Shown here in pieces: positions 1 to 37,775 of a DNA stretch of 37,775 nt. Source of the DNA: Candidatus Sumerlaeota bacterium (GTDB lineage Bacteria; Sumerlaeota; Sumerlaeia; JAFGJS01); the NCBI GenBank assembly GCA_016928995.1, contig JAFGJS010000030.1, positions 1 through 37,775 on the forward strand, read 5' to 3'. A program made the position numbers and the translations under genes. Under the pieces are notes generated by a model that was not told the DNA's origin, did not search any database, and saw only the letters and a program-made list of their open reading frames with translations. Numbering within the stretch: the stretch's first letter is position 1; each line of letters starts with the position of its first letter.

Positions 1-843
1 CGTCGGCGGTTTGCCGATGTCGTGCAGCAGAGCGCTCCAGGCGAGTTCGGGCGTGCGGCGCCCGGCGGGCAATTGCAGCGTGGCGTCCAGCGTCAGGCAG
101 GTGTGCCGCAGCACGTCGCCTTCGGGGTGGAACTCCTTGGGTTGCGGCACGCCGTGCATGGCGGCGACTTCGGGCAGCACATGCTCCAGCACGCCGAATT
201 TTTTCAAGGCCCAGAGCGCCTCGCCGGGGCGAGGTCCGGTGAAGATGCGCGTCAGCTCCTCGGAGGTGCGCTCCGAAGAAACCGCAGCGGTGAGGGGCGC
301 GAGTCGCTGAATGGCGGCGAGTGTCTCTTTTTCGATCTTGAAGCCGAAACGGAAGCAAAAGCGGAAGGCGCGCAGAATCCGCAGGTGATCTTCCTCGAAG
401 CGCATGATGGGATTGCCGATGGCGCGGATCCGCTTGTCCTGCAAATCCTGTTGTCCGTTGACGTAGTCGTACCATTCGTCGGCGATGGGGTCGTACATCA
501 GGGCGTTGATGGTGAAATCGCGCCGCTGGGCGTCCTCACGCGCGCCGCAGTATTGTACATCCGCCGGCCGCCGGCCGTCTTCGTAGGCGCCGTCGCTGCG
601 AAAGGTGGCGACTTCGAAGTGCCGGTTGTCCATCACGACGATGATGACGCCAAACTGCGCGCCGACGGCGTAGGTCTGTTGGAATAGTTTTTGCACTTCT
701 TCGGGCCGGGCGGAAGTGGCGATATCGTAGTCATGGGGCGGGATGCCCATCATCATATCGCGCGCCGCTCCACCGACAATCAGGGCCTGATGCCCGGCTT
801 GTTGCAAAACCCGAATGATTTCAATCGCCGCTGAGTCGATCAT
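1..843 (-). CDS. cca: CCA tRNA nucleotidyltransferase / poly(A) polymerase family, N-terminal part (3' end outside window)
   Basis: This gene encodes a class II nucleotidyltransferase that adds or repairs the 3' CCA end of tRNAs (or adds poly(A) in the sister family). I translated 281 codons from the ATG at 841-843. The visible order is a nucleotidyltransferase core with LIVGGAARD, then HDYDIATSA carrying the metal-binding aspartates, then the RRDFTINAL ribose/base motif, then LRILRAFRFCFRFGF of the head/neck region. The reading stops inside an HD-domain start, ALLHDIGKPPT. An attached HD domain is usual in long bacterial CCA enzymes. The 5' end faces the divergent TPR gene at 969. No strong ribosome binding site precedes the ATG, and the frame stays open upstream, so a slightly earlier start is possible. 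CCA-adding versus poly(A) activity cannot be separated from this fragment. Confidence 0.9.
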   Translation of the reverse strand, partial: MIDSAAIEIIRVLQQAGHQALIVGGAARDMMMGIPPHDYDIATSARPEEVQKLFQQTYAVGAQFGVIIVVMDNRHFEVATFRSDGAYEDGRRPADVQYCGAREDAQRRDFTINALMYDPIADEWYDYVNGQQDLQDKRIRAIGNPIMRFEEDHLRILRAFRFCFRFGFKIEKETLAAIQRLAPLTAAVSSERTSEELTRIFTGPRPGEALWALKKFGVLEHVLPEVAAMHGVPQPKEFHPEGDVLRHTCLTLDATLQLPAGRRTPELAWSALLHDIGKPPT

Positions 844-968
844 GGCGCCGCAAATTTTGCTTGATTTCCTGAGTTCGCTGGCAAAGACTTTTCTGCTTTG
901 ACGGTTTGTAGGGTGCAAGCCGAGTTGAAAAAATTCAACGTAAAAATTTTGCGAAAACGGAGAGCGCC

Positions 969-1523
969 GTGAGCGAGGCAACCAGCAATCCCGAAGTCAA
1001 TGAGGCGCAGGAATCGGCGGAAGAGCCGGTAGGGGCGAACGAGACGGAAAAGCATGAAGCCGAGGAGGCTCATGTTAGTCTGTATGAATTAGAGATGGAG
1101 CGTTTTCGCGCCACGCTGAAGGGCAGCATCGACGCTGCGCTGGATCGTTATGGTTTTACGATGGTCCACAGTTTGAAGCCTGAGGAATATGTGAAGCAGC
1201 AAGAGAGTTTGGGTTTTCCGCCCAAACTGGCCCGCGATTTTTACAATCTGGGCTGCGTCGCCGCGGAGGAAGAGGATTACGAGGAGGCGGTGAAGCACTT
1301 GCAGCAATGCCTGACGATCGATAAGGATTTCATCCCGGCATATTTCAACCTGGGCGTTGTTTTTGAGCTGAAGGGAGACGGCGCCAAGGCGCGTCAGAAT
1401 TACGAGAAGTATTGCAAACGTCTGCTGGAGCAGACGGCGCATCCGGATTATCGCCCAGCGCACATTGAGGAGCGCGAGGCGGAAGTCCGCCAAATCGAGC
1501 ATCATCTCGCCACGTTGAAGTAA
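969..1523 (+). CDS. Small TPR-repeat protein with acidic N-terminus
   Basis: This is a 184-residue soluble protein. The first 35 residues are rich in Glu, Ala and Ser and are probably disordered. From about residue 85 there are two tetratricopeptide repeats with the usual small and aromatic spacing (DFYNLGCVAAEEEDYEEAV, then AYFNLGVVFELKGDGAKA). No signal peptide or membrane segment is seen. The start is GTG at 969, chosen because GGAGA lies a few bases upstream; no earlier in-frame ATG fits. TPR pairs bind partner proteins, but no partner can be named. It is the first gene of a same-strand run leading into cell-envelope genes, which hints at an envelope role. That link is only positional. 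Confidence 0.75.
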   Translation: MSEATSNPEVNEAQESAEEPVGANETEKHEAEEAHVSLYELEMERFRATLKGSIDAALDRYGFTMVHSLKPEEYVKQQESLGFPPKLARDFYNLGCVAAEEEDYEEAVKHLQQCLTIDKDFIPAYFNLGVVFELKGDGAKARQNYEKYCKRLLEQTAHPDYRPAHIEEREAEVRQIEHHLATLK

Positions 1524-1642
1524 GGCGGGAGCGGCGCGTTGCGCCTTGGATGCATCCTAAGGATCCCATAACCGTTTGACTTGCGGCTTGGCTGGCCGCG
1601 ACTGATGAATGCTGAGCCGATGCGGATCATCCGGAGTGGACG

Positions 1643-2905
1643 TTGAACGGGAAGTTCTCTGACATGAGCCATCGAAGTTGCAAACCGGCTATGGCGATGC
1701 TGGCGTTATGCTGGCTCGGCGGAGTGTGTCTGCGCGCCGGCGCGACGACGATGGTGGAGGACATCCGTTGGGATTCCAAACCTGCCTATACCCGCTGCGT
1801 GGTCGAGCTCAGCGGTCCGGCCCAATATAAAGCCTATGATCGTTCCAATGACGGCTATGTGTATGTCGATCTGTTCGATGTGCGCGGCCAGCAGGAAAAT
1901 CTATCCATTTCCGTGGATGATGGCGTGGTCAAGGCGATCCTGGTCGTGCAGCACAAGGATCGTCAGATCCTGCGTTTGATTTTTTATCTCAAAATGAAAA
2001 CCCGTTTTAGTGTGCAAACGCTGGAAGATCCGCACCGGTTGATCGTGGATATCGAGCATCCGGCCGACGCCAGCCCGCCTGAAGAGGAGATCGCTCCCGC
2101 GGAAACCCAACCGAGTCTGCTCAACGCCGTGATGGGCGCTCCGCGCAAGAAAGTGGTTGTGATCGATCCGGGCCATGGCGGAAAAGATCCCGGCACAGTT
2201 TCCCGGATCAAGATCGACGGAAAAAAAATCGAAGAAAAGGATCTTGCTCTTAAAACTGCGCTTGAATTGAAGAAGCTGATCGACAAATCGCCCAACATGG
2301 AGGCGCGTCTCACGCGCGAGACTGATAAATATGTTTCGCTGGATGATCGCAACCGCATGGCCGAACATTTCAAGGGCGACCTTTATGTTTCGATCCACTA
2401 TAATGCCGGCAAAAACAGACAGGTGTCTGCGATCACTCGCGGCATGGAACTGTACTTCCTCAGTCCGGAGAAGACTCAGCAAGAATCCGAGCGTCTCCTG
2501 GGCGCGCTGAAGAGCACGGAGAAAAACAACGGCTCATCGAACCTCTCTCAGAATCCTAAACTGCAAAGCCTGCTGGAAAAGATGATCGACGAAAAACTCA
2601 ACCGCCAATTCCGGCTGAGCCGCTTGATGTGCCAGTACATGGAAGATGAGTTCAAGCAGGATAGTTATTTCGGCCAGTATTACCGCGGCATCAAGGACGC
2701 GGGTTTTCGCAGTTTGGTGCGGCAATACACCCGCCCCACGGTGCTGGTCGAGGTCGGCTATCTGACGCATAGCAAGGAGCTCGCTGAGATGGTCAAGCCG
2801 TCCAATCAGCGGTCAGCGGCGATTCATGTGTTTAATGCAATCAATCGATATTTTCATCATCAAGATCCAAACTTCAAACCGATGCGCATCAAGCTGCCTG
2901 AGTAG
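1643..2905 (+). CDS. N-acetylmuramoyl-L-alanine amidase (AMIN + Amidase_3)
   Basis: This periplasmic zinc amidase cleaves the amide bond between N-acetylmuramic acid and the stem peptide, as AmiA/B/C do during cell separation. A hydrophobic signal peptide lies near residues 15-33. An AMIN domain follows at about 37-130, which in relatives targets the septum or peptidoglycan. The Amidase_3 domain runs from about 170 to the end. Zinc and catalytic residues are visible: His in VVIDPGHGGKDPG, Glu in KKIEEKDLAL, His in VSIHYNA and Glu in VLVEVGYLTH. An insertion between the last two motifs (about residues 255-345) resembles the regulatory helix region of AmiB/C. The start is TTG at 1643, with GGAG 7 bases upstream; ATG at 1664 is an alternative that still keeps the signal peptide. 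nusB begins 34 bases downstream. Confidence 0.9.
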   Translation: MNGKFSDMSHRSCKPAMAMLALCWLGGVCLRAGATTMVEDIRWDSKPAYTRCVVELSGPAQYKAYDRSNDGYVYVDLFDVRGQQENLSISVDDGVVKAILVVQHKDRQILRLIFYLKMKTRFSVQTLEDPHRLIVDIEHPADASPPEEEIAPAETQPSLLNAVMGAPRKKVVVIDPGHGGKDPGTVSRIKIDGKKIEEKDLALKTALELKKLIDKSPNMEARLTRETDKYVSLDDRNRMAEHFKGDLYVSIHYNAGKNRQVSAITRGMELYFLSPEKTQQESERLLGALKSTEKNNGSSNLSQNPKLQSLLEKMIDEKLNRQFRLSRLMCQYMEDEFKQDSYFGQYYRGIKDAGFRSLVRQYTRPTVLVEVGYLTHSKELAEMVKPSNQRSAAIHVFNAINRYFHHQDPNFKPMRIKLPE

Positions 2906-2939
2906 GGCGGGGTGCGGCGGTGATCGGCGAGCGAGGGAT

Positions 2940-3422
2940 ATGGGCATCCGGCGAGTGGCCCGGCAACGGGCGCTTCAAATCTTATACGGGGTAGAGATAA
3001 CCGGCCAGCCGTTGACCGAGGCGGTGGAGGGTTTTCTGGCCGTGAGGGCGGAGCTGGAGTCGAACTCGAAGCCGATGGAGCAATTCACTTTCGATTTGTC
3101 CGAAAAATGTCTGGAACATCTGGGGGAGATCGACGCGCGGCTGAAAAGCGCGTTGATCAATTGGCGGTTTGAGCGGCTGAGCGCCACGGACCGGTTGATT
3201 TTGCGGCTGGGCTGCGCGGAGTTGCTTTTTTTCGACGACATTCCGCCGCGCGTCACGATCAACGAGTTCATCGAAATCGCGCGCAGTTTCGGCGACAACG
3301 AGTCGCCGCATTTCGTCAATGGCGTGTTGGACCGCATCGCCCGCGGGGAAAATTTTGATATGAGCAATATGCGTGAAAAGGTGCGTCTCGACGGCGCCGA
3401 AACCGGCCAGGAGACGCCTTGA
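2940..3422 (+). CDS. nusB: Transcription antitermination factor NusB
   Basis: NusB binds BoxA RNA with NusE/S10 and supports antitermination on rRNA operons. The 160-residue size fits the family. Visible signatures are the N-terminal RRVARQRALQILYGVE and the C-terminal helices with LSATDRLILRLGCAEL, the conserved PRVTINEFIEIARSF and the closing HFVNGVLDRIAR. The start ATG at 2940 begins MGIRRVARQ, the usual N-terminus; in-frame codons upstream would only add unrelated residues. The stop TGA overlaps the ATG of waaA, so the two are probably translationally coupled. Confidence 0.93.
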   Translation: MGIRRVARQRALQILYGVEITGQPLTEAVEGFLAVRAELESNSKPMEQFTFDLSEKCLEHLGEIDARLKSALINWRFERLSATDRLILRLGCAELLFFDDIPPRVTINEFIEIARSFGDNESPHFVNGVLDRIARGENFDMSNMREKVRLDGAETGQETP

Positions 3423-4711
3423 TGTTGATCTATACATCCGTTTATCTGGCCGCGCTTCCCATCGTCGCTCCATGGGTGGCGTATCGCATGCTGGTGCGCG
3501 GCAAGTATCGCCGGAGCATCGCCGGGATGCTGGGCGTGCGCAAGCCGGCGATGAATCCCGGCGGCGGCCGCACATACTGGCTGCATGCCGTTTCCGTCGG
3601 GGAGGTCAACGCGGCTTCGGCGATGATCACGAAATTGCGCGAGCAGTATCCCGATGCGCGCATCGTGGTCTCCACCACTACGGAAACCGGGCAGGATCAT
3701 GCGCGAATGACGCTGAAGGATCGTGTGGACGATATTTTTTATTATCCCGTCGATTTCCCCTGGATTGTGCGATCCACGCTGGATCGCGTGCGGCCGACGC
3801 ACTTGCTGCTGATGGAGACGGAGCTTTGGCCCAACATGCTGACCGTGGCGGCGGCGCGCGGCGTGAAACTGTTCATGCTCAATGGCAAGCTTTCTTCGAA
3901 GTCGTTCGGCAATTATCAGCGTTTTCATTGGCTTTTTCGCGAGCCGCTCGCGGGCTTCAGCGCGTTTTGCATGCAGACGGAGATTGACGGCGAGCGGATG
4001 AAGCAGCTGACGCCTCATCCCGAACGGGTGCATGTCACGGGCGATTGCAAGTTTGATGCGCCGATGCAGGAGCTCAGCGCCGAAGAACGCGAGGAAGTGC
4101 TGCGCGGCTGGGGCGTGGAGCCCGAGCGCCCTGTCATCCTTGCCGGGAGCACACACTCCGGCGAGGATGAGATTGTGCTCGACGCCTTCGCTCAGGTGCT
4201 CCTACGGCATCCGGATGCGTTGCTGGCGCTGGCGCCGCGCCATCCCGAGCGTTTCGACGATGTGTATGATCTGATGCGTGAGCGCGGCCTGGCGACGCTG
4301 CGCGCGTCGGATCCGCAGCATGGCCCGGTGGAGCCTCAGGCCGTGCTGCTCGACCGCATGGGCGTGCTGCAGAAGTATTATGGTTTGGGCCGCGTGGCCA
4401 TCGTGGCGGGAAGTTTTGTTTACAGCGAGCGGTTCGGCGGCCATAACCTGCTTGAGGCGGCGATTCACAACATTCCGGTCGTATACGGGCCGCATATGCA
4501 TAAGCAGAAAGAGATCGCGCGTTTGTTCGATGAGCGCCAAAGCGGCGTGCAGACAGCCCCGGAGCAGCTGGGCGCCACACTGGTGGAGTTGCTGAGTGCG
4601 CCGGAAAAGGCCAAAGCGTTGGGGCAAAAGGCGTATGATACTTTCTGCGCACATCGCGGCAGCGCCAAGCGCAATCTGGAGATACTCCTGAAGTTTGATT
4701 CAATCCGATAA
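3422..4711 (+). CDS. waaA: 3-deoxy-D-manno-octulosonic acid (Kdo) transferase
   Basis: WaaA (KdtA, family GT30) transfers Kdo from CMP-Kdo to lipid A at the inner membrane, so the cell makes lipopolysaccharide. The 429-residue length is normal. An N-terminal membrane segment (about residues 2-20) is followed by the conserved WLHAVSVGEVNAA, whose Glu near residue 60 is the catalytic base in the family. Further motifs are VSTTTETGQDHA, LLMETELWPNML, MLNGKLSSKS, the C-domain LAGSTHSGEDEIVLDAF and the donor-binding FGGHNLLEAAIHNIPVVYGP. ATG at 3422 overlaps the nusB stop (TGATG), and AGGAG lies about 10 bases upstream. A TTG at 3419 is possible but less likely. Confidence 0.95.
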   Translation: MLIYTSVYLAALPIVAPWVAYRMLVRGKYRRSIAGMLGVRKPAMNPGGGRTYWLHAVSVGEVNAASAMITKLREQYPDARIVVSTTTETGQDHARMTLKDRVDDIFYYPVDFPWIVRSTLDRVRPTHLLLMETELWPNMLTVAAARGVKLFMLNGKLSSKSFGNYQRFHWLFREPLAGFSAFCMQTEIDGERMKQLTPHPERVHVTGDCKFDAPMQELSAEEREEVLRGWGVEPERPVILAGSTHSGEDEIVLDAFAQVLLRHPDALLALAPRHPERFDDVYDLMRERGLATLRASDPQHGPVEPQAVLLDRMGVLQKYYGLGRVAIVAGSFVYSERFGGHNLLEAAIHNIPVVYGPHMHKQKEIARLFDERQSGVQTAPEQLGATLVELLSAPEKAKALGQKAYDTFCAHRGSAKRNLEILLKFDSIR

Positions 4712-4750
4712 GCGGCATGCCCTTCAAATAATCTGCGATTCAACCCGTGC

Positions 4751-4780
4751 TTGCATAACAGCGTCTTGGGCTGGTATGTA
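4751..4780 (+). promoter_or_regulatory. Possible sigma-70 promoter for the SGNH/TPR gene
   Basis: TTGCAT at 4751-4756 is followed after 18 bases by TATGTA at 4775-4780, with a TGG extended -10 just before it. Transcription would begin about 20 bases ahead of the ATG at 4810. The match is moderate. The nearly 100-bp gap after waaA makes an independent promoter reasonable. Confidence 0.35.
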
Positions 4781-4809
4781 TGCGTGACTACTGTTTGGAA
4801 AGATCATAC

Positions 4810-7038
4810 ATGCGAGCCAAACAAAAAAAAAGTGGTGAGTCGCATCGTTCCATCAATGAGCCGAAGGAAAAGGCTGATTCCTCGGACTCGCAGCTGACGT
4901 TGTCAAAACGGCGCAAATGGCTGTTCCGTCTGGCGGCGATGATTCTGCCCAGTTTGCTGTTGTTCGCGATGCTTGAAGTTGGATTGCGGCTGGGCGGCTT
5001 TGGTTATCCGACACAATTCATTGTCGGGCCAGACTCTCATGGCGTTTTTATGACGAACCGTTTTTTCGGATGGCGTTTTTTTCCTCACGCCATCGCGCGT
5101 GAACCGGTCTATCATGAGCTGACCGCCAAGCCTGACGGCGCGATCCGCATTTTCGTCCTGGGCGGATCGGCGGCGCAAGGCATACCTGAACCTTCATTCA
5201 GTTTTGGCGAGATCCTCGCAGTCATGCTGAGGGAACGTCATCCCGATACGCAGTTTGAAGTTGTGAATGCAGCCATGACAGCGATCAATTCGCATGTGGT
5301 CCGGGAAATCGCCCGCGACTGCGTCGAATATCAGCCGGATTTTTATGTCGTTTATATGGGGAACAATGAAGTCACCGGACCTTATGGTCCTGGCACAGTT
5401 TTTCAGCGCAGCATGATGAATTTGAGTTTCATCCGGGCAAGCATCTGGCTGAAGTCGACGCGCATCGCGCAATTGCTGCATCCGGTCGTCAGCATGTTTC
5501 ATGCCGGCGAAGCGCCGACGACATGGGAAGGCTTGCATATGTTTGTGCATAATCCCGTGGCGTCCGATGATCCGCGTTTGGAGGCGGTTTACCGGAATTT
5601 TCACCGGAACCTGAGCGACATATGCCGCATTGCGCGTATAGCCGGCGCTAATATTATTTTTTCCACTGTGGCCGTGAATCAGCGCGATTATCCACCGACG
5701 TTTTCGCAACACCGCGCCGATTTGAGCGACGATGAGTTGAGCCAGTGGGAATTGCATCAACAAAAAGGCGTTGAGTCGCAGGCGAAAGAAGATTGGGCGA
5801 TGGCGATTGAGCAGTATCAGGCGGCGATCCGGATCGACGATCGCTATGCGGAAACTCAATTTCGCCTCGGTCAATGTATGGAAGCCGCCGGACGTTTTGC
5901 TGAAGCCCGGGATTGCTTCAGCCTGGCTCGCGATCTGGATGCGTTGCGGTTTCGCGCCGATTCACGGATCAACGCCGTGATCCGCGACGCGGTAGATGAA
6001 AATGCTTCGGACAAGCTTCGTCTGGCGGATGCGGAGCAGGCTTTGCAGAGCAACGCCTTGGCGCCTCATGGCATCCCAGGACGTGAATTGTTTTATGAGC
6101 ATGTCCACCTGACTTTTAATGGCAATTATCTTGTCGCTCAAGCGGTCTTGGAACAAATTGAGGCGGTTTTGCCGAAGAACGTGCTCGCAGGTAAAACTCA
6201 AGCGCTTCCATCACGGCGTCAATGCGCGCAAGCGCTCGTGCTGACACCGTGGGATGAATATATGATGATCAGCAAAATCAGCGAGCTGATGTCGCTCCCG
6301 CCGTTTACCGATCAACTCGATCATGCAGCAAGGCAGGATGCGATGCGGAATAAAATGAAACAGCTATACCGGCAAGCGACAATGCCGCAAATGATTGAAG
6401 CCGTCCGCAAGTCCTATGAAGCCGCGATACATGACTCGCCGCGAGATTACAATCTGCGCTATCGGTTCGCCAATCTGGCGTCGAATTTTGGACACCCAGA
6501 GGTTGCCGCCAAGCACTTTCAATTTTTAGCCGAAATGCGGCCCTATTCGTTTGAAATTCACAACCGGCTTGCTTCTGTGCTGGATCTTTGCGGGAAAACG
6601 GAAGAGGCTCATGAGCAATATCGGATCATGCAAGATTTGGAGCCGCTTAATCCTGGATTGCATAACAACTACGGCGTCTTTTTAGCGCGACACGGCCAAC
6701 TTGATGAGGGCGTTGTTCATCTGCGGAAGGCGCTGCAACTGAATCCGGACTATATGGAAGCGTATGTCAACCTTGGCATTACCCTGGATAAACTCGATCA
6801 GCCTGAAGAGGCGATCGTTCAATTCAAGAAAGCCCTGGAACTCAATCCAGAAAACGCGAGTATCCATAACAAGCTGGGAGAGATTCTGGCGCGTCAGGAT
6901 AGAGCGGAGGAAGCGGTTTCTCATTTCGAGCAAGCGCTTGAACGAGAACCGCAGAATGCTCTGTTCAAGAAGAATTTAAGCGACGTTCGGGCAAGTTCCG
7001 TTTCTGGTGAAACCGCCAGGCAGCAACCTTCCAAATGA
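4810..7038 (+). CDS. Membrane-anchored SGNH-hydrolase-like protein with internal and C-terminal TPRs
   Basis: This 742-residue protein has a charged N-terminus, one transmembrane helix at about residues 36-60 and then an SGNH/GDSL-type esterase fold. Block I is IFVLGGSAAQG (Ser near 117), block II is in VVNAAMTAINSHVV, and block III is MGNNE near 184. The usual final DxxH is replaced by EHVH in FYEHVHLTFNGNY, near 430. Two TPR-like repeats (about residues 318-380) sit between blocks III and V, and a longer TPR array covers about 540-735. SGNH enzymes with this topology often remove or add acyl groups on envelope glycans, but the substrate here is unknown. I chose ATG at 4810 because GGAAAG lies 7 bases upstream; the in-frame ATG at 4780 has no such site and overlaps a possible -10 box. 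Confidence 0.75.
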   Translation: MRAKQKKSGESHRSINEPKEKADSSDSQLTLSKRRKWLFRLAAMILPSLLLFAMLEVGLRLGGFGYPTQFIVGPDSHGVFMTNRFFGWRFFPHAIAREPVYHELTAKPDGAIRIFVLGGSAAQGIPEPSFSFGEILAVMLRERHPDTQFEVVNAAMTAINSHVVREIARDCVEYQPDFYVVYMGNNEVTGPYGPGTVFQRSMMNLSFIRASIWLKSTRIAQLLHPVVSMFHAGEAPTTWEGLHMFVHNPVASDDPRLEAVYRNFHRNLSDICRIARIAGANIIFSTVAVNQRDYPPTFSQHRADLSDDELSQWELHQQKGVESQAKEDWAMAIEQYQAAIRIDDRYAETQFRLGQCMEAAGRFAEARDCFSLARDLDALRFRADSRINAVIRDAVDENASDKLRLADAEQALQSNALAPHGIPGRELFYEHVHLTFNGNYLVAQAVLEQIEAVLPKNVLAGKTQALPSRRQCAQALVLTPWDEYMMISKISELMSLPPFTDQLDHAARQDAMRNKMKQLYRQATMPQMIEAVRKSYEAAIHDSPRDYNLRYRFANLASNFGHPEVAAKHFQFLAEMRPYSFEIHNRLASVLDLCGKTEEAHEQYRIMQDLEPLNPGLHNNYGVFLARHGQLDEGVVHLRKALQLNPDYMEAYVNLGITLDKLDQPEEAIVQFKKALELNPENASIHNKLGEILARQDRAEEAVSHFEQALEREPQNALFKKNLSDVRASSVSGETARQQPSK

Positions 7039-7217
7039 TTCATGTGTTGATTCAAAGAACACCAGGATCGTAGTCGATCTGCATCGGTTCGTACTCGCCG
7101 GATTGCTTTGTTCGCTGGAAATGCCTTGGCGCTCGGTTTGCATAATAAAGAGAGTTTCAAAGATTCTTGCGGTATTGCATAGCGTAGACGGATCACAGAA
7201 TTCCGTGTGTTTTCGAT

Positions 7218-7300
7218 TCAATACCGCAACCGTGAGGGAGTGGCCCAACTGGCGTTGTGGCATGGATTTGCGGGCCACTCCCTCACGGTCGCGGTACTGA
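7218..7300. repeat. Long near-perfect inverted repeat (29-bp arms)
   Basis: The left arm 7218-7246 and right arm 7272-7300 are reverse complements at 27 of 29 positions, with a 25-base spacer. The arm cores contain GTGAGGGAGTGGCCC. The mismatches lie towards the outer ends. It lacks a T-run on either side, so it does not look like a simple terminator. The shape fits a REP/MITE-like non-coding mobile repeat, but I saw only one copy in this window, so that class is an inference. Confidence 0.7.
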
Positions 7301-7434
7301 TTAGATCGTTTCTCGAATGCAATGGCTTAATACAGTAGATATTTGTCTCTAGCAGATTGAGATCGTACTTTCGAGAGATGCGCGATGTTGGTTGGAGCTT
7401 CGTGCGCGCTGTCGTTATGGGCGGGATTGCGTTC

Positions 7435-7471
7435 AAGAAAAAGACGCGCCGCAGATCTTCCGCGACGCGTC
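7435..7471 (-). terminator. Rho-independent terminator of the giant secreted gene
   Basis: Read on the minus strand, GACGCG (7471-7466) and CGC (7464-7462) pair with GCG (7452-7450) and CGCGTC (7448-7443) around a 9-base loop, with one internal mismatch. The stem is followed directly by TTTTTCTT (7442-7435). It lies 80-115 bases after the stop at 7551. Confidence 0.75.
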
Positions 7472-7503
7472 GTTGTCATTTCAAATCATCAGTAAGGTTT
7501 TGC

Positions 7504-7535
7504 GACATCGCGCGAGAATGAACTCGCGCGATGTC
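7504..7535. terminator. 13-bp perfect hairpin just after the giant gene
   Basis: GACATCGCGCGAG (7504-7516) is the exact reverse complement of 7523-7535, with a six-base loop. On the minus strand no T-run follows; on the plus strand only TGTTTG follows. It probably protects the 3' end of the minus-strand mRNA or acts as an auxiliary bidirectional terminator. Confidence 0.45.
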
Positions 7536-7550
7536 TGTTTGTGCATAACC

Positions 7551-10500
7551 TTATTCGAACAGTGTCCAGAGGGATTCGACGGACGACGGATCGAATGTTT
7601 CCGTTACGAAATAGGTTTCATTCGGATTCGGCGTTCCGCCGGCCAGAGCGCGTGAGAACATGTCGTACGCTTCAGCCGTACTGGACAATTCGATTCCAAG
7701 AACGCCCAGCGCCGTGCCAGGATCCACCGAAACATAATAGGTGGCGCCAAAGCCCAGGATGCTGGCGATGGAAGCGCCGCCTTGCGTGGCGTCGAAGTCG
7801 GAGACATCGACTCCGGTCAACGCATCGCTGAAGGTGACCATGAACGTCATGCCTTCTTCGACCGTCTTGTTGTACGTCGGGACAAGCGGGTCGTAGCGCG
7901 TGACGGATGTGATCACCGGATCGGACTTGTCGATCGCGGTCCAGTTGCCATAGATGTCGCCGTTGCCCACGCCGTTCAGCACAGCAGTGCCGACGAAGGT
8001 TTCGACTCGGTTCATCACAACGTTGTCAACCCCCATGAAGGATCGAGAGGCATACTCACTGCCACTTGTAGTGGAATCGATATTGGTGAACCGGATGCCC
8101 AGCAGATCGCCGGCATAAGATGGTGAAGCCGGGATCGTCCAAGTTGTTAATTGATTCGCCCAAGCGCCGGTTGCGGCAGTCTGTGAGCTAATCAGCGTTT
8201 CCGTGGAAAGAGCGGTGTTCCATGCATAGAGTTCGACCATGCAGGATTCAGGATCCCACACGCCATCTGCGGACCAGCCGGCAAGGGTGTCGAAGGACAC
8301 CTCGTAATAATCGCCGCCTGCGATGACATGATCCGTCACCTGATAGCAATACCCCTGCATGTAACCGATAGTCGAATCGAATCCGTTTTGAAGATAGCCG
8401 TTGCTGTTCTCAACACCGGAGTCCGTTAAGAACGGGCTATGCCACCCGGCGACATCGGAGTCGTATCCACTGGTCCAAAGAGCGACGCCGCCATTGAGAT
8501 CCTCAAAACTCGGATTGACCAGGGTGATCGATGTTGCTGCGCCCATTTCACTCAAGCCGAAATCATCAACACACATGATGCTCCATTGAGTGCCCACATT
8601 TGTCACACGAATGCCCAAATTTTCGCCATCATATGTCGCTGTTGAGGGAACCGTGAAATCCAATGTACGCATCGCATAGACGCCATCGGTGCATGCAAAT
8701 GTTTGAGTCGTAACGACCGTCGATGCATCACCGGCATAGAGCATGATTTCCGTCACAGAATATGGATCCGAAGAAACTAGATTCATATTCCAGAAAGTCA
8801 GATGGTACTGATCGCCAATTGCGATGGGATGCTCAGTGGTTTGCTCAGCATAGCACTCTGTACCGCCATTACCAACAGTGTCTTTCATGATAAAAGCGTC
8901 GTATGTGCCATCTGGTGAAGAGGTACGCCAATTGTCGTGACGGCCTGTGTCACGCCATGCAGGACTGCTCCAGCCAGGCACACAATCCCAATCAAATCCG
9001 CGTCGAACTGCAACATTTCCCCCATTAACATTTTGATTCAAGAAAGAGGGATTCTCCACAGTGATCGGATACTCGTTGCGGATTGTTTGCTGAATAATGG
9101 TGTCGTCATCTTCCAGCACCAGGTTCAGTGAGCCGTCCGACGCGGCGCTGGTGTCGATCGCAACGTCATAGGCTTGGTCCGTCACGGTTTCCGTGACTGT
9201 CGTGATTGCGGCGCCAGTGGCGGTGCCGGCCAGGCTCAACAAGGTCTGGCTGAAGCCGTCCACGGGTTCCGTGAAGGTGACGGAGTAGGTCACAACGTCT
9301 CCATCGGTGACCGGAGCGTCGTCCGTCCAGAGGGTGACGCCGATCAGGGTGGAGTCATAGGTGACCGAAGGATTGCCGGTCGAGGCATAGTTGATGCGTC
9401 CCAAGCCGCTCACGCAGACGCCGGCCGGGATGGTCGGGGCCAGCGTGCCGGTGGTGGCGCCTGTGACGCCTGTAACCAGGACTTCGTACAGTGTGCCTGC
9501 TTGGTTGAGTGCGTTGAGCGCGACGGTCAGCGAGGCGCTGGTCAGTGTGCCGTTCCACGCGACTTCGGATGCCTCTAAGCCGGTGACCGGCTCGGAGAAC
9601 TCAACGTTAAAGGCGATCGGCAGGGCCGCCGTGGGACTTGCGACGTTGCTGCCCAAGGTGATTTCGCAAGTGGGCCGCTCGCCGCGGATTTCCGTCGTGT
9701 CGCCAGTGCCTTCGATGTTAACTTCGACAGGTGTGTTGAGTGAATTGGATACGACCGTGACCGTTGCGGAGTATTCCACGCGGAAACCTGCTGCCGGAGG
9801 CACGAAGGAAACCACCATCGTGGTGCCTTCGCCTGCAGCCAGGGTGAGCGGCATGGCGGGCGGAGAAGTCATTGTGATCGCGGAATCGCCAGCGAAGGTG
9901 ATGCTCGATATCACAGTTGTCTCCGTGCCGCCAGCGCCGATTCTCAGGGTCACTGTGTCGGAGGTGCCTTCAGTTACGACGCCGAAGTCGATTGATGCAG
10001 GATTGGCCGAGGTGTAATTGACCAAAGACTCGAACGCGCCGATGTCGGGTCTGCCGATGCGGGTGACACCGTCAAAGTCGACGGCGGGCGCCGCGTCATC
10101 AGCCACGCCTGCGTTGATGATGGGCGAAAGGCCGCTGATTCTGTAATTGCGATTGGCTTTATCCGCGAATGTCACAGCGTCATAAACCGGACGCGGATCG
10201 ACGAGGCCGTCATAGATGCCGTTCGGCGGATCGACCGAGCCGTCAGCGCCTTCGTACAGGTTGTTGCTGACGTAGGCGTTGTCCAGCACGTCGGCCCATG
10301 TGTTGATGGCCATGTCGAAATCGACGAAGATGTTGTTGAGCACGACTTCGTGTCTGGTGTTGTCATTCTCTTCCAGCCAGAGAGCCGAGTGGACGACGCC
10401 TGGATCAAAATCGACGCCGTTGCCGACAAACGTGTTGTTAATGACCGTCATGCCGTCGGTGTCGCGGATGCAGGCGCCCGCGTCAGCCCACGGACCGGCT

Positions 10501-13238
10501 GTGTTGGAGGTGAAGATGCAGTTGACGACCGTAAGCGCGTCTTGCGCGGTGTATGTCTCGTAGATCGCGCCGCCCCAGCCCGCGCTGGAGTAATTGTTGT
10601 AGAATGTGCAGCTGTCGAAGATCGCCGGAGCTCCACCCTTGACTGCGACTGCGCCGCCGCGATTGTCGTTGGTGCAGTTTTCAAAGGTGCAGGCTTCGAA
10701 GATGTGCGGGCCGAGGGCGTAAACCTGTACGCCGCCGCCCCAGCCGCCGACTGTGTCGCAGTCGTCAAAGCGGCAGTTGACGCATGTGCCCCGTACAGCC
10801 GCGAAGATCGCCGAGCCGTCTTTTTGACCGGAGGCGTAGGATTGCGCGTTGCTGTCATAGAACACGATTGTGTCGAAATAATACGAGCGCGACATCGCAG
10901 GCAAGTTGAAGATGCGGTATTGATCCGCTGTGGTGATGATGCTCTCGTCCGTCTGCTCAACGCGATCAGCAGCAGTGGCTTCCGTGCCGGCGAATCCACC
11001 GTAAACGGCGATGTCGCGGGCCGGCGTGATCTGACCGTCGGAGTTCAGCGTCGCGTCGTATGGATTGTATGCGGTGGCCGAGACTTGCAGGTAGTACGTG
11101 CCGCCGAAATCTTCCATTGCGACGACTGCGTTGATGAAGGACATGGCGTTGGCCCATGTGCTTCCATCGCCGGTCCCCGCGCCAGTGTGCGTCACGTAAT
11201 ACGGAACATTGATTACGTATTCACGCTCGCTGGAGAAGGTCTGGCCGGCCGCGTTGGTCGCGACGCAGAGCAGGTAATAATCGCCAGGCTCCGGATCCCA
11301 TGCCATTTCCCAGTTGCTGCCGTTCAACGTGGCGAAGCCCAGTGAAATGTTCTTGTTGAAGAATTCCATCGTGGTGATGGTGTCGATCGAGCTGGTCGCT
11401 GTCGCGGTCAGGGTGAATGCCGTGCCGCCCGCGACGTTTCCAGCCGCCGGGCTGGTGAACCGCACCCGTTCCGCTTGGGCGACCTGGAAGCCGTAGAGAC
11501 CGCTGTTCGGGCCGGCCGCTCTCCGGTATTCCAGCGAAATGTCGCCGGAAAGGCCCGGGACCGCGATGTACGTGCCGTCTCGAGAGAGGTCAGCTGGCTT
11601 GAACAGGTAATCCCCGTGTGTGTTGGTGTTATTGCCGTAGTATTCGATTCCGTTGTCGTTGACTTCAATGATGCCAGGCTGATTGGAGCCGGTGTCGCCA
11701 TGGAACGCATACAGCGTGTAGTAATCATAGATGGCGCCGACGCCGTTCAGGTCGAGTGTGATGTTTTTATCCGAAGACGCTGGATTGATGGCCAAAAAGC
11801 CGTTGTAAAGCTTTCGGACTGGATCTGTTTCGTCATTATCACCGAAATAGTTCCACATTGCTCCACTGTCGTATGAAAGCGTAATTCCTGTGATCGTGGT
11901 GCCGGAATCATCGCACATTCCGTTCAGGGTTCCCGTGTTATCCACTATCGTGTTGTTCCAATGCTGTTGCGGAATAACGCCGGTTTCATCCGTGGCAGCC
12001 ATGCGTTGACGCAGGATGGGCGTATCTCCGCCCCGGCTGGCCTGGAAATTCAAGCCGATTGAATCCAACGCCACGGCAGGAACCGCTGTGACATTGATGG
12101 AGTCCACATCGATGATATTGGCTGTGCCGCCCTCTTCGACACGGCAAGTGATGGTATAGCTGCCGTATCGCGGAGGCGTCCAGTCAAATTCATACAGACC
12201 GGCTACGGGCGTGGTGTCTGAGTCGACCGCGACTCCATTCACCAGCATCGTCACTTCGGCGATCGTGCCGCCGGTCTCATGTGAAACGTACATGCTGATC
12301 GGATTCGATACGCCCATATCGATTGTGCCCAGATCGATCGGGTCGTTGAATGTGACGGCGATCGGAGGCGTGTTCACCAGCATGTCCGCGCCATCCATAT
12401 AATGATCGCTGATGCGCACTTCGTCGATCAGGGCGTCGGAGAAGTCGACGGGGTTCGAGTTCCACATGCCGCGGAGAACCGACCAACCCACGCCGTAACC
12501 GGCGGGTGGTTGCGGGCCCATCGCAGTGTTCGTGCTGGTCGCCAGGGCGGCTTCGTAAACCTTGGTCGCCAAGGTCTCGCCGTCGGTCAGATTGGCCACC
12601 CAGTATTCCACTGTCGTGCCGTCACAGCGCGCGCAAATGTAATACCAGTTTCCGATTTCGATGATGCCGTCGCCGGACCGGATGTTCTGGTATACGCCGC
12701 CGGCATCGTCATATTCGACCTGGATGGCGCCGGCGGAGGACTGCACTTTGAAGTACAATGCGGATCGTTGTCCATCAACCGCGCTGATGCCGTCGCGGCC
12801 GATCATCGTGTTATGTTCCGCCAGCGAGTTCATGTTGACAAAGACCTCAAGCGTCCATTGGGACAACACCGCGGTCTCGATGTTGACTGTCGGAGCGCTC
12901 AAGGAGGACCGGGTCATCACGTTCGCTTGTCCAGCCGCTTCGGTGTTTTCTACGCAGATCAAGTTCGTGGCGCCCGTATCCGGGATCGTGCCGATCGCGC
13001 TCGGGGCGGCGACGAAGGTCATTTCAGCCGCCGTTTCCGCGTAAAGATCGTTGCCGTTGCCGCTGTAATCCACAGAAGCAGGATTGTCGACCGTGAATGA
13101 TGAACTGCCGACCATCGTGTTTCCAGCTGTTCCATCTTCAAACTGCCAATACGCCAAAACCGCGGCGTACGGCGTTTGGACCAGCGAAAACAGCATCACG
13201 ATCGTAAAGAGAAAGAATGCAATTTTTCGTCTTTCCAT
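7551..13238 (-). CDS. Giant secreted mosaic protein: LamG, Ig-like, beta-helix, ASH-like and paired beta-sandwich domains
   Basis: This protein has 1895 residues. A signal peptide (residues 1-25, ending PYAA) directs export. A LamG/concanavalin-like domain covers about 28-285 (AYWQFEDG start, LIDEVRISDHY end). An Ig-like segment follows at about 290-385, then a PVC-type domain at 395-584 starting LDSIGLNFQASRGGD and a second Ig-like segment to about 680. A right-handed parallel beta-helix spans about 680-1070 (CTFENCTNDNRGGAVAV-like coils). A choice-of-anchor-D/ASH-like module comes next (1073-1180), then two Ig-like repeats to about 1390. Two tandem beta-sandwich repeats begin NPSFLNQN and NPSFEDLN. 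The tail (1780-1895) is Ig-like and has no sortase, PEP-CTERM or type IX signal that I can see. No catalytic motif is evident, so carbohydrate binding or adhesion is most likely. The start ATG at 13238 has GGG about 10 bases upstream. Confidence 0.8.
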   Translation of the reverse strand: MERRKIAFFLFTIVMLFSLVQTPYAAVLAYWQFEDGTAGNTMVGSSSFTVDNPASVDYSGNGNDLYAETAAEMTFVAAPSAIGTIPDTGATNLICVENTEAAGQANVMTRSSLSAPTVNIETAVLSQWTLEVFVNMNSLAEHNTMIGRDGISAVDGQRSALYFKVQSSAGAIQVEYDDAGGVYQNIRSGDGIIEIGNWYYICARCDGTTVEYWVANLTDGETLATKVYEAALATSTNTAMGPQPPAGYGVGWSVLRGMWNSNPVDFSDALIDEVRISDHYMDGADMLVNTPPIAVTFNDPIDLGTIDMGVSNPISMYVSHETGGTIAEVTMLVNGVAVDSDTTPVAGLYEFDWTPPRYGSYTITCRVEEGGTANIIDVDSINVTAVPAVALDSIGLNFQASRGGDTPILRQRMAATDETGVIPQQHWNNTIVDNTGTLNGMCDDSGTTITGITLSYDSGAMWNYFGDNDETDPVRKLYNGFLAINPASSDKNITLDLNGVGAIYDYYTLYAFHGDTGSNQPGIIEVNDNGIEYYGNNTNTHGDYLFKPADLSRDGTYIAVPGLSGDISLEYRRAAGPNSGLYGFQVAQAERVRFTSPAAGNVAGGTAFTLTATATSSIDTITTMEFFNKNISLGFATLNGSNWEMAWDPEPGDYYLLCVATNAAGQTFSSEREYVINVPYYVTHTGAGTGDGSTWANAMSFINAVVAMEDFGGTYYLQVSATAYNPYDATLNSDGQITPARDIAVYGGFAGTEATAADRVEQTDESIITTADQYRIFNLPAMSRSYYFDTIVFYDSNAQSYASGQKDGSAIFAAVRGTCVNCRFDDCDTVGGWGGGVQVYALGPHIFEACTFENCTNDNRGGAVAVKGGAPAIFDSCTFYNNYSSAGWGGAIYETYTAQDALTVVNCIFTSNTAGPWADAGACIRDTDGMTVINNTFVGNGVDFDPGVVHSALWLEENDNTRHEVVLNNIFVDFDMAINTWADVLDNAYVSNNLYEGADGSVDPPNGIYDGLVDPRPVYDAVTFADKANRNYRISGLSPIINAGVADDAAPAVDFDGVTRIGRPDIGAFESLVNYTSANPASIDFGVVTEGTSDTVTLRIGAGGTETTVISSITFAGDSAITMTSPPAMPLTLAAGEGTTMVVSFVPPAAGFRVEYSATVTVVSNSLNTPVEVNIEGTGDTTEIRGERPTCEITLGSNVASPTAALPIAFNVEFSEPVTGLEASEVAWNGTLTSASLTVALNALNQAGTLYEVLVTGVTGATTGTLAPTIPAGVCVSGLGRINYASTGNPSVTYDSTLIGVTLWTDDAPVTDGDVVTYSVTFTEPVDGFSQTLLSLAGTATGAAITTVTETVTDQAYDVAIDTSAASDGSLNLVLEDDDTIIQQTIRNEYPITVENPSFLNQNVNGGNVAVRRGFDWDCVPGWSSPAWRDTGRHDNWRTSSPDGTYDAFIMKDTVGNGGTECYAEQTTEHPIAIGDQYHLTFWNMNLVSSDPYSVTEIMLYAGDASTVVTTQTFACTDGVYAMRTLDFTVPSTATYDGENLGIRVTNVGTQWSIMCVDDFGLSEMGAATSITLVNPSFEDLNGGVALWTSGYDSDVAGWHSPFLTDSGVENSNGYLQNGFDSTIGYMQGYCYQVTDHVIAGGDYYEVSFDTLAGWSADGVWDPESCMVELYAWNTALSTETLISSQTAATGAWANQLTTWTIPASPSYAGDLLGIRFTNIDSTTSGSEYASRSFMGVDNVVMNRVETFVGTAVLNGVGNGDIYGNWTAIDKSDPVITSVTRYDPLVPTYNKTVEEGMTFMVTFSDALTGVDVSDFDATQGGASIASILGFGATYYVSVDPGTALGVLGIELSSTAEAYDMFSRALAGGTPNPNETYFVTETFDPSSVESLWTLFE

Positions 13239-13523
13239 GGTTAAGTTTCCCTTTCATTTTTTTTATAAGATTTTCACTGGCCGCCTTCAAATGGCTGCCA
13301 AGGTTTGACACGGCAATTTCGCCGTTTTAACTGGGTCTCCTTTCTGATAAAGAATATGCGGCGGAATACGGCAAACATCAAAATGCAACCATGACTGTTG
13401 TTTCAGTTTTTGATAAGACACAACTACACTGAAGAAATACGCCGCGTTCCAATCGCCTTTCATTTTTTCACTTCATGCTTCATCGATATTCATGCATTGC
13501 GTCAAGTTTGAATTTGCATTTAA
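13239..13523. other. Intergenic region between giant gene and pseudopilin
   Basis: No gene, hairpin with T-run or convincing promoter is seen in these 285 bases. On the minus strand AAAGGAGA occurs near 13340, like a ribosome binding site, but no start codon follows at a useful distance. Because no terminator separates the two genes, they may be co-transcribed. Confidence 0.4.
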
Positions 13524-14165
13524 TTAAAAGCAATCAAAGTTCCAGCAAGTGCCCGGTCCCCACATATAGACGTCGCCTGCGCTGACAGTGCCGTTCGTCG
13601 GATCGTACGCCATCGGCAGGTTGTCGTAGGGCGACGGCGGCATGCTTGGACCGAATGTGTTGCCACCATCATATTTCTGATCCGGCCCTAAACTCCGCAA
13701 TTGATATTTAAATGGCGAATCAGCATTTGTGGGAAAGTTCCACGGTGTGTCTCCAACTACTGGTTCGGCATACCCCCACGCCGCCCATTTCGTCCAATAA
13801 TCAAAACCGCCGTCGTTGCTGTCATCCCCGCCTGATGCGATCCAGGCAGCATTGTTTTTGATGACAGTCTCCGCAAAAACATCAAACGGAATAGTGCTGA
13901 TGTAAGCGAGAGGATTAGTGAGGCAAATCAGCCGCTCCCTATAACTTGTGTCCCAATAGCTGTAGGGATAATCGCCTTCGTCCACGCAATACGCTTCCAA
14001 AGCGATGGCTAAGGACCGCATATCCGCCATGGATCTCGAAACTTTCGCTCGCACCTGGAACTCGAGAAAGTTGGGCACCGCGATCGCCGCCAGGATAGCG
14101 ATGATCAAGACGACGATCAGCAACTCAATCAGGGTGAATCCTGATCTTCCTTCAGATCGATTCAT
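13524..14165 (-). CDS. Prepilin-type (type II secretion pseudopilin-like) protein
   Basis: This 213-residue protein has a class III signal peptide: a short basic leader ends GRSG, and GFTLIELLIVVLIIAILAAIAVPNF follows, split here as cleavage site G|FTLIELL and a hydrophobic helix. Phe is at +1 and Glu at +5, as prepilin peptidase substrates require. The rest is a soluble C-domain with aromatic and Gly/Asn/Asp-rich loops and one LRSLGPDQKYDGG segment, similar to the calcium-loop region of GspG-like pseudopilins. Such proteins are highly multiplied in Lentisphaerota, Kiritimatiellota and Planctomycetota genomes and are often next to secreted enzymes. I chose ATG at 14165 because GGAGGA lies seven bases upstream. 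No GspD-F genes are nearby, so the assembly machinery must be elsewhere. Confidence 0.88.
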   Translation of the reverse strand: MNRSEGRSGFTLIELLIVVLIIAILAAIAVPNFLEFQVRAKVSRSMADMRSLAIALEAYCVDEGDYPYSYWDTSYRERLICLTNPLAYISTIPFDVFAETVIKNNAAWIASGGDDSNDGGFDYWTKWAAWGYAEPVVGDTPWNFPTNADSPFKYQLRSLGPDQKYDGGNTFGPSMPPSPYDNLPMAYDPTNGTVSAGDVYMWGPGTCWNFDCF

Positions 14166-14521
14166 GATAGAATCCTCCGACAAATGAAATTTAAATAAAT
14201 TTGGACGTTGCCGTCACATTTCTAATTTTGCGCATTAATGAGCTTAAACCCAAACAATAAACCTGGATTCGGCGTTGTTCACGAGTTAAGGGACGGCGCG
14301 ATGGATTGCGGTGTTTTAGTGATACTATTGGACCAAACCCTTTATGAACACGTGCATACGCATTGCTTGACTTAAAGCATATACCTTTTTCCAGAATTCA
14401 ACACTGAATTCGATTGGCGATGATCCCTAAAATAGACAGCTCGTTCTCTACATTAAGCTCAGAACGACATGAAAAAAACATTTTTCAGAGTAAACTATGA
14501 ATTGCATAAAATCAGCATTTT

Positions 14522-14535
14522 TTAACACGTGTTAA
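14522..14535. promoter_or_regulatory. Palindromic operator candidate TTAACACGTGTTAA
   Basis: This is a perfect 14-bp palindrome with a central CG, the symmetry typical of LacI-family operators. The half-site AACACGTG recurs at 14347-14354, nearer the pseudopilin gene. No LacI gene lies in the window, so the binding protein is unknown. Confidence 0.4.
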
Positions 14536-14621
14536 GATCTATTGGCAAGAAAAAAATCAGCTTTCCTGTAAAAAATCTGCAATTTCATCTGGGGTTTCAG
14601 GAGCGCCCATTTTTGAAGAAT

Positions 14622-14635
14622 GAACGCCGGCGTTC
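14622..14635. promoter_or_regulatory. Perfect 14-bp palindrome GAACGCCGGCGTTC
   Basis: It is fully self-complementary and lies about 105 bases after the stop of the glycosidase gene on the minus strand. No T-run follows on that strand (ATTCTTC), so termination is uncertain. It may be an operator or a weak terminator. Confidence 0.3.
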
Positions 14636-14740
14636 TTTGTTATGTGTATATCTGAAAAATAAGAAGCTACGGCGCATTTATTTTATACGCAGTAACTGAC
14701 GTTTTTTTTCGCACAGTTTTTCAAAGGGGTCTTCATTGAA

Positions 14741-16813
14741 TTAATAAAAAATATGCGGACCGTTCTGCACCTCGGTCTCGATCGGTTTTTCCGCCCCGGT
14801 GGCAATGGCGTAAATCCGTTGATTGGTCTCGCGCATGGCATCGAGCAGCTCCGTGTGCGGCAGGTTGTTCACGTCCACCACGCCGATGTTGTAGTTTTCA
14901 CCATCGAAGCGGCCGGTCACAAGTTGGTCGTTCCATTGAAAGTAATGCATGGCGATGAGCTCCGGCCGGGCGAAGCCGTGTTCGATGTAAGAACGATAGG
15001 CTTGACCGCGTTCATATTGGTTCTTGACGCCGCGAATACCGGTTGCGGGTAGTCCGCGGTCGGTCGAGCCGTGATGGAATTCGCCGATCAGCACGGGTTT
15101 GCCGGAACGCCTGGCGATTTCCCCGGTTTCCGGCGGATGCAGCAGGGAGTAGCCGTTGATCGAGAAGACATCGAAGAACTCGCCGGCGGTGTAGAGCAGT
15201 TCGCTGGAAACCCAGCCGTAGCGCATGCCCATGTCGAGATGATTCGGATCGACGGCGCGCACGGCTTCGTGCGGCACACGCACGTATTCACGGACCATGA
15301 TTTCCGAGAAGGCCATCATGTCCGCGTTGGCCGTTGCGGAAACGACGTCCGGATTGTCGATGGCGATTTCATTCAGCCGGTCCCATGCTTCGACCTGAAG
15401 CCCCCATGCCGCGCTGAGCGTCTGTTCGCTGTTGTATTTTTCCTTGAGCCATTCGATGAACTTGTCCTTGGTGTGGGATCGCACGGGAGCGCCCATCATT
15501 TCCAGCGCCAGGTTCAGAGTTTTGTCGGAGAAGCCCCAGGTCGGCTCGTTGCGCAGGAAATAGCCGATGAGGTATGGATCGTCCTTCAGTTCTTCCATTT
15601 GCCGGGCGAACTGCTTCGAGTTTTCGCGGTACTCCGGCGAGAAGACGTCCGGGAGGTCGCGGTAGATCGCTGTTTGGGTATGCGGGAAGCTGTGCATCGG
15701 ATAGACATAGGGGATTTGCGCCTCTCGCGCGAAGCGGAGATCGGACCAGTTCGCCACGGTGTTGATGCAGCCGTAGCGCATCAGGCCTTTGGTCAGGCGC
15801 GTCCATTCTTCGCGCCAGTTTTTCTCGCCATAGACGCGCTTCAGGTTGATCTCGGTGAAATTGACCTGATTTCTGTGCCAGCGCCGGCGATGGCGGGTGT
15901 TTTCGTCCTCCGCGTCTTCGTCTTCTTTTTCAGGCTCCGGCAGCCATTCGAAGAGGTCGCGCATGCCGGTCCAGGGTCCGCTGTTGCCCGCGCCGATGCA
16001 ATCGACGCCGGCGCTGAGGAAGGCATAGCCCTCGGGATCCACCAGCCACCACCGTTTGCCGTCGTGCTGGGTGCGGAAGAAGCCGGTCGCGTCGAATGGC
16101 AGCTTTTTCCAGCCGCCGTAGCGGCTGAATTCTTCGTTCTGTTCCGTCGCAGCCAGCTTGGCGTTCAGCTCCTTATGGCGTTGGAGCTGGTCGGCTTCGT
16201 CTTTCACTTTGCCGGGCCAGTCGGCGACGGTCCATTGTCCGAAGCGGTCGACAACCGGCTGCTCCACGTCGGGAAGCGGCGGCGGCGTTTCGGTGGTCAG
16301 GTGGACGTTGCTCAGAATCAACGGCGGGTGTTGCGGCGCATGTTCCCAGCGTCCGATGCTCAACGTGACCCGGCCGATGTCGCTGGCGTTCAGCCGGCGT
16401 CCGAAGACGACGCCCTTGAGTTGGCGGGGGTAGCGCGGCATGAAGACGGTCTGGCCGTCGAGGTAGTCCAGTTGCACGATCATGCGGGTTTTGACGCCGG
16501 GCAGCACGCCGAGTTTGAAATAGATTCGGGATTCATCCGGGTAGTCGTGATGGTGGAAATTGACCTGCAGGATCTGGCTTTGACGTGATTCGATGAACAC
16601 ATCGAAGACGAAATACGCGGCTTGCGCCCAGGGAGCGCCGGGCGTGAATTCCAACGCCTCTTGGGAATTTTGAGGATTAAACTCCAGCGCTTCGCCTTCG
16701 AATTGAGCGTGAGTCGAGAGGCGTTTCGTCAAATCTTCTTGCTTGCTGAGTTCGTTCAGGTCGAAGCGATAAAGCACTCCGTTGGCGTCGCCGGCCGGTT
16801 GTGAAATGGTCAT
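14741..16813 (-). CDS. Glycoside hydrolase, GH50 (beta-agarase)-like
   Basis: This is a 690-residue protein. The N-terminal half (to about 190) is a beta-sandwich-like region. A (beta/alpha)8 barrel follows, starting at about residue 240 with GKRWWLVDPEGYAFLSAGVD. The clan GH-A acid/base is probably Glu in LIGYFLRNEPTWGF (about residue 424), and the nucleophile is probably Glu in VLIGEFHHGSTDRG (about 577). The end, HYFQWNDQLVTGRFDGENYN followed by IGVVDVNNLPHTE, is typical of GH50-type enzymes. Family members cleave agarose or related beta-galactans, but the true substrate here is uncertain. No signal peptide is visible, so it may act in the cytoplasm on imported oligosaccharides. A strongly acidic-then-basic insertion at about residues 290-310 is unusual. 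The start ATG at 16813 has GGGGAT upstream. Confidence 0.75.
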   Translation of the reverse strand: MTISQPAGDANGVLYRFDLNELSKQEDLTKRLSTHAQFEGEALEFNPQNSQEALEFTPGAPWAQAAYFVFDVFIESRQSQILQVNFHHHDYPDESRIYFKLGVLPGVKTRMIVQLDYLDGQTVFMPRYPRQLKGVVFGRRLNASDIGRVTLSIGRWEHAPQHPPLILSNVHLTTETPPPLPDVEQPVVDRFGQWTVADWPGKVKDEADQLQRHKELNAKLAATEQNEEFSRYGGWKKLPFDATGFFRTQHDGKRWWLVDPEGYAFLSAGVDCIGAGNSGPWTGMRDLFEWLPEPEKEDEDAEDENTRHRRRWHRNQVNFTEINLKRVYGEKNWREEWTRLTKGLMRYGCINTVANWSDLRFAREAQIPYVYPMHSFPHTQTAIYRDLPDVFSPEYRENSKQFARQMEELKDDPYLIGYFLRNEPTWGFSDKTLNLALEMMGAPVRSHTKDKFIEWLKEKYNSEQTLSAAWGLQVEAWDRLNEIAIDNPDVVSATANADMMAFSEIMVREYVRVPHEAVRAVDPNHLDMGMRYGWVSSELLYTAGEFFDVFSINGYSLLHPPETGEIARRSGKPVLIGEFHHGSTDRGLPATGIRGVKNQYERGQAYRSYIEHGFARPELIAMHYFQWNDQLVTGRFDGENYNIGVVDVNNLPHTELLDAMRETNQRIYAIATGAEKPIETEVQNGPHIFY

Positions 16814-16986
16814 GATTATCCCCGGATGTTGAGATGTGATGATTCAAATAATGCGATGCTTATGTTTTGATGCCAGCCATGCGCAGATGCAAGCGGAAAC
16901 TCTTGATTGAGGTTGTTCCATATGGCACATTTCAATGTTCGCTCCAGAGGAGCGCATCGTTTCCCCTGTGCAGGATGGAGGCATGA

Positions 16987-18042
16987 GTGGAAAATAGACG
17001 CAGGCGCCGCTGGATTGGTTTGGCCGGTTTGTTGACGGCGCTTTTGGCGTTGGGCGTAGCGGTCGTGTGGTTGCGGAAGTCCGGGAAGGAGGAGCCGTTG
17101 AATTATTGCATCGTGTATCATCCGGATTACAACATCGGGTTGCTTGGGTTGGAGCAGCTGCATCCGTTCGATTCGCGGAAGTATGGCCGTGTGTTCGGCG
17201 CGCTGCAACGGGCGGGAGCGTTTGACGAGGAGGGGCGTCTGCTGTCGCCCGATGAGGCTTCGCGGGAGTTGCTGCTTAAGGTTCACCCGGCGGAATATCT
17301 GGATTCGTTACGCAGCAGCCGTGTCGTGGCGTATTACGTCGAGGTCGGTCCGGTGGCGTTGATGCCCGCGGGGATCGTGGATCGCAATTTGCTGCGTCCG
17401 ATGCGGCTGGCTGCGGGAGGCACCCTGTTGGCAGGGCGGGAGGCGCTGCAGCGCGACCTGGCGATCAACCTTGGCGGCGGATTTCACCATGCTTCGTCCA
17501 AGGAAGGGGGCGGCTTTTGCGTATATGCGGACATCACGCTGGCGATCCGGGCGTTGCGGGAGGAGGGCTTGATCCGAAGGGCGATGATCGTGGACCTGGA
17601 CGCGCATCAAGGCAATGGGCACGAGACGGATTTCATCGGCGATGACAGCGTTTATATTTTCGACATGTACAACGCGGAGATCTATCCGAAGGCGGATGCG
17701 GCGAAGGCGGCGATTGATTGCCATCTGCCGTTGCGCATGAATACGGAAGGCCGGGATTATTTGCGCATACTGCGGGAGAATCTGCCGGCGGCGATCGATG
17801 CGGCCCGGCCGGATCTGCTGATCTATAACGCGGGGACGGATGTCTATGAGCATGATCCGCTGGGCGGTCTGCGTTTGACGCGTGAAGACATCATTCAGCG
17901 GGACGCTGATGTGCTGACCGAGGCGCGCCGAAGAGGCGTTCCGGTGTTGATGCTGCTTTCGGGAGGCTATACCAAGGAGAGTCATGAGGTTATTGCGGAG
18001 TCCCTTTGCGGCTTATTGGGCCTGGTATACAAGCCTGAATGA
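16987..18042 (+). CDS. Membrane-anchored histone deacetylase-family protein (class IV/HDAC11-like)
   Basis: This 351-residue protein belongs to the arginase/deacetylase fold, whose zinc enzymes remove acetyl groups from lysines or small amines. A basic start and one hydrophobic helix (about residues 9-30) suggest an inner-membrane anchor or uncleaved signal. Key motifs are INLGGGFHHASSKEGGGFC with the His-His pair near 168, the zinc-binding DLDAHQGNGHETDF near 203, YNAGTDVYEHDPLGGL near 279 with the second zinc Asp, and LLSGGY near the end. All expected metal ligands are present. The start is GTG at 16987, with GGAGG six bases ahead; the overlapping ATG at 16983 meets a stop after four codons. 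It diverges from the GH50-like gene. The substrate is unknown. Confidence 0.85.
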   Translation: MENRRRRRWIGLAGLLTALLALGVAVVWLRKSGKEEPLNYCIVYHPDYNIGLLGLEQLHPFDSRKYGRVFGALQRAGAFDEEGRLLSPDEASRELLLKVHPAEYLDSLRSSRVVAYYVEVGPVALMPAGIVDRNLLRPMRLAAGGTLLAGREALQRDLAINLGGGFHHASSKEGGGFCVYADITLAIRALREEGLIRRAMIVDLDAHQGNGHETDFIGDDSVYIFDMYNAEIYPKADAAKAAIDCHLPLRMNTEGRDYLRILRENLPAAIDAARPDLLIYNAGTDVYEHDPLGGLRLTREDIIQRDADVLTEARRRGVPVLMLLSGGYTKESHEVIAESLCGLLGLVYKPE

Positions 18043-18064
18043 TTGGCGCGAGCCATGCTTAGTC

Positions 18065-18087
18065 CGGCGCGAGAGAACGCCGTTTTT
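18065..18087 (+). terminator. Rho-independent terminator after the deacetylase gene
   Basis: CGGCG (18065-18069) pairs with CGCCG (18078-18082) around an eight-base loop and is followed by TTTTT (18083-18087). It sits between the two convergent genes, 23 bases after the deacetylase stop. Confidence 0.7.
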
Positions 18088-18090
18088 GAT

Positions 18091-20925
18091 TTATTGATCC
18101 AGAGCTTCGCGCACTTTGGCGGTGAAGGTTTTAACCGTGAACGGTTTTGGAATGAAATGTTTGTTTTCCGCCTGAGGCGCATGGGGCAGCGCGATGTTTC
18201 CGGTATAGCCAGACATAAATAGACATCGGATCCCCGGGCAAAGCGATTGGATTTGTTTTGCCAGTTGCGAACCGTGCATCTCGGGCATGATCTGGTCGGT
18301 GATGAGCAGGTCGATTGGGCCGGCGTGCTTTCTGGCGATCCGGATGGCTTCGCTAGGCGTGGCGGCGGTCAACACGCGATACCCGCATTTCGTCAGCATG
18401 AGACTCGTCATTCTCAGGATTGCCGGTTCGTCTTCCACAATCATGATGGTTTCGTGTCCGCGCGGCCCTGGAGCTGCGGCATCCTCCTGCCGTGAATAAT
18501 CGATGTCGCCGATGTGACGGGGGAGATAAATCCTGAATGTAGTACCGTGTTTCAGCTCGCTGTAAACATTGATGAAACCATTATTTTGTTTGACGATGCC
18601 GTAGACGGTCGCCAGTCCAAGCCCGGTGCCTTTGCCGATCTCCTTGGTCGTGAAGAAAGGCTCGAAAATCTTGCCCTGCGTTTCCTGATCCATGCCGTGT
18701 CCGGTGTCGCTCACGGTCAGCAGCACAAAATCGCCCGGTATAAATCCTTCCCGGTCTTCACAGTCGGCGATGTCGAAAGTCACGGCGCCTGTCTCGATGG
18801 TGATTTTACCGACGCCTTCGATGGCGTCGCGCGCATTGACGCATAGGTTGGCCAGGATCTGATCGATCTGGGTGGGGTCCATTTTGACCGGCCAGATTTT
18901 TTCTTTGGGCAGCCAGGCCAGATTGATGTTTTCGCCGATCAGGCGGCGCAGCATGTTGAGCATTCCATTGATGGTTTCGTTCAAATCGAGCACTTGGGGC
19001 GCGGCGTGCTGCTTGCGGGCGAACGCCAGCAATTGCCGGGTGAGTTCGGCGGAGCGTTCGGCGGCGGATTGAATTTCCTGCAGGCAGGCATGCAGGGATT
19101 GATCCAGATTGTTCTGCTGCATTGCGATTTCGATGTTGCCAATGATCACCGCCAACATGTTGTTGAAGTCATGGGCGATTCCTCCGGCCAACTGGCCGAC
19201 GGCTTCCATTTTCTGGGATTGATGCAGCTGCCGTTCAAGTTTTTTCCGCTCTGTGATGTCCTCGGCGATGCCCAGAAGATATTGCGGTTCGCCCCTGTCA
19301 TCCAGGATCGGGATCTTTTTGGTGTGCAGAATTCGTTGCTCATTATTCGAATCCCTGATCGTTTCCTCGGGGATGTCGAGCAGCGTCTTGCTGTTTAACA
19401 CCTCGCGGTCGTCGTTGAGGAATGATTTCGCTAAATCTTCCGGAAAGATATCAAAAACGCTTTTTCCAAGCATATTTTCCTTGGAGAATCCAAGAATTTG
19501 TTCGACAGATTTATTGATCCTCAGATATCGAAGCGTCTGCGCATCTTTTACAATGATGATGTTGGGGATGTTGTCAATGAGACTGCTCAGAAATGCCTCG
19601 CTTTTCTGCAGATCGCGCAGCGTCAGTAAACTGGTCAGCGCGTCGCTTAAGCGCCGGCCGATAGTCAGGAACAGCGTTTCGTCCCGGTCTGTCCAGCCTC
19701 TTACGGACGAGCATTGATGAATCGCGAATAACCAGGGTTTTCCTGTTTTGGGATATAACGCCATGCCCATCATGGTTTTAATTCCCAAACGTTCAGCTAA
19801 CATCGGAGGCGTTTCATGGTCATGACCGGAGCCTAATTTCACGGCTTTATCCGAGTGTTGCATCAGGCGAAACATCCCGGCCATCGCGTCGTCGATGGGC
19901 ATGGCCAGTTCAGGATAGTCGATGTGATCATGATCCGGCTGGCTGCGCGCCATCGGCAAGGTCCATGCTCCGGCGTTGGGATCGCAGGGGAATAATAGAA
20001 AAGCGCCGTCGCTATCGAAGATCGAAAGGACGGCATCGAGCACGTCCCGCATCATCTGCTCGATGTCATTGGCTGACTGGATGACGCGATTGATTCGATC
20101 CAGGTTTTCCAAAAAGCGCAAATGGGCGTTTCGTTCTTCTTCGGCCTGTTTTCTTTCAGTGATGTCCTGGACCGTCCCGACCAGGCGGGTGCATTGTCCT
20201 TGCTTGTTGAACTCAAAATCGCCCCGGCCGTAAATCCATCTCGTCTGGCCGTCGGAAGGGCGAATGATCTGATATTCCATCTCGAACAAACGTTGGCCGC
20301 TGGCGACCTGGCGCGCGAAATACTCGCTGACTTCCTGCCGTTGCACGATGAGCTTCAGCCAATTGTCGCCTGTTTTGGGATAATCGGCGTCGATCCCGAA
20401 AATTTTATCCATCATCGGCGTGCTTCGCCAGGTCTGCGCTTCCGGCCGGTTGACGGGAATATCCAGGACGTAGGATCCGATGAGGCCGATCTCCTGGGAG
20501 CGACTGAGAAAAAATTCCGACCTTTGATAGGCATTGTCCGCCTTTTTGCGTTCGGCGATGCTTCGAGCCAGCCCAAGCAACAGTTTTCTTTCTCCGGCGA
20601 TCACTCCGCATAGTTTGATTTCGACGGGAAGTTCAGTTTTGTCTTTGCGAAGGAGCGCGCTTTCGAACGTATAGGTTTTGCCGGTGAAAAGGTTCTTCGA
20701 ATAAATTTCCTCATGCTGATCGGGTATCAACCGCACATCGATATCCGCAATGGCAAGGTTCAGCAGTTCTTCGCGGGTGTAGCCCAGCATTTCACAGGCG
20801 GCATGATTGACATCCAGAATCTTTCCGGCGTCATGGAGAAAGAAAGCTTCCGTCGAGTGTTCCATCAACGTGCGGAAAAGCACGTTGTCTTCGTCAAACG
20901 GTTTGTTGGAGTCGCTCATACTCAA
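18091..20925 (-). CDS. Hybrid sensor histidine kinase (PAS-PAS-GAF-PAS-HisKA-HATPase-REC)
   Basis: This 944-residue kinase has no transmembrane segment and is probably cytoplasmic. A PAS domain (about 15-130) is followed by a PAS domain with a PAC motif ending TVQDITERKQ (130-270), a GAF-like domain (275-440) and a third PAS domain (445-570). The HisKA H-box is GGIAHDFNNML, with the phosphorylated His near 583. The ATP-binding domain shows NLCVNARDAIEG (N box), VSDTGHGM, FEPFFTTK and GTGLGLATVYG. A C-terminal receiver contains VEDEP near 832, phospho-acceptor Asp in LLITDQIMPEM near 876 and the Lys of IPKPF. No separate output regulator is adjacent. The TTG at 20925 has GGAG seven bases upstream; ATG at 20919 is two codons later but 13 bases from that site. 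Confidence 0.92.
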   Translation of the reverse strand: MSMSDSNKPFDEDNVLFRTLMEHSTEAFFLHDAGKILDVNHAACEMLGYTREELLNLAIADIDVRLIPDQHEEIYSKNLFTGKTYTFESALLRKDKTELPVEIKLCGVIAGERKLLLGLARSIAERKKADNAYQRSEFFLSRSQEIGLIGSYVLDIPVNRPEAQTWRSTPMMDKIFGIDADYPKTGDNWLKLIVQRQEVSEYFARQVASGQRLFEMEYQIIRPSDGQTRWIYGRGDFEFNKQGQCTRLVGTVQDITERKQAEEERNAHLRFLENLDRINRVIQSANDIEQMMRDVLDAVLSIFDSDGAFLLFPCDPNAGAWTLPMARSQPDHDHIDYPELAMPIDDAMAGMFRLMQHSDKAVKLGSGHDHETPPMLAERLGIKTMMGMALYPKTGKPWLFAIHQCSSVRGWTDRDETLFLTIGRRLSDALTSLLTLRDLQKSEAFLSSLIDNIPNIIIVKDAQTLRYLRINKSVEQILGFSKENMLGKSVFDIFPEDLAKSFLNDDREVLNSKTLLDIPEETIRDSNNEQRILHTKKIPILDDRGEPQYLLGIAEDITERKKLERQLHQSQKMEAVGQLAGGIAHDFNNMLAVIIGNIEIAMQQNNLDQSLHACLQEIQSAAERSAELTRQLLAFARKQHAAPQVLDLNETINGMLNMLRRLIGENINLAWLPKEKIWPVKMDPTQIDQILANLCVNARDAIEGVGKITIETGAVTFDIADCEDREGFIPGDFVLLTVSDTGHGMDQETQGKIFEPFFTTKEIGKGTGLGLATVYGIVKQNNGFINVYSELKHGTTFRIYLPRHIGDIDYSRQEDAAAPGPRGHETIMIVEDEPAILRMTSLMLTKCGYRVLTAATPSEAIRIARKHAGPIDLLITDQIMPEMHGSQLAKQIQSLCPGIRCLFMSGYTGNIALPHAPQAENKHFIPKPFTVKTFTAKVREALDQ

Positions 20926-20940
20926 TGCAATGCTCCATGA

Positions 20941-20997
20941 TCCAGCATTTTTTCCGGATAAGATTTTGTAGTATAGTACTCTTATTATAATGCTGGA
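20941..20997 (-). promoter_or_regulatory. Promoter region of the kinase gene flanked by an inverted repeat
   Basis: TCCAGCATT (20941-20949) and its reverse complement (20989-20997) are separated by 39 AT-rich bases. A perfect TATAAT on the minus strand (20989-20984) touches the distal arm. No good -35 element precedes it. The arrangement would let a dimeric or looping regulator cover the start site. Confidence 0.35.
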
Positions 20998-21097
20998 AAT
21001 GCGGGAATTTCACAACATCAATCTTTTTTATTAGTTGAAAATACTGTGTCCATATCATGAGAGGGGCAATTTTACAGCGTCATAATTTTTTCGATTG

Positions 21098-21502
21098 TTA
21101 TTTTTTAGCCGCGTTGTGTTCTCTGGCGATCTTGGCCGTAAGATCTTTAATGACATTGAAGATGCCCAGCCCGGCCAATCCAAATAGCAGAGACGTTCCA
21201 ATATTCCGATGGATCAGGGCGTTGATGAAAGCGCCGGTTGTGAATAGAAAGAAAAAAATGACGATCAAGAGGATGATGGCAAGATCCGCCTTTGCCGTGA
21301 CGATCTTGATCTCGCTGTATGCGCGGAGCGGCGTGAAACAAAGAAAGAAGATGCACCAACTGACCGCAGTCACTCCAACGCGCACCCAATATTGAAATGA
21401 ATTTGTCTCCGCATTCCAAAGCAACACCAGAGAGATCATGCTCAAGGCGATCAGCCAGCCGAAAAGCATGATTCGATTCAAATGCCTGGGTTTTGGAGTC
21501 AT
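21098..21502 (-). CDS. Small four-helix integral membrane protein, unknown function
   Basis: I do not recognise a family. The 134-residue protein has four hydrophobic segments, at about residues 11-29, 38-59, 72-97 and 101-118, with a basic N-terminus and a basic tail ending KIAREHNAAKK. The ATG at 21502 is preceded by GAGAG. Another frame overlaps here, but its product is basic and shows no membrane pattern, so this frame is preferred. It lies between the sensor kinase and a small STAS-sized protein on the same strand, with gaps of 172 and 47 bases. A role in sensing is possible but rests only on position. Confidence 0.6.
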   Translation of the reverse strand: MTPKPRHLNRIMLFGWLIALSMISLVLLWNAETNSFQYWVRVGVTAVSWCIFFLCFTPLRAYSEIKIVTAKADLAIILLIVIFFFLFTTGAFINALIHRNIGTSLLFGLAGLGIFNVIKDLTAKIAREHNAAKK

Positions 21503-21549
21503 TCATCCAGCTCTCTTTGTGTTTTTGGGCGGGTCTTGCGATGCGCGGT

Positions 21550-21966
21550 TTATTCGGCCTCTTTCATGATTTCGCCAATGATTTTCTCGACTTCGGCGAT
21601 GTCCCGGCCTAGCCAGGTGATCGCTTCATTCCGGTCGCGAAAGACGTACATTTGCATGGGATTGTCTATCTCGGTCAGCATTTCGTACATCCGGTTCATG
21701 CCGAATGCGATGTCCGTCGGCGCAATAATCGCAACTTTCGATGGGGGGAGGTTTTTGCCAAGCTGGTCATTCGAGAGTATGCCGATGTCCTTGCTCGAAA
21801 AGTAATTTTCGAGATGAGTATTATCAATGATTGCATCGTAGCTTTTGGAAAAATCCAGGTTTGCTCGAATGATTTTGCGCAATTTCAGAGTCTCTTCCAT
21901 CGATGTCTCGCCCCAATTGCAGACAACGAGAAAATTTTGCTCTGGGAAAATTCGGAACTTGATCAT
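21550..21966 (-). CDS. Small soluble protein, possibly SpoIIAA/STAS-like
   Basis: This 138-residue protein begins MIKFRIFPEQNFLVVCNWG and has alternating beta strands and helices: a strand-rich start, a helix EETLKLRKII, a central YDAIIDNTHLEN, then KVAIIAPTDIAFGMNRMYEM and a last AITWLGRDIAEVEKII. The order and length recall SpoIIAA-like proteins that lack the phosphorylated serine, including the DRNEAITWLG helix near the C-terminus. That family assignment is tentative. ATG at 21966 is clearly favoured by AAGGAG six bases upstream; the longer in-frame reading to 22026 lacks such a site. Confidence 0.6.
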   Translation of the reverse strand: MIKFRIFPEQNFLVVCNWGETSMEETLKLRKIIRANLDFSKSYDAIIDNTHLENYFSSKDIGILSNDQLGKNLPPSKVAIIAPTDIAFGMNRMYEMLTEIDNPMQMYVFRDRNEAITWLGRDIAEVEKIIGEIMKEAE

Positions 21967-22140
21967 TGGTTTCTCCTTAATGAACAAACGAAGGTTGGGG
22001 CTCCAGGGATGATGCCGTTGGTTCACTGGTCGCGCCGATCCGCCTACGGGCTGTTCTAAGGGACTGCCGCCGATATTATGATTGTATCAGGCGCGGTCTA
22101 TGTCAAGGACGGCCTATCAGGCATGGGAAATAGATTTTAT

Positions 22141-23046
22141 TTAAACGACCTGAAGCAATTGGCGGAGTTCCGTAATGACGATATCGGGCTGCAGCTCACG
22201 GCAGCGCGCGTCGTTCGGGCGCAGGCGCAACGATCGGGCGTCTCCGGCGAAGAGCGCTATGTGGAATCCAGCCTGGGAGGCGGCCCAGATGTCTTTGAGC
22301 ATGTCGTTGCCGACAAAGAGACATTGCTCCGGTTCGAGCGCGCAGCGCGTCCGCAACCGCGTTGCGAACGTTTCATAGAGCGCGACGGAGGGCTTTCCGA
22401 TGCGCGCATCGAAGCTCCATACGCAAAGGCGCTCGTCGAAGCCGGCGTCGAGATGGGATTGTCTGAGTTCATATTCGAGCATCGGCGGCGTGTAATACTG
22501 GGCGTTGGAGACGATGCCGAGGGGCAGTCCGCGAGCGTGCAACTGCGCCAGCGTTTCGCGCAGGCCGGGCATGGCGCAAGTGGGGTTCATACGGCATTCG
22601 AACAGCGCGCCGAACATTTCGATGGCATTGATGTCAAGTCGCGATTCGCAGAGGCCGTCCTGATGCAACCGTTGGAACACGGCGCGCCAGACTTCTCGGA
22701 TTTCCACTTCGGGATAATCGATCCCTTCGGCGCGGCGGCGATCTTGCGCGGCGCGCACTTCCTCTTCGTAATAACGGGCGCCGGTTTTGCCGATGCCGTT
22801 AGGCGCGGCGATGATGCCTGTTTCGAGCGCGGCCCATTCGATGGCGCTGGCCTTGTCATCGCGGCTGGTCAGGCCGATGTCGCCGGAGCTGGAGATCGCC
22901 AGCGTACCGTATACGTCGAACGCCACGGCGCGGATGCCGTCGAGTTTTTGGAGCTTCGCGGATTGATCCGCCGGCAACGGTTGCATTTTGCGCGCATGCC
23001 GCCGGAAGATTTCGACGAGCCGTTGATGTTGGTTGGCATTATTCAT
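22141..23046 (-). CDS. HAD-superfamily hydrolase of the glucosylglycerate-type locus
   Basis: This 301-residue protein has the HAD motifs in order. The nucleophile Asp44 lies in AVAFDVYGTL, motif II is GIVSNAQYY, motif III contains the Lys of GKPSVALYE, and motif IV is CLFVGNDMLKDIWAASQAGF. Residue Asp+2 is Tyr, as in haloacid-dehalogenase-like members, not Asp as in most HAD phosphatases. An alpha-helical cap lies between motifs I and II. Its ATG overlaps the end of the preceding glycosyltransferase by eight bases, so it is the fourth member of a coupled set with a GpgS-like synthase. From context a sugar-phosphoglycerate phosphatase is the simplest guess, but the Tyr at D+2 weakens it. Confidence 0.8.
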   Translation of the reverse strand: MNNANQHQRLVEIFRRHARKMQPLPADQSAKLQKLDGIRAVAFDVYGTLAISSSGDIGLTSRDDKASAIEWAALETGIIAAPNGIGKTGARYYEEEVRAAQDRRRAEGIDYPEVEIREVWRAVFQRLHQDGLCESRLDINAIEMFGALFECRMNPTCAMPGLRETLAQLHARGLPLGIVSNAQYYTPPMLEYELRQSHLDAGFDERLCVWSFDARIGKPSVALYETFATRLRTRCALEPEQCLFVGNDMLKDIWAASQAGFHIALFAGDARSLRLRPNDARCRELQPDIVITELRQLLQVV

Positions 23047-24493
23047 AAAGCATCAGCATGAAGCGCTCGGGCGCCATGAATTGGTCCAGCAACCGGTGAG
23101 CGGCGAGCGAGCGGACCTGCCCACTCGTTGTGCCGTTCATCAGTTGCAGATAAATGTGCATCAATCGCTCGCCGTATTGCCGCAGGTTGAAATGTTCGCG
23201 CACATTGCGCCGTTGCGATTCAAGATCATCTTTGATTTTGGAATCGAACAATTCAACAGGATCGATCATGGCGCGTGCGGCGGATGGATTCGCAGCAGCG
23301 CGGCGGATGATTTGCTCCTGCGAAGCGATGTCGAGCCGGGCGAAATCAATCCGATTGCCTTCCATTGCTGCCTTCATTGCGCGCTGAACGCTGTCTTCGT
23401 CCGCGTGACGGTTATACGCTTCGGCGAATCGCGCGTAAGCCTCGGACAGCTTGCGCTGGAAGGCGCCGCGATCAATCCAGTCCAAAGGAACGAGCAGACG
23501 CCGGTACATGCGCGAGAGATCGACGCCGCATGCGCCGAATTGCGCCGTGACTTCCGGTAGATCGCGTCCGGCCAGCGGGCGTCCGGCCAGCCATGGCTCG
23601 AGGAACGCCATGCCGAAGCCTTCCTGCACGCTCGTGGTGCAGATCGCCTCGGCCGACGCCATGAATTCGTTGAACGGCAGGTCGGTGTTCAGTCCAGCCT
23701 CGAATTCCACCGGAAGTTTCAGTTCCTGCGCCAGCGCGGTCCAGCGTTCATACAGCGGATGTTCCTTTGGATTCTCCGGCGCCAGCGTCACGGCGTAGCG
23801 GCCGCCGGTTTGATCCAGCGCGGCCCACAGCAGGAACTCGCCGATGTTTTTGCGGCGGATGGCGCGCGTGGGGTAGAGATAAAATCCTTTTCGTATTTCA
23901 GGCCGATGCTCAGGCTCGCACAGTTCCACCGCGTTTGGCAGCAAGGCGTGATTTTCCGCGTTCGCTCCCGCGCCGGCGATGAATGCGTCGTCGCGCGGAT
24001 TCAGCAAGGCGTAGACTACATGCGCCGCCAAGGGATGCGTGATTCGGCCGTATTGCACTGCGTCGCCGCCGCCAAGTTCGCGCAACATCCGCTGGTAATT
24101 GGACGGCCTTCCATCCTCGGCGAAATCGTGGATGTGAAGAAGCAGCCGTTCGCCGTCGTCGGCCAACTGCCGCACGGCGCGCGTGACTGCGGGATTTTTA
24201 CCGAGCGAGTGATTGTGGATATGCCATACGTCCGGCAACCTTCCGAATACATCGTGCGCCGCATCGCGCATGGCTTGCAGCGTGTCTTGCCAGTTCTGCG
24301 ATGTTTCTTCGGCGTAACGCAAACCTTCGACAACCGCGACCGGCGCGGGCCAGTCTTCCGTTGGCGCTTCGCCAGTCAGCACGCAAAACACGACATCGGA
24401 GTTCGGGATAGCTTTCAGAATGTTGCGGATGACGCGCGTCACGCCGCCGCGGCGCAGGTGATGATGAACCAAGGCGACCTTCAACGGCTTCAT
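23039..24493 (-). CDS. Glycosyltransferase, GT4/GT-B type, with C-terminal extension
   Basis: This 484-residue enzyme starts with a Rossmann-type LKVALVHHHLRRGGVTRVI, the glycine-rich acceptor loop of GT-B enzymes. HIHNHSLGKN and LLLHIHDFAEDGRPSNY follow. The donor half begins GFYLYPTRAIRRKNIGEFL, and the EX7E motif is EGFGMAFLE near 294. About 110 residues after the GT-B core (from residue 370) form a helical extension with no recognised match. ATG at 24493 overlaps the stop of the GpgS-like gene (ATGA). It probably adds a second hexose to glucosyl-3-phosphoglycerate or a related acceptor, an inference from context. Confidence 0.75.
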   Translation of the reverse strand: MKPLKVALVHHHLRRGGVTRVIRNILKAIPNSDVVFCVLTGEAPTEDWPAPVAVVEGLRYAEETSQNWQDTLQAMRDAAHDVFGRLPDVWHIHNHSLGKNPAVTRAVRQLADDGERLLLHIHDFAEDGRPSNYQRMLRELGGGDAVQYGRITHPLAAHVVYALLNPRDDAFIAGAGANAENHALLPNAVELCEPEHRPEIRKGFYLYPTRAIRRKNIGEFLLWAALDQTGGRYAVTLAPENPKEHPLYERWTALAQELKLPVEFEAGLNTDLPFNEFMASAEAICTTSVQEGFGMAFLEPWLAGRPLAGRDLPEVTAQFGACGVDLSRMYRRLLVPLDWIDRGAFQRKLSEAYARFAEAYNRHADEDSVQRAMKAAMEGNRIDFARLDIASQEQIIRRAAANPSAARAMIDPVELFDSKIKDDLESQRRNVREHFNLRQYGERLMHIYLQLMNGTTSGQVRSLAAHRLLDQFMAPERFMLMLYE

Positions 24494-25506
24494 GACTTCT
24501 TTTCCGTTTGCGCATCGTTGTATTCCGGCGGAAGGCTCTTGCCGAATTTCGTGCGGTATTGTTCGAGGGTGATCATCGGCGGACGTTCGTCTTCCACGAT
24601 GTCATGCAGGATTTGCTCGTATTGATTATCGCTGACCTGAAACTGGCGCAGCACGGTTTGCATCTCCGGCATGGCGGCGGTGAAACCCAGGTGCGGCAGG
24701 CGCTTGAAGAAAGTTTGCAGGATGCCGAAGCCCATCTTGCCCAGGCTGCGGGCGCCTTGATTGCGATGCACCCGTTGATCGAGGTCGGTCTGGGCGAAGG
24801 CCGCCAGGCCCCATTGCTGATAGACGTCGATCAAGTGCGACGTTTCCACGCCATAGCCGATGGGGAAGGGGATGCTTTCCAGCACTTCGCGGCGTACGGC
24901 GTATTCGCCCGAGAGCGGCTGAATCAACGCGGTGAGTTCGGGAAAAAAGAGCGAGAAGAGCGGCCGGATCAAAATTTCGGTGACGCGTCCGCCGCCGGAG
25001 GGGCGGATGCCGCTGGAAAACGCCAGGGGGCGGTCGTAGAATGCTTTGACGTATCGCACCTCGGGTTGATAGATCAGCGGTCCAATCAATCCATAAACGA
25101 AGCGCGGATGGATGTTTTTTATGTCGGCGTCCACATACACGATGATGTCGCCGTTCAGCTGATAGATCGCTTTCCAGAGATTTTCACCCTTGCCGCGTTT
25201 CTCGCCGGCTTCGGGCAGGATTTCCGAGGCGAGGTAGGTGTCCGCGCCGAAAGAAGCGGCGACGTCCAGCGTGGCGTCCTGTGAGCCGGAGTCGATCACG
25301 GCCAGTTCGTCCACCAGCGGGTAACGATCCACGAGTTCGGATTTAAAGATGACGATTTCCTTGCCGATGGTCTTCTCTTCATTGAGCGTGGGGATGCAGA
25401 GCGAAATTTTGAGTCCCTGGCGCTGCTTGGCCGCGATCATCTTGCGCAGATCCCAGTATTCCGAGTGGTGGTGCGTGTTTCGCGCGATCCATTCGTTAAT
25501 ATTCAT
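24490..25506 (-). CDS. gpgS: Glucosyl-3-phosphoglycerate synthase-like glycosyltransferase (GT81/GT2 fold)
   Basis: GpgS-type enzymes transfer glucose from an NDP-glucose to 3-phosphoglycerate, the first step to the solutes glucosylglycerate and mannosylglucosylglycerate. The 338-residue length fits. Visible features are the GT-A nucleotide-binding start LKISLCIPTLNEEKTIG, AVIDSGSQDAT, the GKGENLWKA loop, the metal-binding VDADIKNIHP near 125, PLSGEYAVRR near 197 and GYGVETSHLID near 218. These last motifs separate GpgS/MpgS enzymes from general GT2 transferases. Its ATG overlaps the M20-like gene by 11 bases. Mannosyl-3-phosphoglycerate synthase is a more distant alternative. Confidence 0.8.
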   Translation of the reverse strand: MNINEWIARNTHHHSEYWDLRKMIAAKQRQGLKISLCIPTLNEEKTIGKEIVIFKSELVDRYPLVDELAVIDSGSQDATLDVAASFGADTYLASEILPEAGEKRGKGENLWKAIYQLNGDIIVYVDADIKNIHPRFVYGLIGPLIYQPEVRYVKAFYDRPLAFSSGIRPSGGGRVTEILIRPLFSLFFPELTALIQPLSGEYAVRREVLESIPFPIGYGVETSHLIDVYQQWGLAAFAQTDLDQRVHRNQGARSLGKMGFGILQTFFKRLPHLGFTAAMPEMQTVLRQFQVSDNQYEQILHDIVEDERPPMITLEQYRTKFGKSLPPEYNDAQTEKKS

Positions 25507-26677
25507 CGATGGCCCCCTGGTCGATGGCGATCAAGACGCCGATGATTTGCGCCGCGCCGCGGATGATCGGCTCGATGTAGATAGTCTCGTCGGGCTGGCC
25601 CAGGTTGTCGCATTCTGTAATGCCGAGTGTGACGGCGGGAATGCCGTGGTTGATGAATTCCGAGATTTCCGAGGTGCTGGGGCGGATGATCGGCTCGATG
25701 TCGAGAGCGTCCATGACTGAACGCGTGGCGTGGACCAGCGGGTGGCTGAAGTGGATGCCGCCGGACAGGCGTTGCGCGAAGATGTCCATTTTAACTTCAG
25801 CGCCGCTTTCGCTGGCAACCTCTTCGGCGATCAGCCTGAGCTCTTTTTCGACTTCTTCGGGCACTCTATCCGATTCACTGCGCACTTCGAAGCGCAAGGT
25901 GGCTTTGGTCGCCAAGGTGTTGTATGACTCGCCGCCGTCGATGGAGCCGAGGATGATTGTCGAGCGCGGATCCGTGGGCAGCGGGATTTGATTGAGCCGG
26001 TTGATCACCTGGTTCATCACGCGCACGGCGCCAAACGTGCCGAAAGGATGCCAGGCGGCTTCCTGCGGCACGGTGACGTTGAACTGACCGCGGCGCATGC
26101 CGAGTGATTTATAACTCAAGCGCCCAAGTTTCAAACCTTCCACGCAGATGCCCGCGTCGATCTTGCGATTGACATTGTTGAGGAAGAAACGCTGGCCTTC
26201 AAGGTTGCCGCGCCCCAGGCTGCGCACGGCCCCCATCAGGATCAAGTTGGAGTGGAACTGGTAATTGATTTTTTCCAGGATCAGGGGAAGCGTGGCCAGC
26301 ATCGCCACGCCAAGGCTGTTGTCGCCGACGCCGGGGCCGAAAACGATGTCCGGGAGCACGGTGACGGTGTGGTCCACGCTGGATTTATGCACCGTGTCCA
26401 CGTGCGCTAGGATCAGAATATTCCGCTCGCCCGTCGCGCCGTCGATCACCACCGATCCGTTGCCGGTTTCATCGCAGGTGTAATTGGTCAGGCCGTATTC
26501 CGTGAAGCGGTCCTTGAGGTATTGAATCCGCGCCGCCTCCTGGAACGTGGGGGCTGGGATTTCGCTGATGATCACGAGGCTGGCCAGCAGGTTTTCGCGG
26601 GATTCCTCCAGCGCCTTTTGGATTTCCGGCAGCATCGCTTTAACGCGATCGAAGTTGAAATTGTTTTTTGCGTTCAT
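25496..26677 (-). CDS. M20-family peptidase homologue with degenerate metal site
   Basis: This 393-residue protein keeps the two-domain M20 layout. ILAHVDTVHKS (His near 92) and GPGVGDNSLGVA (bridging Asp near 120) are intact. In place of the expected GEEGLG-type motif with catalytic base and metal ligand Glu-Glu it has AVRSLGRGNLEG (near 148). CVEGLKLGR keeps the next acidic ligand. At the C-terminus ECDNLGQPDE aligns where families have NAHTxDE, so the last metal His is missing. It is therefore probably not an ordinary di-zinc peptidase. It overlaps the gpgS-like gene, pointing to a role with that enzyme. I chose ATG at 26677 (MNAKNNFNFD); the TTG at 26725 lacks a ribosome binding site. Confidence 0.75.
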   Translation of the reverse strand: MNAKNNFNFDRVKAMLPEIQKALEESRENLLASLVIISEIPAPTFQEAARIQYLKDRFTEYGLTNYTCDETGNGSVVIDGATGERNILILAHVDTVHKSSVDHTVTVLPDIVFGPGVGDNSLGVAMLATLPLILEKINYQFHSNLILMGAVRSLGRGNLEGQRFFLNNVNRKIDAGICVEGLKLGRLSYKSLGMRRGQFNVTVPQEAAWHPFGTFGAVRVMNQVINRLNQIPLPTDPRSTIILGSIDGGESYNTLATKATLRFEVRSESDRVPEEVEKELRLIAEEVASESGAEVKMDIFAQRLSGGIHFSHPLVHATRSVMDALDIEPIIRPSTSEISEFINHGIPAVTLGITECDNLGQPDETIYIEPIIRGAAQIIGVLIAIDQGAIDEY

Positions 26678-26814
26678 GCCTTGGGTGTTCAGCCTTCGAA
26701 TCTGTTGCGCAGACCCTTGCTGCAATATTCATTTCTATCACTGATGATTGAGACAGAGCAAGAAAAAGAGTATCGGTGTCTGCAAGAGAAGAAGTGATAA
26801 AACCTGAGCCTGGA

Positions 26815-28068
26815 TTATCTGTGCACGTTGCTGATCAAATGGCGCAGATGGTGCTCGAGCACGTCCTTGGAAAAATACCGGCGGGCGAGCTCGAAATTCG
26901 TCTCCACCATTTTCCGGCGGAACGCCTCGTCCTCCAGCACGTGGCGCGTTTCCTCCACCACAGCGTCGGTCAGGTATCCGTCCATTTCGATGACGCGGAA
27001 TCCGCGCGGTTCGATGTCGCGAATGTAGATTGAGTAGCGATTGACGAGAAGCGGCTTTTTAAAATACATCGCCTCCAGCAACGCGTTGCCGAAGCCTTCG
27101 TAGAGGCTTGGATACGTCACGAGATTCGCGTGCGGATAGACGTCCCAGAGCGAATAATTCTTCATGCCGGTGGCGGGATCCACGCCGCGCTTATCGTGCA
27201 CTTTCTGCGAGACGATGCGCATGTCCACGCCGCTGATGGCCGCGTGATGGCGCAGGTAGCGTTCGTACTCAAGGCCTTCGTCGCCTGAGCCGTGCGAGAT
27301 CACGAGTTTATACTTGTTTGAATCGCCCAGCCGCCGCACGAGCTCGATGGCATGCTCGATCCCTTTGCGGCTGATCACTCGCGTCGGCTGCAAGATGAGG
27401 ATGTCTTCCGGCCGCAAGCCGATGTCCTCGCGGAAGGTGGCGTTGTATTCGTCGATTGGCGGCGCGGGTTCGTCAAAATCGAGCACGTTAGGGATCACAA
27501 CCGCCGGGATGCCGGTGCGAAAGGCCAGATCCTCCTGGGCCGTGCTGTTGATTACGACGTGCTGGATGCTGGGCAGGCGCGGGGGGAAGGCCATCATCAG
27601 GTATTCCGGCACGGCGTTGACCAGGAACCTGCTGCGTTCCCAGTAAAAATCATGGTGATGCGCAATCGTGGGGATGCCGGTCTCCGAAATGTACTCCGTC
27701 AGCGCGAGACCGAGCGGGATGTGCATCGGAATCGTCAGGCAGTTTTGCGCCACCAGCATGTCGATTTTGTATTTTTTAACGAACCGGGCGATGGTCCGCT
27801 TGAGGTAGCGCCGCAGTTGATGAATGTGATAGGTGACTTCCGCGGAGCGGACTTTTGTGTCGTAGACGCGCTCGTTGATCCAGCAGTTTTCCGGGTGCTC
27901 GAAAAAGGCTTCGGGGATCACAAAGGATTGCCCCGGATCGCGGTCGAGCTTGCCGGCGTACCAGAACGAGACGTGCTTTTCGCGCCAGAGCACCTCGGCC
28001 CATTTCGCCGATTCCAGCGAAACGCCGTCGGTTCCGGCGAAGCGTGTGGAGATGAAACCAATATTCAT
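26815..28068 (-). CDS. Glycosyltransferase family 4, possible second-step solute transferase
   Basis: This 417-residue GT-B enzyme begins [20 protein letters not shown], with a short acceptor-side loop. The middle has [16 protein letters not shown], and the donor half has [20 protein letters not shown] followed by [16 protein letters not shown], whose EX7E begins near 323. No signal or membrane segment is present. It is 137 bases upstream of the M20-like gene on the same strand and may head the operon. In Petrotoga and Rhodopirellula a GT4 enzyme (MggA) mannosylates glucosyl-3-phosphoglycerate, and this gene is a good candidate for that role. The assignment rests on context and general family, not on a specific motif. 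Confidence 0.75.
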
Positions 28069-28365
28069 GAGTGAAAATCCTGTGACGACTCAATATTCAT
28101 TTCATCGGTCAGGCGGCGATCCTTGTTGAGCGAGTTTGCGTGGAAGCGACTGGAGAATCCCTGCGCGTTTCCGTTGACAGGATAACGCTTGAGCCAGTCT
28201 AGCTCAAGCATTAATCCATATGCTTTTTATGATTGAGACTTTCGCGCGGCGCCAGCACAATGGGCTCTATCAGCATGGGCGCGCATGGAGAGCGGAATCG
28301 TGGAGAGCGGAATCGGGAGGCTCTTCGCCGCGCGCTGAAAACGGGGAGTGCGAGAGAATTATTTG
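28069..28365. other. Divergent intergenic region between two glycosyltransferase genes
   Basis: No gene is seen. The region contains an inverted repeat (28187-28209), a perfect TTGACA at 28174-28179 on the plus strand followed 17 bases later by a poor -10 (GTCTAG), and a 15-bp tandem duplication of TGGAGAGCGGAATCG (28286-28300 and 28301-28315). Confidence 0.5.
28187..28209. promoter_or_regulatory. Operator candidate GCTTGAGC-n7-GCTCAAGC
   Basis: Two perfect eight-base arms (28187-28194, 28202-28209) surround seven bases. The arms overlap the space after TTGACA on the plus strand and a weak TTGAGC...TTATCC pair on the minus strand, so one bound protein could control both divergent genes. Confidence 0.35.
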
Positions 28366-29478
28366 ATGCCGCGTCCGATTCACATCTGCCTGTTTTGCTC
28401 CACTACGGGGATTGGCGGCACGGAACGCATGGCGCTGGCGTTCCTCAGCAGGTGCGACAAGGCGAAATTCAAGCCGCACTTTCTGACGCTGCTCGACGAC
28501 GGCGGCGAGGCGCTGCGCGAGGCGGAAAGACTCGGCGTGCCGCGCTACGGACTCAATTGGCGCGGGCGTTTCAACCTGGGCGCTTTCCGCCGCTTCAAGC
28601 AATACCTGCGCGAAAATCAGATCGACCTGATTCACAACTTCGGTCTGCGCGCGGAGTTGCTCAGCCGTCCCGTGAGCAAGCGTTGCGGCGTGAAGCGCAT
28701 GGTCAGCGGGATCCGCGACACGGATCCGTGGCGCCGTTGGTATCACGTACTGGCCGACCGCGCCACGGCGGGCGCCGTCGATCTGTTCATCGCCAACAGC
28801 GAAGGCGCGCGGCAGGTCTCCATGCGGCGCGAGAAAATTCCGGCGGAAAAAATCATTACGATCCACAACGGCATCGATTTGCCCCGCGGGTCGTATGACG
28901 TAGACGAGATGCGGCAGCGACATGGCATTGCGCCGGAGCGTTCGCCGGTGATTGTGCAAGTCGCGAATCTCGTGCCGCAGAAAAAGGGCCACGATTTGTT
29001 ATTCGAGGCTGTGAAGCGGCTTCTTCCAGACTATCCGCGGCTGCTGGCGATCTGCGTGGGGCATGACAAATCCAATGGCGCGATCCCGGCGCTAGCGAAG
29101 GAGAAGGGCGTTGAAGGCGCCGTTCATTTCACGGGTTATGCGCCGAACGTGTTCGAATGGCTGAGCCTCGCGGACGTCGCCGTGCTGCCGTCGCGTTTCG
29201 AGAGCATGCCCGTCTCGATCCTCGAAGCCATGTCGATGCGGCTGCCCGTCGTGGCCAGCGACGCCGGGGGCATCCCCGAAGTGATCCAGGATGGCGTCAA
29301 CGGCCGCATCATCCCCACCGGTCAAGCCGATCCGCTCTATGCAGCGTTAAAGGAATTGCTCAACGACCCGGAGCAAAGAACCCGCCTCGCACAATCCGCC
29401 CGCCAATCCATCGAAAACGACTTCACCCTCGAAGCCATGACAAGGCGCCTGGAAGAAGTCTATCTTTCATTGATGTAA
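28366..29478 (+). CDS. Glycosyltransferase family 4 (GT-B)
   Basis: This is a 370-residue GT4 enzyme. The N-terminal PIHICLFCSTTGIGGTERM holds the glycine-rich acceptor loop typical of the family. The linker and donor domain show FIANSEGARQ, IITIHNGIDL, VIVQVANLVPQKKGHDLLF, VLPSRFESMPVSILEAMSMR (EX7E near 278) and VASDAGGIPEVI. Enzymes of this kind build capsule, lipopolysaccharide or glycolipid sugars; the acceptor is not evident. I chose ATG at 28366, preceded by GAGAG; the earlier in-frame GTG at 28348 lies too close to its GGGGA. The 3' end is only three bases from the convergent glycerate kinase gene. Confidence 0.85.
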   Translation: MPRPIHICLFCSTTGIGGTERMALAFLSRCDKAKFKPHFLTLLDDGGEALREAERLGVPRYGLNWRGRFNLGAFRRFKQYLRENQIDLIHNFGLRAELLSRPVSKRCGVKRMVSGIRDTDPWRRWYHVLADRATAGAVDLFIANSEGARQVSMRREKIPAEKIITIHNGIDLPRGSYDVDEMRQRHGIAPERSPVIVQVANLVPQKKGHDLLFEAVKRLLPDYPRLLAICVGHDKSNGAIPALAKEKGVEGAVHFTGYAPNVFEWLSLADVAVLPSRFESMPVSILEAMSMRLPVVASDAGGIPEVIQDGVNGRIIPTGQADPLYAALKELLNDPEQRTRLAQSARQSIENDFTLEAMTRRLEEVYLSLM

Positions 29479-29481
29479 CAT

Positions 29482-30615
29482 TCAACGACTGCTGAGCCAG
29501 AGGCGGATGAGGTTTTCGGCGGCGTTGCGGAGGAGGGATTTGGCGTTGCGCATGGCGTGCTCCAGCGGCATGGGAGCGTCGCAGATCGAGTGCACGCTGG
29601 TCATGCCGATGGGGCGCAGTTTGTTCACGTTGTCGCCGATGGCGCCGCAGAGCGCGACACAGGGGATGCCTGCGGCTTTCGCGCGGCGCATGACTTCGGC
29701 GGGCGCCTTGCCGAAGCGGGTTTGGCCGTCGATCTTGCCTTCGCCGGTGATCACGAGCGACGCGCCTTGCAGCCGTTCGTCGAGCCGCACGGCGTCCGCG
29801 ATGAGTTCGGCGCCGGGCCGCAGTTCGGCGTTGAGAAAGGCGATGAGTCCCGCGCCGAGTCCGCCGGCCGCTCCGGCGCCGGGGATGCGGCCCACGCTCG
29901 GGCCTAGATCGCGGCGGACCACGCGCGCGAAGTTTTTGGCTCCGGCTTCCAGGGCTTCCAGCATGCGCGGCGTAGCGCCCTTTTGCGGCGAGTAGACCTG
30001 AATGCCGCCCTGCTTGCCGGTCAGGGGATTCGTTACGTCGCAGGCGGCTTCGATCTTCGTCTTAGCAATCACGGGATGGAGTCCGGATAGATCAACGCGC
30101 GCCAGCTTGCTCAACGCGCCGCCGCCGGATTTCAGCGCGTTGCCTTTCGCGTCCAGCAGTTTCGCGCCAAGAGCCTGCGCCATGCCGCAGCCGCAATCGA
30201 CTGTGGCGGATCCGCCGATGCCCACGAGCACACGTCGCGCGCCGCGATCCAGCGCGTCGGCGATCAACTGGCCGGTGCCGTAGGTCGATGTTTTCAGGGG
30301 ATTGCGTTGTTTGGGGGAGAGCAGCCGCAGTCCGGAGACCTCGGCCATTTCGATGAAGGCCGTGCGTTCGGATTCGAGCCAGGCATAGCGGCCCATGACC
30401 GGATCGCCCAGCGGACCTTGTACTTTACGCCGGATCCAGCGCCCGACGCATGCGGCCAGCATGGCCTCGGCGGAGCCGTCTCCGCCGTCCGCCATGGGGC
30501 AGAGCACCGTTTGCGCGTCCGGCATGGCACGATGCACACCCTGCGCCATCGCACGAGCCGTTTCACCGGCGGTGAGCGATTCCTTGAATGCGTTGGGGGC
30601 CAGGACGATCTTCAT
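29482..30615 (-). CDS. Glycerate kinase (GarK/GlxK family)
   Basis: This enzyme phosphorylates D-glycerate with ATP, in most characterised members giving 2-phosphoglycerate. The 377-residue length is normal. The start MKIVLAPNAFKESLTAGE is a family signature, followed by CPMADGGDGSAEAML, STYGTGQLIADAL, LVGIGGSATVDCGCG and LVITGEGKIDGQT. The start ATG at 30615 has GGAG and AAGG just upstream. It may link to the nearby glucosylglycerate-type locus, since breakdown of such solutes frees glycerate, but it may equally serve general glyoxylate or serine metabolism. Confidence 0.93.
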   Translation of the reverse strand: MKIVLAPNAFKESLTAGETARAMAQGVHRAMPDAQTVLCPMADGGDGSAEAMLAACVGRWIRRKVQGPLGDPVMGRYAWLESERTAFIEMAEVSGLRLLSPKQRNPLKTSTYGTGQLIADALDRGARRVLVGIGGSATVDCGCGMAQALGAKLLDAKGNALKSGGGALSKLARVDLSGLHPVIAKTKIEAACDVTNPLTGKQGGIQVYSPQKGATPRMLEALEAGAKNFARVVRRDLGPSVGRIPGAGAAGGLGAGLIAFLNAELRPGAELIADAVRLDERLQGASLVITGEGKIDGQTRFGKAPAEVMRRAKAAGIPCVALCGAIGDNVNKLRPIGMTSVHSICDAPMPLEHAMRNAKSLLRNAAENLIRLWLSSR

Positions 30616-30743
30616 CCTTCACTCCAATCTTGCGCGTAAAGCGCTTGGGCTGGGCGCCGAACACAGAATAACCGGCGGCCTGCGTAAAATGACAGACCGC
30701 CGGCATCGTGTGCTTTCCGGCCAGCTCCCAACGTCGCAAAACG

Positions 30744-30759
30744 ACGCCAAGAACGGCGT
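30744..30759 (-). terminator. Hairpin after the small ribosomal-protein gene
   Basis: ACGCC (30744-30748) pairs with GGCGT (30755-30759) around six bases; on the minus strand CGTTTTG follows, a weak T-run. A second small hairpin, CGTCG-CAAAA-CGACG, directly adjoins it. The pair lies 10 bases after the stop at 30769 and probably ends that transcript. Confidence 0.45.
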
Positions 30760-30768
30760 AAAAAAGGA

Positions 30769-30861
30769 TTACTTTTTCAGTTTGAATTTCATCCGCTTCA
30801 TCAGTTTTTTATACTTGTGTTTGCGGATTTTTTTGCGGCGCTTCTTGATGACGCTTCCCAT
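30769..30861 (-). CDS. AURKAIP1/COX24-domain (bS22/mS38-like) small ribosomal protein
   Basis: This is a 30-codon gene too short for standard ORF lists. It encodes MGSVIKKRRKKIRKHKYKK followed by LMKRMKFKLKK. The opening MGSVIKKRRK and the KHKYKKL core match the known tiny basic proteins (bS22 in actinobacteria, AURKAIP1/COX24-domain proteins in Bacteroidota and PVC) that sit near the decoding region of the small ribosomal subunit. Seventeen of its 30 residues are Lys or Arg. Start codon ATG at 30861; GGAG lies about 13 bases and GGAA about 7 bases upstream. A TATAAT-like -10 at 30915-30910 and a hairpin at the 3' end make it a monocistronic unit. Confidence 0.85.
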   Translation of the reverse strand: MGSVIKKRRKKIRKHKYKKLMKRMKFKLKK

Positions 30862-30909
30862 CGTAGATTCCATTCTCCAATCATGGCGTTTCCGAATATT
30901 AAGGAACGG

Positions 30910-30915
30910 ATTATA
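30910..30915 (-). promoter_or_regulatory. TATAAT -10 box of the bS22-like gene
   Basis: A perfect TATAAT on the minus strand at 30915-30910 lies about 50 bases upstream of the ATG. A TTGCCC lies 19 bases further upstream, which is a long spacing for a -35, so the core promoter is only partly convincing. Confidence 0.4.
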
Positions 30916-31174
30916 AAAACCTTCGGAAAGCGATGGGCAATAGAAAAATACGCGAAATGTGCGATTTTTTTGATGTTGGATTATTCACGCAGGGGCGGGA
31001 AGCGCTAAGATATCAACGGAAATGGAGATTTGGGGATATTGGGGATGGAGGGGAGATGAATCGCAGAGATCGGATTGAGCGTGTTTTCGTGATGTGAAGA
31101 TTCCTGGCTCTTGATCTGATTGGATCATTATTTCCATCTATCTCCCAGCACGATTCTCTCGCTCGCCGGGGTAT

Positions 31175-31230
31175 TGAGAAATTTGAGCCAATAATTTCTC
31201 AGACCTATACAAGTTTCTTGACATTTCTCA
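31175..31230. promoter_or_regulatory. Three TGAGAAAT boxes at the regulator promoter
   Basis: TGAGAAATT at 31175-31183 and AATTTCTCA at 31193-31201 form a perfect nine-base inverted repeat with nine bases between. A third copy, ATTTCTCA, occupies 31223-31230, directly after the -35 box. Boxes 2 and 3 are direct repeats 29 bases apart. The pattern suggests a repressor site, perhaps for the adjacent HTH-EIIA regulator. Confidence 0.5.
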
Positions 31231-31246
31231 AAATGATCAGTATATT
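31218..31246 (+). promoter_or_regulatory. Strong sigma-70 promoter of the regulator/Ehr-like operon
   Basis: TTGACA (31218-31223) and TATATT (31241-31246) are separated by exactly 17 bases. Transcription should start near 31253, about 70 bases before the ATG at 31325. The whole downstream gene run has only overlaps or gaps of a few bases, so this is likely the operon promoter. Confidence 0.75.
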
Positions 31247-31324
31247 CCCAATATTCATGATTGTATTGCGATTTTGCGTTGGCGGATCAGAATTCATACT
31301 TTGTTGAATAAAGGAGCGTTAATT

Positions 31325-32014
31325 ATGCGCTTGAAGGTGCGTGATGCGGCCCGGCTCTTGGAAGTGTCGGACAAAACGATCTACCGCTGGGTCAGCCAGG
31401 GCCGGCTTCCGGCGTATAAAATCAACGAGCAGATACGCTTCAACCAGGCGGAATTGCAGGAATGGGCGGCGGCCCAAAAGATCAATGTGAATGCCGGCGT
31501 CCTGGAGCAAGACAAGGAAGCCGGAAAGGCGCCAATCGGTCTGGCGCAGGCTCTGAATCAGGGCGGGATTTATTACCGCATCGAAGGCCGGGACCCGAAA
31601 TCCGTGCTGACCTCAATGGTCAAGGTGGTGTCGATTCCAGAAGAAGTCGACCGTGATTTCCTGCTGCAGATGCTGCTCGCGCGGGAATCGCTCGCATCGA
31701 CTGGAATTGGCAGTGGCATCTCGATTCCACATCCGCGCAATCCGATCATCACCCACCGCGATCATGCGATTGTGTCATTATGCTTTTTGGAAAAGCCGGT
31801 TGATTTCAACGCGCTGGATGGAGCGCCGGTGCATACTCTTTTTTTAATGCTCAGTCCGACGCTTCAATTGCATCTGCGTCTGATCTCCCGGGTGGCTCAC
31901 GCCGTGCATGATCCGCGCTTCATGAAACTGATGCGAGAGCAGGCCACACGTGAGAAGATCTTGCGGTTGGCGGCGGAGATTGACGCCAGCATCGAAGAAG
32001 CCGTCCGCGAATGA
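31325..32014 (+). CDS. Fusion regulator: excisionase-type HTH + PTS EIIA (fructose/mannitol type)
   Basis: This 229-residue protein joins a DNA-binding domain to a phosphotransferase EIIA domain. Residues 1-50 hold a MerR/excisionase-like helix-turn-helix (DAARLLEVSDKTIYRWVSQG, then RLPAYKINEQIRFNQAELQEW). A linker runs to about 75. The EIIA-Fru-like domain then covers about 80-229, with the phospho-acceptor His in GSGISIPHPRNP (about residue 136), a central VSLCFLEKPVDFNALDG and the closing LHLRLISRVAHAVHDPRF. No EIIB/EIIC transport genes are near, so the EIIA is probably a sensor of PTS phosphorylation state, as EIIA-Ntr is. ATG at 31325 follows AAAGGAG; the stop overlaps the next ATG (ATGA). 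Confidence 0.85.
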   Translation: MRLKVRDAARLLEVSDKTIYRWVSQGRLPAYKINEQIRFNQAELQEWAAAQKINVNAGVLEQDKEAGKAPIGLAQALNQGGIYYRIEGRDPKSVLTSMVKVVSIPEEVDRDFLLQMLLARESLASTGIGSGISIPHPRNPIITHRDHAIVSLCFLEKPVDFNALDGAPVHTLFLMLSPTLQLHLRLISRVAHAVHDPRFMKLMREQATREKILRLAAEIDASIEEAVRE

Positions 32015-33999
32015 AACTCCTGTTGCTGTTCAGTTTGTCGGCCTATCCGGTCACGGCTGTGCTTTCGCTGTTGCCGGGACGCCGTTCGCAGTTGAGCGGT
32101 TGGATCAATCCGGCTGGCTCCATGCTTGCGGCGCTGCTTGGTTTCTTTCCGGCGATGCATGCGCTGGGAGGCGGCGCGGTCGAGTTCCAGTCGGCATGGA
32201 GTTTCCCCATCGGCTCATTTCATCTGCGGCTGGATGCGCTCTCCGCCTGGTTTTGTCTGCCGATGCTGATGATTTCCGCGCTGGCGGCGAGCTACGGCCG
32301 GGGCTACATGCGCCATTCCGGCGATCAAACGTCAGTCAATCTGCACTGGTTTTTCTTCCAACTTTTATCCGGCGGCGTATATCTGACGCTTATGGCTTGG
32401 GATGCGATTCTGTTTTTGATCGCATGGGAAGTCATGTCGTTATCCGCCTGGTTTCTGGTCATGTTCGATCATGAGAATCCAACGGTGCAGCGCGCCGGTT
32501 GGATTTATCTGGCCGCGACGCAATTGGGAACGGCGTTCCTGTTGATCATGTTCGTCATGCTCGGAGCCGACGGCGGCGGTCTTGACTTTACGTTGTTTTT
32601 AGGAACGAGCCGCGCGGCCGGTCTTGTGTTTATTTTCGCCGTGTTGGGATTCGGCGCCAAGGCCGGTTTCTTCGGACTGCACGTCTGGCTGCCGGAGGCG
32701 CATCCCGCGGCGCCTTCTCATGTTTCTGGATTGATGAGCGGTGTGATGATCAAAATGGGCGTCTATGGATTGCTGCGCATCTTGACCATGCTGCCTGCCT
32801 GGGCGGAGTGGTGGGGCTGGCTGCTGATCGGCGCCGGGGCGGTCTCCGGACTGGGCGGGGCGCTGTTTGCGATGGCGCAGCATGACATCAAACGATTGCT
32901 GGCATACAGCAGCGTTGAGAATATCGGCATCGTCTGCCTGGGATTGGGCATGGGCATGCTGGGCTTCCAGCATCAATGTCATACCATCGCTTTGCTGGGG
33001 ATGGCCGGCGCGATGCTGCATGTGCTGAATCATTCGATTTTCAAGACGGCGCTGTTTATGGGCGCTGGTTCCGTGGCGCATGCGACAGGCGCGCGGGAGA
33101 TCGACCTGCTGGGCGGTTTGCAGAAACGCATGCCGGTCACGGCGGCGATTTTCATGCTTGCGGCCGCGGCGATTTGCGGATTGCCGCCGTTGAATGGCTT
33201 TATCAGCGAGATGCTGATTTTTCTGGCGGCATTCCGGGGCGTGATGCTGGGTCCGGCGCCGGATGTCAGCGTCGCTTTGGGCGGCATTGCCGTCGTCGTT
33301 TCTCTCGGCCTGACCGGCGGACTCGCCATGATGTGCTTCGCCAATGTTTTTGGCGTTGTGTTCCTCGGCGAAGCCCGCCATGCCTGTTGCGAGCATGCGC
33401 ACGAAGCGCCTTGGAGCATGCGTCTGCCGATGTCGCTCCTTGCGGCGGCGTGCGTGTTGGCGGGGCTTGGCGGATTCTGGCTGATTCAGCTCGCCGCTTC
33501 GGCGGCGGTCAGCATTCATCCTGCTGGCATGAATGACGGCGCCGCTGAAATGCTGTTGATGGAAACGGCGGTTTTGCTCAAAGTTTCCGCGCTGGCGCTG
33601 GGCCTGATCGTCGTTTTTCTGCTGCTGAGTTTGGCGCGATCGCGTCTGCTTCGCGACCGCGATGTGCGGAACGTATCGACCTGGGGTTGCGGCTATGCCA
33701 GCCCATCGCCTCGGATGCAGTACACCGGTTCATCATTCGTCCAGCCAGCGCTGCATGCCTTTCGTCTGTTTTTTCGCGTAAAAACCAGCGGTGATCCGCC
33801 TTCGGGCCGTCTTCCGGTCCGGGCACGATTTTCCTCATACATCGCCGATCCGTGGTTGAATGGATTTTATGAACCGTTATTGAAAGCAGCGGCGGCGGGA
33901 GCCGTCCGGTTGCGGCGAATCCAGCATGGACGGGTTCATTATTACGTTTTGTATCTGATTCTGGCGCTCATCGCCATTTTGATCTGGAGTCTGCATTGA
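32011..33999 (+). CDS. Proton-translocating antiporter-like subunit, HyfB/EhrA-like
   Basis: This 662-residue, multi-spanning membrane protein is of the NuoL/M/N (Mrp antiporter) family in its hydrogenase-4 B form. Characteristic residues are Glu in AWEVMSLSAW (about residue 139), the Lys and aromatic set of FGAKAGFFGLHVWLPEAHP (from about 213), SHVSGLMSGVMIKMGVYG, the DIKRLLAYSSVENIG segment with a Lys, and NHSIFKTALFMGAGS with the proton-path His and Lys. The C-terminal third keeps extra helices as in HyfB/HycC. Such subunits move protons or sodium when the peripheral arm drives them. Translation is coupled to the regulator (ATGA overlap at 32011-32014). Confidence 0.9.
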   Translation: MKLLLLFSLSAYPVTAVLSLLPGRRSQLSGWINPAGSMLAALLGFFPAMHALGGGAVEFQSAWSFPIGSFHLRLDALSAWFCLPMLMISALAASYGRGYMRHSGDQTSVNLHWFFFQLLSGGVYLTLMAWDAILFLIAWEVMSLSAWFLVMFDHENPTVQRAGWIYLAATQLGTAFLLIMFVMLGADGGGLDFTLFLGTSRAAGLVFIFAVLGFGAKAGFFGLHVWLPEAHPAAPSHVSGLMSGVMIKMGVYGLLRILTMLPAWAEWWGWLLIGAGAVSGLGGALFAMAQHDIKRLLAYSSVENIGIVCLGLGMGMLGFQHQCHTIALLGMAGAMLHVLNHSIFKTALFMGAGSVAHATGAREIDLLGGLQKRMPVTAAIFMLAAAAICGLPPLNGFISEMLIFLAAFRGVMLGPAPDVSVALGGIAVVVSLGLTGGLAMMCFANVFGVVFLGEARHACCEHAHEAPWSMRLPMSLLAAACVLAGLGGFWLIQLAASAAVSIHPAGMNDGAAEMLLMETAVLLKVSALALGLIVVFLLLSLARSRLLRDRDVRNVSTWGCGYASPSPRMQYTGSSFVQPALHAFRLFFRVKTSGDPPSGRLPVRARFSSYIADPWLNGFYEPLLKAAAAGAVRLRRIQHGRVHYYVLYLILALIAILIWSLH

Positions 34000-34922
34000 T
34001 TTCCCCAGTGTCTATTTCGTCCGTTGCTGCGGCGTTGATACTCTCGCCGTTGCTGCGATCAATCATCAACCGGACAAAGGCCGGATTCGCCGGACGGCAA
34101 GGGCCTCCCTGGCTGCAACCGTATTATGATCTGATCAAGCTTTTACGGAAAGGGGCGGTCTATAGCCGCACGACCACTTGGATTTTCCGGGCCAGCCCCG
34201 TTGCCGGATTGACAATGGCGCTGGGTGCGTTGTGTCTGACGCCGATGGGCGGGGAGAATAGTGTGCTTCACTTTGAAGGCGATTTGTTGTTGTTCGCCTA
34301 CATGCTGGGCCTGTGGCGCTTTTTTACGATTCTCGCTGCGATGGACACCGGCTCCAGTTTCGAGGGAATGGGCGCCAGCCGCGAGGCGTTTTACTCGGCG
34401 CTGGCCGAACCGGCGTTGTTGCTCGGACTCGAAGGCCTTGCGCTGAAAGCCCAGAGCGCCTCGCTGAGCGGGATCTATGCTGCGTTGGAAAACTCCGTCA
34501 GCGCCGGCGGCCATGCGGCGACCTTGATTTTCATCATGCTCGCATTTCTGATTATTTATCTGACTGAAAACGCCCGGATTCCCGTGGACGATCCAACGAC
34601 GCATCTGGAACTGACCATGATTCATGAAGTGATGGTTCTCGATCACTGTGGAGTCGATCTGGCCATCATCGAATACGCCGGCGCGTTGAAACTCTGGATC
34701 CTGGGATTGTTGATCACGGGTTTATTCGTTCCGATTCAAGCCGGCGCGACCTGGCTGAATTTGGGAGCGTCCATTTTGTGCCTCTTCCTGCTGGCTGTTC
34801 TTGTCGGCGTGATTGAATCGGTCATGGCCCGGTTCAAACTCGTGAAGATTCCTCAACTGCTCACCGGGGCGTTTGTGCTGGCGGCGCTATGGGGAGTCTG
34901 GATTGCGAGGACGCAGTTATGA
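33996..34922 (+). CDS. NuoH/HyfC-like membrane subunit
   Basis: This 308-residue protein is homologous to HyfC/HycD and NuoH, the subunit that joins the peripheral arm to the ion-pumping membrane arm. About eight hydrophobic segments are visible. Conserved elements are GPPWLQPYYDLIKLLRKGAV near the N-terminus, MDTGSSFEGMGASREAFYS, the acidic ENARIPVDDPTTHLELTMIH and the following EYAGALKLW. The start is TTG at 33996, overlapping the previous stop, and is supported by GGAG six bases upstream. Its order after HyfB and before HyfE is that of hyf/ehr operons. Confidence 0.9.
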   Translation: MISPVSISSVAAALILSPLLRSIINRTKAGFAGRQGPPWLQPYYDLIKLLRKGAVYSRTTTWIFRASPVAGLTMALGALCLTPMGGENSVLHFEGDLLLFAYMLGLWRFFTILAAMDTGSSFEGMGASREAFYSALAEPALLLGLEGLALKAQSASLSGIYAALENSVSAGGHAATLIFIMLAFLIIYLTENARIPVDDPTTHLELTMIHEVMVLDHCGVDLAIIEYAGALKLWILGLLITGLFVPIQAGATWLNLGASILCLFLLAVLVGVIESVMARFKLVKIPQLLTGAFVLAALWGVWIARTQL

Positions 34923-35557
34923 TTGTTCAGATGCTGGCGGCTTTTCTGATTCTGATCAATCTGCTGATGCTGGGATCGTCGCGTCTGGGCGTGTTGATCC
35001 GCACAGTCGCGGGACAGGCGTTGTTTTTATGCCTGCTGGTGATTTTTGCGCAGACGGAGCGCTTGACCTGGCATGAGTGGCTGTTTCTCGCCGCGACGAT
35101 CGTTGTGAAGAGTTATGCGCTGCCCAAACTGCTCTGGCGCACATTGCGCGAGGCGGCTATTCGCCGGGACATCGAGCCGTTGGTCGGCTATTCCGGCTCC
35201 CTGTTTCTAGGGCTTGTTTTGCTCGGAGCCTGCCTGCTGGGCGCGTCGCGGCTTCCGCTGCCGGAAGGCCGCGTCAATCCGCTGATCCTCACAGCGATGT
35301 TTTTCACGATTTGCAGCGGATTGCAGCTGGTGGTCAGTCGTAGCAAAGCGATTACGCAGGTGATCGGATATCTCTGTATGGAAAACGGCATTTATGGCCT
35401 GGGGCTGGTCGTGGCGGCAAACAGTCCGTTGATCGTGGAGATGGGCATTCTGTTGGACGTGCTGGTCGGCATTTTCATCATGGGCATCATGATCAACCAC
35501 ATCAATCGTGATTTCGATCATATCGACACGAGCCAGTTGAATACGCTGAAGGATTAA
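34919..35557 (+). CDS. HyfE-like membrane subunit
   Basis: This 212-residue protein has about six membrane helices and resembles HyfE, which is related to NuoK. The first half alternates LILINLLMLGSSRLGVLIR and LFLAATIVVKSYALPKLL, where a membrane Lys is conserved in the family. The second half has ITQVIGYLCMENGIYGLGLV, with the Glu expected in the fifth helix, and MGILLDVLVGIFIMGIMI. The ATG at 34919 overlaps the previous TGA (ATGA); an upstream in-frame reading would lie inside the HyfC-like gene. Confidence 0.9.
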   Translation: MIVQMLAAFLILINLLMLGSSRLGVLIRTVAGQALFLCLLVIFAQTERLTWHEWLFLAATIVVKSYALPKLLWRTLREAAIRRDIEPLVGYSGSLFLGLVLLGACLLGASRLPLPEGRVNPLILTAMFFTICSGLQLVVSRSKAITQVIGYLCMENGIYGLGLVVAANSPLIVEMGILLDVLVGIFIMGIMINHINRDFDHIDTSQLNTLKD

Positions 35558-35561
35558 AACC

Positions 35562-37025
35562 ATGGAATGGCTATTGCTCGTCACTCCCTTCGCCGGCGGT
35601 GCGTGGTGTTTCTGGATCGTCCAGGATACACTGCGCCGGATCGTGTTGCCGTTGACGGCGGCGATGCATTTTATTTTCACGCTGCTGATCTGGAACGGCG
35701 GCTTGCGCCAGACGACGCATGGTTGGATTGGCGTCGATGCGCTGGGGATGACGTTTCTGCTGACGCTCAGTTTCCTTTTTATGCTTGTCGCCTTCTACAC
35801 TCGCGGTTATCTGGCTGAGCATGCCTGTCCGGAAGAAAGCGGACGGCGCTTGTCCCATGAAGCTGTGTTCACGGGTTCGATGCTGGTGTTTCTGGGCACG
35901 ATGACGCTGGCGATCATGAGTTTGCACACCGGCGTTTACTGGATGGCGATTGAGGCGACGACGCTGGCCAGCGCTCCGCTGATCATCTATCAGCGTTCGT
36001 CCCGTTCACTGGAAGCTGTATGGAAGTATCTGCTGATATGTTCCGTGGGCATCGCGATGGCCTTGCTTGGCAACATCGCCCTGGCTGTTTCCGCCTCCTT
36101 CGAGCTTAAAGCCGGCGCCATGCCGATGACGTTTCAGGCGCTGAATTTGAACGCCGGCGTGTTGCAGCCCATATGGCTGAAAGGGGCGTTCGCTTTTTTT
36201 CTGGCGGGTTATGGGACCAAAATGGGTTTGGCGCCGATGCACACCTGGCTGCCGGACGCGCATAGCGAAGCTCCATCGCCGATTTCCGCGCTGCTTTCCG
36301 GCGCGTTGTTGAATTGTGCTTTTCTGGGCATTCTGCGCGCAAACGGCATTCTGACGCGCGCGGGATTCGGCGATTTCAGCCATCGCCTGCTTGTGCTGTT
36401 CGGTCTGTTTTCGATGCTTCTGGCTGGTTGCCTGATCATCCGTCAGGCTGATTTCAAACGCCTGCTGGCGTATTCCAGCATTGAGCATATGGGGCTGCTT
36501 GCCATTGCGGCGGGCGCCTGCGCCCAGACGCATTTCGGCGCCATGCTGCATCTCGTGAATCATTCTCTGACCAAGGGGATGCTGTTCTTGACAGCCGGCA
36601 ATATTCTCAGCGCGTATCAGACTAAATCCGCGCGGGATGTCAGCGGATTGCTTCGCATCCTTCCGGTCTCCGGGATGTTGTGGATCGCGGGATTCATGGC
36701 CATTTGCGGCGCTCCGCCCTTTGGAATGTTCATCAGCGAAATCTCCATCATGTACGGCCTGGGGCAGGCGCGTCAATGGCTCGTGCTGGGCTTGCTGTTG
36801 CTGGCGCTGAGCGTGATTTTCATCGGCATGTCGCAAATCGTCGCGCCCATGGCCTATGGCAAGCCAAGCATCACGCCGCCTATCGAGCCTGAACGGCATG
36901 GCTCGCTGTGGCGCAATCTGCCGCCGTTGATTCTTTGCGGCGCGATCCTGATGCTGGGCGTTTGGCTGCCTCAGCCGCTCAGCTTGCTGCTTGAGCAGGC
37001 GGCGTCGATGTTGGGAGGCTCGTAA
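35562..37025 (+). CDS. HyfF-like proton-translocating subunit
   Basis: This is a 487-residue NuoN/M-type antiporter-like membrane protein, shorter than the HyfB homologue. Typical residues are Glu in YWMAIEATTLASAPLI, the GYGTKMGLAPMHTWLPDAHS motif with Lys and His, EAPSPISALLSGALLNCAF, ADFKRLLAYSSIEHMGLLAI and HLVNHSLTKGMLFLTAG. The ATG at 35562 follows GAAGGA eight bases upstream and starts four bases after the previous stop. Two antiporter-like subunits plus HyfC/E homologues indicate a complex able to move about as many ions as formate hydrogenlyase-2. Confidence 0.92.
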   Translation: MEWLLLVTPFAGGAWCFWIVQDTLRRIVLPLTAAMHFIFTLLIWNGGLRQTTHGWIGVDALGMTFLLTLSFLFMLVAFYTRGYLAEHACPEESGRRLSHEAVFTGSMLVFLGTMTLAIMSLHTGVYWMAIEATTLASAPLIIYQRSSRSLEAVWKYLLICSVGIAMALLGNIALAVSASFELKAGAMPMTFQALNLNAGVLQPIWLKGAFAFFLAGYGTKMGLAPMHTWLPDAHSEAPSPISALLSGALLNCAFLGILRANGILTRAGFGDFSHRLLVLFGLFSMLLAGCLIIRQADFKRLLAYSSIEHMGLLAIAAGACAQTHFGAMLHLVNHSLTKGMLFLTAGNILSAYQTKSARDVSGLLRILPVSGMLWIAGFMAICGAPPFGMFISEISIMYGLGQARQWLVLGLLLLALSVIFIGMSQIVAPMAYGKPSITPPIEPERHGSLWRNLPPLILCGAILMLGVWLPQPLSLLLEQAASMLGGS

Positions 37026-37027
37026 AC

Positions 37028-37775
37028 ATGGCTGGGCAATCCATCGTCCTTCGCAACAATCAGCCGGTCGCGCTGACGGAGATCCCTCGCCTCTCGCTGG
37101 ATGCATTTCGCGCATGGACCGTTTCTCAGGTCGAAGCGGGGAAACGCCTGGCGGTGTTATGTTGTTTTCCTCAGATTCATGGATTTTTGCTTTGCGCCGT
37201 GCTGGCTGATGACGCCAATGGATGGCTGGAACTGGCTGGCGCGGAAGCGGCGCAGGAATTTCCTTCGCTGACTCCGCAATGTGTGCAGGCGCAATTATTC
37301 GAGCGGGAAATTTTTGAAACTTATGGTTTGCGGCCCGTAGATCACCCCTGGCTGAAGCCGGTGCGTTTCCCGTGTGCGAGTCATCATCCCAATCATAAGA
37401 TCGGCGAGATGGATTATTTCCAGGTTGAAGGCCCGGAAGTGCACGAGGTGGCGGTCGGTCCCGTGCATGCAGGCGTGATTGAGCCGGGACATTTCCGTTT
37501 CCAATGCCATGGCGAGCGGGTTTTTCACCTGGAGATTTCGCTGGGCTATCAACATCGCGGCGTCATGCAGGCGTTGCTTCAAGCCTCGGAATCCCAGCGG
37601 CGTCATTTGATGGAAACCGCGGCCGGCGACGCCACCGCCGGCCATACGACGGCTTATTGCAACGCGCTGGATGCGCTGGCCGGGCGCCAGGCGCCGGCCC
37701 GGGCGCATGCCATCCGGGGCATTGCGCTCGAATTTGAGCGTATCGCCTGCCATATCGGCGATCTCGGGGCGATGG
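37028..37775 (+). CDS. HyfG/EhrL-like NuoC-NuoD fusion, first NiFe cysteine pair absent (3' end outside window)
   Basis: I translated 249 codons from ATG 37028. Residues 1-110 are a NuoC-like domain ending FEREIFETYGLRPVDHPWLK. Then comes the NuoD/hydrogenase large-subunit fold: VGPVHAGVIEPGHFRF, the conserved LEISLGYQHRGVMQALL, and ETAAGDATAGHTTAYCNALD. In active group 4 [NiFe] hydrogenases this last place reads RVCGICGFAHS-like, with two cysteines holding the metals. Here both are alanine (Ala199, Ala202), while the following His206 and AYC are kept. EFERIACHIGDLGAM follows as usual. The gene closes a B-C-E-F-G order with no HyfD. The C-terminal CxxC cannot be seen. The best label is an energy-converting-hydrogenase-related (Ehr) large subunit. 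Confidence 0.85.
   Translation, partial: MAGQSIVLRNNQPVALTEIPRLSLDAFRAWTVSQVEAGKRLAVLCCFPQIHGFLLCAVLADDANGWLELAGAEAAQEFPSLTPQCVQAQLFEREIFETYGLRPVDHPWLKPVRFPCASHHPNHKIGEMDYFQVEGPEVHEVAVGPVHAGVIEPGHFRFQCHGERVFHLEISLGYQHRGVMQALLQASESQRRHLMETAAGDATAGHTTAYCNALDALAGRQAPARAHAIRGIALEFERIACHIGDLGAM

Follow-up and report, generated by a model that had tools for sequence, protein, structure and literature searches.

A hydrogenase-4-like complex without NiFe ligands in a Candidatus Sumerlaeota bacterium: an Ehr complex with a candidate PTS-linked regulator

Introduction

What does a hydrogenase-4-like complex do if its large subunit cannot bind nickel and iron? This question is raised by a contig from a Candidatus Sumerlaeota bacterium (GCA_016928995.1, JAFGJS010000030.1). 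We analyzed its first 37,775 nucleotides (the window), which end within a gene for a fusion of NuoC-like and NuoD-like domains. The original prediction, made from the window alone, was that this large subunit has lost its first pair of NiFe ligands and belongs to an Ehr-type complex. (Ehr is short for energy-converting hydrogenase-related; PMC10284858 cites Marreiros et al. 2013 for these complexes.) Here, we call the large subunit EhrL and the small subunit EhrS, and we refer to the Sumerlaeota genome as the query. The features of the locus are listed in Table 1.

Table 1. Features of the Ehr locus, in window positions or, beyond the window, in positions on the full contig (C73)
Feature	Position	Strand	Basis
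Sigma70-like promoter TTGACA-N17-TATATT before HTH-EIIA, operon promoter candidate	31218..31246	+	consensus match only
HTH-EIIA, fusion of HTH_17 (excisionase/MerR-like) and PTS_EIIA_2	31325..32014	+	Pfam: HTH_17 in front (58 bits), PTS_EIIA_2 behind (76 bits)
HyfB-like antiporter-type membrane subunit, 662 aa	32011..33999	+	profile matches; E140, K217, K248, K345 kept
HyfC/NuoH-like membrane subunit, 308 aa	33996..34922	+	profile matches, alignment
HyfE-like membrane subunit, 222 aa	34889..35557	+	81 bits, below curated cut-off; position conserved in relatives
HyfF-like antiporter-type membrane subunit, 487 aa	35562..37025	+	profile matches; E131, K220, K338 kept
EhrL, HyfG-like NuoC-NuoD fusion without NiFe ligands, 495 aa	37028..37775 in the window; complete at C73:37028-38515	+	sequence, domains, family alignment
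EhrS small subunit, 257 aa	C73:38537-39310, beyond the window	after ehrL	domain matches

EhrL lacks all four NiFe ligands

The reading frame of ehrL is open to the end of the window, and the gene is completed further along the contig (105,457 bp in all). The first NiFe motif of EhrL, METAAGDATAGHTTAYC, gives A199, G200, D201, and A202, followed by H206, exactly as originally read. In an alignment to HycE and HyfG from E. coli, AAGDATAGH stands opposite VCGICGFAH. At the other end of the protein, the last residues of EhrL (DFPLCNKSFNLSYCGFDL) stand opposite DPCYSCTDR, which means that the second ligand pair is lost as well. Where HycE and HyfG have DPCYSCTDR and then a 32-residue tail, EhrL has NLSYCGFDL and then the stop codon. 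Extending the gene to its stop and looking for DPCxxC, as the original prediction had proposed, thus turned up N-L-S-Y-C-G instead, with S489 and G492 in the ligand positions. EhrL retains no ligand at any of the four positions, and it has neither of the two motifs of group 4 NiFe hydrogenases (RxCGxC and DPCxxC). It also lacks a tail that could be cleaved (length 0). In the alignment, the C terminus of EhrL coincides with the end of NuoD. Mature hydrogenases end at this same point, where their tail is cut off during maturation.

Is this specific to the query? We scanned 84,980 species genomes, which gave at least 545 relatives of EhrL, and kept 80 of these. These come from Acidobacteriota, Planctomycetota, Verrucomicrobiota, Lentisphaerota, Elusimicrobiota, Omnitrophota, Zixibacteria, KSB1, Myxococcota, Desulfobacteria, Geobacteraceae, Spirochaetota, Synergistota, Methylomirabilota, Riflebacteria, and other groups. 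Across the 82 aligned family members, from many phyla, not one NiFe-ligand cysteine is kept. Position 199 is alanine in 77 and serine in 5; position 202 is threonine in 75, serine in 4, and alanine in 3, so the query has a minority form. Positions 489 and 492 are serine and glycine in all 82. The motifs A/S-G-D-T/S/A...H and NLSYCGxDL are nearly invariant, and E152, C160, H176, G200, D201, H206, K484, S489, Y490, G492, D494, and L495 are fully so. Judging by this alignment, the loss of the ligands is a strict trait of the family, accompanied by a new invariant motif, and not local decay. It is also less surprising than it first seems, since it is the norm for the family and was described before for Ehr. 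A pseudogene of a NiFe hydrogenase, or a sequencing artefact confined to the query genome, found no support: the reading frame is intact and relatives from many phyla have the same motif. We consider this explanation refuted by the family alignment and give it practically no credence.

In a phylogenetic tree with the large subunits of hydrogenases and Nuo, as originally suggested, EhrL forms its own clade apart from NuoD and from HycE/HyfG (support 100/100), on a very long branch; the long branches make the deep join to the other groups unsure. Within the clade, the query clusters with a sequence from Synergistaceae (support 100/98), which suggests horizontal transfer.

In five loci (L050, L057, L059, L074, and L085), the open frame that contains ehrL extends far upstream of the gene and totals 850-980 amino acids. 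These loci have a separate match to HyfF, which favors long open frames in GC-rich DNA over fusions of hyfF and ehrL.

The other subunits identify the complex as Ehr

The original prediction had proposed a search downstream for a small subunit, and EhrS lies just beyond the window. It is a HyfH-like ferredoxin domain with two clusters, fused to a HyfI/NuoB-like domain. The cysteines for the proximal cluster, as in small subunits of the NuoB/hydrogenase type, are present (C139, C142, C206, and C236), and the iron-sulfur cluster cysteines are conserved in the relatives. (In the query's EhrS, at 2538-3311 of locus L003, the first ferredoxin motif reads CxxCxxxCxxxCP instead of the family's CxxxCxxCxxxCP, a shift of one cysteine by a single residue.) Both antiporter-type subunits were predicted to keep their ion-pathway residues, and our alignments of HyfB and HyfF agree: the residues in Table 1 are conserved in the relatives and in E. 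coli. The second lysine of HyfF is absent from the query, as it is from HyfF of E. coli. The six core genes have a constant order in relatives that span more than 15 named bacterial groups.

EhrL is homologous to the large subunit of group 4 NiFe hydrogenases and to NuoD, has a HycE-like fold (see below), and lacks both CxxC ligand motifs, and it is encoded with a small subunit and four membrane subunits (antiporter-like, NuoH-like, and HyfE-like). By these sequence features, the Ehr label stands, and the complex is a new instance of a published family. Ehr complexes without NiFe ligands have been described (PMC6349859, PMC4378227, PMC10284858), and Ehr was seen as a proteomic cluster in Geobacter (PMC7894505, PMC8691401). 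Ehr from Geobacter sulfurreducens (Ech-hydrogenase-related, GSU0739-0745) similarly combines large and small subunits that resemble those of hydrogenases with HyfE-like and antiporter-like membrane subunits, and it has no NiFe ligands. We found no difference between the query's large subunit and published Ehr. A relative from Geobacteraceae (L093) has the query's gene set, but with two hyfB-like genes. Eight other Ehr operons also have two hyfB-like genes (L055, L063, L074, L082, L085, L086, L107, and L114), which recalls Geobacter Ehr, for which two NuoL-like subunits are implied (EhrA-1).

Among well-studied complexes, E. coli hydrogenase-4 and formate hydrogenlyase are the closest: HyfG and HycE are the best full-length matches to EhrL in both structure and sequence, and the counterparts of HyfB, C, E, and F are shared. 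Unlike hydrogenase-4, the query's complex lacks the four NiFe cysteines, the cleaved tail, and, in the operon, genes for HyfD, HyfA, and HyfJ, and its small subunit is fused to a ferredoxin-like subunit. EhrL shares the NuoCD fold and the absence of NiFe with NuoC/D of complex I. However, in the alignment it lacks NuoD's quinone-site motif DR(L/M)DYL and DR at the C terminus, and EhrS has the CxxC spacing of hydrogenases instead of the tandem cysteines of complex I.

The query genome also encodes genuine hydrogenases. Contig C11 (L125) has an Hdr/Mvh-like NiFe hydrogenase cluster with hyp genes, in which hypD adjoins the hydrogenase. Another match to NiFeSe_Hases, on C134 (L126), lies in a cluster with NuoE/NuoF-like (Hox-like) genes. 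The original prediction had named a C-terminal CxxC together with hypA-F as signs against it. The CxxC is absent; hyp genes are present in the genome, but they are explained by the hydrogenase on C11 and are not diagnostic for the Ehr complex. We therefore rejected them as a sign of a working hydrogenase at the Ehr locus.

A candidate regulator at the start of the operon

The gene before hyfB encodes a DNA-binding domain fused to a PTS EIIA domain (HTH-EIIA), and its stop codon overlaps the start of hyfB. HTH-EIIA likely starts at the ATG at 31325, which has a ribosome-binding site (AAAGGAG), instead of at the TTG at 31274 chosen by the ORF caller. The phosphorylatable histidine of EIIA is kept (H153 if numbered from 31274, in SIPHPR), as it is in 53 of 54 relatives. 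Elsewhere in the query genome, genes for HPr and EI are adjacent on C20 and there is a separate ptsN on C54.

HTH-EIIA is directly before hyfB in 49 of the 56 relatives with room upstream (52 if mis-called starts are allowed), but this count overstates the link to Ehr, as the relatives were chosen by identity to the query. We also examined a sample of 386 genomes, of which 47 encode EhrL (E up to 1e-60) and 21 have a strong match to HTH-EIIA (E up to 1e-30). EhrL was present in 16 of the 21 genomes with HTH-EIIA and in 31 of the 365 others (p = 2e-12). In all 16, both genes are close together on one contig. Two further HTH-EIIA genes lie where a contig ends, and hyfB follows one of the two. 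Among EhrL genomes with at least 46% identity and room upstream, HTH-EIIA is beside Ehr in about 16 of 25 and missing there from 9; only 1 of 20 more distant ones has it. HTH-EIIA is thus not essential to Ehr. (In one rearranged operon, L149 on G061:C6, HTH-EIIA and hyfB are downstream of ehrS, but still adjacent.)

Three HTH-EIIA genes are elsewhere. Two are beside ptsN in what, by eye, look like chlamydial genomes. The third (L133, about 5815-8273, on contig C25 of genome G106, which lacks EhrL) overlaps a gene for an apparent ClC-type chloride channel, which looks like a second ion-transport partner for this type of regulator.

Does HTH-EIIA have its own operator? We searched the 330 nt that precede HTH-EIIA genes in two ways, by counting k-mers and by unbiased motif discovery, and both yielded tATGTCCa.a.TTGTCCAAt, with two direct half-sites and a 10-bp period. 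The direct repeat WTGTCC-N4-WTGTCC is at the promoter of about half of the HTH-EIIA genes. Relative to the codon for the conserved Leu20, most good candidate sites are 44-76 nt upstream, where they coincide with a TTGACA-type promoter or follow it closely. We counted 12 exact copies of TGTCC-N5-TGTCC in these upstream regions (0.015 expected); the rest of the same loci, 2.3 million strand-bases, has two, and ten Ehr operons without HTH-EIIA have none. From this position and co-occurrence, we infer that HTH-EIIA binds the repeat. It appears that an Ehr operon often begins with a PTS-type switch protein that has its own DNA control site. The query's own HTH-EIIA promoter has no match to the consensus operator; we dismissed its best match, 210 nt upstream of the Leu20 codon, as misplaced. 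We rejected sigma54 control of the operon, as there were no strict sites in 54 upstream regions.

HTH-EIIA and its operator are unmentioned in the open papers on Ehr that we examined. Nor did we find a link from Ehr or hydrogenase-type operons to EIIA or PtsN in open papers (the founding Ehr papers, Coppi and Marreiros, were outside that search), and the novelty of this regulator is unproven.

What might Ehr do?

Our preferred reading, for which belief and doubt seem to us about balanced, is that Ehr is a ferredoxin-fed, ion-pumping oxidoreductase that does not act on hydrogen and is under PTS-linked control. Electrons would enter at the ferredoxin-like domain of EhrS, donated by reduced ferredoxin or another donor of similarly low potential. 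From there they would travel via the NuoB-like proximal cluster to the remodelled pocket of EhrL (E152, H176, G200-D201, H206, and the C-terminal KSFxLSYCGxDL), where an acceptor, probably not a quinone, would be reduced. The membrane subunits (HyfB, C, E, and F) would use this redox step to move protons or sodium ions. HTH-EIIA, encoded by the first gene of the operon, would make transcription of the operon depend on PTS phosphorylation.

Besides the six core genes, no family recurs as a neighbor within 9 kb in 80 loci, and we rejected a dedicated electron-donor module near Ehr. Ferredoxin-fed complexes of the Mbh/Ech type likewise have no dedicated dehydrogenase module. Pyruvate/2-oxoacid:ferredoxin oxidoreductase is encoded in 46 of the 47 EhrL genomes, but with 352 of all 386 genomes encoding it (no enrichment, p = 0.10), it is too common to be a marker for a ferredoxin donor. 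The absence of a recurring oxidoreductase, including formate dehydrogenase, also argues against coupling to formate dehydrogenase, although the enzyme could be encoded elsewhere. Such coupling was proposed for Margulisbacteria/Saganbacteria (PMC6349859) and is suggested by the induction of Ehr subunits by formate in Geobacter (PMC7894505); we think it rather improbable here.

Somewhat less improbable, but still unlikely, is a complex I-like pump in which EhrS relays electrons from ferredoxin to a quinone that is bound where EhrL, EhrS, and the HyfC/NuoH-like subunit meet. In an AlphaFold model of a relative that is 58% identical to the query (L035; mean pLDDT 86), the best match in PDB is the HycE-like 7z0s_E (Z 38.7 over 477 residues), to which phmmer also matches EhrL itself (E = 2.9e-41). 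The 49-kDa/NuoD subunits of complex I match almost as strongly (Z 34-36). Also, UbiA-type prenyltransferases are found in 42 of the 47 EhrL genomes, and the query genome has Nuo as well. But EhrL lacks the complex I motifs described above, and 5 of the 47 genomes have no match to UbiA-type prenyltransferases. Three of these are at least 94% complete (G298, 100%; G294, 97%; G276, 94%), which disfavors a quinone as the general acceptor, with the caveat that in draft genomes the enzyme may seem absent because of assembly gaps or because it has diverged. Finally, Ehr could be degenerate, or purely an ion-transporting antiporter module with a vestigial redox arm. The lost NiFe ligands would fit, as would the low AlphaFold confidence of the pseudo-active-site segments, the lowest in the model. 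Yet no part of EhrL is more conserved than these segments, and EhrS has conserved iron-sulfur ligands as well; we find this idea very hard to credit. The low confidence might instead reflect a missing ligand or partner subunit, or a shallow alignment.

Returning to the ferredoxin-fed pump, we tentatively propose, with rather more doubt than for the pump itself, that a large branch of Ehr forms a PTS regulon. HTH-EIIA would bind the 10-bp-period repeat over its own promoter and tie expression of a NiFe-less ion-pumping complex, whose acceptor is not a quinone, to the state of phosphoenolpyruvate and the PTS. The linked regulator and candidate operator give a concrete handle, as knowing which signal induces the operon would point to the purpose of Ehr. 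The invariant motif of EhrL (GD-T/S...H and KSFxLSYCGxDL), together with the genomes without UbiA, narrows the chemistry to test.

EhrL also has conserved cysteines that are specific to Ehr (C160, C262, C277, C482, and C491). In the AlphaFold model, C262 and C277 are on one helix, 15 residues apart. We considered whether these five cysteines might form a metal site.
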